The position numbers were made by a program, and so were the translations under genes. Below, in pieces: positions 1 through 64,000 of a DNA stretch of 64,000 nt (its first letter is position 1; every line of letters starts with the position of its first letter). Source of the DNA: Blastocatellia bacterium (GTDB lineage: Bacteria; Acidobacteriota; Blastocatellia; HR10; J050). A model generated the notes under the pieces. That model was not told the DNA's origin. It was given only the letters and a program-made list of their open reading frames with translations, and did not search any database. The stretch is taken from NCBI GenBank assembly GCA_025054955.1, contig JANWZE010000050.1, positions 62,001 through 126,000 on the forward strand, written 5' to 3'.

Positions 1-372
1 CGGTATCTGCCCGGCGGCAGCTACACGAACATGCCGTTTTATCGGTGGCTGGGCACGCGGCTGATTTATCCGCTCTTGTTTTTTCTTGTTACGGGTCGCT
101 GGATGACTGATGCAACCAACGGCTTCCGCGCCTTTCGCATGAGCTTGTTCGATGATCCACGCATCAACCTTCATCAGGACTGGCTATCACAATATGAGAT
201 GGAACCGTACATTCTCTACAAAGCGGTGACTCTTGGGTACAAGGTCAAAGAGGTGCCTGTCAGTAAAACCTATCCAAAGCGTGGCGAAGAGTACACCAAG
301 ATGAAACCGATCACCGGCTGGTGGAGCATCCTACGACCACTCGTCTTGCTGGGCCTGAGAATCAAGCGTTAG
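1..372 (+). CDS. Glycosyltransferase family 2, C-terminal part (5' cut by window)
   Basis: The reading frame is open from base 1 and ends at TAG 370-372, so only the last 123 residues are visible and the true start lies upstream. The fragment resembles the C-terminal half of dolichol-phosphate-mannose-synthase-like GT2 enzymes: a TNGFRAFR motif followed by an acidic loop with QYEMEPYIL, then EVPVSKTYPKRG and a short hydrophobic/basic tail. Such enzymes transfer a sugar from a nucleotide donor to a lipid or polysaccharide acceptor at the cytoplasmic membrane. The substrate cannot be inferred from this fragment. The internal ATG at 31 is not a start, because the frame runs through it. Confidence 0.75.
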   Translation, partial: RYLPGGSYTNMPFYRWLGTRLIYPLLFFLVTGRWMTDATNGFRAFRMSLFDDPRINLHQDWLSQYEMEPYILYKAVTLGYKVKEVPVSKTYPKRGEEYTKMKPITGWWSILRPLVLLGLRIKR

Positions 373-1164
373 AAGGCCACAGGGCCGGATAGACCCAATA
401 GGCGGGCCGTCTTCGGTAGGAGGCAGAAGCCGCATGATACCACGTGCGGAAGATCGCGTTGAGGGAACCAAAAAGCATGGTGGAGCCTGACTGACTGGCA
501 ACGTGCGATCTTCACGCGGCATTTGGGAGCGGCGGCAGTGGCACACCAGAAGGTAGCCACTGCCGTGCAACGTCCAGGAGGGCGTCATCCCAATCCATCG
601 CGAATTCAGTAAGCGCCACCCGTTCCCCTCGTCGGCTCGCTGATGCTTTGCAATCGCTGGTCATGAATGCGCTGCTCTGGCGTGTCTGCATTGCGCCACA
701 CTCGTGTTCGCCCTGTTGCTGGAGGCATTGCCCCTCTGGGAGCGTTGTCACAAGCCGCTTGCGCGGCTCAGCGGAAACGAGCGCAGCATGAATGATCCGG
801 AGGCGCATAGAACATCGTCGGCTGCCGCTTGCGAAAGTCGGCTGCCGCTTGCGAAATTTTGATCCCGCTCTTCATTTCGCTTCATCAAACATAGCCCTTC
901 CCCGGATTATTGGTATGAGGCCTCCGGCAACTGTAAGGAGAAAGCATTACGTGGTGTTGTTGGGTAAATTTCGTTGACAACCAGAGAACGAAGAAGGAAA
1001 ATAATGCCGCTCCTGGTGAATTGTTGAGGAGGTAGTAATACCAATTGCATAGGAAAAGGTCGCGTTTATGAAGCCAAAAAGCAGAGTAGGACCTAAACTG
1101 ATAAGGAGCAATCTGGAGTCCTCACTCGGCGTTGGGTATGAGGTCATGGTGAGGAGGTGCAATC
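373..1164. other. Intergenic region without convincing gene
   Basis: No open frame here has a convincing start, ribosome site or recognisable protein. Seen: a perfect 10-bp hairpin at 533-565 (arms CGGCAGTGGC / GCCACTGCCG); a 20-bp tandem duplication GTCGGCTGCCGCTTGCGAAA at 817-836 and 837-856; and one copy (888-918) of a short dispersed repeat also found at 26959, 33018 and 33076. The stretch before 1165 probably holds the promoter of the next gene, whose ribosome site GAGGAGGTG is clear. Confidence 0.5.
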
Positions 1165-3459
1165 ATGTATTGGCGCAAGCAAAGCCTATTTGTCGTGTTG
1201 CTGTTGGTGGGGGGATTGTTGATCGGGTCGGCGATGCCGCCGTCTCAGTTGATTCACGCGCAAGCAGAGGCAATTCGATTAGACGTTCCACCGGATGGAA
1301 TCACCATTCGGCGTAATCCGCTCATTCTGAGCGGAACCGTGCATGATCCGGCGGTCCAGGTTGTTTACATCAACAAGGTGAATGCTCCGGTGATGGTGTT
1401 GGGGCGGCGACGGACGGATATGCCGGGGGTTCCGTTTCCCGTTGTCAACGGCCGATTCATCGGCTACGCGGCGTTTCTCGGAGTCGGTCCGAACACTGTG
1501 CGTGTTAGTTATTATGATAAGAACAACGTGCTGCGAAGCGTGGACGTGCGGGTTGTCTATAACTCATCGGAATTTGAGGCATTCGATATTGTGCCAGACC
1601 TGCGTGCTGAGTCGTTGCGCCAGCCGGTGGGGCAGCCTGTCGAGTTGTTCATTCGCCTGCGCAATCGGACTTCTCAGAGGGCGATAGGCGTAGCTCGCCT
1701 GGAGCTGAAGAAACCGGACGGAAGCGTTTTGCCGCTCACTCCCATCAACTATACAATCGAGGCAGGCTGGCGACAGGAATTCGCGCCTACGCTCACAGCG
1801 GAGCTGGACCAACTTGGCGTGTACGAAGTGATCCTGACGGTGATGAATCAGCAGGCTCAGGTCGTGTCAAGTGACAATGTTCACTTCGAGGTTTATCGCC
1901 CGCAGGACTTTCCTTTCGTGGATGTATCAGCCCAAGCGGGCATCCGGTTTCTCCACCAACTGGGCGTGCCAGAGGGCGGCGGCGCATCATGGGCCGACTA
2001 TGACAATGATGGGGACGTGGATCTATTTGTCTCCAATTTGGGTGGCCCTGCTCGACTTTATCGCAACAACGGCAACGGCACGTTCACCGATGTGACACAG
2101 GCAGCAGGCTTTCGCGATCAAACGTTTCTGCGAGCGACGCGCGCCGGTGCGTGGGGCGATTACGACAATGACGGCGACCGCGATCTGTTTGTGACAAGTC
2201 CGACGTTGGTTAATCGCCTGTATCGGAATAATGGTAATGGGACATTCACCGACGTATCGGCGGCCGCCGGCATTCGTCCCATTATTGTGAATTCGTTCTC
2301 GGCTGCCTGGGGTGATTACAATGGTGACGGGTATCTGGATTTGTATGTCTCAGGCAATCTCGCGGGAGGATTGCCGCCCGACTTCCAGGTGACGTCTTAT
2401 CCCAACCAGCTCTATCGGAACAATGGCAATGGGACGTTCACCGAGGTCGGTTTACAACTGGGCGTCGCCAATCTGGGGCCAACACTCGCCTGTCAGTGGG
2501 TAGACTATGATTATGATGGCGACGTGGACTTGTTCGTCATCAACGATTTCAGCGCGTTCACGGAGTTTCCCGGTACGATCTATCGCAACGATGGGCCTGA
2601 TCCGCAGCGCGGCTGGAGATTCACCGACATCGGACGCGAAACCGGATTTCATGACGTGCCACTATTCGGGATGGGCTTCACGATGGGTGATTACGATGAC
2701 GATGGTGATCAAGACTACTTCGTGTCCAATCTGGGGATTCCCTGTCTGTTCCGCAATGACGGAGGCTTTTTCTCCGACGCAACCTTGGATGCCGGAATTA
2801 CGGCTTATCTTGTGTCAAGTGGTCCGTTCAGTCAGCCACTACCCGGGGCGTTTCCGCATGTCGGCTGGATTGCCAATACATGGGGTGTGCAGTTCTGGGA
2901 CTATGACCTGGACGGCTGGCTAGACCTCTACATTGCTTCCAGTGGAATGAACATGGAAAATTTCCCGATTGCCCCGTTCAATCCAAATTGGATTTATCGC
3001 AACAACCGCGACGGAACGTTCACCGACGTTTCACAGGTCCTCGGCTTGGATCATCCGGGCCGGACGCGCGGCGTTGCTATGGCCGATTACGACAATGACG
3101 GTGACCTGGATGTTTATCTAGCCAACAACGATCAATATGGCGTTTTGTTGAGAAATGATCTGCGCACTGGCAATAACTGGATCAAGGTGGAGCTGCGTGG
3201 CACCGTCAGCAACCGCGATGCCATCGGTTCGCGCATCGTGCTGGAAGCAGGCGGCCGCCGGCAGATTCGTCTCTATCCAGATTCTGACCCACAAACTTCA
3301 CAAACGCCGCTTGAGCAGGTCTTCGGGTTGGGTCAGGCAACGAAGGTAGATCGCATCACTATTTACTGGCCCAGCGGCATTGTTCAAACGCTCACGGATA
3401 TTGATCCAAGCGCGTATGGGCCGGCTCACAAGCTGATTGTGACTGAACCGACTCGCTGA
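1165..3459 (+). CDS. Secreted FG-GAP/VCBS repeat protein with ASPIC/UnbV C-terminal domain
   Basis: A 764-residue exported protein. Residues 1-32 are a signal peptide (basic MYWRKQ, then a Leu/Val core, cleavage near HAQA). Residues ~35-245 look like two beta-sandwich domains. Residues ~250-650 carry repeated calcium-binding FG-GAP/VCBS blades, each with an Asp-rich loop (DYDNDGDVDLFV) followed by LYRNNGNGTFTDV. Residues ~665-760 are the UnbV/ASPIC module (NWIKVELRG, IYWPSGIVQTL). The family is secreted or surface-bound and thought to act in calcium-dependent adhesion or protein binding, with no defined reaction. The start is fixed by GAGGAGGTG eight bases upstream. It may form a two-gene unit with the propeller protein that follows 109 bases downstream. 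Confidence 0.85.
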   Translation: MYWRKQSLFVVLLLVGGLLIGSAMPPSQLIHAQAEAIRLDVPPDGITIRRNPLILSGTVHDPAVQVVYINKVNAPVMVLGRRRTDMPGVPFPVVNGRFIGYAAFLGVGPNTVRVSYYDKNNVLRSVDVRVVYNSSEFEAFDIVPDLRAESLRQPVGQPVELFIRLRNRTSQRAIGVARLELKKPDGSVLPLTPINYTIEAGWRQEFAPTLTAELDQLGVYEVILTVMNQQAQVVSSDNVHFEVYRPQDFPFVDVSAQAGIRFLHQLGVPEGGGASWADYDNDGDVDLFVSNLGGPARLYRNNGNGTFTDVTQAAGFRDQTFLRATRAGAWGDYDNDGDRDLFVTSPTLVNRLYRNNGNGTFTDVSAAAGIRPIIVNSFSAAWGDYNGDGYLDLYVSGNLAGGLPPDFQVTSYPNQLYRNNGNGTFTEVGLQLGVANLGPTLACQWVDYDYDGDVDLFVINDFSAFTEFPGTIYRNDGPDPQRGWRFTDIGRETGFHDVPLFGMGFTMGDYDDDGDQDYFVSNLGIPCLFRNDGGFFSDATLDAGITAYLVSSGPFSQPLPGAFPHVGWIANTWGVQFWDYDLDGWLDLYIASSGMNMENFPIAPFNPNWIYRNNRDGTFTDVSQVLGLDHPGRTRGVAMADYDNDGDLDVYLANNDQYGVLLRNDLRTGNNWIKVELRGTVSNRDAIGSRIVLEAGGRRQIRLYPDSDPQTSQTPLEQVFGLGQATKVDRITIYWPSGIVQTLTDIDPSAYGPAHKLIVTEPTR

Positions 3460-3476
3460 AAACTGTGCATGTGTCT

Positions 3477-3504
3477 CGGGCGCAGCCAATACGGCTTGCG
3501 CCCG
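3477..3504 (+). terminator. GC-rich hairpin after the UnbV gene
   Basis: The stem CGGGCGCAGCC pairs with GGCTTGCGCCCG (one bulged T) over a 5-base loop, 18 bases after the stop codon at 3459. There is no T-tract behind it, so it may attenuate or stabilise the transcript rather than terminate it fully. Confidence 0.4.
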
Positions 3505-3568
3505 TCATGAAAAAGGCATAGAGGTGGTTTCACGGATGTTGTGCCTTACCTAGGAAGGAGGTTAGAGG

Positions 3569-6364
3569 ATGAACCGGCAAGTCAAAACTATCAAGCTTAT
3601 CGCTTTGACGTGTGTGGCCTCGACGTTCGCGCTGCTGGCGTTGGATATGCGCTCTGTCTCATCTGATTTTGAGCGACGGTCGCTCGTGCCTGTGCAATCG
3701 TTTGCGCGTGTCTCGCAACCGGGCGACATGGATGGAGGCAACTTCAAAAAGCTGGATAGCTTTCTCTCAAAATACTACGACCCAGCCAATGGGCTGGGCG
3801 CTCCGGGCGTGGATGCTGTCGGTCAGCCATTGCGCAATCATCCGCACGGGCTGGCGCTAACGCCTGACGGACGCAAGCTCTATGTCACGTTTGAAGGCAA
3901 TGACTCAGAGCCACGCAACATTGTGGCCGTGATTGACACTGCCACCAACACCAAGCAGAAAGAAATCGTTGTTGGATTGAGACCGCTTGGCGTTGAAATT
4001 GACCCGAGCGGTCGTTGGGCTGTTGTGGCTAATCAATACTCGAATTGGCTTTCGATCATTGACACGACAACCGATGAGGTAGCTCGCGAGATTCAGACAT
4101 TTTTCTATGCGCAAGACATCGCGTTCAATGCGCGCGGCGATCGCATGTTTGTCAGCAACAAGGCACTGGATAACGTGCACGTTTACAGCTTCGATGCTCG
4201 TAGTGGTCAGGCCACATTGCTCAGTGAGATTCCTATTCATATTTCCAATCAACCGTTCGACCTTGGCGATGATCCGCGGGATGGCCCTTATGGCACGGGC
4301 GGCACAAAGCAGAATTTGGCCAGCTTGGGCTTGCCTCCCGACGTGGTTGATCCGGAGTTTACTCGCCTGTTAACAAACTGCAATCCGCGCGACATGGCGA
4401 TTGTCGGTCGGTACCTTTACGTGGCTACGATCAATGGTCTTGGCGTCGCGATCATTGACATTGAGCAAGGAAAACAAGTCGACTCGATAGACCTGAATTC
4501 ACCGGCTTGGGGTATTAGTGCGGCGGGGCCGTTCGTGTTTATCGGCACGGGCGGTCGGTTTGCACAAGTGGTGACCAGCGAACGGTCGTTGAATGAGAAG
4601 AACAAACGTGATCCCATGCAGAATGAGATCGCCGTTGTGGATGTGCGACGCGACCCGTTCAATCTGATCATGCGATATACGAGCCTGCCTAGTCCACCGA
4701 ATGGACCGCCTGGCGGGCCGCCGCTCACACTGGAGCAAGCCCGCGCCTTGCTTGTGCCGGCTACTGGCGAAGCGCCGTACCTATCGGCGTTCGGCGATGC
4801 CAGCGTCCCCACCACGGATTCCAATCGCGATAACCTGCCCACGTTGGTTGACGGCGCGATTCCCAATCAAATGACGACGTTTGGCAACCTGCTGTTTGTC
4901 ACGATGGAAGCGTCCGATCAACTGGAAGTCTACCGCATCAATCCCGACGCTACCGATGCCCGGAACATCCTGGCTCGCTTGCCGGCGTCGTCGGCGTTCA
5001 CCAATTCCGGTCAGCTTGCATTTCCCAGCGCGATCAATCGTCAGGCCAATTACGACAATGGGTTTACCGATCGCCGACCGATTGATACGGCCAACTTCAT
5101 TACCGGCGATGCCAACCCTGAGTTCTTCAATGGCCGACGACCGCAAGAAGTCGTTGTCAGCTCCGATGGCCGACGTGCGTATGTCGCCAATATGTTGGGC
5201 GAATCGGTCGCTGTCTTCGATGTGACGGCGGATGGACTGCGCTATGCCGCCCACATTGACCTGACGATTGCTGAGTATCCGCGTTTCCCGGCCACCCTGG
5301 CTGAGATGGGCGAAGACTTCTTCACCTCGTCGCGCATTGTGCTGGATCGCAACTTCACCTGCTTGACCTGTCATCCAGCCATCGGCACTGATTCAAAGCC
5401 GTGGAAAGCGGGCAGCGCGCCGGGCAATACCATGCGCGATGTGCTCTCGGCGCGCAATCAGCGTGACGCCTTCCCCTTTTACAACAGTGGCACACGCGTC
5501 CATGCAGAGACATTCCGTGCTGCGTTGCGTGATTTCAGTCCTGACTCGGTTTTCGGCGGTGATCTGGATACGTCTCCGCTGGATACTGACGGCGATGGCG
5601 TTTTAGAAGTGCTCGATCGAGGCTACGCGCGAGCGTTCCTCTACCGGAATAACTTCATGACGCTGGAGCGGTGCGGTGTGGGTACGGAGTACGTCAATGC
5701 TGCGATAGGCGCTTTCTTGGAAGCAGAGCCGCGCTTGTTGGCGAATCCGTTCAAGGAGCCGGATGGGTCATACTCGTCGCGGGTCATCATCGGTTATGAT
5801 GCGCAAGACCGTCCGATCATCGGCGATGCGCGAGCAGGCGAGGCCATCTTTCGCGCGCGCGGCTGCGCCGTCTGCCACACGCCGCCGACGTTCACCAACA
5901 ACGCATTGATGACACTGGATGCCCTCGATCCATTGCTGACCTTGTGGGATATGGACGGTGACGGGATCCCTGACGGCGTCGTGCCCAGCTTGGAGATGGA
6001 TATTGATTTCATATACACCACGACATTCGACGTTAACGAATCGCTCCTTTACAGCGTGCCCGTTGAACGCGGCTCAACGAACGGCGGTGATCGCGATCTC
6101 CGGTTGTTTGTGGCTGACATTGACCGTGTTGATCCCAGGAGCCCGCTCAGTGGTCGCCCGTTTGTCAATAATACGGCCGATGCCCGTAATGTGCGGGTCA
6201 AGCCGTTGCGTGGTATATGGGATACACCGCCTTATCTCCATCATGGTCGAGCAGCGACGCTGCTGGATGTCTTGACCACGTTTGCCACTGCAGAACATCG
6301 AATGGTGGGCTTGACGCCGACTGAGGCAATACACCTAGCGGCGTTCCTACACTCCATCGAGTAG
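3569..6364 (+). CDS. Secreted beta-propeller / di-heme cytochrome c peroxidase (MauG)-like protein
   Basis: A 931-residue protein with an N-terminal hydrophobic export signal (residues ~8-28). Residues ~85-580 have YVTN/40-residue propeller features (LTPDGRKLYVTFEG, VSSDGRRAYVANM). Two CXXCH heme-c motifs follow, CLTCH near residue 598 and CAVCH near 766, in the layout of the bacterial di-heme cytochrome c peroxidase/MauG family, ending with a DTPPYLHHGRA segment. Such proteins sit in the periplasm and use peroxide or perform oxidative modification. A propeller fused to a MauG-like domain is a known arrangement in Acidobacteria and Planctomycetes, with unknown substrate. The start is supported by GGAAGGAGG 13 bases upstream. 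It probably accompanies the upstream UnbV gene. Confidence 0.82.
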   Translation: MNRQVKTIKLIALTCVASTFALLALDMRSVSSDFERRSLVPVQSFARVSQPGDMDGGNFKKLDSFLSKYYDPANGLGAPGVDAVGQPLRNHPHGLALTPDGRKLYVTFEGNDSEPRNIVAVIDTATNTKQKEIVVGLRPLGVEIDPSGRWAVVANQYSNWLSIIDTTTDEVAREIQTFFYAQDIAFNARGDRMFVSNKALDNVHVYSFDARSGQATLLSEIPIHISNQPFDLGDDPRDGPYGTGGTKQNLASLGLPPDVVDPEFTRLLTNCNPRDMAIVGRYLYVATINGLGVAIIDIEQGKQVDSIDLNSPAWGISAAGPFVFIGTGGRFAQVVTSERSLNEKNKRDPMQNEIAVVDVRRDPFNLIMRYTSLPSPPNGPPGGPPLTLEQARALLVPATGEAPYLSAFGDASVPTTDSNRDNLPTLVDGAIPNQMTTFGNLLFVTMEASDQLEVYRINPDATDARNILARLPASSAFTNSGQLAFPSAINRQANYDNGFTDRRPIDTANFITGDANPEFFNGRRPQEVVVSSDGRRAYVANMLGESVAVFDVTADGLRYAAHIDLTIAEYPRFPATLAEMGEDFFTSSRIVLDRNFTCLTCHPAIGTDSKPWKAGSAPGNTMRDVLSARNQRDAFPFYNSGTRVHAETFRAALRDFSPDSVFGGDLDTSPLDTDGDGVLEVLDRGYARAFLYRNNFMTLERCGVGTEYVNAAIGAFLEAEPRLLANPFKEPDGSYSSRVIIGYDAQDRPIIGDARAGEAIFRARGCAVCHTPPTFTNNALMTLDALDPLLTLWDMDGDGIPDGVVPSLEMDIDFIYTTTFDVNESLLYSVPVERGSTNGGDRDLRLFVADIDRVDPRSPLSGRPFVNNTADARNVRVKPLRGIWDTPPYLHHGRAATLLDVLTTFATAEHRMVGLTPTEAIHLAAFLHSIE

Positions 6365-6374
6365 GCAAGAGCAA

Positions 6375-6411
6375 TCAACAAGGCGACCCAAGGCAGGGGT
6401 CGCCTTGTTGA
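6375..6411. terminator. Long perfect hairpin between convergent genes
   Basis: A perfect 15-bp stem (TCAACAAGGCGACCC / GGGTCGCCTTGTTGA) with a 7-base loop lies 11 bases after the propeller gene. The gene that follows is on the opposite strand, so this is a candidate bidirectional terminator. It has no T-run on either side. The remaining bases to 6672 show nothing I can identify. Confidence 0.55.
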
Positions 6412-6672
6412 TCCAGCCAGACGACCGGTAATTCTCTCTCGTTTGTTATTGGGTAATCCCGCCCCGCCTCGAAACGACGACAAGAGTCCGCCGCGCGAAT
6501 ACCACAGTGTGACGAGCGTTGAACAACGCCTTCGATTAGTCTTGATCTGTCACGCGGCACGCTGCGCACGCAGCGAGCAACATGCTCGTCTCACCCTGCG
6601 TTTCATTTTCCTCGAATCGAAGGCGCCAGGTGCTCTTGCTGGTTGCTTTCCATCATCGGTGTACAGCATGAA

Positions 6673-7992
6673 TCACGACGGCGGATTGTTGATTGCCTCT
6701 GATTGATCGAGTTGGCGAATTTTCAGGTAGAGCATCGCGCAGACAAAGAGAATCACGCCGAGCGAAACGGCCAATCCTTTGCGTCGAAATTGAAGCTCAT
6801 TGAGCGCGGCATAACCGGCCTGTGTCGCATTTATGGCAATGTTCATGCCTGCTTCTATTGTTTTATCAATCTCTGGGCTTGTGACGTTGTGAATGAGCAC
6901 GCGTGCATGCGTCAGACTGTCGCGGGCGGCGTTCAATTCAAATTTGGGGCGGCTCACTTCCATGCCAGCCCGTTCAGCGCGAGCGAGGATGGCTTGAGCT
7001 GTCTCAATTTGCTGACGAAGTTGATCCAGACGTTGCGCTAACTGGCTGGCCACCACATATCCTTTGTCGCCCTCAGCGTGGCACATGATGCAGGTCGAGT
7101 TTTCGCTTGTGCCCAGCATGGCATCGGTGGGGCGAACGATGTCGTGATTGTTATGGCAGGTAACGCACGCCGCCTGTTTCATCTCAGCAAACGGCGCTTG
7201 ATGAGGGCTGGCGTCGAACAACTCAGCCTGACGAACATGACATTGGCCACATACATTGGCGACCGACGAGACGCCCGGCGGCGTGGCTCCATGATTGCCG
7301 TGACAATCATTGCAGGAAGGGGCCGCCAGGTCTTGCTGCGCCATGAGGGCCTGACCGTGCACGCTGCGTTGATAGAGGTCGAACTGATCAGTCCGAATTT
7401 TGTACTGGCTCATGTACGCTCGATCAGCATGACAATGAGCGCAGGTGTTCGCTACATTCGTGGCGTAGACGGGCGAAGTCGGATCATTGACGGCCTTGAT
7501 GTCGTGAACGCTGTGACAACTGACGCAGGTGGCCACTTTGGTGTCGCCCTTTCGATTGAGTTGACCGTGCACGCTGGTTTGATATTCGCTCCACTGGTCG
7601 GTGCGAGCCTGCGGATTGAATCGCCTCATGTAGTTGAGATCAGCATGACACTTGGCGCAAAATTTGCCCACGTCGGCTGGCTTGGGTTTGCCGATGAAGC
7701 CTTTTGCAGGGTCCATCGCCGCGTGCATGTTTCCATCGGTTCCCAATGTGGGATCACCGCCGTGACAATCGGCGCAGGAGAGTCCTCGCTGGGTGTGAAT
7801 GTCATTAGCGATGAGTTGGGATGGTTTGTCTGACAGCTCCGTGTGACATTGCACGCACGAATCCACTTGCGCTCGGCTCGCCGCTGACGTCAATGTCATG
7901 ATGAATGCGACAGCCGTGAGAACTAACACGCCGCATTTGAGCATGCTGCCTTTTGCCTTCCTCATTCTCTTTTCCGCTTTGTCGGGTGTCAT
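6673..7992 (-). CDS. Membrane-anchored nine-heme cytochrome c
   Basis: A 439-residue protein with a signal/anchor at residues ~18-42 and nine CXXCH heme-binding motifs at about 46, 73, 112, 156, 184, 227, 248, 276 and 301. A helical segment (~315-400) and a C-terminal membrane helix (~406-425) follow. It is the last gene of a Rieske, cytochrome b, multiheme cytochrome operon, so it probably takes the place of cytochrome c1 as electron acceptor of a quinol-oxidising bc complex on the periplasmic side. A longer frame extends to 8238, but ATG 7992 is preferred. It has a GGAGGT site upstream and overlaps the stop of cytochrome b as ATGA, which implies coupled translation. Spacing varies from 19 to 43 residues between motifs, so the fold is NrfH/c554-like only by analogy. 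Confidence 0.9.
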
Positions 7993-9083
7993 GGTTCCGA
8001 CCTCCAGGGAGCCAGCGCCAGAAGCGTCATCACGGCCATGTAGGCGATGACAATGATCCCGATGGCTGTGAAAAGCGGACTGCGTTTCTCTTGCGCGGAT
8101 TTTCGGTCCAGGAATGGAACAAACAGCCAGAAAATAGCCCCCAGCATGAATGCCACCACGCCGACTGTCTCGCCTTCCATGAATAGGACATGACTGGGAA
8201 TATACTTGAGCGTTTGAAACATGAAGAGGTAATACCATTCAGGGCGAATCCCGGCGGGGGCCGGGGCAAACGGATCGGCCTTTTCGCCTAGTTCCCATGG
8301 ATAGATGGCCGCCAAAGCCGCCAGCACGGCCACTGCGATTAACCATCCCAAGAGATCGCGCAACAGGAAATGGGGAACGAACTTCATCTTCCGCTGGGGC
8401 GGCGGCATTCCCACCGGCACACTCATGCCGAGCACCTGGACCAGCAATAAATGAAGGCCCAATATGATGGTGGTGAGGGCTGGCAGGATCGCTACGTGGA
8501 AACCAAAGAAGCGCGTCAGTGTGGCACCTGTCACATCATCTCCGCCACGCAAAAAACGGAGAAGAAAACCGCCAATGAGCGGCACGTCACCAGCAATGTC
8601 GCTGCCAACTTTGGTGGCGAAATACGCCAGTTCGTTCCAGGGCAGTAAATAACCGCTGAAGCCAAACGCCAGCGCCAGAAAGAGCAGCAGCACACCCGTC
8701 ATCCATGTCAACTCGCGCGGCGGGCGATAGGCTTTGAGCAGAAAGACACTGAACATGTGGATGAACAGTGTGGCAATCATCAGGTTGGCCGACCAACTAT
8801 GAATGGAGCGGATAAGCCAGCCAAATCGCACTTCCGTCATGATGAACTGCACGCTCTCGAACGCCTGTTCGGGGCTGGGGCGATAGTACAGCAGCAACAG
8901 CATGCCCGTTCCCACCTGCACGAAAAACAGGAAGAGGGTCATTCCGCCAAAGTAATACCAGATCGTGTGCCGATGGATAGGAATTTCCTTCTTGCGGATG
9001 AACTCTTGCCAGCTTTGTAGTGGCAACCGCTCCTGCAACCATCCGCGAATTCCTCTTCCGGATTCAGCCTTCACGTATTCCAT
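7989..9083 (-). CDS. Cytochrome b of a bc-type quinol oxidoreductase
   Basis: A 364-residue integral membrane protein with about eight helices. Four heme-ligand histidines are recognisable: [10 protein letters not shown] and ATLFIHM in the second helix, FFGFHVA and ILGLHLL in the fourth. The Qo-site PEWYYLF motif is intact, so both the N-terminal (b6-like) and the C-terminal (subunit IV-like) halves are in one chain. It oxidises quinol and passes electrons to the Rieske protein and the b hemes. The start ATG 9083 has an AAGGAG site seven bases upstream. An upstream extension to 9161 in frame would run into the Rieske gene and is rejected. It lies 25 bases after the Rieske gene and overlaps the nine-heme gene by 4 bases. 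Confidence 0.92.
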
Positions 9084-9108
9084 TTGGAGGCTCCTTGCGG
9101 TTGAACGT

Positions 9109-9552
9109 TCAGGCTTTCGAGACAACGATGTCCTCGCCGCGCAGGTTGACTTTATAAACATCCAGTGGACGTGGAGGCGGCCCGCCGGTGTTGCGGCCTG
9201 TCAGGTCGTATTGTCCATTGTGGCAGGCGCACCAGATTTGTTTCCTGTCAGGGCGATACTGAACGATGCAATCCAGGTGTGTGCAGGTGGCCGCAAAGGC
9301 GCGATACTCGCCGCTGGCCGTGTAGATAAGAATGCCGGGCGCGCTACCGAATTTGAAAATTTTCGCCGAATTGGGTTTTAACTCGCCAACTTTTCCGGCG
9401 ACGACGCTGTTTTGCTCGGCTTCAGCGACCTTCGGTGGAATGAGAAATTCAATGACAGGATAGATCACCGAGATGAGCGTCGCCACCAGTCCACTGCCCA
9501 AAAGGATGTCAATGAACCGTCGCCGTTCAACATCAAGACCTGTCTTCTCCAT
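9109..9552 (-). CDS. Rieske [2Fe-2S] iron-sulfur protein
   Basis: A 147-residue Rieske subunit with a twin-arginine-like N-terminus ([13 protein letters not shown]) leading into one membrane helix (~12-38). The soluble cluster domain has the two ligand boxes CTHLDC (~90) and CACHNGQYD (~107), followed by a GGPPPRPL Pro loop. It accepts electrons from quinol at the Qo site and hands them to the cytochrome c partner, here presumably the nine-heme protein two genes on. An AGGGAGA ribosome site lies just ahead of ATG 9552. It is the first gene of the three-gene bc operon. Confidence 0.93.
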
Positions 9553-9841
9553 ACGGAGTATCTCCCTGAAAGTGACATGTCATCTGTACCGCAGCAGCAG
9601 TGAGTGGGAAGGGCAAAATGCGTGCCAAGCTGTGGGATTTTCACTGCACTGATCGGCAAGTGATTTAAGCGGACAGTCGTGAGATTGAATCGAAAGAGTC
9701 GAAAGAAAGCCACTTAGCCGAGGTCAACATGCTTTTCAGGCAGGTCGCGTCCGGGCGTTTCGGTTAGCCGGCGGCTCTCGCGGGAAAGCGCGAGTGGGTA
9801 TCTATTCGTAGGGAATCTCACCCAGGGCGGGTGATATGACG

Positions 9842-10256
9842 TGGGAATCGCTCATGACCCAGGCTCACCACGACTGATGCAAGATAAATTCTTTTGCGTC
9901 GTTCGGGAGTTTCGCGGCCTCATTTTTCGTGGGAATCGCCCATGAGCGCCACGCTCGCCACGAAGCATGAAAATGGTTATTTGCAGAGGAGTCGGGCGGC
10001 CACGGCGAGCCGCCCGTACAGGGTGGCTGTGGGCTCGCGTTTTTGCCAGGAAAGCGGGCAGGCAGCGAGGCCTGTATGGGGGCCTCGCTGTGGGCCCCCG
10101 CGTCGAATGCGTCTGAGCGGATAGAACCGAATTCTTCAACCCGCAATTGGTACTGTCCATCTGTGTTCAGCAGTGGTGTTTCCGAGGAATCGCTCAAATG
10201 TTATTTTCAAAGGAATCGCCCATGAGCTCCGCGCTGGCCACGAACCATGAAAATAC
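9842..10256 (+). repeat. Degenerate repeat cluster in an 880-bp gene-free stretch
   Basis: The stretch 9553-10434 has no credible gene. It holds three diverged copies of a ~45-bp unit (about 9842-9890, 9928-9973 and 10210-10256) built around GGAATCGCCCATGAGC, then GCCACGAANCATGAAAAT. Between them lies a GC-rich block (9996-10105) with two related inverted segments (CGGCGAGCCGCCCGTACAGG and GCGAGGCCTGTATGG). It looks like decayed non-coding repeats. No origin, RNA gene or promoter could be assigned apart from the region just upstream of Rieske at 9553. Confidence 0.5.
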
Positions 10257-10339
10257 AATTCTTTCGTGAGATTCTGTGTTTCGTGGGGCTCAGTTTTCGT
10301 GCGAGAGACCAGCCGAAAGGATTTGATTGCTCATGGTCC

Positions 10340-10438
10340 AGAGCGGGTTGTGAATGAGTTTGCCCTGCGCACGCTTCCGGCGTGCATGAGCCCGCAAGAT
10401 GGGAAGCCCCAGCTAAGGGCGATTGAAAACTGCTCTAA
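10340..10438 (+). repeat. ~100-bp palindromic MITE-like repeat, copy 1
   Basis: One of six related elements in the window (see also 26643, 26856, 31753, 32415 and 50281). The ends are AGAGCGGGTTG and AAAACTGCTCTAA, a diverged form of the family's inverted ends TTAGAGCGGTTT / AAAATCGCTCTAA. The inner part carries the hairpin-forming CACGCTTCCGGCGTGC and GAGCCCGCAAG. The right end overlaps the last codon of the deacylase gene on the other strand and supplies its stop codon. Confidence 0.7.
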
Positions 10439-12033
10439 TGGTGCGGGTGACTCGATTGGCGAGCCGGACCAAACAGGATCTGGCCTGCACGCGCGCCGGT
10501 ATGCTGACCTTGCTGGATGACGAGCTGTCCGTTGACCAGCACATGGTCAATGCCAACAGGATATTGATGTGGGTCGTCGAAGGTCGCTTTATCGGCGACC
10601 GTCTGATCATCGAAGACGACGAGATCGGCGGCGAATCCTTCACGAATGATGCCGCGGTCCCAGAACCCGAACGTCTGAGCCGGAAGGGACGTCATCTTGC
10701 GAATCGCATCTTCGAGCGAAATCACTTTTCGTTCGCGCACGTACTTGGCCAGCACACGCGGATTGTTCCCATTGCCGCGCGGGTGAGGCCGACCACGTCC
10801 CGGTTCGCGCACGCCGGCATCCGACGCAATCATTGTGAACGGCTGTTGCAGGATAATCTCAATGTCTTGCTCGCTCATTTTGTGATACACCATGCTAGCG
10901 CCGCCGGCGATGACCATATCCATGATTTGCTCGGCTTCTTCTTGAACACCGGCTTTGCCGCGAATTTGTTTGGTGATTTGCGAGATATTTTTGCCGTTCA
11001 GTGAAGGATCAGGCCGATAATTGGCCACGTAGGCATAGGAAAAATCTTTGAAGCCGCTTTGTTTGATCTGGGCGATGGTTTCTTGTTTGATTTTCGCTCG
11101 CGTCTGCGGGTCTTTGAGCCGTTCCACTGCTTTTTCGTTTCCGCCATCAAAAACCCAATCTGGCAGAATGGATGCCAGCGAGGTGCTCGAAGCCGGATAG
11201 ACGTATTGATCAACCGTGACCTGCTGGCCGCGACGTCGAGCATCAGCCACCAGGCGCGTGGTCACGCGGCTATCACCCCACCGTTTCTTGCTGGAGATTT
11301 TGAAATGTGAAATGTTGACCGGACAGCCAGCCTGCTCGCCGATGAGTAAAGCCTCCTTGATCGCTTCGTCCACCTGGTTAGCTTCATTGCGCATGTGCGT
11401 GGCATAAAGGCCACCGTGTTGGCAGGCGACGCGCGCCAGTTCAATAATCTCATCGGTTTTAGCAAAGCTGCCGGGCACGTAAATCAGGCCTGTGCTGAAC
11501 CCGACGGCTCCGTCTTTCATAGCTTGTTCGACGCGCTGCTGCATCTGGGTTAGCTCTTCGGGCGTCGGCTCGCGCTTCTCTGATTTCATGACGCTCTGGC
11601 GTATGGAATTATGTCCGACGAGCGTCGCCACGTTCAGCGATACGCCTTGTTGTTGGAGCTGACTCAAGTATTCGGCGATGTTGGTGCGTGAGAAGCCACA
11701 GTTGCCGGTGACGATGGTCGTGACGCCCATGCGGACGAAGTTGTCGGCTGTAGGAATTTGCTCAAGGTCCCCTTCCACGTGTGTATGCACATCAATGAAG
11801 CCGGGCGCGACAATTTTTCCGCCAACGTCAATGACAACGTCTGCTTCAGTAGCGTTTATGCGACCCACGTGAGCGATCTTCCCGTCTTTGATGGCTACGT
11901 CGGCATAGAACCACGGATTGCCCGTGCCGTCAATCACACGACCATTTTTGATAATCGTGTCATACGGTTTTTGTCTAGGAAGCGGCAGCGGAAAGAGAAA
12001 CAGAAATAGCAACAACCAGGTTGTGACGTGCAT
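10435..12033 (-). CDS. N-acyl-D-amino-acid deacylase (amidohydrolase superfamily), exported
   Basis: A 532-residue zinc amidohydrolase of the D-aminoacylase family, which hydrolyses N-acyl-D-amino acids to the free D-amino acid. Residues 1-20 form a short signal peptide. The metal site is visible in order: FIDVHTHVEGD (~100), GLYATHMRNE (~220), VNISHFK (~248) and MIASDAG (~405). The C-terminal beta-sandwich has GFAADLVVFDD. Length is normal for the family. It lies downstream of a TonB receptor, symporter and sugar kinase on the same strand, suggesting D-amino-acid release from wall-derived or peptide material. Its stop codon TAG (10435-10437) lies in the end of a palindromic repeat, so the C-terminal tail RQSSHPHH may be altered by the insertion. 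Confidence 0.88.
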   Translation of the reverse strand: MHVTTWLLLFLFLFPLPLPRQKPYDTIIKNGRVIDGTGNPWFYADVAIKDGKIAHVGRINATEADVVIDVGGKIVAPGFIDVHTHVEGDLEQIPTADNFVRMGVTTIVTGNCGFSRTNIAEYLSQLQQQGVSLNVATLVGHNSIRQSVMKSEKREPTPEELTQMQQRVEQAMKDGAVGFSTGLIYVPGSFAKTDEIIELARVACQHGGLYATHMRNEANQVDEAIKEALLIGEQAGCPVNISHFKISSKKRWGDSRVTTRLVADARRRGQQVTVDQYVYPASSTSLASILPDWVFDGGNEKAVERLKDPQTRAKIKQETIAQIKQSGFKDFSYAYVANYRPDPSLNGKNISQITKQIRGKAGVQEEAEQIMDMVIAGGASMVYHKMSEQDIEIILQQPFTMIASDAGVREPGRGRPHPRGNGNNPRVLAKYVRERKVISLEDAIRKMTSLPAQTFGFWDRGIIREGFAADLVVFDDQTVADKATFDDPHQYPVGIDHVLVNGQLVIQQGQHTGARAGQILFGPARQSSHPHH

Positions 12034-12056
12034 AACGTTCGATCAAGCAGTAGGCT

Positions 12057-12108
12057 ACTGCGCCCGGACGTGACAAACGCGCCTCATGCGATAGTGTCCG
12101 GGCGCAGT
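12057..12108. terminator. Perfect 13-bp inverted repeat between receptor and deacylase genes
   Basis: The arms ACTGCGCCCGGAC and GTCCGGGCGCAGT enclose a 26-base loop, just after the stop of the TonB receptor and before the deacylase start. A partial terminator or processing site separating the two genes is likely. There is no T-tract. Confidence 0.4.
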
Positions 12109-12115
12109 CAGTTGA

Positions 12116-15100
12116 TTAGAAGTTATATTTCAGCGCCAGTTGCATTCGGCGCGCGCCGGTAGAGACGGAACCGCGCATGCGGCCAAACACAGCACTGGTG
12201 ATGATCGCGCTATTGGGCAGTGCACTGAAGAAGACAGTATTGGGCACATTTTGCATCTCCAGGCGAAAATCAACGCTGTGATTTTCGGTGATGCGCGTCC
12301 GTTTACCGATGGTCATATCGAACGAGAAGTCGGGCGGGAGCGTGAAGAAGTTTCTCGTTGTATTGCCCAATTGACCGGCTGCCGGCGTGGAGAAGAGCGC
12401 CCGTTCTTGTGCGTTGAAGTAGAACTCGGTGCCGACAGACGGATCAAAGAACAAGCCGCCCGTGTTGCGCGTGCAGCCGTTGCAATTGGCCGGCGATTGA
12501 ACCACATTGCTCACCGTGTTGGAACCGGAGTAGACGGTAAACGGCCGGCCACTGCTCAGGACCAGGATGCCATAGAGCTGCCAGCCGCCGATCAAGCGGT
12601 CAACCACGCCGGGCCAATCGTTGCCCCAGCGTTGTCCTCGGCCAAAGGGAAGCTCGTAGCCCCAATTGTTCGCCCACACATGGGTGCGGTCAAAATCCGA
12701 GCGGGCATAATTGAGCTTGCGGTTGCGTAGATCAAACGGCGTGCTCGACGCCGATTGAACAGCGCCGCGCGAGACCCGCGTGAAGGCCGGATCGAATGAG
12801 CGCGTATCCAGTGATTTGGCGAACGTGTAATTGGATTGGAAGTTGAGGCCGTGGCTGAATCGTTTCTCAACGATCAATTCCAGCCCGTGATAGGTTGAAA
12901 AGTCGTTACTGTCAAGCACGTTCATCTGGCCGGCAAACTGCGTGTAAGGCCGGAAGAAGAACGGACTGAAGCCAGAGCGCACAATCATCTGGACTCCGCC
13001 TTCCGTGCGGTTGGCAATCAGATCAGCCAGCGCGCCGACGGAGTTCAGGTTGAGCTGTGTGGCGAACAAGCGGCGCACCATTTGTGAGCCTGTCTCGCCC
13101 GAGCGTCGGCGCGAATCGGCTGTCAGCAGCGCATTCATCAACTCGCTTTCGCCGCCAGCTTTGACGATGTTGAACGCATCGAGGAAGCCGTTGCGGAAAA
13201 TTTCCGCTTGGTTCACATCGTAACCGCCGAACAGGCCGATCCCTTTTCGTCCGATGTAATTGACCGTGACGACCGTATTCCAACCGAGTTCTCGTTGAAT
13301 ACTCAAGCCCCAGCCATGGGTTTTCGGCGAGCGAAAATCGGGGTCAACCACGTGGATACCGGCGGTCGAGAAAATGGCCGGTTGAGCCAGTTGCTGTGGC
13401 GTCACGCCGGCCGGCGGCGAGAGCGTGGGAATGCCATCACGCACGCGTCCGCCACGTTGCCCGAATTCCTGATTGATGACCGACAAGATTTGGCCAGGAA
13501 TGCTCTGATAAATCACCGAGGAGAGCAAAAACGTGTTGATGCGGTCGTAGGCCAGACGATAGTTGACGCGAATCGAGGTCTTGCCGGTTTTGAATGGGTC
13601 CCAGGCAAATCCGATGCTTGGTCCCAGGTTGTTCCAATCATCGTCGTAGAGCGGCCCCGGCTCCCAGCGCAGCGTATTGGATGCTGGAGCGCCGAGCGTG
13701 ACCAATTGATTGGGTCGGGCAATTCGATTGCGCGGATTGGTCGGCGCCAACTTCACTTCCCAGCGCAGCCCTAGATCAAAGGTGAGATTGGGTCGCACTT
13801 TCCACGTGTCTTGCCAGTAAAAATCATACTCGCCGTACCGGGCGTCGAAGTCGAAGATCGAGCCGGGCGGCGCAAACTGGTTACCGGCAGCGACGAACCC
13901 TTGCGAAATCCGACCGACGCGGCCCAGCAAGTTGTTGATGGTCGCTTGCAGCAGAGGACGGTCAAATGTCGTGTTGATGTCCGCCGGCAAGCGGAACGTC
14001 GCCGGATCAACGGTGTTGATAGCCGGGTCGAAATTAACCGACACCCGCGCGTTTTGATCGCCAATGGAACCGCGCTTGTCAATGTGTTGTTGATAGCGGA
14101 AGTTGATACCCGCTTTGAATGTGTGCGCCCCGCGCACGTAGGTGAGATTGTCCACCAGTTGATAGGTGTTGATCGTGCGCAGATTGCCGATGTAGTTGAA
14201 TAACACATCGGTCACTGTATTGAGCACGAACGGCGGATTGTTGGCCGCGTTAGGGTCGGGATTGGCAAAATCGAATGTGAACCGATTGAATCCGATCACC
14301 ACTTCGTTGGTCACATTAGAGCTGGGAATCCAGCGCCAATTCAGCGCGAGGTTGCGTGGTCGGCGTCGGGTATCAACCACACGTGGCAGTCCAGGGAACC
14401 GCGCTTGTCCGTCGTTGACGAAATCGCCGATGGTGTCCTGCCGACCATGCGAGTAACGCCCGAAGATCGTATTGCGCTCGCTGAACGCGTGGTCAATTCT
14501 GACCATGAAGTCTTCCTGTTTTTCGTTTTCAATCGGCCTCCAGGTGAAACCGGCCGTGTTCAGACCATCCCCGACGAAGAAGTTGTTGGGCAACGGCGTT
14601 CGGTTGATCAGGTCGAGAATTTGTCGTTCCAGCCCGAACATTTGCGGATCATTGGCGGCAATATCGTACGTGCCGATGTTCAGACCGGGCAACACATTTC
14701 CATTGGCATCAACTGAAGCCCCCGGGGCACCAGCGGGTTGATTCCGTCCACCTCGAACGTAACGAAAGATACCGCGTCGTGCCTGCTCCGTGTACACGGT
14801 GCTCGTGATCGTGCGCGTGCTGCGCAAGCGTAGCACCTGCAAGTTGGTGAAGAAGAATGTACGATTCTTGATAATTGGGCCGCCCACGCTATAGCCGGGG
14901 ATGTGCTGAACGAACTGCGGCCGTTGAATGCCGTCCAATTTGTTGCCGAAGGAATTGGCGTGAAGGCTCGGTGTTTGGTAAAACCAGAAGACCGAACCGT
15001 GAAATTCGTTCGTCCCGGATTTGGAGACAAGCGCCACCTGTCCGCCGCTGTTACGTCCATATTCAGCGGTGAAGTTGCTGGTGATGACGCGGAACTCGGC

Positions 15101-15754
15101 GAGCATATCTGGATTGGTGCGCAACGGTGTGAAATTGGAACCGCCGGCGCTCGTCTCGTTTATATCAACGCCGTCGAGTGTGAAGTTGAATGCGCGGTCA
15201 CGTGCGCCGTGAACATGCACGCCCCCTCCAGTGTTCGCCCCCACCGTCACACCCGGTTGAAAGTTGATGAAGTTCAGTACATTTCGGCCACGAGCGCCGA
15301 CAATTGGCAAGTTCAACACCTGTCGCTGATCAACCAGCGTTCCGAAGTTGCCTGATGTGCTGGTCTGGACCAACTCGGCAGACCCGACCACTTCAATCAC
15401 CTCGGCAATGTCGCCAACTTCGAGTGTGACGTTCACAGTCATCGGCAGGCCGATGGTCAGTTGATTTCCCTTCGATACGAATTTGCGAAAGCCTTGCTTC
15501 TCGACCGTCACCGTGTACGTCCCGACTTGCACGGAGTCGAACACGTAGGTTCCAGCCGAGGTTGTTTCGGTGGTGAAAGATACTTGTGTCGCCTCGTTCG
15601 TCAGCGTGACCTGAGCTTGGGCGACAACCGCGCCTTGCGGGTCGAGCACCGTCCCGACAACGCGCGAGGTCGTCCCCTGTGCCCAAGCCGTTGCCGCCAT
15701 CAGCAACACAGCGCCGACTCCGACGCAACGAGAAAGCAAACTTCGCTTGAGCAT
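12116..15754 (-). CDS. Oar-like TonB-dependent outer membrane receptor with carboxypeptidase-regulatory domain
   Basis: A 1212-residue outer membrane protein. A signal peptide (1-25, ending AWA-QG) is followed by a carboxypeptidase regulatory-like beta-sandwich (~28-110; VVGTVLDPQGAVV) and a plug domain (~120-235; DGVDINETSAGGSN). A long 22-stranded-type barrel ends in the aromatic LALKYNF typical of outer membrane beta-barrels. This architecture is greatly expanded in Acidobacteria and imports or binds large ligands using TonB energy. The start is supported by AGGAGGGGAC ahead of ATG 15754. It sits between the symporter and the deacylase on the same strand, 105 bases after the symporter. The ligand is inferred from neighbours only, probably glycan or peptide wall fragments. 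Confidence 0.9.
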   Translation of the reverse strand: MLKRSLLSRCVGVGAVLLMAATAWAQGTTSRVVGTVLDPQGAVVAQAQVTLTNEATQVSFTTETTSAGTYVFDSVQVGTYTVTVEKQGFRKFVSKGNQLTIGLPMTVNVTLEVGDIAEVIEVVGSAELVQTSTSGNFGTLVDQRQVLNLPIVGARGRNVLNFINFQPGVTVGANTGGGVHVHGARDRAFNFTLDGVDINETSAGGSNFTPLRTNPDMLAEFRVITSNFTAEYGRNSGGQVALVSKSGTNEFHGSVFWFYQTPSLHANSFGNKLDGIQRPQFVQHIPGYSVGGPIIKNRTFFFTNLQVLRLRSTRTITSTVYTEQARRGIFRYVRGGRNQPAGAPGASVDANGNVLPGLNIGTYDIAANDPQMFGLERQILDLINRTPLPNNFFVGDGLNTAGFTWRPIENEKQEDFMVRIDHAFSERNTIFGRYSHGRQDTIGDFVNDGQARFPGLPRVVDTRRRPRNLALNWRWIPSSNVTNEVVIGFNRFTFDFANPDPNAANNPPFVLNTVTDVLFNYIGNLRTINTYQLVDNLTYVRGAHTFKAGINFRYQQHIDKRGSIGDQNARVSVNFDPAINTVDPATFRLPADINTTFDRPLLQATINNLLGRVGRISQGFVAAGNQFAPPGSIFDFDARYGEYDFYWQDTWKVRPNLTFDLGLRWEVKLAPTNPRNRIARPNQLVTLGAPASNTLRWEPGPLYDDDWNNLGPSIGFAWDPFKTGKTSIRVNYRLAYDRINTFLLSSVIYQSIPGQILSVINQEFGQRGGRVRDGIPTLSPPAGVTPQQLAQPAIFSTAGIHVVDPDFRSPKTHGWGLSIQRELGWNTVVTVNYIGRKGIGLFGGYDVNQAEIFRNGFLDAFNIVKAGGESELMNALLTADSRRRSGETGSQMVRRLFATQLNLNSVGALADLIANRTEGGVQMIVRSGFSPFFFRPYTQFAGQMNVLDSNDFSTYHGLELIVEKRFSHGLNFQSNYTFAKSLDTRSFDPAFTRVSRGAVQSASSTPFDLRNRKLNYARSDFDRTHVWANNWGYELPFGRGQRWGNDWPGVVDRLIGGWQLYGILVLSSGRPFTVYSGSNTVSNVVQSPANCNGCTRNTGGLFFDPSVGTEFYFNAQERALFSTPAAGQLGNTTRNFFTLPPDFSFDMTIGKRTRITENHSVDFRLEMQNVPNTVFFSALPNSAIITSAVFGRMRGSVSTGARRMQLALKYNF

Positions 15755-15859
15755 AATAGTCCCCTCCTAAACGGTGAATTTCATTTCATCCTCTAAATCG
15801 TTCGTTTGATACTCCAGATGACATTTCTGGGCTGATTCTGACACTGGTTGATTACGGTG

Positions 15860-17308
15860 TCAACTGCTTTTTTTACTGATCAGTTTGGTGGCGAACCATC
15901 CCGATGAAAATGTCACCAGCGAACCGAGCAGCACATGCCATGGCCATGCGATAGACGTGCCCAGCTTAACCCACAGCATGACACCGAGCCCTGTAATCAT
16001 GCCGATCAACGCGCCCGTTTCAGTGACGCGCGTTGTCAACGTGCCGAGCAAGAAGACGCCCAGCAAGCTGCCGTTGGTTAACGCAGCAATGGAAAGGCCG
16101 GCTTCCAACAACGACTTTGATTCCCGCGCCATGATGGCCACGCCGATTTGCACCAGCCCCCAGAAGATCGTCAGCGTGTGAGACAGGCGCAGGTCGCGAG
16201 CTTCGTCATCAGGCGCCGGGTTCGATCTCTTGCGCAGTGGATGAATCAAATCACTCAACGTGGTCGCCGCCGAAGAATTGAGCGATGATGATAAGGCAGC
16301 GGCAAAAATGGCGGCCACCACCAGACCCGATAGCCCCGCTGGCATGTGATGGATGATGAAATAGGGAAACGCATCATCTTGACGAGCAAATGTCGTCATC
16401 GGCGGGAATCGTTGGTAGAACGTAAACAGCATGATGCCGATTAACAGAAAACCGACAAACTGCGCGAAAATGATCACCCAACTGCTCAACAACGCAGCCG
16501 TGGCCTGTCGTGAGCTGGCGGTGCACAGGTAGCGTTGCACCAGAAATTGATCGGTTCCGTGCGTGCTGGTGGTGAAAAAAGCGCCGCCAATGACGCCAGC
16601 CCAGAAGGTGTATGTTTGGCTGACGTCCCAGGTGAAATCGAATACCTGAAATTTGTTGAAGATTGTTCCGACAGCCTGCACTTCCTGCCAGCCACCGGGA
16701 ATCTCACTGAGCAGGATGTAGGCTGCCAATGCCGCGCCACCGATGTAAACGAACAACTGCACAACCTCTGTCCAGATAACGGCTGCCATGCCGCCGAGGT
16801 ACGTGAAGATGATCATGACCACGCCCATCACGACAATCGAGGTAATGTCGTCAATCCCCGTCAACGCCATCAACACAACAGCGGTTGCCAGCAGTCTCAC
16901 ACCGTCAGCCAAATTCCTCATGACCAGAAAAATCGAAGCGGCCAGCATCTTGACCCGATCACCAAAACGATGCTCCAGCAGTTGGTAAACCGTCAGCAGT
17001 TGTCCACGAAAGTACGAGGGGATGAACAACACCGAAATGATGATCCGGCCCACAAGATAACCCATCACGAGCTGCAGAAACGTCATGTTGCCGTTGGCCG
17101 CATACGACAAGCCGGGAACACCGATGAACGTGAGCGTGCTCGTCTCCGTTGCAACGATGGAGAGCGAAATGGCCCACCAGGGGACTTGTTGCCCACCGAG
17201 AAAGTAATCTTTGAGGTTTTTTTGATGGCGCTTAAACGAGGCGCCAAAGAGAACGATGGCCACCAGGTAGCCGACGATAATTACAAGATCAAGAGATCGG
17301 ACGGTCAT
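15860..17308 (-). CDS. Sodium:solute symporter (SSS family)
   Basis: A 482-residue membrane protein with about 13 hydrophobic helices and SSS-family landmarks (VATETSTLTFIGVPG near 50-65; TNGSLLGVFLLG near 410). It imports a small organic solute with sodium. The ATG overlaps the stop of the upstream sugar kinase by four bases (ATGA), so the two are translationally coupled. A kinase of the N-acetylhexosamine type and a divergent muramidase next door make an amino sugar such as MurNAc or GlcNAc the best guess for the substrate. No sequence feature proves it. Confidence 0.85.
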   Translation of the reverse strand: MTVRSLDLVIIVGYLVAIVLFGASFKRHQKNLKDYFLGGQQVPWWAISLSIVATETSTLTFIGVPGLSYAANGNMTFLQLVMGYLVGRIIISVLFIPSYFRGQLLTVYQLLEHRFGDRVKMLAASIFLVMRNLADGVRLLATAVVLMALTGIDDITSIVVMGVVMIIFTYLGGMAAVIWTEVVQLFVYIGGAALAAYILLSEIPGGWQEVQAVGTIFNKFQVFDFTWDVSQTYTFWAGVIGGAFFTTSTHGTDQFLVQRYLCTASSRQATAALLSSWVIIFAQFVGFLLIGIMLFTFYQRFPPMTTFARQDDAFPYFIIHHMPAGLSGLVVAAIFAAALSSSLNSSAATTLSDLIHPLRKRSNPAPDDEARDLRLSHTLTIFWGLVQIGVAIMARESKSLLEAGLSIAALTNGSLLGVFLLGTLTTRVTETGALIGMITGLGVMLWVKLGTSIAWPWHVLLGSLVTFSSGWFATKLISKKSS

Positions 17309-18237
17309 AACGGTGCGAAGCGCCGCTTGGCAAGCATGATCGCACCAATGCTTGGCGGAAACAGCGGCGCCGTCATGATGGCATGCGGGGCTGCGACTGA
17401 GACCACGTCCCAGAGTGGCCGGAGAATATAATCGCCCGCTTCAAACACGCTGCCCACATAGGCAACGCGGAACGCGCTCGATTGCATGTTCAAACGATAG
17501 ATCACCGCATTAACCGCTCGGCCCAACTCAGTGCCGGCCTCGTGTAAAATCTCATCGGCAATTTCATCAGACTCCTGCGCGGCTTTGACGACCAATTGAG
17601 CCAGTGGAGCAATTTGTGGGCTATCGGCAGGATGTTCGTGGGTATAAATGATGTTGAGCAGTTCCATTGGATTGGGCACCTGAAAATAATCGCAGATGGC
17701 CTGCCTCAGCTTCGTCGGTTTGCCTCGTCCATCATAATCGGCGACCGCCGCCATCAACGCGCGGCGGGCAATATCGTAGCCGCTGCCTTCATCGCCAAAC
17801 GCCGGTCCCCAACCGCCTGAGTACGCGATTTCGCCATGAGCATTCATGCCGCAAGCGACCGATCCGGTGCCAGCAATGATCACCACGCCAGGCTCTCCGC
17901 CGGTGGCCCCCAGCAAGGCGATTTCAGCGTCCGGCACAAGCGCCACCCGCTGACTGCCGAGCGCCTGTTGCAGCGCCTCGCTCGTCGCTTGATGATGGCT
18001 AGCATGCCGAACGCCGCCCAAGCCGATGCCGAACGCTGTGATCTGCGTGAGATTCAACCCCGCTTCCTCGCTGGCGTGCGTGAGTGCCTGAAGCACCTGC
18101 TGGACACTCTTGGCGACGCCCACCCGCAACGGATTGGACGGGCCGGCCAACCCCTGGCCAAGCACGCGGCATGAGTCGTCGGTAATGACGCCACGTGTTT
18201 TCGTTCCACCACCATCAACACCAGCCCAATAGTACAT
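17305..18237 (-). CDS. BadF/BadG/BcrA/BcrD-type ATPase, probable N-acetylhexosamine kinase
   Basis: A 310-residue ASKHA-fold protein with phosphate 1 motif GVDGGGTKTRGVI at residues 6-18, phosphate 2 motif VIIAGTGSVA (~119), and GWGPAFGDEGSGYDIARRAL (~142-161), the segment typical of N-acetylglucosamine/muramic-acid kinases. It should phosphorylate an amino sugar after uptake. It is coupled by a 4-base overlap to the symporter gene and diverges from the NamZ-type gene 60 bases away, so both promoters must lie in 18238-18297. An alternative would be an activator-type ATPase, but the enzyme-activator partner proteins are absent. Confidence 0.82.
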   Translation of the reverse strand: MYYWAGVDGGGTKTRGVITDDSCRVLGQGLAGPSNPLRVGVAKSVQQVLQALTHASEEAGLNLTQITAFGIGLGGVRHASHHQATSEALQQALGSQRVALVPDAEIALLGATGGEPGVVIIAGTGSVACGMNAHGEIAYSGGWGPAFGDEGSGYDIARRALMAAVADYDGRGKPTKLRQAICDYFQVPNPMELLNIIYTHEHPADSPQIAPLAQLVVKAAQESDEIADEILHEAGTELGRAVNAVIYRLNMQSSAFRVAYVGSVFEAGDYILRPLWDVVSVAAPHAIMTAPLFPPSIGAIMLAKRRFAPL

Positions 18238-18297
18238 GGCGTTGCTCTCCTTGTTCTGATCCGGTGGTGATTCTAAACTACTGCCGGAGGCATTTCA

Positions 18298-19476
18298 ATG
18301 AAGGTTTTATCAGGCTTGGATATGCTCATGCACGCGGAGTTGGCGGCGGTTCGCGGTTGCGCTGTCGGGCTTGTATGCAATCAGGCGTCCGTTTCCCATG
18401 ATCTTCAACATGTCACCGATGTGTTCGCTCAAGCTCACCGACAGGGCGTTTTGCGCCTGCGCGCTCTGTTTGGCCCGCAACATGGCCTGTGGGGACATAC
18501 GCAGGACAATATGATCGAATGGGAAGGCTATGTTGATCCGCGTCTGGGCGTGCCTGTCTATTCGTTATATGGACGGCATCGCAAACCAACCGCCGAGATG
18601 CTCAACGGGATTGACAAGCTGGTCATTGATCTTCAGGACGTCGGCGCGCGCTATTACACCTTTGTTTGGACCGTCGCCCTTTGCCTCGAAGCCTGCGCGG
18701 AGCAGGGGATCGAAGTGGTGATCCTGGACCGACCCAATCCGATTTCAGGGCAGGCGGTCGAAGGGTGCTTGCTCGAACCGGCTTATCGTAGTTTTGTCGG
18801 GCTTCACCCCCTGCCTGTGCGTCACGGCATGACACTGGGCGAGCTGGGTCGCTACCTTCAAGCAAATTTCTATCCGCGCTGCTCGGTGACGGTGATTCGC
18901 ATGGAGGGCTGGCAACGCGCGATGTATTACGATGAGACGGGTCGGCACTGGGTGATGCCATCGCCCAACATGCCGAGTGTGGAGACGGCCATCGTCTATC
19001 CCGGCATGTGCGTGCTTGAAGCAACCAATTTATCCGAAGGGCGTGGCACAACCCGACCATTTGAAATGTTCGGCGCGCCGTGGCTCGATGGCTGGCAGTT
19101 GGCTGAGAGGTTGAATCACGCGGGCTTGCCGGGTGTTTGGTTTCGCCCGCTGGAGTTTCAGCCAACGTTCAATAAGTTCGCCGGTGAGAAATGTGGCGGC
19201 GTTTTCATTCACGTTCTGCAAAGAGAGCACTACGAGCCGTTCCTTTCAGCACTGTTCATCCTGAGCGAGATGTTCAAGATGTATCCCGATCAATGTCAGT
19301 GGAAGCTGCCGCCCTATGAGTATGAGTATGAAAAAATGCCGTTTGATATTTTGGTGGGCAACGGATGGCTTCGGCAGGAGATCGAAACGGGCGCTTCGAT
19401 CAGCCGACTGAAAGAAAAGTGGCAAGATGAATTGGCCGAATTTCTCGCGGTGCGCCAGCAATTCTTGCTGTATTGA
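18298..19476 (+). CDS. namZ: DUF1343 protein, exo-beta-N-acetylmuramidase NamZ-like
   Basis: A 392-residue protein of the DUF1343 family, whose characterised Bacillus member releases MurNAc from the non-reducing end of wall glycans. Recognisable blocks are GLDMLM at the N-terminus, ALFGPQHGLWG (~61), MIEWEGYVDPRLGVPVYSLYG (shortened here as EGYVDPRLGVPVYSLYG, ~74-90), DLQDVGARYYTFVWT (~112) and LDRPNPISG (~141). No signal peptide is visible at this start (GGAGG eight bases upstream), whereas many family members are secreted, so this one may act in the cytoplasm or on imported fragments. It is divergent from the kinase-symporter pair, consistent with MurNAc salvage. Confidence 0.85.
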   Translation: MKVLSGLDMLMHAELAAVRGCAVGLVCNQASVSHDLQHVTDVFAQAHRQGVLRLRALFGPQHGLWGHTQDNMIEWEGYVDPRLGVPVYSLYGRHRKPTAEMLNGIDKLVIDLQDVGARYYTFVWTVALCLEACAEQGIEVVILDRPNPISGQAVEGCLLEPAYRSFVGLHPLPVRHGMTLGELGRYLQANFYPRCSVTVIRMEGWQRAMYYDETGRHWVMPSPNMPSVETAIVYPGMCVLEATNLSEGRGTTRPFEMFGAPWLDGWQLAERLNHAGLPGVWFRPLEFQPTFNKFAGEKCGGVFIHVLQREHYEPFLSALFILSEMFKMYPDQCQWKLPPYEYEYEKMPFDILVGNGWLRQEIETGASISRLKEKWQDELAEFLAVRQQFLLY

Positions 19477-19555
19477 GCAGATGACGTCGAACATTACGCG
19501 CAGGCGATCTTGATGCTATACTGTCGGCCTTAAGCAGGCACACGCCGGAATCAGT

Positions 19556-21049
19556 ATGAACAATCGCGAGAAATACGAGGCGGTCATTGGTCTGGAAGTT
19601 CACGCCCAACTGAAAACGGCCAGCAAGTTGTTCTGTGGGTGTTCAACCCGATTTGGCGACGAGCCCAACGCCAATACCTGTCCGGTGTGCCTCGGATTGC
19701 CGGGAGCATTGCCGGTGCTCAATCGCAACGCTGTGCTGATGGCTGCCAAAGCGGCGCTGGCGCTCGGTTGTCAGATCAATCCTGTCTCGCTGTTTGCGCG
19801 AAAAAATTATTTTTATCCCGATTTGCCCAAAGGCTACCAGATTTCTCAATATGATCGTCCGTTTGCTGAGCATGGTGTTGTGCAGATTGACACGGCTGAG
19901 CGTGACGCGCATGGCCGGCCTCTCCAGTGGCAGCAAAAAACCATTCGGTTGACTCGTTTGCATCTAGAGGAGGATGCCGGCAAGTCCATTCATGATGGCA
20001 GCGGCGGCTTGAGCGAAGGCGCTTCCTATGTGGATTTGAATCGAGCCGGCACGCCATTGATAGAGATTGTCTCGGAGCCTGATTTTCGCTCCAGTTGGCA
20101 AGCCTACGATTACGTTCAGTATTTGCGGCAGACGCTGCAATACGTGGATGTATGTGATGGCAACATGGAGCAAGGCGATTTGCGATGCGATGCCAACGTC
20201 TCAGTTCGGTTGAAAGGCTCGGATCAATTGGGAACGAAAGTTGAAATCAAGAATCTCAATTCATTCCGGTTTCTGCAACGGGCGTTGGACTACGAGATTG
20301 AACGCCAGATCGCTGTGTTGGAATCGGGCGGGCAACTCAGTCAGGAGACGCGACTGTGGAACGAGCGGGAGAACAAAACGGTGTCCATGCGCAGCAAAGA
20401 ATATGCGCACGATTATCGTTATTTCCCCGAACCTGATCTTCCGCCGTTGGTGGTTCATCCTGAATGGGTCGCGCGCCTCAAAGCTGAATTACCCGAACTG
20501 CCCGGCGCGCGACGGCGCCGGTTTGTCCGGGCCTATGGGCTCTCATTTGACGATGCCACAACACTGACGGCGACTCGTCCATTGGCCGATTATTATGAGG
20601 CCGTTGTCAAACAGGGCATTCAACCGCAAACGGCGGCCAATTGGATCATCAGTGAGCTTACCTTTTTGCTTAAGAGCGCTGAGCAAGAGATCACCCAGTG
20701 CCGCATCAAGCCGGAAGAGTTGGCCGCGCTGATCAAGCTGATTGAACGCGGCGCAATTAGCGGCAAGATGGGCAAGACGGTGCTACAACAGATGTTCAAC
20801 ACAGGCCAACCGGCTGAGCAGATCATTGAAGCGCAGGGATTGAAACAAGTTTCGGACCCCGATCGTTTGCAGCCGATCATCGAATCTGTCCTCGCTGCTC
20901 ATGCTCGGGAAGTCGAAGCGTTCCGCGCTGGCAAAGAGCAATTATTCGGGTTCTTTGTTGGTCAGGTGATGAAGGCCACCAAAGGACAAGCCAATCCGCA
21001 GTTGGTCAATGAATTGTTACGCCGGTTGCTGCATGGAGATGGAGAATGA
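19556..21049 (+). CDS. gatB: Aspartyl/glutamyl-tRNA amidotransferase subunit B
   Basis: A 497-residue GatB, full length. The N-terminal catalytic/kinase domain has EAVIGLEVHAQL (~6-17) and a zinc-site-like CGCSTRFG...NTCPVCLGLPG. The GatB/YqeY C-terminal helical domain spans ~350-495 (ISGKMGKTVLQQMF). It works with GatA and GatC to amidate Glu-tRNA(Gln) and Asp-tRNA(Asn), activating the misacylated tRNA with ATP. gatA and gatC are not in this window. It precedes mdh by 39 bases and is probably co-transcribed with it. Confidence 0.96.
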   Translation: MNNREKYEAVIGLEVHAQLKTASKLFCGCSTRFGDEPNANTCPVCLGLPGALPVLNRNAVLMAAKAALALGCQINPVSLFARKNYFYPDLPKGYQISQYDRPFAEHGVVQIDTAERDAHGRPLQWQQKTIRLTRLHLEEDAGKSIHDGSGGLSEGASYVDLNRAGTPLIEIVSEPDFRSSWQAYDYVQYLRQTLQYVDVCDGNMEQGDLRCDANVSVRLKGSDQLGTKVEIKNLNSFRFLQRALDYEIERQIAVLESGGQLSQETRLWNERENKTVSMRSKEYAHDYRYFPEPDLPPLVVHPEWVARLKAELPELPGARRRRFVRAYGLSFDDATTLTATRPLADYYEAVVKQGIQPQTAANWIISELTFLLKSAEQEITQCRIKPEELAALIKLIERGAISGKMGKTVLQQMFNTGQPAEQIIEAQGLKQVSDPDRLQPIIESVLAAHAREVEAFRAGKEQLFGFFVGQVMKATKGQANPQLVNELLRRLLHGDGE

Positions 21050-21088
21050 GATGGAGATAATACCTTGATCTAATAAAGGAGCTATCGT

Positions 21089-22018
21089 ATGAGTCGAAAG
21101 AAAATATCTGTTATTGGCGCAGGCAATGTGGGCGCAACGACGGCGCATCGAATCGCCGATCTGGAATTAGGCGACGTCGTGCTGGTGGACATTATCGAAG
21201 GGTTGCCGCAGGGCAAAGCATTGGATTTGGCTGAAGCCACGCCGGTCGTCGGCAAGGACCTGCGGATCATCGGCTCCAACGGCTACATGGAGACGACCAA
21301 TTCCGACATCGTCGTCATCACCGCCGGCATCGCGCGCAAACCCGGCATGAGTCGCGATGATCTGCTCAATACCAATACGCAGATCGTCAGCGAGGTCACG
21401 CGGGAAGTTTGCAAGTACTCACCTGACGCGATTCTCATCGTGGTCTCCAACCCACTGGATGCGATGACGTATGTGGCCTACAAACTTTCTGGGTTCCCCA
21501 AGCATCGCGTGATGGGCATGGCCGGCATTTTGGATACAGCTCGCATGCGCTATTTCATCGCTGAGGCGCTCAATGTCTCTGTTGAGAATGTCGTGGCGAT
21601 GGTCTTGGGCGGGCATGGCGATCAAATGGTACCGCTCTCACGCTACACCAGTGTCGCCGGCATTCCGCTCAGTGACCTGATGCCGCAAGAGCAGATTGAC
21701 GCAATTGTGCAGCGCACACGCGACGGCGGCGCCGAGATCGTCAAATATCTGAAGACAGGCTCAGCTTACTATGCCCCATCGGCAGCCGTCGTCGAGATGG
21801 TGGAAGCGATTATCAAAGATAAGCACAAAATCGTTCCGTGTGCGGCCTATCTGGAAGGGGAATACGGCGTCAATGGTGTCTACCTCGGTGTGCCCGTGAA
21901 ACTAGGCGCGCGTGGCATCGAGCAGATTATTGAAATCAGCCTGACGTTGGAAGAGCGCGCGGCCTTGCACAAATCGGCTGAAGCGGTCAGGGAGCTGATT
22001 GATCTGATCAAGCTATGA
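21089..22018 (+). CDS. mdh: Malate dehydrogenase (LDH-like type)
   Basis: A 309-residue NAD-dependent malate dehydrogenase. The Rossmann motif [10 protein letters not shown] is at residues 9-18, with an acidic residue at the end of beta-2 (LVDII) favouring NAD. The substrate loop [12 protein letters not shown] has the catalytic arginine, and HGDQMVPL carries the catalytic histidine. It belongs to the LDH-like MDH group common outside the Enterobacteria. An AAGGAG ribosome site lies eight bases ahead. It sits upstream of a phosphoribosyltransferase gene that overlaps its stop codon and of the sdhCAB genes, so TCA-cycle genes are grouped here. Confidence 0.96.
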
Positions 22019-22644
22019 TGGCAACGATGGCGACCGACATCTTACTGCGTCATGATGAGGTCATGGAGTTGTTGCGACAGACGGGCGCCTTGCGCGAGGG
22101 CCATTTTGCCCTGCCCATCGGCATGCATACCAACCACTTCATTCAAATGCCGCTGGCCTTACGCTACTATCGCGTTGCCAAAATCCTATGTGTTGGCTTA
22201 AGTCGGTTGCTGCGCGGCTGTCGCGAAGTGGCCACTGCGCTACCGCATGTTTGCGTGATTGCTCCGCCCAGCGGTGGCATCCCGGTGGCCTTCGGCGTCG
22301 GCGAGGTGTTGCAGGCCGAGCAAATTTTGTGGGCTGAACAAGCTGAAGGACGGCGTTATCAGTTTCACCAATACATGGGTATCGCTGCCGGCGATAAATG
22401 TATTCTGGTGGACGACATCGTGCACACCGGCGATACGTTGCGTGCCATGGTCGAACTGATTCATGAGTCAGGCGGCGAGGTGATTGCCGTCGGCGTGCTG
22501 GTTAGTCAACGGCTGGCCGACGTGAATCTCGGCGATATTCCATTTTTCTCTGTCGTGCAAATCCAGACCGACCATTATCCGGCCGACGCTTGCCAGCTTT
22601 GCCGGATGAACGTGCCACTGGCCGAGGTACATGATTGGGTGTGA
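22015..22644 (+). CDS. Orotate-phosphoribosyltransferase-like protein
   Basis: A 209-residue PRTase-fold protein. The PRPP-binding loop [14 protein letters not shown] is at ~125-138. The N-terminus ([16 protein letters not shown]) resembles the start of orotate phosphoribosyltransferases, which make OMP from orotate and PRPP. The PRPP motif differs somewhat from classical PyrE (HTGDT rather than TTGGS), so another purine/pyrimidine substrate is possible. ATG 22015 overlaps the mdh stop (ATGA). A second start at 22024 (MATDILL) is equally possible. There is no clear ribosome site, consistent with translational coupling. The C-terminal cysteines (ACQLC) are unusual. Confidence 0.75.
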
Positions 22645-22668
22645 CGACGAGGCTGAGCGCCGTCGGAG

Positions 22669-22773
22669 GATGCCAGCCTGAGAGCGACCTAGCCGGCAGG
22701 GGTGAGGGATTGCCTGGGCGGATCAACACGTGGAGTCAGACGATGCCAGCCTGAGAGCGACCTAGGCGGCAGG
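22669..22773 (+). repeat. Duplicated 32-bp segment in the gap before sdhC
   Basis: The gap 22645-22961 has no gene. It holds two copies (22669-22700, 22742-22773) of a 32-bp unit starting GATGCCAGCCTGAGAGCGAC and ending CCTAGSCGGCAGG, with a 41-bp GC-rich spacer. The remainder (22774-22940) is GC-rich and featureless, then becomes AT-richer just ahead of sdhC, where the promoter should lie. Confidence 0.6.
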
Positions 22774-22961
22774 CGAGGCGGCGCTCGCACGCGTCCGTCC
22801 GTGGACCAACGAGGCGCGAGGTTGCCAACAATTCAGCACGAACCGTTGATCTATTGGCGGCGTCGCAGCGGCCATAAGCCGGCGGCGCGCCGTAGTCGGG
22901 TTTTATGTGCGCTTCTTGACAAGATCGCTGACACAATTGTATTACTCCCACTCAAAAAAAC

Positions 22962-23630
22962 ATGAATGGAATCGTACACCTCATCAGCTCATCGGTTGGC
23001 CGCAAGATCATCATGGGCATCACAGGCTTGTTCCTGTGCTTGTTTCTCGTGGTTCATCTTGGTGGCAATCTCTTATTGTTGAAGAATGATGGCGGCGTAG
23101 CGTTCAACGCTTATGCCGAGTTCATGGCGACGACGCCGTTGATACGGCTGGCCGAGATCATCTTATTTTTGGGATTTCTCATTCACATTGTGGATGGGAT
23201 TTCGTTGGCGCTGAAGAATCGCGCCTCTCGCCCAGAGCGATATCGAATGAACGAGGCTCCGGCTAGTAGCAGTTGGTTCTCGCGCCACATGCCGTTGACG
23301 GGGATCGTGGTGTTTGTCTTTTTGGTGATCCACCTGAATTCCTTTTTTGTCAAGCATCGGTTTCTGGATCCGGGAAATGAGACCATGTATGAAACCGTGG
23401 TGAACTCATTTCAGTCTGGCTGGGGCGGGTTCTACTGGGCATTTTACGTTGTCTGTATGGTGTTCATCGGGTTCCATCTCCGGCACGGCTTCCGCACAGC
23501 ATTTCTTTCACTTGGTTTGAGTCACCGGCGATTTAGCGCATTGTTGGACACGTTGGCCGTGCTGTTTTCCATTATCGTGCCCGCTGGATTTGCCATGATC
23601 CCGATCTATTTCTACTTTGTGAAGCCATGA
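22962..23630 (+). CDS. sdhC: Succinate dehydrogenase cytochrome b558 subunit
   Basis: A 222-residue membrane protein with five hydrophobic helices (~17-36, 62-85, 108-128, 148-170, 190-217). Histidines fit di-heme type-B succinate:quinone reductases: [27 protein letters not shown] and FHLRHG. It anchors SdhAB and passes electrons from succinate to the quinone pool. A single anchor subunit plus SdhA and SdhB gives the B-type complex seen in Bacillus and in many Acidobacteria and Bacteroidetes. The stop overlaps the sdhA start as ATGA. The ribosome site before ATG 22962 is weak. Confidence 0.93.
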
Positions 23631-25540
23631 TTTTAGACGCAAAAATTCCTGACGGTCCGATACAGGACAAGTGGTCGAACCACAAGTTCCGCTTGAAGCT
23701 GGTCAATCCTGCTAACAAGCGAAAATTTAACATCATTGTTGTGGGCACGGGATTGGCCGGCGCCTCGGCGGCAGCCTCACTGGCTGAGCTCGGTTACAAT
23801 GTGCAGGCATTCTGTTTTCATGATAGTCCGCGTCGCGCCCACAGCATTGCTGCCCAAGGCGGCATCAACGCGGCCAAGAACTATCAAAACGACGGCGACA
23901 GCGTATGGCGGCTGTTTTACGACACGGTCAAGGGGGGCGATTATCGCGCGCGTGAAGCGAATGTCTATCGCCTGGCCGAGCTGAGCGTGAATATCATTGA
24001 CCAGTGTGTCGCGCAAGGAGTGCCATTTGCCCGCGAGTACGGCGGGTTGTTAGAGAATCGCTCGTTTGGCGGAGCGCAGGTTTCTCGCACTTTTTATGCG
24101 CGTGGGCAGACCGGTCAGCAACTCTTGCTCGGCGCCTATCAAGCGATGCTGCGTCAGGTCGAACTGGGACGAGTCACCCTCTTTCCGTTCCACGAAATGC
24201 TCGACCTGGTCGTCATAGATGGGGCAGCCAAAGGGATTGTCACGCGCAATTTGATTACCGGCGAGATTCGCTCGCATGCCGCCCATGCTGTGCTGCTGGC
24301 CACGGGTGGATACGGCAATGTGTATTATCTGTCAACCAACGCCAAAGGCTCCAACGCTACGGCGATCTGGCGTGCGTATAAGCGCGGCGCGTTTTTTGCC
24401 AATCCTTGCTTCACACAGATTCATCCGACGTGCATCCCTGTTTCCGGCCATTATCAATCGAAGCTGACGTTGATGAGCGAAGGGCTGCGCAATGACGGGC
24501 GTGTCTGGGTGCCCAAGCAGGTCGGAGATAAGCGCCCGCCTGATCAAATTCCCGAAGATGAGCGGGACTATTTCCTTGAACGCAAATATCCAGCGTTTGG
24601 CAATCTGGTTCCACGAGACGTGGCCGCGCGCAGCATCAAGGAAGTATGCGATGAAGGGCGCGGCGTCGGGCCGACCGGCATGGCCGTCTATCTGGATTTC
24701 GCCGACGCCATCAAGCGATTAGGGCGACACGTCATCGAGGAACGTTATGGGAATTTGTTTGAGATGTACGAGCGCATCACTAATGAAAATCCTTACCACA
24801 CGCCGATGCGCATCTACCCGGCCGTGCATTACACGATGGGCGGCTTGTGGGTTGATTACAACTTGATGACAACGATCCCCGGCTTGTATGCGCTCGGTGA
24901 ATGTAACTTCTCCGATCATGGTGCTAATCGGCTTGGCGCGAGCGCGTTGATGCAAGGGCTGGCTGATGGCTACTTCATCATTCCGTATACGATTGGTGAT
25001 TATCTGGCCGGACTGGGATTCGAGAAAGTCACCACCGATCATCCAGCGTTCCGCCAAGCGGAACAAGAGGTCCACGAACGAACCAAGAAATTCCTCGCTA
25101 TTCCGGGAAAGCGCTCTGTGGATGAAATCCATCGGGAGTTGGGCCGCGTGATGTGGGATTACGTTGGCATGGCTCGCAGCGCCGAAGGATTAAGGAATGC
25201 CATTGATCGCATCCGCGAGATACGTGAAGAATTTTGGCGCAACGTGCGAGTGCTCGGCCGCGACGATCACCTGAACGAATCACTGGAAAAGGCCGGTCGT
25301 GTGGCTGATTTCTTGGAATTGGCCGAGCTGATAGCAGTAGATGCGCTGCTGCGAAACGAATCTTGCGGCGGTCATTTCCGCGTTGAGTACCAGACGCCTG
25401 ATGGCGAGGCGCTACGCGATGATGAACATTATGCGTATGTAGCGGCCTGGCAGTATCAAGGCGATGATCAACCGCCGCAATTGCACAAGGAGCCGCTCCA
25501 TTTTGAGTACGTCAAGCTCTCGCAACGCAGTTACAAGTAG
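23627..25540 (+). CDS. sdhA: Succinate dehydrogenase flavoprotein subunit
   Basis: A 637-residue flavoprotein. The FAD-binding motif [20 protein letters not shown] lies at ~38-57. [20 protein letters not shown] (~84-103) contains the histidine that usually binds FAD covalently. The active-site segment HPTCIPVSG (~267), the RRLG-type loop [20 protein letters not shown] (~428-447) and the C-terminal Cys/His segment NESCGGHFR are present. It oxidises succinate to fumarate on the cytoplasmic side. Length (637) fits type-B SdhA. It is coupled to sdhC by overlap and precedes sdhB by eight bases. Confidence 0.96.
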
Positions 25541-25548
25541 GAATTGGT

Positions 25549-26301
25549 ATGAACCTGACATTGAAGATTTGGCGACAACCCAATGCGCATACCCGTGGTC
25601 AATTGGTGACCTATTCAATCAGCGGCGTTTCGCCGGATATGTCATTTCTGGAAATGCTGGATGTGCTCAACCAGCAGTTGATTCATAAGGGCGAAGAGCC
25701 GGTCGCGTTTTTGAGTGACTGCCGTGAGGGAATTTGCGGCTCGTGCGGCTTGTTCATTAACGGTCGGGCGCATGGGCCATTGAGCGGTACAGCGACGTGT
25801 CAGTTGCACATGCGCGCGTTCAAAGATGGCGATACGATTGTCATTGAACCGTGGCGCGCTAAAGGTTTCCCGGTGATCCGTGATCTGGTGGTTGACCGTT
25901 CAGCCTTTGATCGCATCATCCAAGCGGGTGGTTATATTTCGGTCAACACCGGATCAGCTCCTGATGCCAATGCTATCCTGATTCCCAAATCAGCCGCCGA
26001 CGCTGCTTTTGACGCAGCCGCCTGTATCGGCTGCGGCGCTTGTGTGGCTACGTGCAAGAATGCCTCAGCGATGCTCTTTGTCGCGGCCAAGGTCTCCCAT
26101 CTGGCCTACTTGCCGCAGGGACAACCCGAACGCCGCCGCCGCGTGCTCAATATGGTGGCTGCAATGGATCGAGAAGGCTTCGGCAGTTGCACGCTGACCG
26201 GCGCGTGTGAGGTCGAGTGTCCTAAGAAAATTTCTATCTCGCACATCGTCCGGCTCAATCGCGAGTATCTGTCCGCTGTGGTCTCTGACGAGGCCGATTG
26301 A
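25549..26301 (+). CDS. sdhB: Succinate dehydrogenase iron-sulfur subunit
   Basis: A 250-residue protein carrying three clusters. The [2Fe-2S] ligands are in [10 protein letters not shown] with CQLHMR (~59-90). The [4Fe-4S] box is [11 protein letters not shown] (~160). The third box is [15 protein letters not shown] (~213). It moves electrons from the FAD of SdhA to the hemes of SdhC. Third gene of sdhCAB. After its stop the region to 27042 is repeat-filled, with no obvious terminator hairpin. Confidence 0.96.
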
Positions 26302-26404
26302 GCGAACTAAATACCGATTGTCTTTAGAAACGCTGCTTGCCTTCCTCTGTTGAACCTTCTCATTGCGAGTGAGCGGACCGAACACCGATTGTCTTTGAAA
26401 ACGC
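26300..26404 (+). repeat. Imperfect 34-bp direct repeat after sdhB
   Basis: Two copies (26300-26333 and 26371-26404) of a unit with GAGCGRACYRAAYACCGATT followed by GTCTTTRRAAACGC, spaced 71 bases start to start. The first copy overlaps the last codon of sdhB. It opens a 740-bp gene-free stretch (26302-27042) filled by the repeats listed next. Confidence 0.55.
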
Positions 26405-26642
26405 GATGTGCAGTCGCCTGTGACTGCTTTTCAATCTGCGTATTGTTAATCCGCAATCCACATAGAGTAAGGATACCACTTGCGGAGGGAGGGACCACGT
26501 TCATGGAAAAGCATGGCGGAAGCTCAACTGCCTGAGCGCACATCTGTGAGCGTCATTCGGCAGTTGGTATAACACCAAATGCACATGGACGACCGTAGAG
26601 TGCCGCTTGGCGAGTCCTGCTTGTCTTCTTCGATTCGCTTCA

Positions 26643-26747
26643 TTAGAGCGGTTTGCGACTCAATCTACCCTGGGGGGCGCACTTGCAGCGTGCATGAGCC
26701 CGCAGACGGGCGCTGCCCGGGTAAAGGCAATGGAAAATCGCTATTAA
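26643..26747 (+). repeat. ~100-bp palindromic MITE-like repeat, copy 2
   Basis: It starts TTAGAGCGGTTTGCGACT and ends GGAAAATCGCTATTAA. Inner hairpin arms are GCACTTGCAGCGTGC and GCCCGCAGACGGGC. It belongs to the same family and orientation as the copies at 10340 and 26856. Confidence 0.75.
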
Positions 26748-26752
26748 TAAGA

Positions 26753-26855
26753 AGCTCATGGAACGCGGATGACACGGATTGGGCTGATCAACGCGGATCA
26801 ATCGGCGAAAATCCGCCGCATCCGCCTCATCCGCGTTCTATCCAACTCCATGAGC
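26753..26855. repeat. Inverted-repeat element with CGCGGAT arms
   Basis: A ~103-bp dyad. The left arm GCTCATGGAACGCGGATGA is mirrored by CATCCGCGTT and CTCCATGAGC, with the inner repeats CAACGCGGATCAATCGGC and AAAATCCGCC. It lies exactly between two copies of the MITE-like family. Similar CGCGGAT palindromes are dispersed in many bacterial genomes. Function unknown. Confidence 0.6.
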
Positions 26856-26960
26856 TTAGAGCGGTCTGTGAATGAGTTTACCCTGGGAATGCACGGTTCC
26901 AGCGTGCATTAGTCCGCAAGATGTGGGGCACCAGCTAAACGCAACTGAAAATCGCTCTAA
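26856..26960 (+). repeat. ~100-bp palindromic MITE-like repeat, copy 3
   Basis: The best-preserved copy: ends TTAGAGCGGTCTGTGAATG and CAACTGAAAATCGCTCTAA are inverted repeats of each other over the first 13 bases with a few mismatches. The inside has the GCACGGTTCCAGCGTGC hairpin and a CCGCAAGATG block. Confidence 0.75.
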
Positions 26961-26990
26961 ACATGACCCTTCTCCGGACTATTGGTATTA
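26959..26990 (+). repeat. Short dispersed repeat (AACATGACCC...TTGGTATTA)
   Basis: A 31-bp sequence that abuts the previous repeat. Its halves are AACATGACCCTTCTCCGG and ACTATTGGTATTA. Related copies are at 888-918, 33018-33048 and 33076-33106, all on the same strand and all in gene-free DNA. Confidence 0.55.
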
Positions 26991-27042
26991 ATAAGTTGAC
27001 ACAGTGCCGGGGTATGAACATATTCTGTAGCGGAGGTGGATC

Positions 27043-27561
27043 ATGATGAAAAAGGCAATTTCGATGGCTTTGCTAAGCTGTTTGTTGCTGAACGGGTCCG
27101 TTTTGGCTGGCTTAAATAGCAAGAAAGCTGCCTATCATGGTGGAACTACTAAAGACAAGGACTTCCCCGGCGCGGAAAAGCCAGTGGAGGGGATCCTGCA
27201 TACAAATAACGAGCAGAACTTAATCTTTGAGTACGAGCTCAATAAGGTGAAGAGAACATATTCGATTCCGTACAAGCGGATAATTGACATTGAGTATGGC
27301 CAAAAGGCTGGCCGAAGAGTAGGTGCAGCGATAGCGACGGCGATTTTAATCAGTCCAGTCGGATTATTCCTACTCTTCTCAAAGAAAAGAAAACATTTTA
27401 TAACGATTGGGTACAGAGACGCTGAAGGGAAGGAGCAGGTGACAGTATTTGAGCTTGGAAAAGATATCGTGCGGACCACGCTCCCTATACTTGAGGTAAG
27501 GTCGGGTAAAAAGATTATTTACCAAGACGAAGAGGCGAAGAAATCTGCTAAAGGTAGCTGA
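27043..27561 (+). CDS. Hypothetical exported/membrane protein
   Basis: A 172-residue protein I do not recognise. A signal peptide (residues 1-23, MMKKAISMALLSCLLL then SVLA) is followed by a polar stretch, a segment of alternating charged and beta-like residues (RTYSIPYKRIIDIEYGQ), one hydrophobic helix at ~95-112 (GAAIATAILISPVGLFLLF) and a second beta-rich part (HFITIGYRDAEGKEQVTVFEL). The pattern, with beta strands on both sides of a helix, is reminiscent of bacterial PH-like domains, but this is a guess. It has a strong GCGGAGGTGG ribosome site. It is AT-richer and more Lys-rich than its neighbours, which suggests a different history. Confidence 0.65.
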   Translation: MMKKAISMALLSCLLLNGSVLAGLNSKKAAYHGGTTKDKDFPGAEKPVEGILHTNNEQNLIFEYELNKVKRTYSIPYKRIIDIEYGQKAGRRVGAAIATAILISPVGLFLLFSKKRKHFITIGYRDAEGKEQVTVFELGKDIVRTTLPILEVRSGKKIIYQDEEAKKSAKGS

Positions 27562-27767
27562 GCTGCTCAATAGGCGTGTTATGAGCACTTGCCGCGCCTA
27601 ATCCACGCAGCACCAATGCTGCCAGTTCGACTGAATCGGCAACTGACCAAGCTCTCGTGTCCGTTGATAAGGCTTTGGAGTCGAAGTGAGAGTGAGAGAG
27701 ATCACGGTACGCGAGATAACGGTGGAAGAGAGATGGGTTCGAGAGAAGTAAGTAAGGATGGTACTTC

Positions 27768-28025
27768 GTGAAAGTCAGGGAGATCATTAAGAGGCTTGAG
27801 AAAGATGGGTGGTATCTTGTCGGAACCAAGGTGATTGTGGAAAAGGGAGAAAAAAGTTACGGGGCGTATGTTCCAGATTTGCCGGGTTGTGTGGCAGTGG
27901 CTGAGACCAAAGAAGAAGTTCTAAAGCTGATTCGTGAAGCTATCGAATTACATGTTGAAAGCATGAAAGAGGAGGGACTTTCCATTCCTCAGCCGAGGAC
28001 GATCAGCCAATATGTGGAAGTGTAG
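27768..28025 (+). CDS. In-frame HicA-HicB fusion (antitoxin with toxin N-terminus)
   Basis: An 85-residue protein starting at GTG 27768 with AAGGATG upstream. Residues 1-18 (MKVREIIKRLEKDGWYLV) match the N-terminus of HicA, an mRNA-cleaving toxin of the dsRBD fold. Residues ~21-85 (VIVEKGEKSYGAYVPDLPGC then VAVAETKEEVLKLIREAI) are a nearly complete HicB antitoxin. The HicA GSHR segment with the catalytic histidine is missing, so the product should be non-toxic. It looks like an internal deletion that joined a hicAB pair. It is followed 20 bases later by an attC-like site, as in integron cassettes. It could still act as an orphan antitoxin. Confidence 0.72.
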   Translation: MKVREIIKRLEKDGWYLVGTKVIVEKGEKSYGAYVPDLPGCVAVAETKEEVLKLIREAIELHVESMKEEGLSIPQPRTISQYVEV

Positions 28026-28044
28026 AAGCAGCTAGTGAGAGTTT

Positions 28045-28102
28045 GCCTAACGCCGGGATGGAGCCGACTCGTTACGCTCGCGGCTCATCCCCATCGTTAG
28101 CT
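28045..28102 (+). other. attC-like recombination site
   Basis: The 58-bp imperfect palindrome starts GCCTAACG (fits the RYYYAAC box) and ends CGTTAGCT (fits GTTRRRY except for one base). The inner arms GGGATGGAGCCG and CGGCTCATCCC pair with one unpaired G, as attC sites have extrahelical bases. The loop contains ACTCGTTACGCTCG. It lies 20 bases after the HicA-HicB fusion ORF, the usual position of attC in a gene cassette. An integron-integrase remnant lies at 39547. It could be a relic cassette end. No intact integrase is present. Confidence 0.5.
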
Positions 28103-28196
28103 CGCCCGCCGATGTCGCGTCGCTGCGGCTGGAGCCGAACTTCGTGTATCCGCCGCGCCTGGCCACCTGGATTCGGTTCGTGCTGGCCACGCCGTC

Positions 28197-28752
28197 GGAA
28201 TCATCAAGATGAGACTCGTCCAGAAACCACACTTCATGTGTACCAATTCGGGACTAATCTCTTCTTCAGCGATTACCACTCTCGGTTCCAGAACCATCCC
28301 GCAGATCGGACAGGAGCCCGGCTCCGATCGCTCGATCTCTGGATGCATCGGACACACATATTCCGTTTTGGTGACGCCAGCTAAGCCCTCAATGGCTCCA
28401 ATGCCATGCCACAGGCGGGACACGACGCCGTCCTTGCTGGCGAACCTCCGGCGGATGCACGGGGTATGTATATTCGACACTTGTGTCCGCGCGCTGCGGC
28501 TGGATGGTATCAGAAGCGACGCCAGACAGATGTTGCCGTGGAGATGCGAGGTACTTATCCGGCTCGGCGCGAAACTTCTCAAGACAGTGGGTACAGCAAA
28601 AGAAATACGTTCCTCCCCGATAATCGTAGGATGCGGCGGCGGTGGCCGGGTCCACACTCATGCCGCAGACCGGATCTATGACCCTCTGGCCACTCGTGTT
28701 GTGGTGAGGCTCGCTGCTGCCCAAAGCAACCACTTTTTTCTTTGTGGTTCAT
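28197..28752 (-). pseudogene. Decayed N-terminal part of a metal P-type ATPase (YHS / heavy-metal-binding domains)
   Basis: From ATG 28752 the frame is MNHKEK, then a run of six A's has shifted it. In the new frame, 28389-28733, a YHS metal-binding domain appears ([34 protein letters not shown]), then a damaged [15 protein letters not shown] second shift leads into [19 protein letters not shown] and ICGMVLEP, then [10 protein letters not shown], where membrane helix 1 should begin. The homology stops there at ~28197. The next ~90 bases read in the opposite direction give [15 protein letters not shown], which resembles a later ATPase segment, so an inversion may have followed. It ends the ArsR-led operon, seven bases after ccdA, and was probably a copper-type exporter. 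At least two frameshifts plus truncation make it non-functional. Confidence 0.72.
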
Positions 28753-28758
28753 ATCGAA

Positions 28759-29418
28759 CTAAGCTTGCCAGAGCAGGTAAAAGCCCAAGCCAATGAGGAT
28801 CACACCGCTGAGCCGGTGAACCACTGACCACCAGCGAGTCAGAAATCGCAGTGATAAAAGAAGGTCAGCGCCTGTACCGACAGATACAAGTGGAAGGCCG
28901 ATTCCCACACCGTAGGTAAAGAGCAATCCTGAGCCATAAAGCACGCTCCCACGACTGGCCGTATGCGAAAGAATCGAAGCCAAAATAGGAGTTGCGCAAG
29001 GAAGGATCGCCAGAGAAAAGAACAAACAGGTGAGAAACGCACCGACTGTGCCGGTGCGGATGGGCCGCCAGTGGCGAATCCCTGGTACTTGGATAGTGAT
29101 GATCCCCAACAAGTGCAAACCCATTACAATCGGTATCACAGCGAGAAGATAACGCACCGCTGGATGCACACCGCCGAATATTCCACCAGCAAGCACCGCG
29201 ATCAATCCCAAGATCGCCGTGGCCGTCGCAAGCTCGATAGCAAACCACCCCGATAGCCACGCGCACCGCTTCATCGTGGGTTCACAGTATCCACCCAAGT
29301 AGCCAACGAGCGCCGGGACCATCGTGTAGCAGCAGGGATTGAAGCCGGTCACCAGTCCGCCCATAAACGTCAGCACAAAGGCGGTCAGGGAGCCGAGTTC
29401 GATGTTCTGTGGGTTCAT
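28759..29418 (-). CDS. CcdA/DsbD-like thiol-electron transport membrane protein
   Basis: A 219-residue protein with six hydrophobic helices. It keeps the two CcdA-family cysteine sites: FNPCCYTMVPALVGY near residue 27 and ILPCATPILASIL near 140. Family members carry reducing power from cytoplasmic thioredoxin across the membrane to outside thiol proteins. It overlaps the thioredoxin-like gene (ATGA) and lies in an ArsR-controlled operon that ends with a metal ATPase relic, so it may keep metal- or metalloid-handling thiols reduced. A role in cytochrome c maturation is the alternative, less favoured by the context. Confidence 0.85.
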   Translation of the reverse strand: MNPQNIELGSLTAFVLTFMGGLVTGFNPCCYTMVPALVGYLGGYCEPTMKRCAWLSGWFAIELATATAILGLIAVLAGGIFGGVHPAVRYLLAVIPIVMGLHLLGIITIQVPGIRHWRPIRTGTVGAFLTCLFFSLAILPCATPILASILSHTASRGSVLYGSGLLFTYGVGIGLPLVSVGTGADLLLSLRFLTRWWSVVHRLSGVILIGLGFYLLWQA

Positions 29419-29837
29419 TGTAACGTTCCTTTCAAACGCTCCAGCGCCTGCTCAATACGCGCGGCCGTTTGACTGTCCTCACCTTCAAAGCGTTCCTCGA
29501 CCACGCCCGTTGGCGATACAAGCAAGATCGTCGGCAGCACCCGGACCTGATATTGCTCCATGATACTTTTCTCGCGCTCAACATCTGGCCGCCGCACCTC
29601 CACTTTCCCAGCCATCTCTCTCTCAGCTCGATCCGCATAGGCGTAGATGCGGCGGCAACCTTCATCTTGATCTGAGGGGTCATGGAACAGATAAAAAACG
29701 GGTTTGCCTTGCGTGCTTTTCGAGAGTGTCGTAGTCGTAGCTGACGGCGGTTGAGGCTGTTGCCTTCTGCTTGTCAGCTTTACAGCAATAACGGCAACCA
29801 CGGCCACAATGATCAGAATCAGAATAACTCGCTTCAT
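29415..29837 (-). CDS. Membrane-anchored thioredoxin-fold protein without CXXC
   Basis: A 140-residue protein with an N-terminal helix (residues 4-20) and a thioredoxin-like fold: VFYLFHDPSD, an alpha helix, VEVRRPDVE, then the cis-Pro loop VRVLPTILLVSPTG and a C-terminal helix. Where CXXC would stand only one cysteine occurs (EGCRRIY), so disulfide exchange by the normal mechanism is doubtful. Binding, or a one-cysteine reaction, is possible. It overlaps both neighbours by four bases and so is co-translated with the MtrA-like and CcdA-like genes. Confidence 0.75.
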   Translation of the reverse strand: MKRVILILIIVAVVAVIAVKLTSRRQQPQPPSATTTTLSKSTQGKPVFYLFHDPSDQDEGCRRIYAYADRAEREMAGKVEVRRPDVEREKSIMEQYQVRVLPTILLVSPTGVVEERFEGEDSQTAARIEQALERLKGTLQ

Positions 29838-31015
29838 GGCTCAATGCTCCTTTCCACTCGCCGTGAGGCGACGGCGCCACCTTCATAAACATTTCCCGTT
29901 GCCCCATCCTGGACGTATTTGAATCCGTGCTTCATGCTCAGTTCCGCCCGCTCCAACTCTTTTCCCAAATAGGCGGCATGAGAGAGCTGCGTGACCCAGC
30001 CGTTTTTGATGATCGTCCAGTAGAGGCTCCTGGCCGTGTCGCCTTCGATGATCCTTAAGAGCCGGTTATCGTAGGAGTAATGCTCCACAAGGATCACCTT
30101 TCTTTCCGGTTGCGGAAGGATGACGAAATAACCGGCTTCGTCCATCTCAACGTGGGTCGGCTCTTCCGCTTGAATGAGCGGCGCGGCGGAAATCCGAATG
30201 GGCTTGGCTTCTTCAATGTACTTGCCGCGTCCACAGGATGAACTGAGCCCCTTCGAGAGTTCTTTGAGTTTTTCGATGATGAGCTTCACATCTTCGCATC
30301 CGATCAGGTCTACAACCCGCACTTGTTCTCTGAAGGCTTCCACTTCATCGCGAGTGACGTTCTTCAAAATGGGACGCTTCCCCGGAGAACCTATTACCCT
30401 CATGCTCTCATCAACACCGTTTTTCCACAACGCCAGAAATGTGCTGCCGGTCCGGTGCCCTTGAGGTTCTTTGCCAACCAGAAGAAGGAAGCGAATGGTC
30501 GGATTGGTGATCGTGTTCTTGATGACCTTATCAATGCCAATGTTTTCTGTCTCCGTCTTTCCAACGATGCAAAGTTCTCTCGGCCTCAGGCGGGCCAGCG
30601 CCTCGGCCAATTCCACACTGGCCAGAGTCGAGACCGCGACTGAACAACTTGGACCATCACAAAAAGCAAAATACTCTCCTGGCACCGGCGGCCATATCTG
30701 CTCTCTCACGTTAAAGGCGCAACTTAACGATTGAGCTTCGGCGGCTTCAGGAACAGCTTGATGAAAAACGTTCATCGCTACGGCCGGGAAGCAGTACTCG
30801 CACCCCAGGCACGCATACTTGATCGGTTCCATCTGTTTCAGCCAGGATCCGATCTGTTTCAGCAAATCCGAAGCAGCTTCGCTTTTGAGTGTGGGAAGAG
30901 CGGACTCGATCTTTTCCAACGTCTCCTTCATGCAGCCACACTGCCGGCATTTGGCCAAGCCCATGCCCGCTTGTAATTCGGCTCGGATTTTCTCACTCGG
31001 CTCTTGACCAGTCAT
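29834..31015 (-). CDS. MtrA-like (H4MPT methyltransferase subunit A) protein with Cys-rich N-terminus and DUF4346
   Basis: A 393-residue, three-part protein. Residues ~19-76 are cysteine-rich (CRQCGCMKETLE at 23-34; ACLGCEYCFPA at 68-78), a possible Fe-S or metal site. Residues ~108-255 match archaeal MtrA, the corrinoid subunit of methyl-H4MPT:coenzyme M methyltransferase (WPPVPGEYF, SVAVSTLASVELAE, GKTETENIGIDKVIKN, NPTIRFLLLVGKEPQGHRTG). The GH at 186-187 corresponds, from memory, to the region of the cobalt-ligand His84. Residues ~290-375 match DUF4346 (LVEHYSYDNRLL, LSHAAYLGKELERAE, YVQDG). It lies 45 bases after arsR and overlaps the thioredoxin-like gene. Function unknown. A corrinoid-linked step in metal(loid) methyl transfer is my guess. 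Confidence 0.75.
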   Translation of the reverse strand: MTGQEPSEKIRAELQAGMGLAKCRQCGCMKETLEKIESALPTLKSEAASDLLKQIGSWLKQMEPIKYACLGCEYCFPAVAMNVFHQAVPEAAEAQSLSCAFNVREQIWPPVPGEYFAFCDGPSCSVAVSTLASVELAEALARLRPRELCIVGKTETENIGIDKVIKNTITNPTIRFLLLVGKEPQGHRTGSTFLALWKNGVDESMRVIGSPGKRPILKNVTRDEVEAFREQVRVVDLIGCEDVKLIIEKLKELSKGLSSSCGRGKYIEEAKPIRISAAPLIQAEEPTHVEMDEAGYFVILPQPERKVILVEHYSYDNRLLRIIEGDTARSLYWTIIKNGWVTQLSHAAYLGKELERAELSMKHGFKYVQDGATGNVYEGGAVASRRVERSIEP

Positions 31016-31060
31016 AGCATTTGCTCATCGGCTCACCAATGCCATTTCGCGTTTCGTCTT

Positions 31061-31462
31061 CTACCGCACTCTCTTGGCCGTCCTACCTGGCAGCAACCTC
31101 TCCTTTTGTATCCCGATAAGGCATTTCCCGCCGACGCGAAGGCGCAGGCGCTTCTTCAGCTCTCGCTCGTCCCTCGCTACCAGAGTTCTTGGGATTAACG
31201 CGAGGGTGTCAAAGAGGGCTTGCATGAATGGCTCATCAGCATCAGGTAACAAGTAATAGACCCAACGGCCCTCCTTCCGCTCGGTGATGAGTCCCGCCTG
31301 CTTCAACACCTTCAAATGCTTGGAAACGTTGTACTGGGGCACTTCCAGCGAATCAACCAGTTCGCAGACACACAGCCCATTCTCAGCGGCCATCAGTAGG
31401 TGCATGATGCGCAGCCGCGTTTCATCGCCCAGGGCCTTAAAAATTTCGATATACTCGTTCAT
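31061..31462 (-). CDS. ArsR/SmtB-family metal-sensing repressor
   Basis: A 133-residue winged-helix regulator. It begins MNEYIEIFKALGDETRLRI, the canonical ArsR start, and has the metal-binding ENGLCVCELVDSL site (cysteines at ~32 and 34), the recognition helix YNVSKHLKVLKQAGLI and the wing ERKEGRWVYYLL. The CVC motif in helix alpha-3 fits As(III)/Cd/Pb sensors. A long frame goes further upstream to 31669, but it passes through a repeat element, so ATG 31462 is chosen. It probably represses the operon that follows on the same strand (MtrA-like, thioredoxin-like, CcdA-like, P-type ATPase relic). The C-terminal ~30 residues are basic and low in family likeness. Confidence 0.88.
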   Translation of the reverse strand: MNEYIEIFKALGDETRLRIMHLLMAAENGLCVCELVDSLEVPQYNVSKHLKVLKQAGLITERKEGRWVYYLLPDADEPFMQALFDTLALIPRTLVARDERELKKRLRLRVGGKCLIGIQKERLLPGRTAKRVR

Positions 31463-31469
31463 TGCTCGA

Positions 31470-31493
31470 ATGCTTATATGCGCTATGAAGCAT
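31470..31493 (-). promoter_or_regulatory. Candidate ArsR operator
   Basis: A dyad ATGCTT, 12 bases, AAGCAT seven bases upstream of the arsR start, in an AT-rich patch. ArsR-family operators are imperfect AT-rich dyads over the promoter, so this is where autoregulation is expected. No clear -35/-10 pair could be placed. Confidence 0.4.
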
Positions 31494-31548
31494 ATTTCTA
31501 CTCTCCGACTTGTCAAGGGCATTCTCAACCATCCATTGATGTGTCGAA

Positions 31549-31691
31549 CTAAGTAGGTGGACAAACGTCCTGGGACATTTTGGGAGGGACAGGACGTTTC
31601 GGAGTGCGGTGACATGTCACCGCTTTCCGACCAAAGCTGCGACACGTCGCAGCACTCTAAAAACGCCACGAACTTTTGCCACGTTGCTTAG
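31549..31691 (+). repeat. 142-bp three-hairpin element, copy A
   Basis: A related copy is at 42024-42164. Ends CTAAGTAGGTGGACAAAC and TTTGCCACGTTGCTTAG are imperfect inverted repeats. Inside are three stems: AAACGTCCTG/CAGGACGTTT (31563-31599), GCGGTGAC/GTCACCGC and GCTGCGAC/GTCGCAGC. It sits just upstream of arsR, pointing away. It could be a mobile MITE-like element or a structured RNA. Confidence 0.7.
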
Positions 31692-31752
31692 AAGCGGCCT
31701 CATAAATACCTCGGTTCGCTATAATCACGAATTATGGCAAGACGAGAAGAAT

Positions 31753-31856
31753 TATAGCGATTTTTAATTGCCTTTACTCGGGGAGCGCCCGCCTTGCGGG
31801 CTCATGCACGCTGGAGTGTGCGCTCCCAGGGTAGATTGATTCACAAACCGCTCTAA
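31753..31856 (-). repeat. ~100-bp palindromic MITE-like repeat, copy 4 (inverted)
   Basis: The family in reverse orientation: TTATAGCGATTTTTAATTGCC at the left, read here as TTATAGCGATTTTTAATTG, and TTCACAAACCGCTCTAA at the right. Its centre folds as two small hairpins (GCCCGCcttGCGGGC and GCACGCtggaGTGTGC) inside an outer stem GGGAGCGC/GCGCTCCC, a cruciform. The gap 31463-32005 holds this element, the 142-bp element and nothing else recognisable. Confidence 0.75.
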
Positions 31857-32005
31857 AGCAGTGCAATTAACGATGGATATTGCCTGGGCGCCAAGCAATT
31901 CAGCGCAAGCCATTAGGCTTCACACCGGCCGCCATCCGGCATGTAGATAGGCCGGGCAAACAGGCGCACGCAGTCTGTTCCGGCGATGGCTCAATGTGAC
32001 TGCCC

Positions 32006-32392
32006 TCACCGCGCTTCTTCAATGATCTGAAGCACGATGCTTTCTACCTCCGACGCCAAACCTTCAATCCCGGCGTGAGGGAAGAACTGTGCAATCGAAG
32101 TCGGCAGCAACGTGCTGATGTGCGTCCGACCGCCGGCGACATACACACTGATGGGGCAGGGCAACATCAGCGAAATCTTCACGTCCTTGTCGAGCACCTG
32201 GCTCGCGTACTTGGCATTGCAGATTTCGATGATCTTCAGCGGCTCGCGTGGGAATCCCTTTTCTGCCAATGTCGCCGCCACATCGTGTGTGGTCAGCACG
32301 CGGAATCCCTTCTCGGCTGCCTTCTGCTCGATGGCCGTGACGGCCTCATCAAACGATTTCTCAGTTGTGACTGTCTTCTCAAATGCGTTCAT
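32006..32392 (-). CDS. DUF302 family protein
   Basis: A 128-residue protein of the DUF302 family, with the typical order: N-terminal strand and helix (KSFDEAVTAIEQKAAEKGF), VLTTHDVAATLAEKG, IIEICNAKYASQVL and LPCPISVYVAGGRT. The conserved MLPCPISVY segment with its cysteine is intact. No reaction is known. In many genomes DUF302 genes neighbour metal-stress or thiol-redox genes. ATG 32392 is chosen for the AGGAGGAC site seven bases ahead, giving an 11-residue shorter N-terminus than the longest frame. Confidence 0.8.
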   Translation of the reverse strand: MNAFEKTVTTEKSFDEAVTAIEQKAAEKGFRVLTTHDVAATLAEKGFPREPLKIIEICNAKYASQVLDKDVKISLMLPCPISVYVAGGRTHISTLLPTSIAQFFPHAGIEGLASEVESIVLQIIEEAR

Positions 32393-32414
32393 CGTTGTCC
32401 TCCTGGAAAATGAC

Positions 32415-32472
32415 TGGGAGCGCACGCCTCTGGCGTGCCGGTTGAGCCCGCTGGAAGCGGGCGCTCCCAGGT
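32415..32472 (+). repeat. Core of the MITE-like repeat family (copy 5, ends lost)
   Basis: Only the cruciform centre remains: outer arms TGGGAGCGC/GCGCTCCCA, inner hairpins GCACGCCtctGGCGTGC and GCCCGCtggaaGCGGGC. It lies upstream of the DUF302 gene. The rest of the gap 32473-32765 shows no gene. Confidence 0.6.
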
Positions 32473-32765
32473 TTCTTCGTTCGGGATGTGCGCGACCACA
32501 TGAGCATTCCTCTGAATTGATTGTTGCGTGCTACGTAAAAGCCCTCTCGCTTTCGTCTAGATCGCTCCTTCCCCTCGCTCGCCGGTTCGGACTTAATCAC
32601 GTCATCCACTGTCGAGATGAAGATTTTTCCTGTCGCCCGGAGTGCCGATGTGGTGTGCGCTCGAATGGTGCGAACAACCGCTTCGGCAATCTGCTCGAGC
32701 ATGACAAGTTTAAATTAACTTTCTTACCATATCCACACATCCAACGGCTTCAACCCTGACGGGGT

Positions 32766-32870
32766 CGCACCGCTGCATGAGTTGAACCCTTTCAAGGTTG
32801 TTCGAGGCGAAGCTGCCTCACCACTTGGCTTCAGCCGCACCGCTGCATGACTTGAACCCTTTCGAGGTTG
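32766..32870 (+). repeat. Two 35-bp direct repeats separated by exactly 35 bp
   Basis: The repeat at 32766-32800 and the one at 32836-32870 begin CGCACCGCTGCATGA and continue STTGAACCCTTTCRAGGTTG, with two mismatches between copies. The spacer is 35 unrelated bases. Flanking stretches at 32747 and 32917 (TTCAACCCTGACGGGGTCGC, AGTCCCCTTCGGGGACT) vaguely resemble the second half. No cas gene is in the window. It may be a relic of a CRISPR-like array or a simple tandem duplication. Confidence 0.4.
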
Positions 32871-33017
32871 CACTGGAGGGAACTGCCAATCCAGCAGCGT
32901 TGCGACCGGCTATTGAATCAGTCCCCTTCGGGGACTTCTTCTACCAAATGCACTGCACAGAACATCGGAGACAGATGCTTGGGACGTTCTGCTCCTGTGC
33001 TCCATCGCGTTTCATCA

Positions 33018-33106
33018 AACATGACCGTTCTCCGACTCTTGGTATTATGACCCCTAGCTTCTGGCTTCTGGCTCAAACATGGCCTTTCTCCGGATCGTTG
33101 GCATCG
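33018..33106 (+). repeat. Two copies of the short AACATG...TTGGTATT dispersed repeat
   Basis: Copies at 33018-33048 and 33076-33106 (AACATGACCGTTCTCCG; AACATGGCCTTTCTCCGG) are separated by 27 bases. They lie just beyond the stop of the czcA gene, on the opposite strand. Confidence 0.5.
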
Positions 33107-33124
33107 TCATTTCAGTTCGGATTT

Positions 33125-36100
33125 CTACCCGACCTGCTTCTTCTCAAACCAACGATAAATTGTGGGGAGAACCAGCAGCGTGAGCAAGGTGGAGGTGATG
33201 AGGCCGCCGATGACGACCGTGGCCAGTGGACGTTGCACTTCGGCCCCGGCGCTGGTAGAAAGCGCCATCGGAGCAAATCCGAGACTCGCCACGAGCGCCG
33301 TCATGAGCACAGGGCGCAAACGAGCGAGAGCGCCTTGCACAATGGCGTCATCAAGCGACAGACCCTGCTCGCGGAGTTGACTGATGAACGTCACCATGAC
33401 GATGCCGTTGAGCACAGCCACGCCAAACAGAGCAATGAAACCGATGCCTGCCGAGATGCTAAAAGGCATGCCTCGCACCATAAGAGCAAAGATGCCGCCC
33501 GTCAGTGCCATCGGCACATTCAGATAAATGAGCAGAGCCAGACGGACAGAGCCAAAAGCCATGTAGAGAATGACGAAGATCACCAAGAGCGTGAGCGGCA
33601 CTATCACGGCCAGCCGCTGCGTCGCCCGTTGGAGATTCTCAAACTGGCCGCCCCACTCCAGATAGTATCCGGCAGGCAGGCTCACCTGATTGCCGATGCG
33701 CTGCTGCGCCTCGGCGATGAAACTGCCCAGGTCTCGGCCTCGCACATTGCACTCGACCACGATGCGGCGTTGAATGTCTTCACGGCTCACCTGAGCTGGG
33801 CCGCTATTGAGTCGGATGTCGGCCAGTTGCGCCAAGGGGATCAATCGCCCCTGTGAATCAGCCACCGGAATGTTGGCCAGCGCCTGCGTATCTGCGGCCA
33901 CCGCCTCCGGCAGCCGCACGATCAGATCAAAGCGTCGCTGCCCTTCAAAAATAGTGCTCACCACTTTGCCCACGCGAGCCGCTTGAATCACATCCAACAC
34001 ATCCGCCGCATTGATCCCATACCGCGCAATCCGCTCGCGATCCACCACGATGCGGATCATTGGCAATCCAGCAATCTGTTCTGCCTTCACATCGGCCGCG
34101 CCAGGCACGCGGCTCAGGACGCGGACAATCTCATCGGCTTTCGCTTTGAGCACGTCGAGGTCTTCGCCGAAGACTTTCACAGCGATGTCGGAACGCACGC
34201 CCGCGATCAATTCATTGAAGCGCATTTCAATCGGCTGCGTGAAGCCGAAGCCGGAGCCGGGCACCTGGCGCGCCAGCGCCTCGTTCATCTTTTCGATGAG
34301 TTCCTCTTTGGTCCCGGCTGTCGTCCACTGGCTGCGGGGCTTCAGGATGACGAAGACGTCCGACAGCTCGATGCCCATCACGTCTGTGGCTACTTCTGGG
34401 CTCCCTGTGCGGGAGACGACTTTGATCACTTCGGGGAACTGGCTGAGCACCCGCTCGATGCGCATCGTCGAAGCGACCGATTCACTCAAAGCCACGCTCG
34501 GCAACCGCCAAGCATGCAACGTAATGTCTCCCTCATCCAGCCGGGGAATGAACTCCCGGCCAAGCCACGGAACGAGCGCAAGACTTGTCAGAAAAGTCGC
34601 GACGGCCACGGCCACGGTGATCCTCGGATGTGAGATGACCCGCTGTAGTGTCGGCGCGTACACATGGCGCATCGCCCGCATCAAAAAGGTCTCTTTTTCA
34701 CTCACCTGCCTGGTCATGAAAAACGAGACGAGCACCGGCATCAGCGTCATGGCGAGAATGAGCGCCCCGATCAGCGCGAATACCACCGTATAGGCCATCG
34801 GCTTGAACATCTTGCCTTCGATGCCCACCAACGACAGGATCGGAATATAAGCGGCAATGATGATCATCTCCCCGAACTGACTAGCACGGCGCACTTCCAC
34901 GCAGGCGTTGCGAATGACTTCGATCCGCTCCGTTGGCGTCAGCATCCGTCCGAGTGCTTGGGCCCGTTCGGCCAATCGTCGCATGCAGTTTTCCACAACG
35001 ATGACTGCTGCATCTACGATCAACCCGAAGTCAATGGCACCGAGGCTCATCAGATTTGCCGAGACGTGAGCTGTGCGCATGCCGGTGAAGGCCATGAGCA
35101 TCGAGAGAGGGATGACGGAGGCCACAATCAGCCCGGCGCGGACATTCCCCAGAAAAAGAAAGAGCACAGCAATGACCAGCAATGCGCCTTCAACCAGGTT
35201 GTTGCGGACGGTGCGAATGACGCGGCTGACGAAATCCGCCCGGTCATAGAACGGCACAATGCGCACCCCTGGGGGCAGCGACGGTTTGATCTGCTCAATC
35301 TTCTGCTTGACGCGCTCGACCACCTGGTTGGCATTCTCGCCGGCGAGCATTTGGACCATGCCGATGACGGTCTCCCCTGTCCCGTGAGCCGTCGCCGCGC
35401 CGATGCGGAGCATCGCGCCTTCGCGCACCTGGCCAAGCTGGCGCACGTAAACAGGTGTCCCATCGGCGCCGACGTCCACCACGACGTTTTCCACATCGTG
35501 CATGTTACGAACGAGCGCTTCGCCGCGAATGATATACTGCTCTTGGTTGTGCTCGATGTAACCACTGCCGGCGTTGGCGTTGTTGCGTTCCAGGGCTTCA
35601 AAGACCTTACTGAGAGGGATGCGGTAGGCGACGAGTTTCTGTGGGTCAATGACCACATGATACTGCTTGGCCAGTCCGCCCCATGCGTTGACTTCAACCA
35701 CACCCGGCACGGAGCGGAGGCGGAACGCAATCTGCCAGTCCAGGATCGTGCGCAGCTCCATCGGGCTGTAGCCGTCGCCTTCGACGGTGAAGTGGTAGAC
35801 TTCTCCCAACCCCGTTGTGAGCGGACCCATTTCCGGTCGCCCGTATTGTGGCGGGATTTGCTCGACAGCTTGTTGGAGGCGCTCGTTGACCAACTGCCGC
35901 GCAAAGTACCGGTTGACGCTCTCCTCGAAGATCACCGTGACGGCGGACAGGCCATAGCGCGAAACCGAGCGAATCTCTTGCAGGTCAGGCAATCCGCTCA
36001 TGGCCGCCTCAATGGGATAGGTGATGAACTGTTCCACCTCCACCGGTCCCAGCGCGGGCGCTTTGGTGAGTATCTGCACCTGCACAGGCGTGATGTCAGG

Positions 36101-36214
36101 GACCGCGTCAATGGTCAGCCGTTGCAAGTTGTGGACGCCGACGCCGATGACCAGCAGTGTGAGCACAACGATCAGGAAGCGATACGTCAGTGAGAGTTCG
36201 ATGATGCGATGCAT
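33125..36214 (-). CDS. czcA: Heavy-metal efflux RND pump, CzcA type
   Basis: A 1029-residue inner membrane pump of the HME-RND family with the usual 12-helix layout: helix 1, periplasmic loop (~35-335), helices 2-7, second loop (~560-870), helices 8-12. The helix-4 motif DFGLIVDAAVIVVEN (~395-410) has the DFGxxVD pattern of Zn/Co/Ni/Cd pumps rather than the Cu/Ag type (AIGxxxDAA), so divalent zinc-like cations are the likely substrate. It exports metal by proton antiport through CzcB and CzcC. The ATG overlaps no gene but lies two bases after the czcB stop. It is the last gene of czcCBA. Confidence 0.93.
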   Translation of the reverse strand: MHRIIELSLTYRFLIVVLTLLVIGVGVHNLQRLTIDAVPDITPVQVQILTKAPALGPVEVEQFITYPIEAAMSGLPDLQEIRSVSRYGLSAVTVIFEESVNRYFARQLVNERLQQAVEQIPPQYGRPEMGPLTTGLGEVYHFTVEGDGYSPMELRTILDWQIAFRLRSVPGVVEVNAWGGLAKQYHVVIDPQKLVAYRIPLSKVFEALERNNANAGSGYIEHNQEQYIIRGEALVRNMHDVENVVVDVGADGTPVYVRQLGQVREGAMLRIGAATAHGTGETVIGMVQMLAGENANQVVERVKQKIEQIKPSLPPGVRIVPFYDRADFVSRVIRTVRNNLVEGALLVIAVLFLFLGNVRAGLIVASVIPLSMLMAFTGMRTAHVSANLMSLGAIDFGLIVDAAVIVVENCMRRLAERAQALGRMLTPTERIEVIRNACVEVRRASQFGEMIIIAAYIPILSLVGIEGKMFKPMAYTVVFALIGALILAMTLMPVLVSFFMTRQVSEKETFLMRAMRHVYAPTLQRVISHPRITVAVAVATFLTSLALVPWLGREFIPRLDEGDITLHAWRLPSVALSESVASTMRIERVLSQFPEVIKVVSRTGSPEVATDVMGIELSDVFVILKPRSQWTTAGTKEELIEKMNEALARQVPGSGFGFTQPIEMRFNELIAGVRSDIAVKVFGEDLDVLKAKADEIVRVLSRVPGAADVKAEQIAGLPMIRIVVDRERIARYGINAADVLDVIQAARVGKVVSTIFEGQRRFDLIVRLPEAVAADTQALANIPVADSQGRLIPLAQLADIRLNSGPAQVSREDIQRRIVVECNVRGRDLGSFIAEAQQRIGNQVSLPAGYYLEWGGQFENLQRATQRLAVIVPLTLLVIFVILYMAFGSVRLALLIYLNVPMALTGGIFALMVRGMPFSISAGIGFIALFGVAVLNGIVMVTFISQLREQGLSLDDAIVQGALARLRPVLMTALVASLGFAPMALSTSAGAEVQRPLATVVIGGLITSTLLTLLVLPTIYRWFEKKQVG

Positions 36215-36216
36215 CG

Positions 36217-37509
36217 TCAGTGCCCCTCCTCTCCGCCGATCTGCTCGCGCAGCAGCGCGGACTTCACGTAAAAGCTTCCTTGCGTCACCACAGCCTCGCC
36301 GGCTTTCACGCCGCTTTTGACCTCAACCCAGCCATCGCTTTGAGCTCCCAGTTGGACCTCGCGCCGTTGAAATTGTGTGTCATTGAGTCTGACGAAGACC
36401 ACCGACTGGTTATCAATCTGTTGTACCGCTGACGTGGGAATCATCACGGCCTCCCGGCCTATCGGTGTGGGAATGTGGATCGTGGCGAACATGTCCAGTT
36501 TCAGGCGAGCTTGTAGGTTGCGAACCTCGCAGCGGACCTTGGCCGTGCGTGTCTTCGGATCGAGAACGTCGCTCACATAGGTGATCGTCCCGATGAACGT
36601 TTCGCCGGGATAGGCGTCCATGACAATCTTCACGTCCTGACCCTTGTGAACAGAAGCGATGTCTTTCTCATAGACATCGGCTTGCACCCAGACGGTTGAA
36701 AGGTCAGCGATGGTGAGCAGTTCGCGATCAGTGTTCACCACCTCGCCTTCAGCGACATCGTACTTAATCACGACGCCGTCGAACGGCGCGCGCAAAACAC
36801 TGTGCGACGCTTCGCGGTGATAGTCTGCGTGGCGCAGGTTGGCCACGTGCGCTACATCTGCATCGGTCAGCCCGAAGCGATGCAGCTTCTCCTCAACCTG
36901 AGCGATAGTTGCTTTCTGGCTGTTGATCGCAGCTAGCGCGTTCTTGTACTCAGCGTTTCGCCGCTCGTATTCAGCTCTGGCAACGGCTCCAAGCTCGACC
37001 AGATTTTGCGCTCGTTCGAGCGCCTGTTTTGCGACTTCAGCCTCCGTACTCTTCTGCTCGAGCACAGCCAACGCCTTCAAGAAGTCGCCGATCAATTCGC
37101 CTAATTCGATATTGTCGTAGGCCAGGAGCGGCTGCCCGGCGCGCACGCGGTCTCCGAGCCGCACATAGACTTTCTCAATCCGACCGCGAGCGAGCGGGCG
37201 AATATGTCCGACGCGCGTCTCGTTCGGGCCGACGACGCCGGTGGTTTGAATCGTTTGCACGAGCGTTTTGGTCTGCGCCGTTTCGATCTTCAAGCCGATA
37301 TTACGCTGGGCGGCAACATCGAGCGTCACGATATGAGTATCAGCCGCTTCGACATGTTCCTCACCGCCTGCCTCTTCAGGGGGCAGGCTGGCGCGCAACC
37401 AGAGCACGGTCGAAACCATCAGCACGATCAGGACGAGAACAGCCAACGCCCACTGTTGATTCCTTCGGTCTTTCCATTGCCGAAAAAATGGTCTCTTTTG
37501 CTGACTCAT
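36217..37509 (-). CDS. czcB: RND efflux periplasmic adaptor subunit, CzcB type
   Basis: A 430-residue membrane-fusion protein. One N-terminal helix (~18-38) is followed by a Gly/Glu-rich linker (PPEEAGGEEHVEAADTH) with potential metal ligands, a barrel-sandwich hybrid (IRPLARGRIEKVYVRLGDRV; APFDGVVIKYDVAEGEVV), a helical hairpin between them and beta-barrel/proximal domains. It bridges CzcA and the outer membrane channel. The start ATG 37509 has GGAGGT upstream. It sits 12 bases after czcC. Confidence 0.92.
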   Translation of the reverse strand: MSQQKRPFFRQWKDRRNQQWALAVLVLIVLMVSTVLWLRASLPPEEAGGEEHVEAADTHIVTLDVAAQRNIGLKIETAQTKTLVQTIQTTGVVGPNETRVGHIRPLARGRIEKVYVRLGDRVRAGQPLLAYDNIELGELIGDFLKALAVLEQKSTEAEVAKQALERAQNLVELGAVARAEYERRNAEYKNALAAINSQKATIAQVEEKLHRFGLTDADVAHVANLRHADYHREASHSVLRAPFDGVVIKYDVAEGEVVNTDRELLTIADLSTVWVQADVYEKDIASVHKGQDVKIVMDAYPGETFIGTITYVSDVLDPKTRTAKVRCEVRNLQARLKLDMFATIHIPTPIGREAVMIPTSAVQQIDNQSVVFVRLNDTQFQRREVQLGAQSDGWVEVKSGVKAGEAVVTQGSFYVKSALLREQIGGEEGH

Positions 37510-37521
37510 ACGGAACCTCCT

Positions 37522-38922
37522 TCACCTGATCGGTGCGCCGACGGCGCGTTCCAGTTCGACCAGCGCCAGGTAGTACTCCTTGAGCGCCTCAGTGTAGGCC
37601 TTTTGCGTGTCAATCAGTCGTCGCTGCTCGTTGATGACATCTAGCAGGCGCAGTTCACCAAGATTGTACCCGGCGCGGATGATGCTCACATTCTCCTGTG
37701 ACTGCTTGAGGATTCTCTGATTGAAGACGTCCAACGCTTGACGCGCTGTCTCGCAGCGGCTATAGGCCGCACGGACTTCGCGCCGCACGACCTGCTCGAT
37801 AAACTGTCGGCGCAACGCGGCGGCTTGGCGTCGCGCCACAGCGGCTTGAATGCTGCCTTGATTGCGATTGCGCATGGGCAGCGTGATGGACACGCCAGCG
37901 GTGAACACATTATCGGCATCACGAATTTGAGCGAGTGTCCCAGCTCCGCTCAATCCAAACTGATCGAAGCGCGAGTTCACACGGGTGTAGCGAGCAAAGC
38001 CGATCAGATTGGGGATGGCTTCCGCGCGTGCCAGTCGGAGTTCGGCGTCAGCACGTTGCTCTTCCACTCGCGCTGCTTTCAACTCAGGTCGTTCTGCAAG
38101 TGCCCGCTCTGTCGCTTCGGCAAGCGAAATCCTGACCGGCGGCATGCTCAGATCGCCGCTGAGCCGGAGCGCTTCATCCAGATTCATTCCGGCGAGCGTC
38201 TTGAGTTCCAGAATGGCGCGAGCGACGTGATTTTCAAGAACCAGCCGATCGGCATCGAGACGCCCGACCTCCACCTGAAGCAATCCTTGTTCAAACGGCG
38301 CAGCTTCACCTTCGCGCACACGGGCAACAGTGATCTGATAGCCGTGCTGATTCAGTGCTAAGAGTCGTTCGGCGATTTCCAGATTCCGCGCGGCTGCCAG
38401 CGCTTCGCCGTACCGCGCTTTGATCTCCGCCGTCAGTTGGCGCTCACGCTCGGCGATCTCCAGTTGAGCGAGTTCGATCCCAAGCTGCGCCACTTCCATC
38501 CGCCGCTCTCGTTTCCCACCAAGCTCAAATGTATGGGCGTAGCCAAGCGTCAGTTCGCGCTCGCCCGGGCTGCCCAAGATGGACCCATTGCTCACACTTA
38601 TTTCAATGCCGGGATTAGGGCGGAATTTGGCCTGGACAAGGAGTCCTTGAGCTTCCGTCACCCGTTGACGGGCAGCCAACAACTCAGCGTTGTGCGCGAG
38701 CGCCTTTTGTGCAATTTCCTCCACACTCATGCCTCCCACCGGATCAACATACTTTGTGAAGGAAACCGCCATGTTCAAGTTCACTGTTGGATCAAAACCT
38801 CCTTGATCAGATCGCACGTTCACCGATGGAGATTGTGCCTGGATATGAGGCACAGTCAGTAGGATTGCTGAATAGCAAACCAAGACGATGTGAACAGACT
38901 TCTTGAGCCACTTCGGTTTCAT
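37522..38922 (-). CDS. czcC: Outer membrane efflux channel, CzcC/TolC family
   Basis: A 466-residue TolC-family protein. The signal peptide (~8-31, VHIVLVCYSAILLTVPHIQA) is followed by the mature part, which starts near QSPSVNV and contains two repeated helical halves (EEIAQKALAHNAELLAARQR; LAEATERALAERPELKAARV). It forms the trimeric outer membrane duct of the metal pump. ATG 38922 is preferred over the in-frame ATG 38940 because GAGGTG lies 5 bases ahead of it. The operon order is small Cys-rich protein, czcC, czcB, czcA. Confidence 0.9.
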   Translation of the reverse strand: MKPKWLKKSVHIVLVCYSAILLTVPHIQAQSPSVNVRSDQGGFDPTVNLNMAVSFTKYVDPVGGMSVEEIAQKALAHNAELLAARQRVTEAQGLLVQAKFRPNPGIEISVSNGSILGSPGERELTLGYAHTFELGGKRERRMEVAQLGIELAQLEIAERERQLTAEIKARYGEALAAARNLEIAERLLALNQHGYQITVARVREGEAAPFEQGLLQVEVGRLDADRLVLENHVARAILELKTLAGMNLDEALRLSGDLSMPPVRISLAEATERALAERPELKAARVEEQRADAELRLARAEAIPNLIGFARYTRVNSRFDQFGLSGAGTLAQIRDADNVFTAGVSITLPMRNRNQGSIQAAVARRQAAALRRQFIEQVVRREVRAAYSRCETARQALDVFNQRILKQSQENVSIIRAGYNLGELRLLDVINEQRRLIDTQKAYTEALKEYYLALVELERAVGAPIR

Positions 38923-39100
38923 ACTCACCTCGTACTCCATGTAAACCGAGCCGTTCGCTCGGCCATCAATCGGAGGCCACTCAACGCTTCCTTCATTCGA
39001 GAGGTGAAGGACACCACGCTCGGCGTCTGCCTCCGTTAAATTGGACTCATACGCCGCTGCCTATCGCAGCGAGATGATCGTCGAGTTTTAAGCGGTGAGA

Positions 39101-39451
39101 TTAGGAGAATCGCGGAGGATGATACGGTGGGTCGCCCGTGGGTGACATCGCGTCGTCACTTCTTTCGACGGGTACTTTCACAGAACCTTCCTCGTCAGGA
39201 AAAACAAATATCAACTGTGGGACTACATGATGGCAGCAACAAAAACATTCATCTTTCAACGGTGTCTCCGGCCAAGGAGGCCGCTGGTGCTCATCAGCAA
39301 GCATGGTTGAAGGGAGATTCTGGCTTGCGCAGCTTTTGGTGACCATCGCCAGCATCGGCATCCCTTGCAGTTCCTCCGGGCAAAGTCCCGGCGTCAATAA
39401 ATCAGTTGCCGGAATTAAGAGCAAGATTATGACCACTACCAATCGGATCAT
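39101..39451 (-). CDS. Small exported Cys/His-rich protein next to czcCBA
   Basis: A 116-residue protein starting MIRLVVVIILLLIPATDLL, a signal sequence. The mature part contains ELQGMPMLAMVTKSC and then DECFCCCHHVVPQLIF, a four-cysteine, two-histidine cluster, before a Pro-rich end. It is oriented like the pump genes, ~180 bases upstream of czcC. The cluster of thiols and imidazoles is what a periplasmic metal-binding chaperone or sensor would carry, but the family is not recognised. The start is uncertain, with no clear ribosome site. A longer frame from TTG 39493 exists. Confidence 0.6.
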   Translation of the reverse strand: MIRLVVVIILLLIPATDLLTPGLCPEELQGMPMLAMVTKSCASQNLPSTMLADEHQRPPWPETPLKDECFCCCHHVVPQLIFVFPDEEGSVKVPVERSDDAMSPTGDPPYHPPRFS

Positions 39452-39546
39452 ATATTGGCGGCCTAAACTAACACACCTGGCCGGCGGGGTCAAGAACGTG
39501 CGGGCCTTTCGGCGTTTTCAGGCTCACCGCGTGGAGAAACGCGGGG

Positions 39547-39762
39547 TTGACAAAAAGGGCAGCCTGTCACACACTCAGGCATTCATCTGCTAGACATCTG
39601 ATCGCAGCCGGCTATGCCTCTGGGCGGTGTATGAGCTTCATGGCTACTAAGGACGTGCGGACGACAATGAGCTATAAGCACGTGTTGAACCGTGGTGGAA
39701 AAGGCATTCGGAGTCCGGTTGACAGTTCTAAGAAGAGGGCAGAGGTTGTACGGCAACCATAG
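39547..39762 (+). pseudogene. Integron-integrase (IntI-like tyrosine recombinase) C-terminal remnant
   Basis: Only the catalytic end survives: KRAACHTLRHSSARHLIAAG, then KDVRTTMSYKHVLNRGGKGI and RSPVD. The HTLRHS box and the tyrosine with the GGKGIRSP tail are hallmarks of integron integrases. Between GY and KDVRTT the residues are wrong, but a neighbouring frame reads AVYELHGY, matching the expected TVQELLGH, so two compensating frameshifts have occurred. The preceding ~45 bases also keep a homologous-looking piece in another frame. No N-terminus exists upstream. It is a dead relic, close to the toxin-antitoxin pair. Confidence 0.75.
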
Positions 39763-39939
39763 ATGTCGAAGTAATCAGAGAAATCAGGTTGAGTTCATTG
39801 GCAAAGAGAACTTAACAACTCACAGACCTGGTGTCTTAGGCCGACAGAATGTAGCCTAAGAGTGTTATGTGAAAACCAACTAATCAATAATTAGCTAACG
39901 CAACGTGATTGCGACGTCGGTTCTTAAGGAGATAGTCCG

Positions 39940-40161
39940 ATGTTGAAGCGAATTGATGTAAAAGAAGCGCAAGCGCGGTTCCAAGAGCTGCTTGCCCAGA
40001 TGGCCTCAGGCGTTGAATGGATCCTCACTGATGGGATGACACCTGTTGCCCGTCTTGCACCCATCTCTGCTCGTGTAGCAGGCTTACACGCGGGAGCAGT
40101 TTGGATAAGCCCTGATTTCGATGAACCTTTACCTGATGAATTCTGGCCAGGCAACGCATGA
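39940..40161 (+). CDS. Phd/YefM-like antitoxin
   Basis: A 73-residue antitoxin starting MLKRIDVKEAQARFQELLAQ, the usual Phd/YefM DNA-binding N-terminus (helix, then ELL..., then GVEWILTDGMTPVARLAPI). The C-terminal tail (ISPDFDEPLPDEFW) is the segment that normally inserts into a PIN toxin. It should bind and neutralise the toxin encoded next and repress the pair. It has AAGGAGATA ahead of the ATG, and its stop overlaps the toxin start as ATGA. Confidence 0.88.
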   Translation: MLKRIDVKEAQARFQELLAQMASGVEWILTDGMTPVARLAPISARVAGLHAGAVWISPDFDEPLPDEFWPGNA

Positions 40162-40544
40162 AGTTATTGCTGGACACACACACGTTCATCTGGTGGGATA
40201 GTGAACCTGCCAAACTTTCGCCGCGCGTTTTGGCACTGTGTCAAGATCGCCAGAATGTTCTGCTACTCAGTGTAGTCAGTATTTGGGAGATGCAAATCAA
40301 GTCTGAACTGGGGAAGTTACGGCTGGCTTTGTCCCTGAAAGAGATTGTTGAAAGTCAACAGCAAACGAACAATATCGAAATACTGCCGATTACCTTGGAG
40401 CATGTGCTGGCGTTGGAGAAGTTGCCTGCGTCTCACAAAGACCCCTTTGACCGTTTGTTGGTAGCACAAGCAATGGTAGAGGGGTTGGTGTTGCTCAGTG
40501 CAGACCCCAACATTACCAAATATTCCATTCAAGTTGTATGGTGA
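40158..40544 (+). CDS. PIN-domain ribonuclease toxin (VapC-like)
   Basis: A 128-residue PIN protein. The acidic metal ligands are present: LLLDTHTFIWW (Asp-6), SVVSIWEMQIK (Glu), DPFDRLLVAQAM (Asp) and LLSADPNI (Asp). The length fits the PIN group paired with Phd/YefM antitoxins. It cuts RNA when unneutralised. It is translationally coupled to the antitoxin (ATGA). The pair is likely intact and active, unlike the decayed genes on each side. Confidence 0.9.
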   Translation: MKLLLDTHTFIWWDSEPAKLSPRVLALCQDRQNVLLLSVVSIWEMQIKSELGKLRLALSLKEIVESQQQTNNIEILPITLEHVLALEKLPASHKDPFDRLLVAQAMVEGLVLLSADPNITKYSIQVVW

Positions 40545-40723
40545 GCAAAATGGCGCGCTGGCGAACAAGCGTTTCCAGCAGACGCCTTGTTGCACTTGGT
40601 ACGGCTGAAACGCGAACCGTTCACTCAACCGCGTGCCGTCGGGTGAACATGGCGCCGGATGAGCCGTGCTGGCGCAGGCGCCTGCGGCTGTAACCAACGC
40701 TTAGGCGGCTACGGAGGAGTGAA

Positions 40724-41593
40724 ATGGAATACGTGAAGTTTGAAAAGGTTTCGCTCAAGAACCACCCCCAACTCAACGAGCGTTGGGTGCAGGAGCGTAT
40801 CGCAGAGGACCCGACAATATTAGGGCTTGGAGATGTTGTTCTATAAGGATAAAGAACGAATCCAGCCACGCGCAGGGCGGCTTGACCTACTCTTGCAAGA
40901 CGCAGAATCAAGCAGACGTTACGAAGTCGAGATTCAACTCGGAAGCGTAGATGAAAGCCACATCATTCGAACCATCGAGTACTGGGATATTGAGCGCAAA
41001 CGTTACCCACAATATGACCACACTGCGGTCATCGTCGCTGAAGATATCACAAGCCGCTTTCTAAACGTGATTAGTTTGTTCAACGGTGTGATCCCTCTTA
41101 TAGCAATACAAATGAGTGCTCTCAAGCGTGGTGATGAAGTGGGTCTAGTATTCACAACTGTTGTTGACCAAATGTCTCTTGGGCTCGTAGGCGAAGATGA
41201 AGAAGTGCGAGAGACAACTGACCGTGCCTATTGGGAAAATCGCGGGTCAAGGAAAACTGTGGCAATGGCGGATCAATTGCTGGAAATTGCAAAGCAATTT
41301 GACGCGTCGCTTGAACTCAAATACAACTAATTCTATATCGGGTTAGCGAAACACGGGCAGCCCAGCAACTTTAGATATTCAGACCCAAGAAGGGGTTCAT
41401 CAGGTTTGAGCCTAGACTGAAGAATTCACCTGAGATTCAAGAGAGCCTCGAAAACGCAGGACTTGATGTTATGGACTATGACACGCGCTGGGGACGTTAC
41501 CGAATCAGACTACAACCAGGTGAGATTGAAAAGAATAAGCAAGTGCTGACTGAAGTTATCAAGAAGGCGTATGAAACTTCGAGCGAAGAATAA
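40724..41593 (+). pseudogene. Decayed PD-(D/E)XK nuclease-like gene (three lesions)
   Basis: Reading frame 1 begins MEYVKFEKVSLKNHPQLNER and dies at TAA 40843 after GLGDVVL. The next part in another frame reads LFYKDKERIQPRAGRLDLLL with EVEIQLG, the D and E-x-Q of a PD-(D/E)XK-type site, up to SLELKYN, where TAA stops it at 41328-41330. The same frame goes on FYIGLAKHGQPSNF, then another shift gives IFRPKKGFIRFEPRLKN and YETSSEE ending at 41593. All pieces line up as one ~290-residue protein. The middle ORF (40827-41330) alone might still be translated from TTG, but the missing ends make a pseudogene likelier. Confidence 0.7.
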
Positions 41594-41689
41594 ACGCCGC
41601 ATAACAACGGCGTTTTCAGGCTGCTTGTCTTGACAGGGAAATGAGGCCGTCCGTATACTAACGCCTTTTTCAAAACAGAGGAAAAACGC

Positions 41690-41968
41690 ATGGCACATCA
41701 TAAGTCAGCAATCAAAGCAATAGCTCAGAATGAAAAACGGCGTGAAATCAATCGCCGGAACCTGAGTCGCATGAGAACAGCGATCAAGAAACTGCGGGCG
41801 GCAATTGCTTCCGGCGACGCAAACGCCGCTCAACGCCTACTGGGTGAAACAGTCTCCGTCATTGACAAATCCATCCATAAGGGCGTTGTCCATCGCAACG
41901 CCGCTGCGCGCTACAAATCAAGGTTAACCATGCAGGTCAACAAACTGGTCGCCCAGAAAGCGTCCTGA
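41690..41968 (+). CDS. rpsT: 30S ribosomal protein S20
   Basis: A 92-residue S20. It is typical in length and in its basic, all-helical makeup: MAHHKSAIKAIAQNEKRREI at the start, NRRNLSRMRTAIKKL, then KSIHKGVVHRNAAARYKSRL near the end. It binds 16S rRNA early in 30S assembly. It stands alone as a monocistronic gene with a GAGGAAAAACGC ribosome site region just upstream. Downstream, 56 bases after the stop, lies copy B of the three-hairpin element. Confidence 0.97.
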   Translation: MAHHKSAIKAIAQNEKRREINRRNLSRMRTAIKKLRAAIASGDANAAQRLLGETVSVIDKSIHKGVVHRNAAARYKSRLTMQVNKLVAQKAS

Positions 41969-42023
41969 TTAAACGTCCATGTCGTCGCCCGAACCGGCAA
42001 GAATGCCGAGAGTCGTTGCAAAG

Positions 42024-42164
42024 CTAAGTGGGTGGACAAACGTTCTGGGACATTTTGGGAGACGGGACGTTTTGCAGTGCGGTGACGTGTCACCGCTTTC
42101 CGGCCAAAGCTGCGATACGTTGCAGCACTCCAACAACGCCACGAACTTTTGTCACGTTACTTAG
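42024..42164 (+). repeat. 142-bp three-hairpin element, copy B
   Basis: Same layout as copy A. Ends CTAAGTGGGTGGACAAAC and TTTTGTCACGTTACTTAG match as inverted repeats at 12 of 18 positions. Stems: AAACGTTCTG/CGGGACGTTT (42038-42072), GCGGTGAC/GTCACCGC (42079-42096), GCTGCGAT/GTTGCAGC (42109-42126). Compared with copy A, four stem bases differ, and all four keep pairing through G-U if the + strand is transcribed. It lies just after rpsT. Confidence 0.7.
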
Positions 42165-42255
42165 AAAGCATCTTGATCCCACGTCCGTTTGTTGTTTGCT
42201 GAGCATGGCCTAAACCGGCGTGTGCAAGCTCAATGAGCCGCTGATGAACAACCCG

Positions 42256-42450
42256 CTGCATTCAGTCCACTCATACACATTGCCGTTTGAAAAGCCCGCC
42301 TTCATGGCGGATAGAAGCCAGAATCACTACTGTCAATCGCATCAATAAAGCGTTACCGCTTGAAAACGGTCGCAGCCCAAACGAGAACCCATCAGGGATT
42401 GACTGTCAATCGCATCAATAAGCGTTACCATTTGAAAAACCCTCCTTCGT
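42256..42450 (+). repeat. Mosaic of ~73-bp direct repeats
   Basis: ACTGTCAATCGCATCAATAA with GCGTTACC occurs at 42329 and 42402. A second unit (TTGAAAA, CCNTCCTTCRTSGCGGATAGA) occurs after 42276 and 42427. The copies have exchanged parts, so this is a decayed tandem array. The rest of the gap 42165-42658 is featureless apart from the ATCCGCAATCCGCATTCC micro-repeat at 42486. Confidence 0.5.
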
Positions 42451-42658
42451 CGCAGATAGAGAGCTACGGAATCCGAAGCCGTAAATCCGCAATCCGCATT
42501 CCCCAGTCCGCAATTCGTCTCGGTCACGCTGCTTGCCTCACGCCGGCGTTCACCTGCCGTGTTGGTGGGTTGCCAACCTGAACGGCTCTCCTGGAACTCC
42601 TCGCCGTCAGGCAATCGCCGGCTTGCCTTCTGCCGGAGCGATTGGTTAGCGTTGCTGC

Positions 42659-43609
42659 ATGAGCCATGATGCAACCGTGCAAGAGCCGCAGGTGTCAGTT
42701 GTCATTCCCACATTTAACGAAGAGCGTCACATTCGAAGTTGCCTGCGTTCCATCCTGAGTCAGCATACGCGCGTCAGTTTTGAAGTCATCGTCGTAGACA
42801 GCTCTACGGATGCGACGCCACAGATCGTTCAAGCGGAATTTCCTCATGTTCGGCTCATTCGGCGCGATCAGCGCACGTTTCCTGCCGAGGCACGCAATCT
42901 GGGCGTTGAGCGGAGTCGTGGTCAGGTGGTGGCGTTTGTGGATGCTGATTGCCGGGCTGACGCCTCATGGATTGAGGCGATTGTTGCCGCTCACCAACAA
43001 CCTTATCTTGCCGTTGGCGGGTCTGTCTCATTGGCGCGTCCCTATACGGTCGCCGGCGCTGCGTTGTTTGCCATCGAGTTCTCGGAGTACCTGCCCAGTG
43101 GATCGCCGCGAGAGGCCCGCTGGTTGCCCTCGTGCAATTTGTCTGTCAAGCGTGAGGCGTTCAACCGATATGGTGGATTTCCCGTCACGATGGAGGCTTC
43201 GGAGGACATCATCTTCACACGGCATCTGGCCGTCTGCTCCGGCGTGCCATTATGGTTTGATCCGCGCATCCGCGTCGCTCACATGAATCTAAATTCGATG
43301 GAAGACATGCGGCGCCGATTGCGAAAACTTGGCTACTGGTCGGGTCGGTCTCGTCATTCAGGACTTGTCGCGGGCAAATTCCTATCGCGCCTTCCATTTC
43401 TGACACCGCTGCTCGTGCCATATCGGCTGACGGTGATCATCGGACGGTTGCTCCGCCGCTTGGTCGCTGATTGGCGATTGGTGCTGTGGAGCGTCGTATG
43501 TTGGCCGCTGCTGACCTATGCGCTGTGCGTGTGGGCGAGCGGATTTCGTCGTGGTGTGAGCGAGCCGCTCGAGGAAAACCGGCGCAGCGACACGCCCGAT
43601 CATTTTTAA
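42659..43609 (+). CDS. Family 2 glycosyltransferase
   Basis: A 316-residue GT-A enzyme. It begins VSVVIPTFNEERHIRSCL, and the nucleotide-binding strand is followed by VAFVDADCRADASW, the DxD-type metal site (~93). The acceptor-side motif EASEDIIFTRHL (~180) has the ED catalytic pair. Two hydrophobic C-terminal helices (~240-290) attach it to the membrane. Sugar and acceptor are unknown. It is probably involved in surface polysaccharide or glycolipid synthesis. It starts the co-directional block leading to the kinase cluster but is separated by 84 bases from the methyltransferase gene. Confidence 0.85.
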   Translation: MSHDATVQEPQVSVVIPTFNEERHIRSCLRSILSQHTRVSFEVIVVDSSTDATPQIVQAEFPHVRLIRRDQRTFPAEARNLGVERSRGQVVAFVDADCRADASWIEAIVAAHQQPYLAVGGSVSLARPYTVAGAALFAIEFSEYLPSGSPREARWLPSCNLSVKREAFNRYGGFPVTMEASEDIIFTRHLAVCSGVPLWFDPRIRVAHMNLNSMEDMRRRLRKLGYWSGRSRHSGLVAGKFLSRLPFLTPLLVPYRLTVIIGRLLRRLVADWRLVLWSVVCWPLLTYALCVWASGFRRGVSEPLEENRRSDTPDHF

Positions 43610-43693
43610 TTCGTCAGAGAGATTGGCTGGCACGCGCTTGTCTTCGACCTGTATGAGCTGCTCGCAAAGCATGCGAAAAACTGCTACACTCGG

Positions 43694-44512
43694 ATGCCGG
43701 CTCTTATGCCCATCTTTAGCCGTCACAATCCGCTGGTCAAGCGATATCGCCAAGTGCGGGTCGGCGTGGATCGCCACAGCTTCTTCCTTGAAGGAATTCG
43801 CCTGATTGAAGACGCGCTGCGCTCCCGGATCACCCTGGACTCGGTTATGGTCGCCAGAGATTTGCTAACCAATCCGGCAGTGGCCAAACTGGTTGGTGAA
43901 TTGACACGGCAGGGCATTCGTTGCGAGGTGACCTCGTGGGAGATTCAGGAGTATCTCAGTGATGTGCAAACGCCCCAAGGGATCGTGGCCATTGCCCCGC
44001 GCCGACAATGGAGTATCGAAGAATTATTCGAGCGCATGTGTGGCCCCGCGTTGCTGATGGTGGTGGAAGGATGGCGTGATCCGGGAAACCTGGGGACGAT
44101 GTTGCGCGCAGGAGAAGCGCTGGGATTGCACGGCGTCATCACCACGCCGCACACGGTTGATCCTTTTTCACCGAAAGTCATGCGCGCCTCGATGGGATCA
44201 GCCTTACGTGTGCCGGTGATTGATCGTATACGGCTGCATGCGGTGTTACCGTCGCTTGAGCAACGTGGGCTGCAGATTTTGGCTGCCACTGTGCAACGCG
44301 GAGAGACGATCACGACCGTTGATCTGACCAAGCCAACGGCCGTGTTAGTGGGCAATGAGGCCACTGGCCTATCACAGGAGGCGGTGGCATTGTCACATCA
44401 AATCATTAGCATTCCGATGAAGGCGTCGGTGGCGTCGTTAAATGCTGCGATGTCGGCAACCATTATCCTCTATGAGGCCGCGCGGCAACGAGGGTTCGCC
44501 GTTTCCGAGTAG
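43694..44512 (+). CDS. TrmH/SpoU-family RNA 2'-O-methyltransferase
   Basis: A 272-residue SPOUT enzyme. The N-terminal substrate-binding domain (~10-110; FFLEGIRLIEDAL) is followed by the knotted SAM-binding domain with GWRDPGNLGTMLRAGEALG (~126-144), LVGNEATGLSQEAV (~219) and IPMKASVASLNAAMSATIIL (~239-258), the three SPOU motifs. It methylates a ribose in tRNA or rRNA, probably 23S (RlmB-like). A shorter start at 43706 is possible. The next gene, an FHA protein, begins 75 bases after its stop. Confidence 0.9.
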   Translation: MPALMPIFSRHNPLVKRYRQVRVGVDRHSFFLEGIRLIEDALRSRITLDSVMVARDLLTNPAVAKLVGELTRQGIRCEVTSWEIQEYLSDVQTPQGIVAIAPRRQWSIEELFERMCGPALLMVVEGWRDPGNLGTMLRAGEALGLHGVITTPHTVDPFSPKVMRASMGSALRVPVIDRIRLHAVLPSLEQRGLQILAATVQRGETITTVDLTKPTAVLVGNEATGLSQEAVALSHQIISIPMKASVASLNAAMSATIILYEAARQRGFAVSE

Positions 44513-44587
44513 TTGCGATGGGCGGGTTGGTATGCACGGCGTCAGTCAGTTTCGCCACGACGCGCGGCGCAATCTCACTTTACGACT

Positions 44588-45277
44588 ATGGAACAGTTCT
44601 TACGCCGATGGGTTGAAAAGCTCGGAACACGCGCCGATGCATTGCTGGGGCGCAGTGGCAGTGGGGCCACGTTCGACTCGCTAGTTCCGGCTCTCTATCA
44701 AGCGATTGAGTCGCACCTGACAGCCGATCAACATGGCGTCAAACGGGTGTTTGCCGGGCGATTGCAGGTGGCTTTCAGTGAGCCGCTCTTCTCCCAACTG
44801 GATGAGGAGATGATCGAATCGCTTCGTCAAGAGTTGATCGAAACCGCCCGCTGTTATGTGCGCGATCATCGTTATCAATTGGGGACTAAGTTGGTCATAG
44901 AGATCGTGGGTGATCCATCGTTACGCGAGCCGTTTGCGCTGCGTGTGGCTGCGCCGCCATCCATCCAGCCGGCTCAGCAATGGTGGCTCCAACGAGAAGA
45001 CGGTCGAAAGAGTTTGCTTTCGTTAGGCCAGGCTGATGCGCCACGCCGGGTGACGCTTGGTCGAGCCGGCGATAATGATATTGTCGTAGCTGACCCAACA
45101 GTCTCTCGGTTCCATGCCGCATTATCACTCAACCCGCGAGGGGAGATTCTCGTATCCGACCTTGGCAGCGCGAATGGGACATTTGTCAACGGGCAGCGGG
45201 TTGTAGAGACGCAGGCGCTGCATCTTGGCGACGAGCTGACGCTGGGCAGTGTCTCGTTTATCTTGATTCAGGAATAA
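44588..45277 (+). CDS. FhaA-like protein (DUF3662 plus FHA domain)
   Basis: A 229-residue protein. Residues ~1-115 correspond to the FhaA N-terminal domain DUF3662 (VFAGRLQVAFSEPL, RQELIETARCYVRDHRYQLG). Residues ~145-228 are an FHA domain with the phosphothreonine-binding GRAGDNDI, VSRFHAAL and SANGTFVNG. It should bind phosphothreonine proteins made by the Ser/Thr kinase encoded downstream. A longer frame upstream to 44513 begins with TTG and lacks a ribosome site, so ATG 44588 is used. It lies 6 bases before the penicillin-binding protein gene, with which it is probably co-transcribed. Confidence 0.87.
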   Translation: MEQFLRRWVEKLGTRADALLGRSGSGATFDSLVPALYQAIESHLTADQHGVKRVFAGRLQVAFSEPLFSQLDEEMIESLRQELIETARCYVRDHRYQLGTKLVIEIVGDPSLREPFALRVAAPPSIQPAQQWWLQREDGRKSLLSLGQADAPRRVTLGRAGDNDIVVADPTVSRFHAALSLNPRGEILVSDLGSANGTFVNGQRVVETQALHLGDELTLGSVSFILIQE

Positions 45278-45283
45278 GGGAGT

Positions 45284-46924
45284 GTGCTGGAAACCAGGTT
45301 CTTGACGATCATGTTTCTCATCAGCCTGACGGTCTGTGTCGGGTTGTTGCTCGCTCTGAGCTGGCAGGAGCGAGCTCGGTGGCGCAGCCGCTTGACAGCG
45401 GCGACGACGCTGCCGCGTGAGCCGGCTGCGTGGCTGCGTTGGATCGGCGTGATGGCCTGTGTGCTCTATGTCGGGTTGATGAGCATGCATGGTTACTGGT
45501 CGTTCTTCGCAGCCGGCCCACTGAGTGAGGATGCAGTCTTTGTTCAGCAACAACAGCGTCGGGACGTGCGGCATCGCCGGATTGAAGAGATTGGGCTGCG
45601 CGGATGGATTTTTGATCGGGCTCACAGTGTAGCCAGCGGCTTGGCTGGGTATCGCTGGGACGGAGGCAGCATGAAGCGCGTCTATATGCTCGGCCAGAAG
45701 GCGGTGCATGTGGTCGGTTATTCCAGCATGTTGCGCAGTCGGAGTGGAATTGAGTTGGCTTATGAGGATCGCCTAGGCAGCAGTTTGAGCCGTTGGCAGT
45801 TGTTGCCACGGCGCACCCTTGTTGGCGAGGATGTCGTGTTGACGTTGGATCAGGAGTTGCAATCGCTGGCTGCCGATCAATTAGCGCACGCCAACAAACC
45901 CGGCGCTGTGGTGATCGTTCAGGTCCACACCGGCGATGTGTTGGCGATGGCTAGTTTTCCCACCTTTGATCCACACATGATTGATCAGGACGATGTATGG
46001 AATCAGCTTCGCCGTGACCCGAAAAAACCGTTTTTGAATCGCGCGCTGCATGAGTACTATTTGCCGGGCTCAACCTTCAAAGTGATTGTCGCCGCAACGG
46101 CGTTAGCGCATGGTTGGTCCAATCCGAAATTTGTTTGTACGGCTCAAGGGTATCGTCCGCCTGGAGCCAGCAAGTTGATCTATGATGATCGAGGCCCAGC
46201 GCAAGCGCATGGTCAAATTGATCTCGGCGCAGCCATGCGCGTTTCATGCAACCAGTACTTCGCGCAACTGGGCGTCAAGTTAGGGTATCAGCAGTTGGCT
46301 GCCACGACCGAGCAGTTCGGATTTCGGCGAGACGCAACGCCCGAACAGGCACGGGAGCGTCAGTTTGATGCGCGTCTGTGGAACGATTCGCAGGCAGCGT
46401 TTTCACGTGTGTTCCGTCCCAATGTGAGCCGGCTGGTGCTTTCGGATCAAACAACGGCCGGCGACTTGGCCTTTCAAGCCTATGGTCAGGGATTTGTGCA
46501 GGTAACGCCTCTGCACATGGCGCTGGTCGCGGCAGCCATTGCTCATGATGGCCAGATGATGACCGCGCGATTGGATATGCAGCGTGATCCTCAATTGCTG
46601 CGGCGCGTCTTGTCGGCACAAGATGCCAGGACGCTTCAAGCCATGATGGTGCGGGTCACGGAACCGGGTGGGACGGCGGCTGGCCCGTTTGCGGCATTGC
46701 GAGCTAAGGGGATTCGCGCGGCGGGAAAGACGGGCACAGCCCAATTTATGGAAGGATCGCAGACGCGATTAGACTCATGGTTCATTGGGTTTGCGCCGGC
46801 AGATCAACCGCAGATTGCCTATGCCATCGTTGTTGAAGGTGGAGGATATGGTTCTGAGACGGCGGCGCCGATAGCAGCGGCGTTGGTAGAAGCAGCAGCG
46901 CGGAAGCGCTGGCTCAAACCATGA
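45284..46924 (+). CDS. Class B penicillin-binding protein (FtsI/PbpA-like transpeptidase)
   Basis: A 546-residue transpeptidase. It has two N-terminal membrane segments (~8-26, ~52-75), one more than usual, then a pedestal domain and the catalytic domain with the three active-site motifs: PGSTFKVI (Ser ~264), RVSCNQYF (SxN ~321) and AGKTGTAQ (~482). It crosslinks peptidoglycan for elongation or division, in partnership with the SEDS protein encoded next. The start is GTG 45284, a few bases after AAGGGAG. ATG 45311 is an alternative. It follows the FHA gene by 6 bases and precedes the SEDS gene by 293 bases. Confidence 0.9.
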   Translation: MLETRFLTIMFLISLTVCVGLLLALSWQERARWRSRLTAATTLPREPAAWLRWIGVMACVLYVGLMSMHGYWSFFAAGPLSEDAVFVQQQQRRDVRHRRIEEIGLRGWIFDRAHSVASGLAGYRWDGGSMKRVYMLGQKAVHVVGYSSMLRSRSGIELAYEDRLGSSLSRWQLLPRRTLVGEDVVLTLDQELQSLAADQLAHANKPGAVVIVQVHTGDVLAMASFPTFDPHMIDQDDVWNQLRRDPKKPFLNRALHEYYLPGSTFKVIVAATALAHGWSNPKFVCTAQGYRPPGASKLIYDDRGPAQAHGQIDLGAAMRVSCNQYFAQLGVKLGYQQLAATTEQFGFRRDATPEQARERQFDARLWNDSQAAFSRVFRPNVSRLVLSDQTTAGDLAFQAYGQGFVQVTPLHMALVAAAIAHDGQMMTARLDMQRDPQLLRRVLSAQDARTLQAMMVRVTEPGGTAAGPFAALRAKGIRAAGKTGTAQFMEGSQTRLDSWFIGFAPADQPQIAYAIVVEGGGYGSETAAPIAAALVEAAARKRWLKP

Positions 46925-47007
46925 GCCGAGGCATCGGGGTTCAGCCTTCCTTTTGGAGGGGCTGCTGATGTCGTCAGGGACAACACGCGAGAAACGATGA
47001 AAATCGA

Positions 47008-47060
47008 GCACCGATTCACTGATTGGCTGATTGAAAATCTGTTCATCAGTGAATCTGTGC
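47008..47060. repeat. Inverted-repeat element with TTCACTGAT arms
   Basis: The arms GCACCGATTCACTGAT and ATCAGTGAATCTGTGC (one mismatch) enclose a 21-base loop. It lies in the 293-bp gap between the PBP and SEDS genes. Similar ATCAGTGAATC palindromes are dispersed in many bacteria. Nothing else is recognisable in 46925-47217. Confidence 0.55.
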
Positions 47061-47217
47061 CTACATTTAGCGGAATGCCGATTGAAAAAACATTGAAAGA
47101 GCAGGCACGCGCAACGGAGTATGGCGTTTTCAAAGGCGCTGGATAGACGATGTGAGGCCATGAAATCCCAAGCTTGAAATCTCAAGACCGGAATTCACGT
47201 CTACGATGCAAGGTTAA

Positions 47218-48852
47218 ATGAAAAACCGGCCGACAACTCACCTGTTCATTCAGTGCGTAGTTTGGGTATCAGCCCTCGTTGCTTATTGGGCAATCATTTC
47301 AGCAGCGCGCCTGCGTGGATATTCACCGAGTTGGACGATGGCCACCCGCGACCTTCTATCACTGGCTTTGCTGATTCTCGTTTTTGTGGTTCTGGTCAAA
47401 GTGTGGCGCTATCGAGGCAATTTGACGTTGTACACGTGCATTGTCATTCTCTTTGCCATTGGGCAGCTTGCTCAGTATCGCTTGTTCAGTGACCCTGAAT
47501 ACACAGGGCGCGGCGCGCAGAAATCCGCTGCGCGATTATCGAAAGCGCAAGCTATCCGGTCACGCGCGGTCGCCCAAGAGTATGACCGCGCCAAAATCGC
47601 TTATGTGTTCGGCGATGCTGCGATCAGCCTCGAGTCAGAGAATCCCGAGAGCGGCAGCGACGGCAATAAACGCAGCGAGGCGTTGAAAGAGGTCGCCCGC
47701 GTCATGCAACTGCCTCAGCCCGCCCGTGAGCCTTCTGTGGCAGTTGGTTTGACCCAGGTGCTGCTCTCTGCGCGGACCTGGGCGCCGATCTTGAGCGTGC
47801 TGGCATTGATGGTGGCATGTTGGTTTGTGTGTCGAGAAACGATGTTGCTGAGAGTGCAGCGGCACGGCTTGATGATCGCTGTGGCTACATTGTTGCCGTT
47901 GATGATCATCGTTGTGTTTTTCACGCGAGATGGCAAATTCATCGGTGGCATGACGCCATGGGAGCCGGCCAAGGTGCTGTTTCTGCTGAGCCTCAGCAGT
48001 ATCTTGGTTGATTCTTATCGTCCGTTGAGCAAAACGCGCTGGGGTGTGCCACCGATGCGATTCCTGCTGCCGTTGATCGTGACGGCTGGTTGCGGGTTAG
48101 TTCCATTTTTTGTGCTTGGTGATTTTGGTCAGCTCTGGGTGTTTAGCATAGTCTACGCTGTGTTGTATCTGGTGGCGGTCAAGCGGCCTGGCCAATTGAT
48201 CCCAGGGCTGCTCATTCTGGTCGCGGTGTTCGTGTTGTTGTCATCGGTCGGCGGCATACCTGAGCGCGTCATCTATCGCTATTATCTGTGGAGACAAACA
48301 TGGCAGCCGCCGCCAGAAACAGCCCAGTGGTGGACGCCTTACCTTGAGGATATCCGCAAGCAGTACGGCGCTGCCGCATCGGTGACGAACGAAGATGCCT
48401 GGTTCGATAAAGGGTCGCAACTGATCCAGGCCATCTTTGGCATCAGTCGCGGACAGCTTGTCGGCGCTGGTTTCGGGCTGGGGCTGCCAGAGATCGTGCC
48501 GGTGGCCGATTCCGATTTCATCTACTCAACCATTGCTGAAGAGTTGGGCTGGATTGGCGGGGCGAGCCTGTTATTCGTGTTCTTGCTGCTTGGCGCGGCT
48601 GGCTGGCGCGAGGCGATGTTGGCCACAGACATGTACACGAAATTGCTGGCAGCCGGGGCAACGGCGTTTCTGCTCGCGCAAGCTTGGGTCAACGTCGCTG
48701 GCGTCGTCAAGCTTGTGCCGATGACGGGCATTACGCTGCCGTTTGTCAGTCATGGTGGCTGGTCGTTGTTGACATCGTTCACGATGGTAGGAATTTTGTT
48801 GGGCATCTCACAACGAAATGCGCTACAATTGAACCCACCGAGTCAGCCATGA
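47218..48852 (+). CDS. SEDS-family peptidoglycan polymerase (FtsW/RodA-like)
   Basis: A 544-residue membrane protein, longer than the usual ~380-400. The C-terminal part has the SEDS hallmark: DFIYSTIAEELGWIGG (~438), ITLPFVSHGGWSLL (~504) and the functional Asp in FFVLGDFGQLWVF (~299). The extra length is an insertion of ~85 residues after the third helix (LSKAQAIRSRAVAQEYDRAK with FGDAAISLESENPE), rich in charged residues and presumably facing outside. It polymerises glycan strands from lipid II. The stop overlaps the phosphatase ATG (ATGA). Confidence 0.87.
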   Translation: MKNRPTTHLFIQCVVWVSALVAYWAIISAARLRGYSPSWTMATRDLLSLALLILVFVVLVKVWRYRGNLTLYTCIVILFAIGQLAQYRLFSDPEYTGRGAQKSAARLSKAQAIRSRAVAQEYDRAKIAYVFGDAAISLESENPESGSDGNKRSEALKEVARVMQLPQPAREPSVAVGLTQVLLSARTWAPILSVLALMVACWFVCRETMLLRVQRHGLMIAVATLLPLMIIVVFFTRDGKFIGGMTPWEPAKVLFLLSLSSILVDSYRPLSKTRWGVPPMRFLLPLIVTAGCGLVPFFVLGDFGQLWVFSIVYAVLYLVAVKRPGQLIPGLLILVAVFVLLSSVGGIPERVIYRYYLWRQTWQPPPETAQWWTPYLEDIRKQYGAAASVTNEDAWFDKGSQLIQAIFGISRGQLVGAGFGLGLPEIVPVADSDFIYSTIAEELGWIGGASLLFVFLLLGAAGWREAMLATDMYTKLLAAGATAFLLAQAWVNVAGVVKLVPMTGITLPFVSHGGWSLLTSFTMVGILLGISQRNALQLNPPSQP

Positions 48853-50270
48853 AAGTAGAGCCAGGAAAACCGGTTCAATCGAGACCGTTCAAATATGGTC
48901 ACTACGGGTTTGTGAGTGATCGCGGCCTCAATCCCAAGCGTGTCACGAACGAGGATAGCTATGTGACGTTGCAGGACGTTCCCCTCTTTGCCGTGGCTGA
49001 TGGCGTGGGCGGACAAAATGCCGGCGACGTGGCGAGCCAGGTTGTGATGCAAATCCTCAAAAATCAGTTCATGAATAAACGCCTGCCGGCGCAAACGAGT
49101 CAGTTCCTCGATCAGGTCATCGCCTATGCCAACCGCTATTTGTATGACATGGCCGTTGACGATGAATTGCTGAGTGGCATGGCGACGACGCTGGCGCTGA
49201 TTTTGCTCGAACGCAAACAAGCGACGCTCAGCCATGTTGGTGATAGCCGCATCTACCGGTATACCGATGGCGTGCTCTACCGAGAGACGAAAGACCATTC
49301 CTTGGTCGAAGAGTTGGAAGACGTGGATCGCACGCTGATGGGAACAATCAACCGGAATATCATCACCCGCGCGCTTGGCATTGAACCAGAAGTGACGCCT
49401 GAAACGAAAGTCATCCCGATTCCTCCCAATACAACTTTTTTATTGTGCACTGATGGCATCACGCGTCATATCAGCGATGAGGAATTGGCCGAGATATTAG
49501 CTCAGGAACCTGACCCACAGAGCGTTTGCGAAATGCTCAAGGCGTTGTGTTACGAGCGAGGCGCCAAAGACAATCTGACGGCCATCGTAGTCAAGATGGA
49601 AAACGCGCCGTGGATCAGCGGGAGCTTGAGCCGTGACTCAGCAGAATCTGTCACTGCGACAGAAGACGTCAGCAAGCGTCGGCTGGCGCGCGTTCAGGTT
49701 GATTTATCCAAGCCTGCTGCCGGAACGACGCCGACGCCCACGCCGGTTGCCGACGACGAGCCGGCGACGACTCAGGCGCAGACGTTGACAGGTCATCTGC
49801 CGCAACAGAACGTGGTGATGCCTGCGGCACACGGATGGGGGCGTCGTGTCCTCATGCCGTTGTTTCTGGCGCTGGCTGTCGTGGTCGCCTTTTTCGTCGG
49901 CGTTTATGTTCGACCGGTCTTCTCTCCAACTTCTCCGTCAGAGCACGCCGCGCTTCCTGCGTTGACGCCAACTCAGCAGGCGCTCGAACAAGGGCGTCAG
50001 GCGTTTGAAGCAGGCGAATACACACGAGCTTTGAATGTATTTCGACAAGTGACGATCAACGAGCCAGGGCTGGCTGAGGCTCATCACTGGTTGGGGAGAA
50101 CGCACATGGCCATGAAGAGCTATTTGTTGGCAGCCGAATCATTCTCAAAGGCTGCCGCGCTCGGCGGGCATGCAGACGATTATTGGCGCGCCGCCGCCGC
50201 TTTTCATGCAGCAGGCGACAATGAGAAAGCCATCGCCGCCTTGGCAGCATCGCTCAAGGCGAAACGCTAG
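48849..50270 (+). CDS. PP2C-type Ser/Thr phosphatase with membrane helix and TPR tail
   Basis: A 473-residue phosphatase, PstP-like. The catalytic domain (~18-255) has the metal ligands and motifs RVTNEDSY (~31), AVADGVGGQNAGD (~48), GMATTLALILL, HVGDSRIYRY, LLCTDGITRH and KDNLTAIVVK. A linker (~260-330), one transmembrane helix (~335-357, PLFLALAVVVAFFVGVYV) and an extracytoplasmic TPR-like stretch follow (~375-470). It should dephosphorylate substrates of the kinase in this cluster. The upstream extension of the frame to 48684 lies within the SEDS gene and is not the start. ATG 48849 overlaps the SEDS stop by four bases. Confidence 0.92.
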   Translation: MKVEPGKPVQSRPFKYGHYGFVSDRGLNPKRVTNEDSYVTLQDVPLFAVADGVGGQNAGDVASQVVMQILKNQFMNKRLPAQTSQFLDQVIAYANRYLYDMAVDDELLSGMATTLALILLERKQATLSHVGDSRIYRYTDGVLYRETKDHSLVEELEDVDRTLMGTINRNIITRALGIEPEVTPETKVIPIPPNTTFLLCTDGITRHISDEELAEILAQEPDPQSVCEMLKALCYERGAKDNLTAIVVKMENAPWISGSLSRDSAESVTATEDVSKRRLARVQVDLSKPAAGTTPTPTPVADDEPATTQAQTLTGHLPQQNVVMPAAHGWGRRVLMPLFLALAVVVAFFVGVYVRPVFSPTSPSEHAALPALTPTQQALEQGRQAFEAGEYTRALNVFRQVTINEPGLAEAHHWLGRTHMAMKSYLLAAESFSKAAALGGHADDYWRAAAAFHAAGDNEKAIAALAASLKAKR

Positions 50271-50280
50271 CCCGGCGCGC

Positions 50281-50366
50281 AAGTGAGTTTACCCTGGGAG
50301 TGCCAGCCGGCAAGCATGAGCCCGCAAGAGCGGGCGCTCCCCGGTAGAGGCAATTGAAAATCGCTA
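50281..50366 (+). repeat. MITE-like repeat, copy 6 (left end lost)
   Basis: The right end CAATTGAAAATCGCTATGG and the inside GAGTTTACCCTGGGAG, GCCCGCAAGAGCGGGC match the family, but the left inverted end is absent. It lies in the 249-bp gap between the phosphatase and kinase genes and could contain a promoter or processing site. Confidence 0.6.
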
Positions 50367-50519
50367 TGGCAGGCACACACGTGAACCTTTCGGGCAACAA
50401 GCCACACCGATGGCCGTTGCTGCTGCAACGCCGTTGCATCAACGGTCAGCTCAGCCGCTGGGCTGTCAGGTGGAGACGCGCCACCTCGTTGTGGCTGACC
50501 ATAGCGTGAGTACGCAGCA

Positions 50520-52010
50520 ATGTACGAACTCGATCTTCATGGTTTGACCATCAAGGGCCGATACCTCATTCAGCGTCACGTCCGCTGCGGCAGTTATACG
50601 GAGTTATTCAGGGGATATGATCGGCAGACCAAGCAGTTGATCATCCTCAAGGCGTTGAATGTGGCGCTGAAAGGGATGCCGGACCCCGAATTAGAACAGA
50701 AGTTAATCGCCTATTTCCACCGAGAAGCCGAGGTGCTCGGTCGGTTGCAACATCCTCATATCATCACGTGCCTCGACCACGATCAAGCCATTGATCGGAA
50801 TCGTCGAACATTTCCTTATCTGGTGATTGAGTACATGGCCGGCGGTGACCTGATGCACTTGTGCCGGCAGCAGCCGCTCTCGTTGGATCGAGCGTTGCAT
50901 TATGTTGAGCAGGTCTGTCAAGGGCTCTCGTACGCGCACCGGTGCGGCATCATCCATCGCGACATCAAACCGCAAAATCTCTTGCTTGATGCGCAGCAGC
51001 GCGTGGTCAAGATCAGCGACTTTGGCATCGCCAAAGTGTTGCAGGATGATCAGGCCGAGGTCACGCGCGGTATCGGCACAGAAACCTATGCTCCGCCTGA
51101 GTGCTTTGGTTTTGAGGGCCCGACGGGCGAATTGACGCCTGCCGCCGATGTCTACGGCTTAGCCAAGACGCTTTACGTCATGCTGAGTGGGGAAGCGCCC
51201 CGACAGTTTTTCCAGCAGCCGATCACCTCACTGCCGTCAAGCCTCTCGGCTCAGCCGTGGGCAGAGCCATTGTTACACATCTTGAATCAGGCCACACAAC
51301 ATGAGCCAGCCAAACGGTACGCCACGATCACTGCATTTCAGGAGGCATTGAACAGCTTGAGATCGGTCGTTGCCCAACCGGCGCCTCAACCTCAAGATGA
51401 CGCAACGGTCGTTCGTGGAGCTCGTAAGCCGGCTCGCGCGCTTGATCCTTCAATCCGCATTGCTCTCACGCGGCCTGACCGAGTTGAAGTGAGTCTTGGG
51501 TCTGACGCGCCGCTCACCACAGGTGAGGCCTTGGAGGATGCGCGGCCTGATCGAGTCGAAGTGACTCTTAGACCTGAGAGCGCGCCGCCTGGTCAAAGCG
51601 AGCAACTCGGGTCAACTGGCGCCGGTTCGGCTTCGTCGCCTGGTGCTGTATCAGCACGGCGCAGTCAGCCAGCCGGGTGGGATCGGCACGTATTTATGTT
51701 CGGCGTCATGGCCGGATTTCTGGGTATCATGTTCTGGGTTCATGATCGGGTTGGATTGGGCAGCCGCCGAGGGACCCAGCAAACTGCTGTGGTCATGGCT
51801 GAGAATTTGAATCTCCGTGAACGGCCAACGACCTCTTCCGCCGTGCGGTGTACGATTCCGGGTGGAGCGCGAGTCGAAATTTTGCGAGAGAGTTCTGATG
51901 GGGTGTGGTTGGAGGTTGAAACCCTCACATGTTGGGACGTTCAACGGCAGGGCTGGCGGCGCGCTCGCGGATGGGTCTCAAGCCGTTACGTGAAACGCAG
52001 TGGAGGATAG
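50520..52010 (+). CDS. Transmembrane Ser/Thr protein kinase with external SH3b domain
   Basis: A 496-residue Hanks-type kinase. The catalytic domain is ~12-285. The glycine loop is atypical (VRCGSYTELFRG). The ATP lysine is K44, HRDIKPQN stands at 146-153 and SDFGIAK at 166-172. TRGIGTETYAPPE is the activation loop with phosphorylatable Thr. The linker (~290-385) is disordered, with the repeated RPDRVEVSL/RPDRVEVTL. A membrane helix (~390-408) leads to an SH3b domain (~420-496, ENLNLRERPTTSS, RARGWVSSRYV) in place of the PASTA repeats of PknB. It presumably senses wall or peptide fragments. It precedes the second FHA gene by 5 bases. Confidence 0.9.
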   Translation: MYELDLHGLTIKGRYLIQRHVRCGSYTELFRGYDRQTKQLIILKALNVALKGMPDPELEQKLIAYFHREAEVLGRLQHPHIITCLDHDQAIDRNRRTFPYLVIEYMAGGDLMHLCRQQPLSLDRALHYVEQVCQGLSYAHRCGIIHRDIKPQNLLLDAQQRVVKISDFGIAKVLQDDQAEVTRGIGTETYAPPECFGFEGPTGELTPAADVYGLAKTLYVMLSGEAPRQFFQQPITSLPSSLSAQPWAEPLLHILNQATQHEPAKRYATITAFQEALNSLRSVVAQPAPQPQDDATVVRGARKPARALDPSIRIALTRPDRVEVSLGSDAPLTTGEALEDARPDRVEVTLRPESAPPGQSEQLGSTGAGSASSPGAVSARRSQPAGWDRHVFMFGVMAGFLGIMFWVHDRVGLGSRRGTQQTAVVMAENLNLRERPTTSSAVRCTIPGGARVEILRESSDGVWLEVETLTCWDVQRQGWRRARGWVSSRYVKRSGG

Positions 52011-52015
52011 CGGTC

Positions 52016-52918
52016 ATGGCTCCGCGATGGTTGAAAAGAATCAAAGATATGATCAGCTCGCTCGATGAAGATTATGAGCAAATGGAATCGGCCTCGCCGC
52101 CGCAACGCTGGAATGAGCTCTTTGATCGCATCGCGCGTGAAATCGAGCGGGTCATGCGAATGGAGATGTTTCAGCCGCCCGGCGAGCCAATCTATATTCC
52201 TTCGGAGTATTTGGTCTTCATGAGCATGGCTGATCATGATCGGTTGCAGGGGGCTAAGCGGCAGGGGTTTGTGCGCGGCTTGGGGAATCGAGCGGCCGAA
52301 TCGGCGCGGCAACTGGCCGGCACAGCTCGATTGCACGCGGATAGGTTTTGGGTTGAGCTTCGCGTGGACAGCGGCTTGGCCGAAGGTCAGTTTTATGTCA
52401 AACCGTCCTGGGATGTGGAGCCTGAGCCAACGGTGGTTCAGCTAGCGCCGCCGCGCCAGCAAAGGACGCCGCCGGCTGCGGAGTCGGACGATGAGTTGAC
52501 GACCATTCGGCGGCAGCCGCGCTTTTACATCGAAGTCCAACGTCACGGCGTCCCGCAGCCGACAGTCTATCCTGTCTATCAAGCCGAAGCGCGCGTCGGA
52601 CGCGGCAGCAAAGACATACCGGTGGATGTGCCGTTGCCCGAAGATCGAGAGATCAGCCGCTTGCACATGATCGTCAAACAGACGCCACGCGGATATGAGG
52701 TGACGATGAAGGGGCAAAATCCTATATCTATTGCCGGCATTGAGCTGGAGCGCGATCAAACTCGATCGCTTCGACCGAACGAGCCGGTTCATGTTGGCAT
52801 CTACACGATATGCATCAAAACCGATCTCGTGGCCAGCGCCCGTCAGCGTGACAGCGATGAATCCAGCGGAACCAGAAGTGAACCGCGTCTGGGTATTGAA
52901 TCAGAACGAAACGTCTGA
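52016..52918 (+). CDS. Second FhaA-like protein (DUF3662-like plus FHA domain)
   Basis: A 300-residue protein. Residues ~1-140 resemble the FhaA N-terminal domain (DRIAREIERVMRMEM, YIPSEYLVFMSMADH). Residues ~180-290 are an FHA domain with ARVGRGSKDI and EISRLHMIVK, the phosphate-binding Arg/Ser pair. The usual NGT turn is weak (NPISIAG), so phosphothreonine affinity could be altered. It starts at ATG 52016 with GGAGGATAG ahead, although a frame continues upstream. It probably binds the kinase and links it to the wall machinery. Confidence 0.85.
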   Translation: MAPRWLKRIKDMISSLDEDYEQMESASPPQRWNELFDRIAREIERVMRMEMFQPPGEPIYIPSEYLVFMSMADHDRLQGAKRQGFVRGLGNRAAESARQLAGTARLHADRFWVELRVDSGLAEGQFYVKPSWDVEPEPTVVQLAPPRQQRTPPAAESDDELTTIRRQPRFYIEVQRHGVPQPTVYPVYQAEARVGRGSKDIPVDVPLPEDREISRLHMIVKQTPRGYEVTMKGQNPISIAGIELERDQTRSLRPNEPVHVGIYTICIKTDLVASARQRDSDESSGTRSEPRLGIESERNV

Positions 52919-52928
52919 AGTGACAGCG

Positions 52929-53603
52929 ATGAATCCAGTGAAACCAGAGCGTCAACCCCATCAGCTTATTGACGATTTGTTGCGTCAAGCGCAGGACGTG
53001 CAGGCTCGCCTCAACGAGTTCGTCGAACCATTGCAACAATGGCGTGACGCTTGCGAAACTCGACCGGCCGCGCTTCGCCTCTGCGAATCGGTCAACTTGA
53101 AACTGAGCCAGGCGCAGCAGCTCCTCACAGAGATGATCGCGCATCTTCGCCAGATGCAAATGTTGTCGCCGCCTGCTTCTACCCAGAGGACTGAACAGCC
53201 AGACCATTCGCGTGCGACCCCACCAGCCGCGCCGGCCAAACGCATCCTGGTCGTGGACGATGAGCAACATGTGCTGGAGCTCGTCAGCCGTGTGTTAAAA
53301 GCGCGTGGTTATCACGTTGAGACGGTCAGTAATGGTCATGAAGCGATTCGCCGCATCGAAGCGAATTTCTATGATCTGATCATCGCTGATCTCAAGATGC
53401 CTGACATCGGCGGCATGGACGTTTACGCCCATATCGAGCAGCACAATCCCAGGCAGGCGCGTCGCGTGGTCTTCTCCAGTGGCGACGTTGTCAGCCCTCA
53501 TACGCTGGCCTTTCTGGAACGAACCGGCTTGCCGTTCTTAGTGAAACCGTTTTCCGTCCGCGAGCTGACCGGTTTCGTTGAAAAGGCGCTCGCCTCTGAT
53601 TGA
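52929..53603 (+). CDS. Response regulator with N-terminal helical region and C-terminal receiver
   Basis: A 224-residue protein. Residues ~10-80 form a coiled-coil-like helical segment, then a linker. The receiver domain is ~103-222: ILVVDDEQHV, IIADLKMPD (phosphorylated Asp-154), VVFSSGD and PFLVKPFS (Lys-206). No output domain is present, so it may act by protein contact. It faces a histidine kinase gene 148 bases downstream on the opposite strand. The start is uncertain: ATG 52857 gives 24 more residues, a 72-nt duplication of the region (GTGACAGCGATGAATCCAG at 52848 and 52920). ATG 52929 is chosen because it does not overlap the FHA gene. Confidence 0.85.
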   Translation: MNPVKPERQPHQLIDDLLRQAQDVQARLNEFVEPLQQWRDACETRPAALRLCESVNLKLSQAQQLLTEMIAHLRQMQMLSPPASTQRTEQPDHSRATPPAAPAKRILVVDDEQHVLELVSRVLKARGYHVETVSNGHEAIRRIEANFYDLIIADLKMPDIGGMDVYAHIEQHNPRQARRVVFSSGDVVSPHTLAFLERTGLPFLVKPFSVRELTGFVEKALASD

Positions 53604-53751
53604 GCCTGCTTGCTTGATCATGCCGATACAAAGCAGAAACACAGCAACTCGTCATCGCGCTCGTTGCGATTAGCACGGCCTCAGCAGACGCCCATGAGGC
53701 AGACTCAGACTGTGTGACCTCTGGATTGTGAGCGTTGGCGCAGGTTCGCGC

Positions 53752-55134
53752 TTATGTTGATTCGACCGGCAGCTCGATGATGAACTCGGCGCCTCCGCCA
53801 TCAGCATTGCGCGCGCGCAAGCGTCCGCCATGTTCTTGCACGATGTTCTGCGAGATGGCCAATCCGAGGCCGGTTCCTTGGCCGGCTGCTTTGGTAGTGA
53901 AGAAGAAATCGAAGATGTGGCCGAGATGTTCTTCAGCAATCCCCGGACCGGTGTCGCGGATAGAGATGCTGACCCACTGGTTCGGCGATTCGGCCACATA
54001 CGTTGTGGTTAGCGCCGTGGTCATTTCGATCCGCCTTGGCGGTTTTGTTTCAATCATCGCTTGTTGGGCATTGACGATGATGTTCAAGAACACCTGCTTC
54101 AACTGATCAGCGTTGGCAATGACCGGCGGCAAGGTCGGAGCCAAGCGGCGCACGATCTCAATCTGACTGGTGCGGAGCTCGTACTCCTTCAGCGCGACTG
54201 TTTCTTCGAGGATGCGATTAACGTCGCACCGTTCTTTGACCGGTTCTGTCGCGTGAGCAAAGGAGAGCAGATTCTGCACAATTTTTCGCGCCCGATGCGC
54301 CTCGCTCACGATGGTCTGAACGTCGCGTCGCAGCTCGTCGCTGAGCTGCTCGTTCATCAAGACCAACTCAGAAAACCCCAACACGGTCGTCAGCGGGTTG
54401 TTCAGTTCATGAGCGACGCCGGAAATGAGTTGGCCAACGGCGGCCATTTTCTCCGAGAGTAAAACTTGTGCTTGAAGCTCGCGCCGTCGGGCAACTTCAT
54501 TCCACAGCTCATGCAACGCGCGCGTGTGTGTCTCGCTGATGGCTCGCCAGGTGGCGCGCAGCGCCTGCACGGTTTCTCTGGCGGCTGGATCATGGCCCAG
54601 TTGGCGCCGCAGGTCTTCGGCAACTTGATTCATGCTTATGCCCAAGCTGATGTGTTGAGCCAGACGTTCGGCCAATTGACAGGCCGATCCATCCCAAACA
54701 GCCACGGTGCCGCGTCGCGCCAGGCATAAGACACCGGCGGCCTTGTCAGGCGGCGTCAAGGGCGCGTAGATCAGTTCCGTCAATCCCGGCAAGATGGGAA
54801 AGCTTGATGTCAATTCTTTCGGCGACAAGTAGACCAGTTGTTGGCGACTCCACGCCCAGCCGGCGGGTAGGCTCTGGCAAAGTTGTTCAAGCTCAGCGTG
54901 TGTGAATGCAGCATTGGGTTGATGAACAGCGATGAGGCGCAGTGGTTCGGTGTCATATTTGCGAGTGGCAATCAGGCTGGCCGAGGCATCGAGCCACGCG
55001 GACGCCTGTTGCAAAATAGGCAAAAAGCCATGATCGGGTTCAGCCGCCCACGATGCCTGAGACGATTCATCGCGGCCGGATTGGTGGTTTGGTTGGTGGG
55101 ATGAGCTTGCTTTGGATTCCGCCGGTAGAGTCAT
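53752..55134 (-). CDS. Sensor histidine kinase with GAF-like N-terminal domain
   Basis: A 460-residue soluble sensor kinase with no membrane segment. Residues ~30-200 form a GAF-like sensor. The HisKA dimerisation box is GVAHELNNPLTTVLGF (phospho-His ~244). The HATPase domain has NADQLKQVFLNIIVNAQQAM (N box), IRDTGPGIAEEHLGHIFDFF and GQGTGLGLAIS. It should phosphorylate a receiver, and the response regulator encoded convergently at 52929-53603 is the obvious partner. A cytoplasmic kinase of this kind often reports on the state of a neighbouring signalling complex. Confidence 0.92.
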   Translation of the reverse strand: MTLPAESKASSSHQPNHQSGRDESSQASWAAEPDHGFLPILQQASAWLDASASLIATRKYDTEPLRLIAVHQPNAAFTHAELEQLCQSLPAGWAWSRQQLVYLSPKELTSSFPILPGLTELIYAPLTPPDKAAGVLCLARRGTVAVWDGSACQLAERLAQHISLGISMNQVAEDLRRQLGHDPAARETVQALRATWRAISETHTRALHELWNEVARRRELQAQVLLSEKMAAVGQLISGVAHELNNPLTTVLGFSELVLMNEQLSDELRRDVQTIVSEAHRARKIVQNLLSFAHATEPVKERCDVNRILEETVALKEYELRTSQIEIVRRLAPTLPPVIANADQLKQVFLNIIVNAQQAMIETKPPRRIEMTTALTTTYVAESPNQWVSISIRDTGPGIAEEHLGHIFDFFFTTKAAGQGTGLGLAISQNIVQEHGGRLRARNADGGGAEFIIELPVEST

Positions 55135-55488
55135 GGCTACGCTTTGTTGTCCCTCACTGATTCGCTGCTCGGCTCGATGCTCGAGCTGCTACATCACCGC
55201 CACGCTGACCCACGACCTCCCCCGTGCTTTCACCCCTCCGAGCCTATTTCAGTTCTTGTGGCCGGTGACAGTATCCAACCTCGCACAGCCCAAAGTCAAG
55301 CGAGAGTCGGGGCAGGGCATTGCTCAACCCTTTCACTCTGAAGAATGCAAGAAGCCGGAGAGCCATCGGAACACGCCACGCCTGTTCGTTGCCGCGTCTG
55401 CGCCTGAGCGTGAAGTATGAAGATCGGAAACAGCTTAAGCTTGCCTCCAGCAGCCGCTGACGTCTAGCTCGACGAAGCGCCGGATGCT
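55135..55488. other. Gene-free gap between divergent genes
   Basis: The histidine kinase and the hydrolase gene diverge, so both promoters should lie here. I see no repeat, RNA or clear promoter motif. The short frames in this stretch have neither ribosome sites nor recognisable products. Confidence 0.4.
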
Positions 55489-56214
55489 ATGATACGGTCT
55501 ATGACACAGAACTTATATTTTCGACAATTGCTGGCTGGTCGTGATTTTGCCAGGCGAAATCTTATTGCGGCGCAGATGGTCAACTTTGTTTACCTGCTCG
55601 GCGATCAGCAGACGAGAGAGTGCATGATCGTTGATCCGGCCTGGGACATTGATGGTTTGCTTGAGATTATCGAGCGCGACGACATGCGCCTGATTGGCGC
55701 GCTGGCCACGCATTATCATCCTGATCACGTGGGCGGCAGTTTCATGGGATTGGGCATTGAAGGTCTCTCGACGTTGCTGGAACGTGTCGGCGTCAAAGTC
55801 CATGTCCATCGTGACGAGGCGAGTGGGCTGAAAAAAATCACCGGCCTGTCAGACTCCGATCTGGTGCAACATGAGAGCGGTGATGTGATCGAAGTCGGTC
55901 AGCAGCGCATTGAGTTGATTCATACGCCAGGCCATACGCCCGGCAGCCAGTGCTTTCTGGTTAACGGTCAACATTTGGTCTCTGGCGACACGCTGTTTAT
56001 CAACGGCTGTGGCCGCGTTGATTTGCCGGGGGCTGATCCCGAAAAAATGTATGAGAGCTTGACCCAGAAACTGGCCAAGCTGCCCGACGAAACGATTTTG
56101 TATCCCGGTCACGATTATGCCGACCGTCCAACCAGCACCATCGGCGAGCAGAAGCGCACCAATCACTATTTGCGCATCAGCAGCCTGGATCAATGGCTCA
56201 GACTGATGGGTTGA
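55489..56214 (+). CDS. Metallo-beta-lactamase-fold hydrolase, glyoxalase II-like
   Basis: A 241-residue MBL-fold enzyme. The metal ligands are ATHYHPDHVGG (~75), HTPGHTPGS (~145), SGDTLFINGCGRVDLPG (~165) and YPGHDY (~207). The arrangement fits the glyoxalase II / persulfide dioxygenase subgroup, which hydrolyses or oxidises glutathione or other thiol conjugates. The genome's thiol is not known. ATG 55489 or ATG 55501 could start it. It stands alone and converges on the ABC ATPase gene. Confidence 0.87.
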   Translation: MIRSMTQNLYFRQLLAGRDFARRNLIAAQMVNFVYLLGDQQTRECMIVDPAWDIDGLLEIIERDDMRLIGALATHYHPDHVGGSFMGLGIEGLSTLLERVGVKVHVHRDEASGLKKITGLSDSDLVQHESGDVIEVGQQRIELIHTPGHTPGSQCFLVNGQHLVSGDTLFINGCGRVDLPGADPEKMYESLTQKLAKLPDETILYPGHDYADRPTSTIGEQKRTNHYLRISSLDQWLRLMG

Positions 56215-56386
56215 AACGCATTTGCGCATCAGCAGCCTGATGGGTTGAACCGCACACGCGGGTGGAACGACTTGGCCATTGGATAACCGATTCACTGCGA
56301 GCTGTCTGCCGATCACAGTAAAACGAGCCGCACGGATCAAGTGCGGCCTATTGGCGCTGCTGCTGTTCCATTGGCGGAACTGGGGA

Positions 56387-57304
56387 TTAACTAACGATGA
56401 GTTCTTCAGCCTCGGCTTCGACTCGTCCGAGGAATCGCTGAACGTAATCATCCGATGAGTTGAGCATCTCCTCAACGGTGCCTTCAAACGCAATGCGATG
56501 ATCGCGAAGGATAATGAAGCGGGTGTTGTCCAGTGCGAAATCTTGCCATTCATCGCGGTGTTGCGCGATCACCTGACCGGTCGCATCGGTGGTGTAGCGA
56601 ACGGATGATAAGAAATGCACATCGTCCATGCGGTGGGTGACGTAGATGGAGGCGACTTGACGAATGTCCCGATATTTGGCCGCCAATTCACACAAGCGGC
56701 GAGCCGACGGGGGGTCAAGTCCGGCGCTCGGTTCGTCGAATAAGAGAATGCGCGGATCGCCGACCATCGCTCGCGCAATGGCCACGATGCGTCGTTTGCC
56801 GCCGGACAGGTCCGAAGCTGGACGGTCTATATCTTCAGTGAACTCAGCGAAGGCCAGTTGCCGATGGACTTCCTCGTCAATTTTTTCCTCGGGCCACCCA
56901 GCTTCGATCAGGCGGTAACCAACGTTATCACGGATGCTCAAGCTATCAAACAACGCGCCGCCTTGGAACACAATGCCCATTTTGCGCCGCACATTCAACA
57001 GTTTCTCTTCAGGCATCCGCGTGATTTCTTCGTCATCAATCCAGATTTCGCCGCTATCAGGTTTGATCAATCCTAACACGAGTCGCAGGATGGTTGATTT
57101 GCCGCTGCCAGAGCCGCCCAAAATCACAACCATGTGCCCATAGCTGACCGTGAACGAAATATCAATCAAGACCGGTTCTTCATCATAGGTGTGCTGCACA
57201 TGGCGCAACTGGACTGCATAGTGGTTGGACTGGGGGTGCGGTTGATTCATCGCAGTGGTCAGACGATGTTGTTCCTGCTTCACCGTTGGTGTAAAGCTCG
57301 CCAT
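56387..57304 (-). CDS. ABC transporter ATP-binding protein, MlaF-like
   Basis: A 305-residue ATPase. Walker A is GGSGSGKST (~70), the signature LSGGK (~165), and Walker B LLFDEPSAGLDPP (~188). The length and the C-terminal region after Walker B (VASIYVTHRMDDVHFLS, FIILRDHRIAFEGTVEEML) recall MlaF, the ATPase of lipid ABC importers. No permease or MCE-domain partner is present in the window, so the partner must be elsewhere. The gene follows the molybdenum-hydroxylase genes on the same strand and overlaps the large-subunit stop by 25 bases at the ATG 57304 start. A shorter start at 57250 would avoid the overlap. Confidence 0.82.
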   Translation of the reverse strand: MASFTPTVKQEQHRLTTAMNQPHPQSNHYAVQLRHVQHTYDEEPVLIDISFTVSYGHMVVILGGSGSGKSTILRLVLGLIKPDSGEIWIDDEEITRMPEEKLLNVRRKMGIVFQGGALFDSLSIRDNVGYRLIEAGWPEEKIDEEVHRQLAFAEFTEDIDRPASDLSGGKRRIVAIARAMVGDPRILLFDEPSAGLDPPSARRLCELAAKYRDIRQVASIYVTHRMDDVHFLSSVRYTTDATGQVIAQHRDEWQDFALDNTRFIILRDHRIAFEGTVEEMLNSSDDYVQRFLGRVEAEAEELIVS

Positions 57305-59595
57305 ACTTTTTCCGGGGTGAACGGCAGGTCTCTGAGTCTGACGCCAACGGCATTGGCAATTGCGTTGGCGATGGCCGGCGCCGGTCCGTTGATCGGGATT
57401 TCGGCAATCGCTTTGGCGCCAAATGGGCCGGTCGGTTCATACGTCTTTACGAGGATCGGTATGATCTCCGGCATATCCATCGCCGTGAAGATGCGATAGG
57501 TCTTGAAGTCGGTGTTGAGCATCCGTCCTTGACCGTCATGCGGCATATCTTCGGTCAGCGCGAAGCCCAGCGCCTGAGTCACTGCGCCTTCGATTTGACC
57601 TTCCGCTGCCTGTGGATTGACCGGGATGCCGCAATCAATCGCCGAGACAATTTTCACGACGCGAACGACGCCTGTCTCTGTGTCCACTTCCACTTCAGCG
57701 AACGTCGCAGCAAACGGCGGCGGCGAGTCATACGACATGTGTGAAGCGACTGCCATGATTTGAAACTGGTCGCGCTGATAGAGCGCGCTCAAGCAAATCT
57801 CTTCGTAGCTGACGCTCTGACCGGAGACCGACATCACGCGACCTGCCTCGCATCGCAAGTTTTCGATATTATCCTCCAGCAATCGGCTGGCTACTTCGAG
57901 AATTTGTTGCTTGACTTGCACGGCGGCTTTTTTCACGGCCCCGCCCGAAATGTAGGTCGTGCTGGATGCGTATGCGCCCGGATCAAACGGGGTGAAATCG
58001 GTGTCCGAGGAATACATGATGATGCGCTCCACAGGGACGGACAATTCTTCGGCAGCGATCTGCGCCAACACCGTATCGGCGCCGGTTCCAATATCGGTTG
58101 CGCCCACGAGCAGATTGAAGCTGCCGTCCTCGTTCATCTTGATCGAAGCCGCGCCCATGTCCACGCCGGGGATGCCCGAAGCTTGCAGGGCAAGCGCCAC
58201 GCCCACGCCACGTCTGACCCCGGGCCCCTGCTGGCTGCTCGCTGCTTGCTGTCGCTTTTCCTTCCAGCCAATCGCTTCCATGCCGCGCTCAATGCACTCA
58301 TCGAGTCCATAGCTGCGGATGATCTGCTTATAGCCTTCGCGGCCTTCGCCGAGCACTTCAGCAATCGGCGTCTCGTCGCCTTGCTTGACGACATTGCGTT
58401 TGCGAAATTCAATCGGGTCCATCCCGATCAGCTCGGCCAGCTCGTCCATGTGTGATTCCAGCGCGAAGAAGCCTTGCGGCGCGCCATAGCCGCGAAACGC
58501 GCCAGCCACTGGCAAATTCGTATAGACAGCGTTGGCTTCAAAGCGGATGTTAGGACATCGGTACAAGGAGAGCGAGCGACTGCCGGTGACGCTCATCACA
58601 GTCAGCGAATGAGTGCCGTAGGCGCCACCATTTTCCAGCACGTTCATTTCGATGGCGGTCAAGCGCCCCTCACGGGTAACGCCGGTTTTGAGCCGAATGA
58701 TTTGGGGATGACGCGTGCGCGCCGCCGTCAGTTCTTCAGCGCGCGTGTATTCAAGTCGAACCGGGCGCCGCGTCAGCAGAGTCAGCGCGCCGCAGAGGTC
58801 TTCGATCAAGATTTCTTGCTTACCGCCAAAGCCACCGCCGATGCGCGGCTTGATGACACGAATCCGGCGGACGGGAATATCTAGCACACGAGCCACGATG
58901 CGACGCACATGAAACGGCACTTGTGTGCTGGTGCGGATGATCAACCGATCGTCTTCATCCAAGTAGGTGATGGCAATGTGCGGTTCAATCGAGGCCTGCT
59001 GCACGTAATGCGTGCGGTATTCTCGTTCAAGGATGTGATCAGCCTGCGCGAATCCCTGAGCCACGTTGCCGACTTCGGCATGCAGATGCGCGATCAGGTT
59101 TCGTTGAGGATCATAGACGCCGGAGCAATCCGGTTCGTCATGAATGATCGGCGCGCCCGGTTGCATAGCCTGCTGGGGATCAAAAATCGCCGGTAGGATT
59201 TCGTATTCAACATCAATTAACTGGAGCGCCTGCCGAGCGACCTCTAATGATTCAGCCGCTACCACAGCGACGCGGTCGCCAACGTATCGGACTTTGTTGT
59301 CAAGCATGACCGTGTCATACGGCGATGGCTCCGGATGACCTTGACCGGCGGTGGCGAAAGGAATTCGCTTGACATCGCGGTACGTCAGCACAGCCGCCAC
59401 CCCCGGCAATTGGCGCGCGCGGCTCGCATCAATGTTGACGATCCGCGCGTGGGCGTGCGGGCTGTGTAGGATTTTGGCATGGAGCATCCCCGGCAGTTCA
59501 ATGTCATCCACGAACGCCGGCTTGCCCAACGCCAGCTTGACGGCGTCAACCCGACGTTCACTTTTTCCGACTACGTTGAAATCGTCGCTCATCAT
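57280..59595 (-). CDS. Molybdenum hydroxylase large subunit (xanthine dehydrogenase family)
   Basis: A 771-residue molybdopterin-cytosine-dinucleotide-type subunit. It has VGKSERRVDAVKLALGKPAF at the start, GGGFGGKQE (~240), VAGAFRGYGAPQ (~354) and GVGVALALQ (~462), and ends with GAKAIAEIPINGPAPAIANA. The AFRGYGAPQ loop differs from the AYRCSFR of form-I CO dehydrogenase, so CO oxidation is unlikely and a xanthine-, aldehyde- or N-heterocycle-like substrate is favoured. It forms a complex with the FeS and FAD subunits encoded just upstream. Start ATG 59595 or 59592; a longer frame to 59682 overlaps the FeS gene. Confidence 0.9.
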   Translation of the reverse strand: MMSDDFNVVGKSERRVDAVKLALGKPAFVDDIELPGMLHAKILHSPHAHARIVNIDASRARQLPGVAAVLTYRDVKRIPFATAGQGHPEPSPYDTVMLDNKVRYVGDRVAVVAAESLEVARQALQLIDVEYEILPAIFDPQQAMQPGAPIIHDEPDCSGVYDPQRNLIAHLHAEVGNVAQGFAQADHILEREYRTHYVQQASIEPHIAITYLDEDDRLIIRTSTQVPFHVRRIVARVLDIPVRRIRVIKPRIGGGFGGKQEILIEDLCGALTLLTRRPVRLEYTRAEELTAARTRHPQIIRLKTGVTREGRLTAIEMNVLENGGAYGTHSLTVMSVTGSRSLSLYRCPNIRFEANAVYTNLPVAGAFRGYGAPQGFFALESHMDELAELIGMDPIEFRKRNVVKQGDETPIAEVLGEGREGYKQIIRSYGLDECIERGMEAIGWKEKRQQAASSQQGPGVRRGVGVALALQASGIPGVDMGAASIKMNEDGSFNLLVGATDIGTGADTVLAQIAAEELSVPVERIIMYSSDTDFTPFDPGAYASSTTYISGGAVKKAAVQVKQQILEVASRLLEDNIENLRCEAGRVMSVSGQSVSYEEICLSALYQRDQFQIMAVASHMSYDSPPPFAATFAEVEVDTETGVVRVVKIVSAIDCGIPVNPQAAEGQIEGAVTQALGFALTEDMPHDGQGRMLNTDFKTYRIFTAMDMPEIIPILVKTYEPTGPFGAKAIAEIPINGPAPAIANAIANAVGVRLRDLPFTPEKVWRALHQR

Positions 59596-59624
59596 ATTGC
59601 CTGTATCGCTTGCATCGCCTGAAT

Positions 59625-60080
59625 TCAGCGTTGTTGGGCCGCGCGCAACACAGCTTCCACCGGCTTGACGTAGCCGGTGCACCGACAGAGAACGCCGGCC
59701 AGCGCATCGCGCACGTCCGCTTCAGTCGGATGCGAATTTCTATCCAGCAGTTCCTTGGCCGCGAGGATCATCGCCGGCGTGCAATAGCCGCATTGAATCG
59801 CGCCTGTGTCAACGAAGGCTGCTTGCAGCGGATCTAAGCGCTCCGGCGCGCCGATGGCTTCCAGCGTGATGATGTCAGCGCCATCAGCTTGCGCTGCCAG
59901 CATGATGCAGGTGTTGACCAATTTGCCATTGACCAGCGCCGCGCATGCGCCACAATCGCCCGTCTCGCAACCATGCTTGACGCTGTAGCACCGTTGCTGT
60001 CGGAGTAGCTCCATCAGCAGCAGGTTTGGCCGAATCTCGAAGGACTTTGTTTGATGATTGATGGTCAACTCGATTCGCAT
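59625..60080 (-). CDS. Molybdenum hydroxylase [2Fe-2S] subunit
   Basis: A 151-residue protein with the plant-ferredoxin-type cluster CETGDCGACAAL with NTC (~37-61) and the second cluster of the helical domain, CGYCTPAM (~100) and CRCTGY (~133). It moves electrons between the molybdenum centre and FAD. It starts at ATG 60080 and overlaps nothing, but the upstream FAD gene ends 4 bases before. The gene order FAD, FeS, Mo is that of coxMSL-like operons. Confidence 0.92.
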   Translation of the reverse strand: MRIELTINHQTKSFEIRPNLLLMELLRQQRCYSVKHGCETGDCGACAALVNGKLVNTCIMLAAQADGADIITLEAIGAPERLDPLQAAFVDTGAIQCGYCTPAMILAAKELLDRNSHPTEADVRDALAGVLCRCTGYVKPVEAVLRAAQQR

Positions 60081-60084
60081 AAGG

Positions 60085-60924
60085 TCATTGCCTGAGTTGT
60101 TCGAGAGCGCGACGAACCAGCACGCGGCACATCTGGCGACGATATGTGGCGCTGGCGCGCACATCGTCAATTGGATCAATGCTCGCGGCGGCTGCGGCTG
60201 CTGCCTCGTTAATCGTTGCCTCATCGAGTTTATGCCCGATCAAGAGCGCCTCGGCCGACGCGAGGCGCATGGGCTTGCGCGTCGCTGCGCCGACGGCCAG
60301 ACGCGCTATTTGACAGCCAATGGGTTGGAGCGCCACCATTGCGCCAACGTGGATGATCGGCAAGCTCGATGCAATGGCTCCGAGCGACAGGAAAGCAGCG
60401 CGCGTCTGTGGAGGCGGACTTGGAATGACCACCTCTGTGATGATCGCTCCACGCAACGGCTGTGGCGCTTCTTCGTAGAATGTGTCTAACGAAACCGTTT
60501 GCTCGAAGTCACCCACTACGCATAAGCGCGCGCCCAACGCCAGCAGCGCCACCGTCACGCCTGATGAGGGCGCAGCCGCCACGACTTCGCCGCCAATCGT
60601 AGAGACGTTACGTCGCATGCGAGACACTGTTGTCATACGGCACGCCGTGGCCAGAATACCGTCAGCCACTTGTTGAATCACGCTGGAATCAATGATCTGT
60701 TGGAGCGACGTCGTAGCGCCAATGCAGATTTGGCTGGCGTCACGACGGATGAAATCGAGCCCCAGATGCGTGATGTCAACGAGGTCGGTGATGCTGTCTG
60801 AGCCGGTTTCGATCAGGTGCGTGCCTCCGGCCAGCACCGCCGTTGTATCAGGAGTTTGCTTCAGAGCCGTTATCGCTTCACTCAACGTGCTGGGCCGATG
60901 ATAGCGTTGAAGATTGGCTAGCAT
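60085..60924 (-). CDS. Molybdenum hydroxylase FAD-binding subunit
   Basis: A 279-residue CoxM/XdhB-like protein. The FAD-binding elements are AVLAGGTHLI (~33) and CRMTTVSRMRRNVSTIGGEV (~97-116, with the NxSTIGG motif). The C-terminal domain has SLGAIASSLPIIHVGAM. It passes electrons to an external acceptor such as NAD. First gene of the hydroxylase operon. Start ATG 60924 is chosen as closest to the domain start; frames from 60942 or 60972 would add up to 16 residues. The short gap 60925-61079 shows no feature. Confidence 0.9.
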   Translation of the reverse strand: MLANLQRYHRPSTLSEAITALKQTPDTTAVLAGGTHLIETGSDSITDLVDITHLGLDFIRRDASQICIGATTSLQQIIDSSVIQQVADGILATACRMTTVSRMRRNVSTIGGEVVAAAPSSGVTVALLALGARLCVVGDFEQTVSLDTFYEEAPQPLRGAIITEVVIPSPPPQTRAAFLSLGAIASSLPIIHVGAMVALQPIGCQIARLAVGAATRKPMRLASAEALLIGHKLDEATINEAAAAAAASIDPIDDVRASATYRRQMCRVLVRRALEQLRQ

Positions 60925-61079
60925 AATGAGGCAAGCGCGAAGCATGATACGTTCTCGACGAGAAAAACGCAATGCTCATCGAGGGCGAGCAGAGGGCGAT
61001 CGCGTCGTGCCGCGCGCAAGCAGCCTGTGCTTGTTTTGGCGTCAGTGTTAACCGACGCGCTGCTCACTTGGGCAGAAGC

Positions 61080-62051
61080 TCATAGGCTGCGTTCTGGCGG
61101 TCGTCCGTTTCGTCGTAGCCAATCAAGCAGCGCGCGAATGCTACTTGTAGCCAGAGCAATGTAGGTATCGGCGCCGCCATAGTAGAGGTTGATGGTGTCG
61201 CCATCCGGCCCGAGTGTGTAGCCACAGGGGAACACCACATTGTTGACATCGCCAAAGCGTTCATAAGGGGCCTCAGGCCCGAAAATCCACGTGTCACTCC
61301 GGCGCAAACACCGTTCTGGTGTCTCCAGATCAAACAAGGCCAGCCCCAGTCGGTAGAGGCTCCCTGAGGCTGTTTGTCGCACGCCGTGATAAAGCACGAG
61401 CCAGCCTTCGGGCGTCTCAATCGGCGGGGGCGATAACCCAATTTTGTTAGCATCCCACCAACCCCCGCGTCGCGCTTCCAGGATCAGTTTGTGACTTCCC
61501 CAGTGATATAAATCGGGCGAATAGGAGATCCAGATATGAGCGCCCAGGGCGGTCACCGGCCGATGAATCAATGCCCAATACTGGCCAATACGTCGTGGCA
61601 ACAGCGCAGCGTCCTTATCTTCTGGCGGCATGATGACGCCGTGGCGCTCGAATGTGCGAAAGTCGCGTGTCAGCGCCAATGAGACGCCGGGGCCGCCACG
61701 CGAGTAAGACGTATAGGCAATGGCGTACTGGCCGAGTTCGGGAACATAGGTGATGCGCGGGTCTTCAATGCCCCAGAGCTCCTCTGGATAGCGCTCTGGG
61801 TCGGGCATCAACGTGGGTTGGGGATCAATCTGCCAACCATCAATGCCGTTGGCCGAGCGCGCTGCGCACAGGTGGGAGTGGCCTCGCCGGTCTTCGACAC
61901 GACACAATAGTAGAGTCGTGCCGTCTTCCAGTCGCGTGGCGCCGGCGTTAAACACGCTGTTAGCCGGGTAGGGCCAATCGGCGGCAGTCAGGATGGGATT
62001 GTTTGGATGTCGGTGAAAGAGAACTTCGTGATGGTTATTCTGATAGTTCAT
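61080..62051 (-). CDS. GH130-family glycoside phosphorylase-like protein
   Basis: A 323-residue five-bladed propeller enzyme. It begins with FHRHPNNPILTAADWPYPAN then SVFNAGA, and has GTTLLLCRVEDRRGHSHL, the catalytic region PEELWGIEDPRI (~103), PPEDKDAALLPRRI and GGWWDANKIGLSPPPI. GH130 enzymes split beta-mannosides with phosphate. The Asp of GIEDPRI is the expected proton donor. The gene overlaps the end of a glycosyltransferase gene by 17 bases at the ATG 62051 start (a longer frame to 62207 is not needed), so the two are coupled. It probably salvages or makes mannose oligosaccharides. Confidence 0.85.
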   Translation of the reverse strand: MNYQNNHHEVLFHRHPNNPILTAADWPYPANSVFNAGATRLEDGTTLLLCRVEDRRGHSHLCAARSANGIDGWQIDPQPTLMPDPERYPEELWGIEDPRITYVPELGQYAIAYTSYSRGGPGVSLALTRDFRTFERHGVIMPPEDKDAALLPRRIGQYWALIHRPVTALGAHIWISYSPDLYHWGSHKLILEARRGGWWDANKIGLSPPPIETPEGWLVLYHGVRQTASGSLYRLGLALFDLETPERCLRRSDTWIFGPEAPYERFGDVNNVVFPCGYTLGPDGDTINLYYGGADTYIALATSSIRALLDWLRRNGRPPERSL

Positions 62052-64000
62052 GGGCACTGGTTGTAGTGTCTGCGCTATTGACGACGTATTCAGATAACCG
62101 CATCTGCAAGAGCGCGAGCAAAAACGCCAATGTGGATTCGGCGCCTTGGTTTTGATTGACGCGGTCTGGATGCAGTCCATCGCGGCAGCCGCCAGTGGTA
62201 GGATCATACAGCGGCAACCCCAAGTCGTTCCGTCCTAGGAACCACTCAAAGGCGCGTTGAGCTTCGGTATACCAGCTCCGCTCGCCGGTCAGGCTATAAG
62301 CTTGCAAACAGGCCCAGACGGTGGCTTGCGCTTCAACGGGTTGCTGATCGAAACGGGCTCTTTCTCCGCCACGCGGATAGAAGCCCTGCGAACCGATAGG
62401 GACGAAATGTCCTTCATCCGACCGCTGGATCGCGGTGAGCCACGCAAGAGCTGTCATGCCTGCTGTAAACATATCGGGACGCGCCATATCATGGCCGCTC
62501 AGCAGGAGCGCATAAGGCAAGGTCGCATTGTCGTAGGCCAGGATGTCTTCAAACCAGCGCCAGTCGGGCGAACTATGGCTCTGGTATAACTGCATGAGTC
62601 GTTCAGCGAGGAGTTCGCGCGCTTGCTGGGCGACGCGGTCGCCGGAAAACCGCTTTAGATATTCGTGGAGGCCAAGCAGGGTAAACGCCCATGCGCGTGG
62701 ACTCGTCGCTTCCAAGATACTGGGCAGCGCCATGTCAAATAAGCGAGTGGCCATCCCACGTAGGCCCGGCTGTGCCGAGCGCCCAATGACCACACCAAGG
62801 CCCCACAACGCGCGCGCATGGCTATCCTCCGAGCCGATCGTCTCAGTCCAACGACGATCATAAGAAAGAAAATTGCGGAAGCGATTCGTCGTCGGATTAA
62901 ACGCATGCCAGAGAAACGCCAGATAACGGGAGGCCAACGCCAACACCTGCGAGCGTCCGACGGCATGCAGCTCTTCCAGCAACACCGCCGCAATCAGGGC
63001 ACGGGCATTATCGTCCGTGGTGTAGCCTTCGTTGTAGTTGGGGACAGTGAAGATTGCATGCTGGAGCATGCCCGTGTCATCGCTCAGCCGTGAGAGATGA
63101 TCCAAGTTGATCGAAGGCAAGTCGCCGCCTTGTTGCTCCAAACTCTTGGCGACAAACATGGGGCGTGGCGCGTGAATTCGCGCTTGCCGAGCGCGCTCGA
63201 AACTCTCCAGATACCGCCGGGCGACTTCTGCCCAAATCATCTGCCGCCCGTGCATGTAGGCGCGCTTGCGAATGGCGTGACGTTCAGCTTCGTTTTCCAG
63301 CAACGCGATGACTTGCTCAGCGATAGCCTGCGGATCTCGAAACGGCACTAACACACCGCGCCCGTCGGCCAACAGCTCTTCTGCGTACCAGTACGGCGTG
63401 GAAATCACAGCTTTGCCTGCGCCGAGCGCATAGGCGAGCGTACCTGACGTGATTTGTTCTTGATTCAAGTAAGGGGTCAGATAGATGTCTGCTGCGCCAA
63501 TGAACTCAACCAGTTCTTGCAAGCTGACGAAGCGGTTGTGGAAAATCACCTGGCGTTCTACCCGTCGGGCGACGGCCAGCCGTTGCAGGCTGAGCCGATA
63601 GGTTTCACCTTCCCGGTCCTTGATATGGGGATGCGTCGCGCCCAGCACAATGTAGACGACCTGCGGATAGCGAGCCGCAATGGCAGGCAGCGCCTGGATG
63701 ACGTTCTCGATGCCCTTATTGGGTGAAAGCAGACCAAACGTCAGTAGAACAAACCGCCCTTCTACACCAAATTGATCTTTGTAAAAGTTTGGGTCCACGA
63801 AGGGAACGTCGGGTATCCCGTGAGGGATGACATCAATTTTCTCAGCCGCCACGCCGTAAATCTCTTGCAAGAATTGGCTGCCCCGCTCACTCATCACGAC
63901 CACCCGGTCTGACAGATGAGCGATCTCTTCCAGCACTCTTCGTTGAAGGGGGCTTGGCTCGCGAAGAACGGTATGCAACGTGGTGACGACGGGCATGCGC
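62035..64000 (-). CDS. GT4 glycosyltransferase fused to a helical (alpha/alpha)-barrel domain (5' cut by window)
   Basis: At least 653 residues; the frame continues beyond the window end. The visible N-terminal part is a GT-B GT4 transferase (FGLLSPNKGIENVIQAL at ~88; GSGTLAYALGAGKAV-like site ITSGTLAYALGAGKAVIST, ~185). Residues ~300-640 are a second domain with repeated helices and GYTTDDNARALIA, RDGLHPDRVNQNQGAESTLA, typical of six-hairpin glycosidase-like folds. Such fusions occur next to GH130 genes. The pair may build and recycle a mannose-containing glycan. The C-terminal tail overlaps the GH130 start. Confidence 0.85.
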   Translation of the reverse strand, partial: RMPVVTTLHTVLREPSPLQRRVLEEIAHLSDRVVVMSERGSQFLQEIYGVAAEKIDVIPHGIPDVPFVDPNFYKDQFGVEGRFVLLTFGLLSPNKGIENVIQALPAIAARYPQVVYIVLGATHPHIKDREGETYRLSLQRLAVARRVERQVIFHNRFVSLQELVEFIGAADIYLTPYLNQEQITSGTLAYALGAGKAVISTPYWYAEELLADGRGVLVPFRDPQAIAEQVIALLENEAERHAIRKRAYMHGRQMIWAEVARRYLESFERARQARIHAPRPMFVAKSLEQQGGDLPSINLDHLSRLSDDTGMLQHAIFTVPNYNEGYTTDDNARALIAAVLLEELHAVGRSQVLALASRYLAFLWHAFNPTTNRFRNFLSYDRRWTETIGSEDSHARALWGLGVVIGRSAQPGLRGMATRLFDMALPSILEATSPRAWAFTLLGLHEYLKRFSGDRVAQQARELLAERLMQLYQSHSSPDWRWFEDILAYDNATLPYALLLSGHDMARPDMFTAGMTALAWLTAIQRSDEGHFVPIGSQGFYPRGGERARFDQQPVEAQATVWACLQAYSLTGERSWYTEAQRAFEWFLGRNDLGLPLYDPTTGGCRDGLHPDRVNQNQGAESTLAFLLALLQMRLSEYVVNSADTTTSAHELSE

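Follow-up and report, generated by a model that had tools for sequence, protein, structure and literature searches.

A probable lone integron attC site ending a collapsed HicAB cassette in a Blastocatellia bacterium

The palindrome at positions 28045-28102 (58 nt, plus strand) of the window, as we call the whole 64,000-nt stretch of Blastocatellia DNA analysed here, is very probably a genuine integron attC site that terminates a gene cassette. It behaves as an attC in all the sequence tests that were run, and the HicAB cassette that it ends is decayed. We consider it highly likely that the site belongs to a single integron cassette, the HicAB pair of which collapsed by internal deletion, and that the region 39.5-41.6 kb is a separate, second remnant. 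What is confirmed at 28045-28102 is a known kind of element and not something new.

The attC site and its cassette

The boxes of attC sites follow the consensus RYYYAAC for R'' and GTTRRRY, complementary to it, for R'. The site starts with an R'' box that fits this consensus (GCCTAAC, 28045-28051) and ends with an R' box (GTTAGCT, 28096-28102) that agrees at six of the seven positions and deviates at one. Between the boxes lie, on the plus strand, a spacer of 5 nt (28052-28056), L'' (GAT-G-GAGCCG, 28057-28066), a terminal loop of 14 nt (28067-28080), L' (CGGCTCATC, 28081-28089) and a second spacer of 6 nt (28090-28095). The model alignment gives L'' and L' a stem of 9 pairs with unpaired central spacers and one extra-helical base on the R''-L'' arm, which it places at G28060, the neighbouring 28061 being a G as well. 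The original prediction of a palindrome with both boxes and an unpaired G was thus exact in its coordinates.

An L''/L' stem, an extra-helical base, an unpaired central spacer and a terminal loop are the elements by which attC sites are defined in the available part of PMC2727003, where their lengths span 57-142 nt, a range that includes the 58 nt found here. Several points were weighed against the attC reading: the one deviation in R', and the R''/R' stem, which consists of five Watson-Crick pairs, one G-T pair and one mismatch. In addition, the studied attC sites described in that part of PMC2727003 have a conserved G as the extra-helical base of the bottom strand, whereas at 28045-28102 this base would be a C; in the 13 seed sites of our model, counted by eye, the top strand has G at this place in 5 and C in 6. 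Folding alone gave z-scores of -2.7 and -2.8, and one of 200 shuffles was equally good on each strand; since this is only moderately above chance, the case for an attC rests on the covariance model.

Our two attC models, R1 and R2, are not those of IntegronFinder or HattCI, and neither includes a site from the present genome. Their source was a set of 80 loci, kept out of 114 found in named genomes, that encode relatives of the complete integron integrase (IntI) on contig C46 of this genome. Pattern detectors returned 7, 23 and 20 rows from the 80 loci, the 20 rows of the box-and-stem pattern comparing with none in mononucleotide-shuffled loci. From these 20 rows 13 seeds were picked by hand, leaving out five opposite-strand readings and two doubtful rows; R1 was built from the aligned seeds and R2 from the 65 sites that R1 found in the same loci at E <= 0.005. 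With E-values that rest on shortened calibrations, R1 scored 28045-28102 at 32.6 bits (E 1.7e-5), with the next best places in the window at 11.7 bits (E 1.2) and 11.1 bits (E 1.7), and R2 scored it at 35.2 bits (E 7.3e-7 for the 64-kb window, about 5e-5 when scaled by proportion to 4.69 Mb). R2 with default filters found no further place in the window at E <= 10. The plus strand, which is the direction of the ORF described next, was preferred by R2 over the minus strand of the same positions (35.2 against 16.9 bits).

Directly upstream lies an ORF of 85 codons (27768-28025, plus strand) that ends 19 nt before R'' on the same strand as the attC, which is the ORF-then-attC layout of a cassette. 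The original prediction had put the palindrome 20 bases after a small ORF; its position closely 3' of the ORF and on the same strand holds, and the gap, counted from the stop at 28025, is 19 nt. The HicB domain of this ORF is clear (PF15919, 54.6 bits, cut-off 27), and there is a trace of HicA below the cut-off (PF07927, 17.4 bits). In five of six cases the HicA proteins of complete cassettes align to residues 1-21 of the window protein only, with 12-15 of the 21 identical; that of locus L193 gives a gapped, longer alignment reaching residue 51. Since the complete HicAs cover residues 1-21 only, we read the ORF as HicA 1-21 in frame with HicB from about residue 5, the position of the junction being a reading by eye. 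The HicA-HicB fusion that had been suspected is therefore borne out by Pfam and by the complete cassette HicAs, with HicA reduced to a fragment of its first 21 residues. A complete HicA toxin was not found in 27768-28025, and the GSHRQ stretch of HicA, which we take to be the place of the catalytic histidine, is absent. The ORF thus resembles HicAB systems in its HicB domain, which lies above the cut-off, and differs from them in its HicA, which is cut to 21 residues. The HicB part is 56-68% identical to seven loci that have an attC nearby.

The cassette very probably held a complete HicA-HicB toxin-antitoxin pair formerly; comparison with complete pairs shows that an internal deletion took most of hicA and the first hicB codons, leaving the 85-codon ORF with its HicB domain. 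HicA/HicB integron cassettes have already been reported (PMC7370490, in the part available), and among the open-licence papers found none has a fused HicA-HicB cassette in its title. On the other side of the attC, the minus strand of 28097-28733 carries fragments of a gene for metal transport (HMBD, 47.7 bits; YHS, 64 bits), the reading frame of which ends at the attC; these fragments look like a broken metal ATPase.

Once single-stranded, the bottom strand of the attC would be expected to fold into the R-L hairpin with its extra-helical base. An integron integrase would bind the folded bottom strand and cut it at the R' box, the recombination point on the top strand being expected between G28096 and T28097, and the cut site could then be joined to an attI or to another attC. 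The intact-looking integrase of C46 might act in trans on 28045-28102.

Origin of the lone cassette and the relic at 39.5-41.6 kb

The window contains one strong attC and one degenerate attC 12.5 kb away; it contains no cassette array. With cassettes of sedentary chromosomal integrons the cassette at 28 kb shares the attC boxes, the extra-helical base of the L stem, the order of ORF and attC on one strand and the toxin-antitoxin content; unlike them it is solitary and its pair is fused by deletion. CALINs, already in print (PMC8618304 and PMC12444791, as far as the available parts go), resemble it in having attC away from a complete intI, but the default CALIN threshold of IntegronFinder, as used in PMC12444791 according to the same text, is two attC sites, and with one strong attC the window does not reach it.

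One way for a single cassette to arrive at 28 kb is that a circular hicAB cassette integrated at an off-target (attG-type) place, with an IntI from elsewhere in the genome acting in trans. The cassette stands alone, no intI directly adjoins it and a complete IntI is present at C46; moreover, the available part of PMC8618304 counts off-target insertion among the ways in which CALINs arise. However, the left junction is not clear, several GTT-like places having been seen by eye at 27590-27760 with none convincing, and what is left of an array after decay would look alike. We regard this route, which concerns the origin only and is compatible with the attC-cassette reading, as possible but somewhat doubtful.

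The second remnant begins with the 3' end of an intI gene (39541-39723, plus strand), 61 aligned residues of which are 66% identical to the C46 copy. It scores 57.5-64.3 bits with TIGR02249 and, being a fragment, lies far under the cut-off of 265; the stretch 39547-39762, where an integrase relic had been predicted, does hold this integron integrase 3' end according to the profile. The remainder of this intI was not found, and the window has no intact intI. There follow on the same strand an attI-like region (39724-39896) with likeness to copies at C46 and C152, and then, as had been predicted at 39940, a toxin-antitoxin pair, which is VapBC-like and adjoins the attI-like region: a VapB-like antitoxin (39940-40161; NF050009, 25.2 bits, below the cut-off of 60) and a VapC-like PIN-domain toxin (40158-40544; PF01850, 49.6 bits). 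Behind the pair lies a weak, degenerate attC (40556-40629, plus strand) with 15.1 bits under R2 and an E-value of 0.0056 for a 2.6-kb search with filters off, which would not stand out genome-wide. Since 15.1 bits lies within the tail of 12.7-16.7 bits seen in the genome stretches, position counts equally with score for this site. Further downstream, all on the plus strand, are a copy of the GC-rich element without an ORF that is found behind C124 attC sites too (40618-40688, 82% over 72 columns), a cassette-like ORF without a Pfam family at E <= 0.01 (40827-41330), and near 41601 a possible truncated attC start, GCATAACAACGG, noticed by eye only (model 5.8 bits, E 1.6). This last candidate stands before the ORF 41690-41968, presumably rpsT by its sequence.

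The original prediction suggested that 27.7-41.6 kb may be one collapsed chromosomal integron, a reading that the analysis does not support. The two remnants share a strand and are both of toxin-antitoxin type, and a MITE-like element occurs at 31549 and 42024, so that an array later split by inserted genes can be pictured. However, the lone attC lies 11.4 kb left of the relic, upstream of the intI end and on its opposite side from VapBC, whereas the attC sites of C46, C152 and C141 are found downstream of intI. The intervening DNA holds non-cassette genes, namely a DsbD-type ORF and, on the other strand, ORFs that by their sequence are presumably of ArsR and CusA/B/C type, and R2 with default filters found no attC between 28.1 and 40.5 kb. 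An attC upstream of the intI end, and non-cassette genes with no attC among them, argue for two separate remnants, and we think a single integron over this region quite improbable. The intI 3' end, attI-like region, VapBC with its degenerate attC and cassette debris of 39.5-41.6 kb thus fit better as an integron remnant separate from the lone attC cassette.

The same locus was compared in two genomes, G001 and G002, which share the sdhAB flank up to window position 26276; beyond it the sequence of G001 is different and the contig of G002 has no further likeness, so that neither genome favours one array or two remnants. The MITE-like element, with CTAAGT...ACTTAG ends, is present at 31549-31693 and 42024-42166 of the window, L009:14545-14678 and L023:1022-1145 (85-90% alike), and its occurrence on three contigs supports their belonging to one genome.

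attC sites in the genome and its relatives

Direct R2 searches of eight genome stretches revealed eleven attC matches of 21-57 bits beyond the window: C46:18957 (56.8 bits) and C46:18172 (24.4), C141:6205 (45.9) and C141:4680 (37.5), C124:512 (39.7), C124:11364 (32.7), C124:12599 (29.2) and C124:13779 (24.2, behind a ParE-type ORF), C45:35165 (30.5) and C45:34499 (30.2), and C152:35907 (21.0). Six more rows scored 12.7-16.7 bits, two of them being the reverse strands of listed sites. In the 12 own-genome sites of at least 21 bits, window site included, 91.5% of cells are paired, compared with 18.5-42.9% for slid structures, in an alignment fitted to the structure, which favours pair counts; double-sided changes affect 22 cells against 9.0 +/- 2.1 in shuffles (0 of 500). 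Genome-wide model searches, in which at most 150 of 1644-2046 candidates were scored so that attC counts are lower bounds, missed 28045-28102, and the direct searches recovered it. At C124 and C45 the attC sites form clusters without intI in the stretches searched.

Toxin-antitoxin-like pairs ending in an attC were observed at C45 (L122:9499-10116, DUF4258 with a weakly MqsA-like partner) and C141 (L026:5582-6281, DUF433 with DUF5615), and a HicB-HicA pair ending in an attC, its HicA with an internal stop, at C152 (L024:5907-6434). At C124 the GC-rich, ORF-less element of about 140 bp begins at the G-TT crossover of the attC (L009:572-707, 13832-13980 and 1-71); two C124 copies are 96% alike, the window copy 82% over 72 columns, and it is possibly a gene-less mini-cassette.

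Scoring at most 70 candidates per genome with stricter filters, which makes the counts lower bounds, we found attC matches at E <= 0.01 in at least 37 of 58 genomes, the present one included. IntI exceeded the curated cut-off in 18 of the 58; attC was found in 17 of these 18 genomes and in 20 of the 40 without IntI (Fisher p 0.001, kinship ignored). Matches to attC thus go together with a complete IntI but are not confined to the genomes that have one; the 20 genomes of the latter kind may represent decayed integrons, CALINs or partial assemblies. Among the matches listed, where intI and attC share a contig they are co-directional in G017, G035 and G037 but divergent in G001, G022, G029 and G031. 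One genome of the class, G035, has at least 61 attC matches, a large cassette collection.

Homologues of the window ORF at E <= 1e-8 are present in 72 of 162 genomes of the class, again including the present one. From other genomes 29 HicB loci were searched with R2 at E <= 1. In five of them (L192, L196, L197, L203 and L218; E <= 2e-5) an attC of the same orientation directly adjoins the HicB match, L193 has a weak abutting attC (13.5 bits, E 0.5) and in L202 an attC lies about 200 nt further on; two attC matches in L223 were left out of the analysis. The other 22 loci gave no attC match in this search, and HicB alone is therefore no mark of a cassette. Six of the seven loci with attC near have a complete HicA frame upstream of HicB, and in L218 HicA is in two frames.

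A covariance search with our own models, similar to the one that had been proposed as a check, thus gave a high score for the site (35.2 bits) and other attC sites in both the genome and its relatives; an attC covariance model for Acidobacteria already exists (PMC8352920, in the part available). Two further readings of the palindrome were considered. Its place after the stop codon and its folding on both strands might speak for a hicB terminator of transcription or an RNA hairpin of that gene, but this is hardly credible and was rejected, for 27500-28400 contains no terminator-like site, the attC model fits with a strand preference, and the same structure stands behind other genes of the genome. 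That the palindrome is part of a REP or MITE, dispersed in the genome and having nothing to do with integrons, is suggested by a second genomic copy that is 81% alike, and was likewise rejected as most improbable, since only two genomic places were found at E <= 1e-3 (the next at 1.4) and the second, C124:13779, is in the attC cluster behind the ParE ORF. Rfam gave no match in the window at gathering scores, and no tRNA was found there.

Integron integrases and integron decay

A genome-wide profile search revealed a complete integron integrase at C46:16988-17932 (483 bits to TIGR02249, no stops), with an attC 1.0 kb downstream of its frame on the same strand. With this protein as tblastn query, intI pieces were found at C152 (6e-48), in the window at 39541-39723 (1e-20), and at C105 (8e-8), C52 (6e-6, weak by the TIGR02249 model with E 0.16 and 4.4) and C141 (1e-4). 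One complete intI and pieces of five seem many for one genome, and none of the open-licence papers found has a title on so large a number of decayed integron platforms in a genome. In the available part of PMC2426708, intI pseudogenes make up nearly a third of intI genes and more than one intI is present in 20% of bacteria. TIGR02249 also matched frames of 316 and 304 aa on C17 and C22 (47-74 bits), which are probably XerC/D-like. At C105 (L027:7967-8318), C52 (L025:8533-8906) and C141 (L026:3144-3379) the intI fragment consists of an N-terminal part followed directly by a C-terminal or late part, with the middle lost, from which internal deletion seems to be recurrent. A 30-bp repeat (AAACATGACC...CGGACTATTGGTAT) was seen at window positions 887, 26959 and 33017, at L023:16047 and 16727 and at L027:10390, one copy lying directly upstream of the complete intI.

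In the window relic, as at C46, C152 and C141, the cassettes follow intI in its own direction of transcription. This is the layout of Treponema denticola-type integrons, in which intI is transcribed towards attI, in the direction of the cassettes (PMC3607928, in the part available); among the 80 loci kept of 114, the C46 integrase itself has its closest relatives by E-value in MAGs of Actinomycetota (one, 73%) and Chlorobiaceae (65-73%), and a partial match to an Acidobacteria MAG among the same loci is 78% identical.

A three-copy alignment shows that C46, the window and C152 have an attI-like region after the intI stop in common, the C46 DNA match reaching window position 39889 (67.8% over 363 columns, intI end included). 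The likeness of the three copies stops at about GATGGCG / ATTAGCT / GTTGGGC, where the ATTAGCT of the window (39890-39896) aligns with the GTTGGGC of C152 and has ATT where GTT stands. The first cassettes beyond it differ, being VapBC in the window and HicB-HicA in C152, and likeness ending before differing first cassettes is as expected of an attI crossover. By its sequence the shared region is a putative attI. C105, C52 and C141 gave no attI-like match, and when the three own copies were aligned with 15 relatives no motif was common to all, the own copies alone agreeing.

It is conceivable, though we think it unlikely, that the genome has up to six integron platforms, that the one complete integrase acts in trans on attI and attC sites scattered through it and that toxin-antitoxin cassettes in first position preserve the decayed platforms. 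If this were true, lone attC sites like 28045-28102 would serve as functional landing sites, and the fused HicA-HicB would be a cassette-borne solitary antitoxin against the HicA of other cassettes.

Besides the single collapsed cassette and the separate remnant of the reading we prefer, the genome apparently contains an intact integron elsewhere, at C46, and other decayed ones. A lone attC that is passed over by the two-site CALIN threshold can be recognised by its model score, its paralogues and its cassette gene. In the class, attC matches in at least 37 of 58 genomes indicate integrons, and both layouts of intI and attC occur. The collapsed HicAB, together with the three platforms that have an attI-like region in common, provides a small natural series of integron decay.
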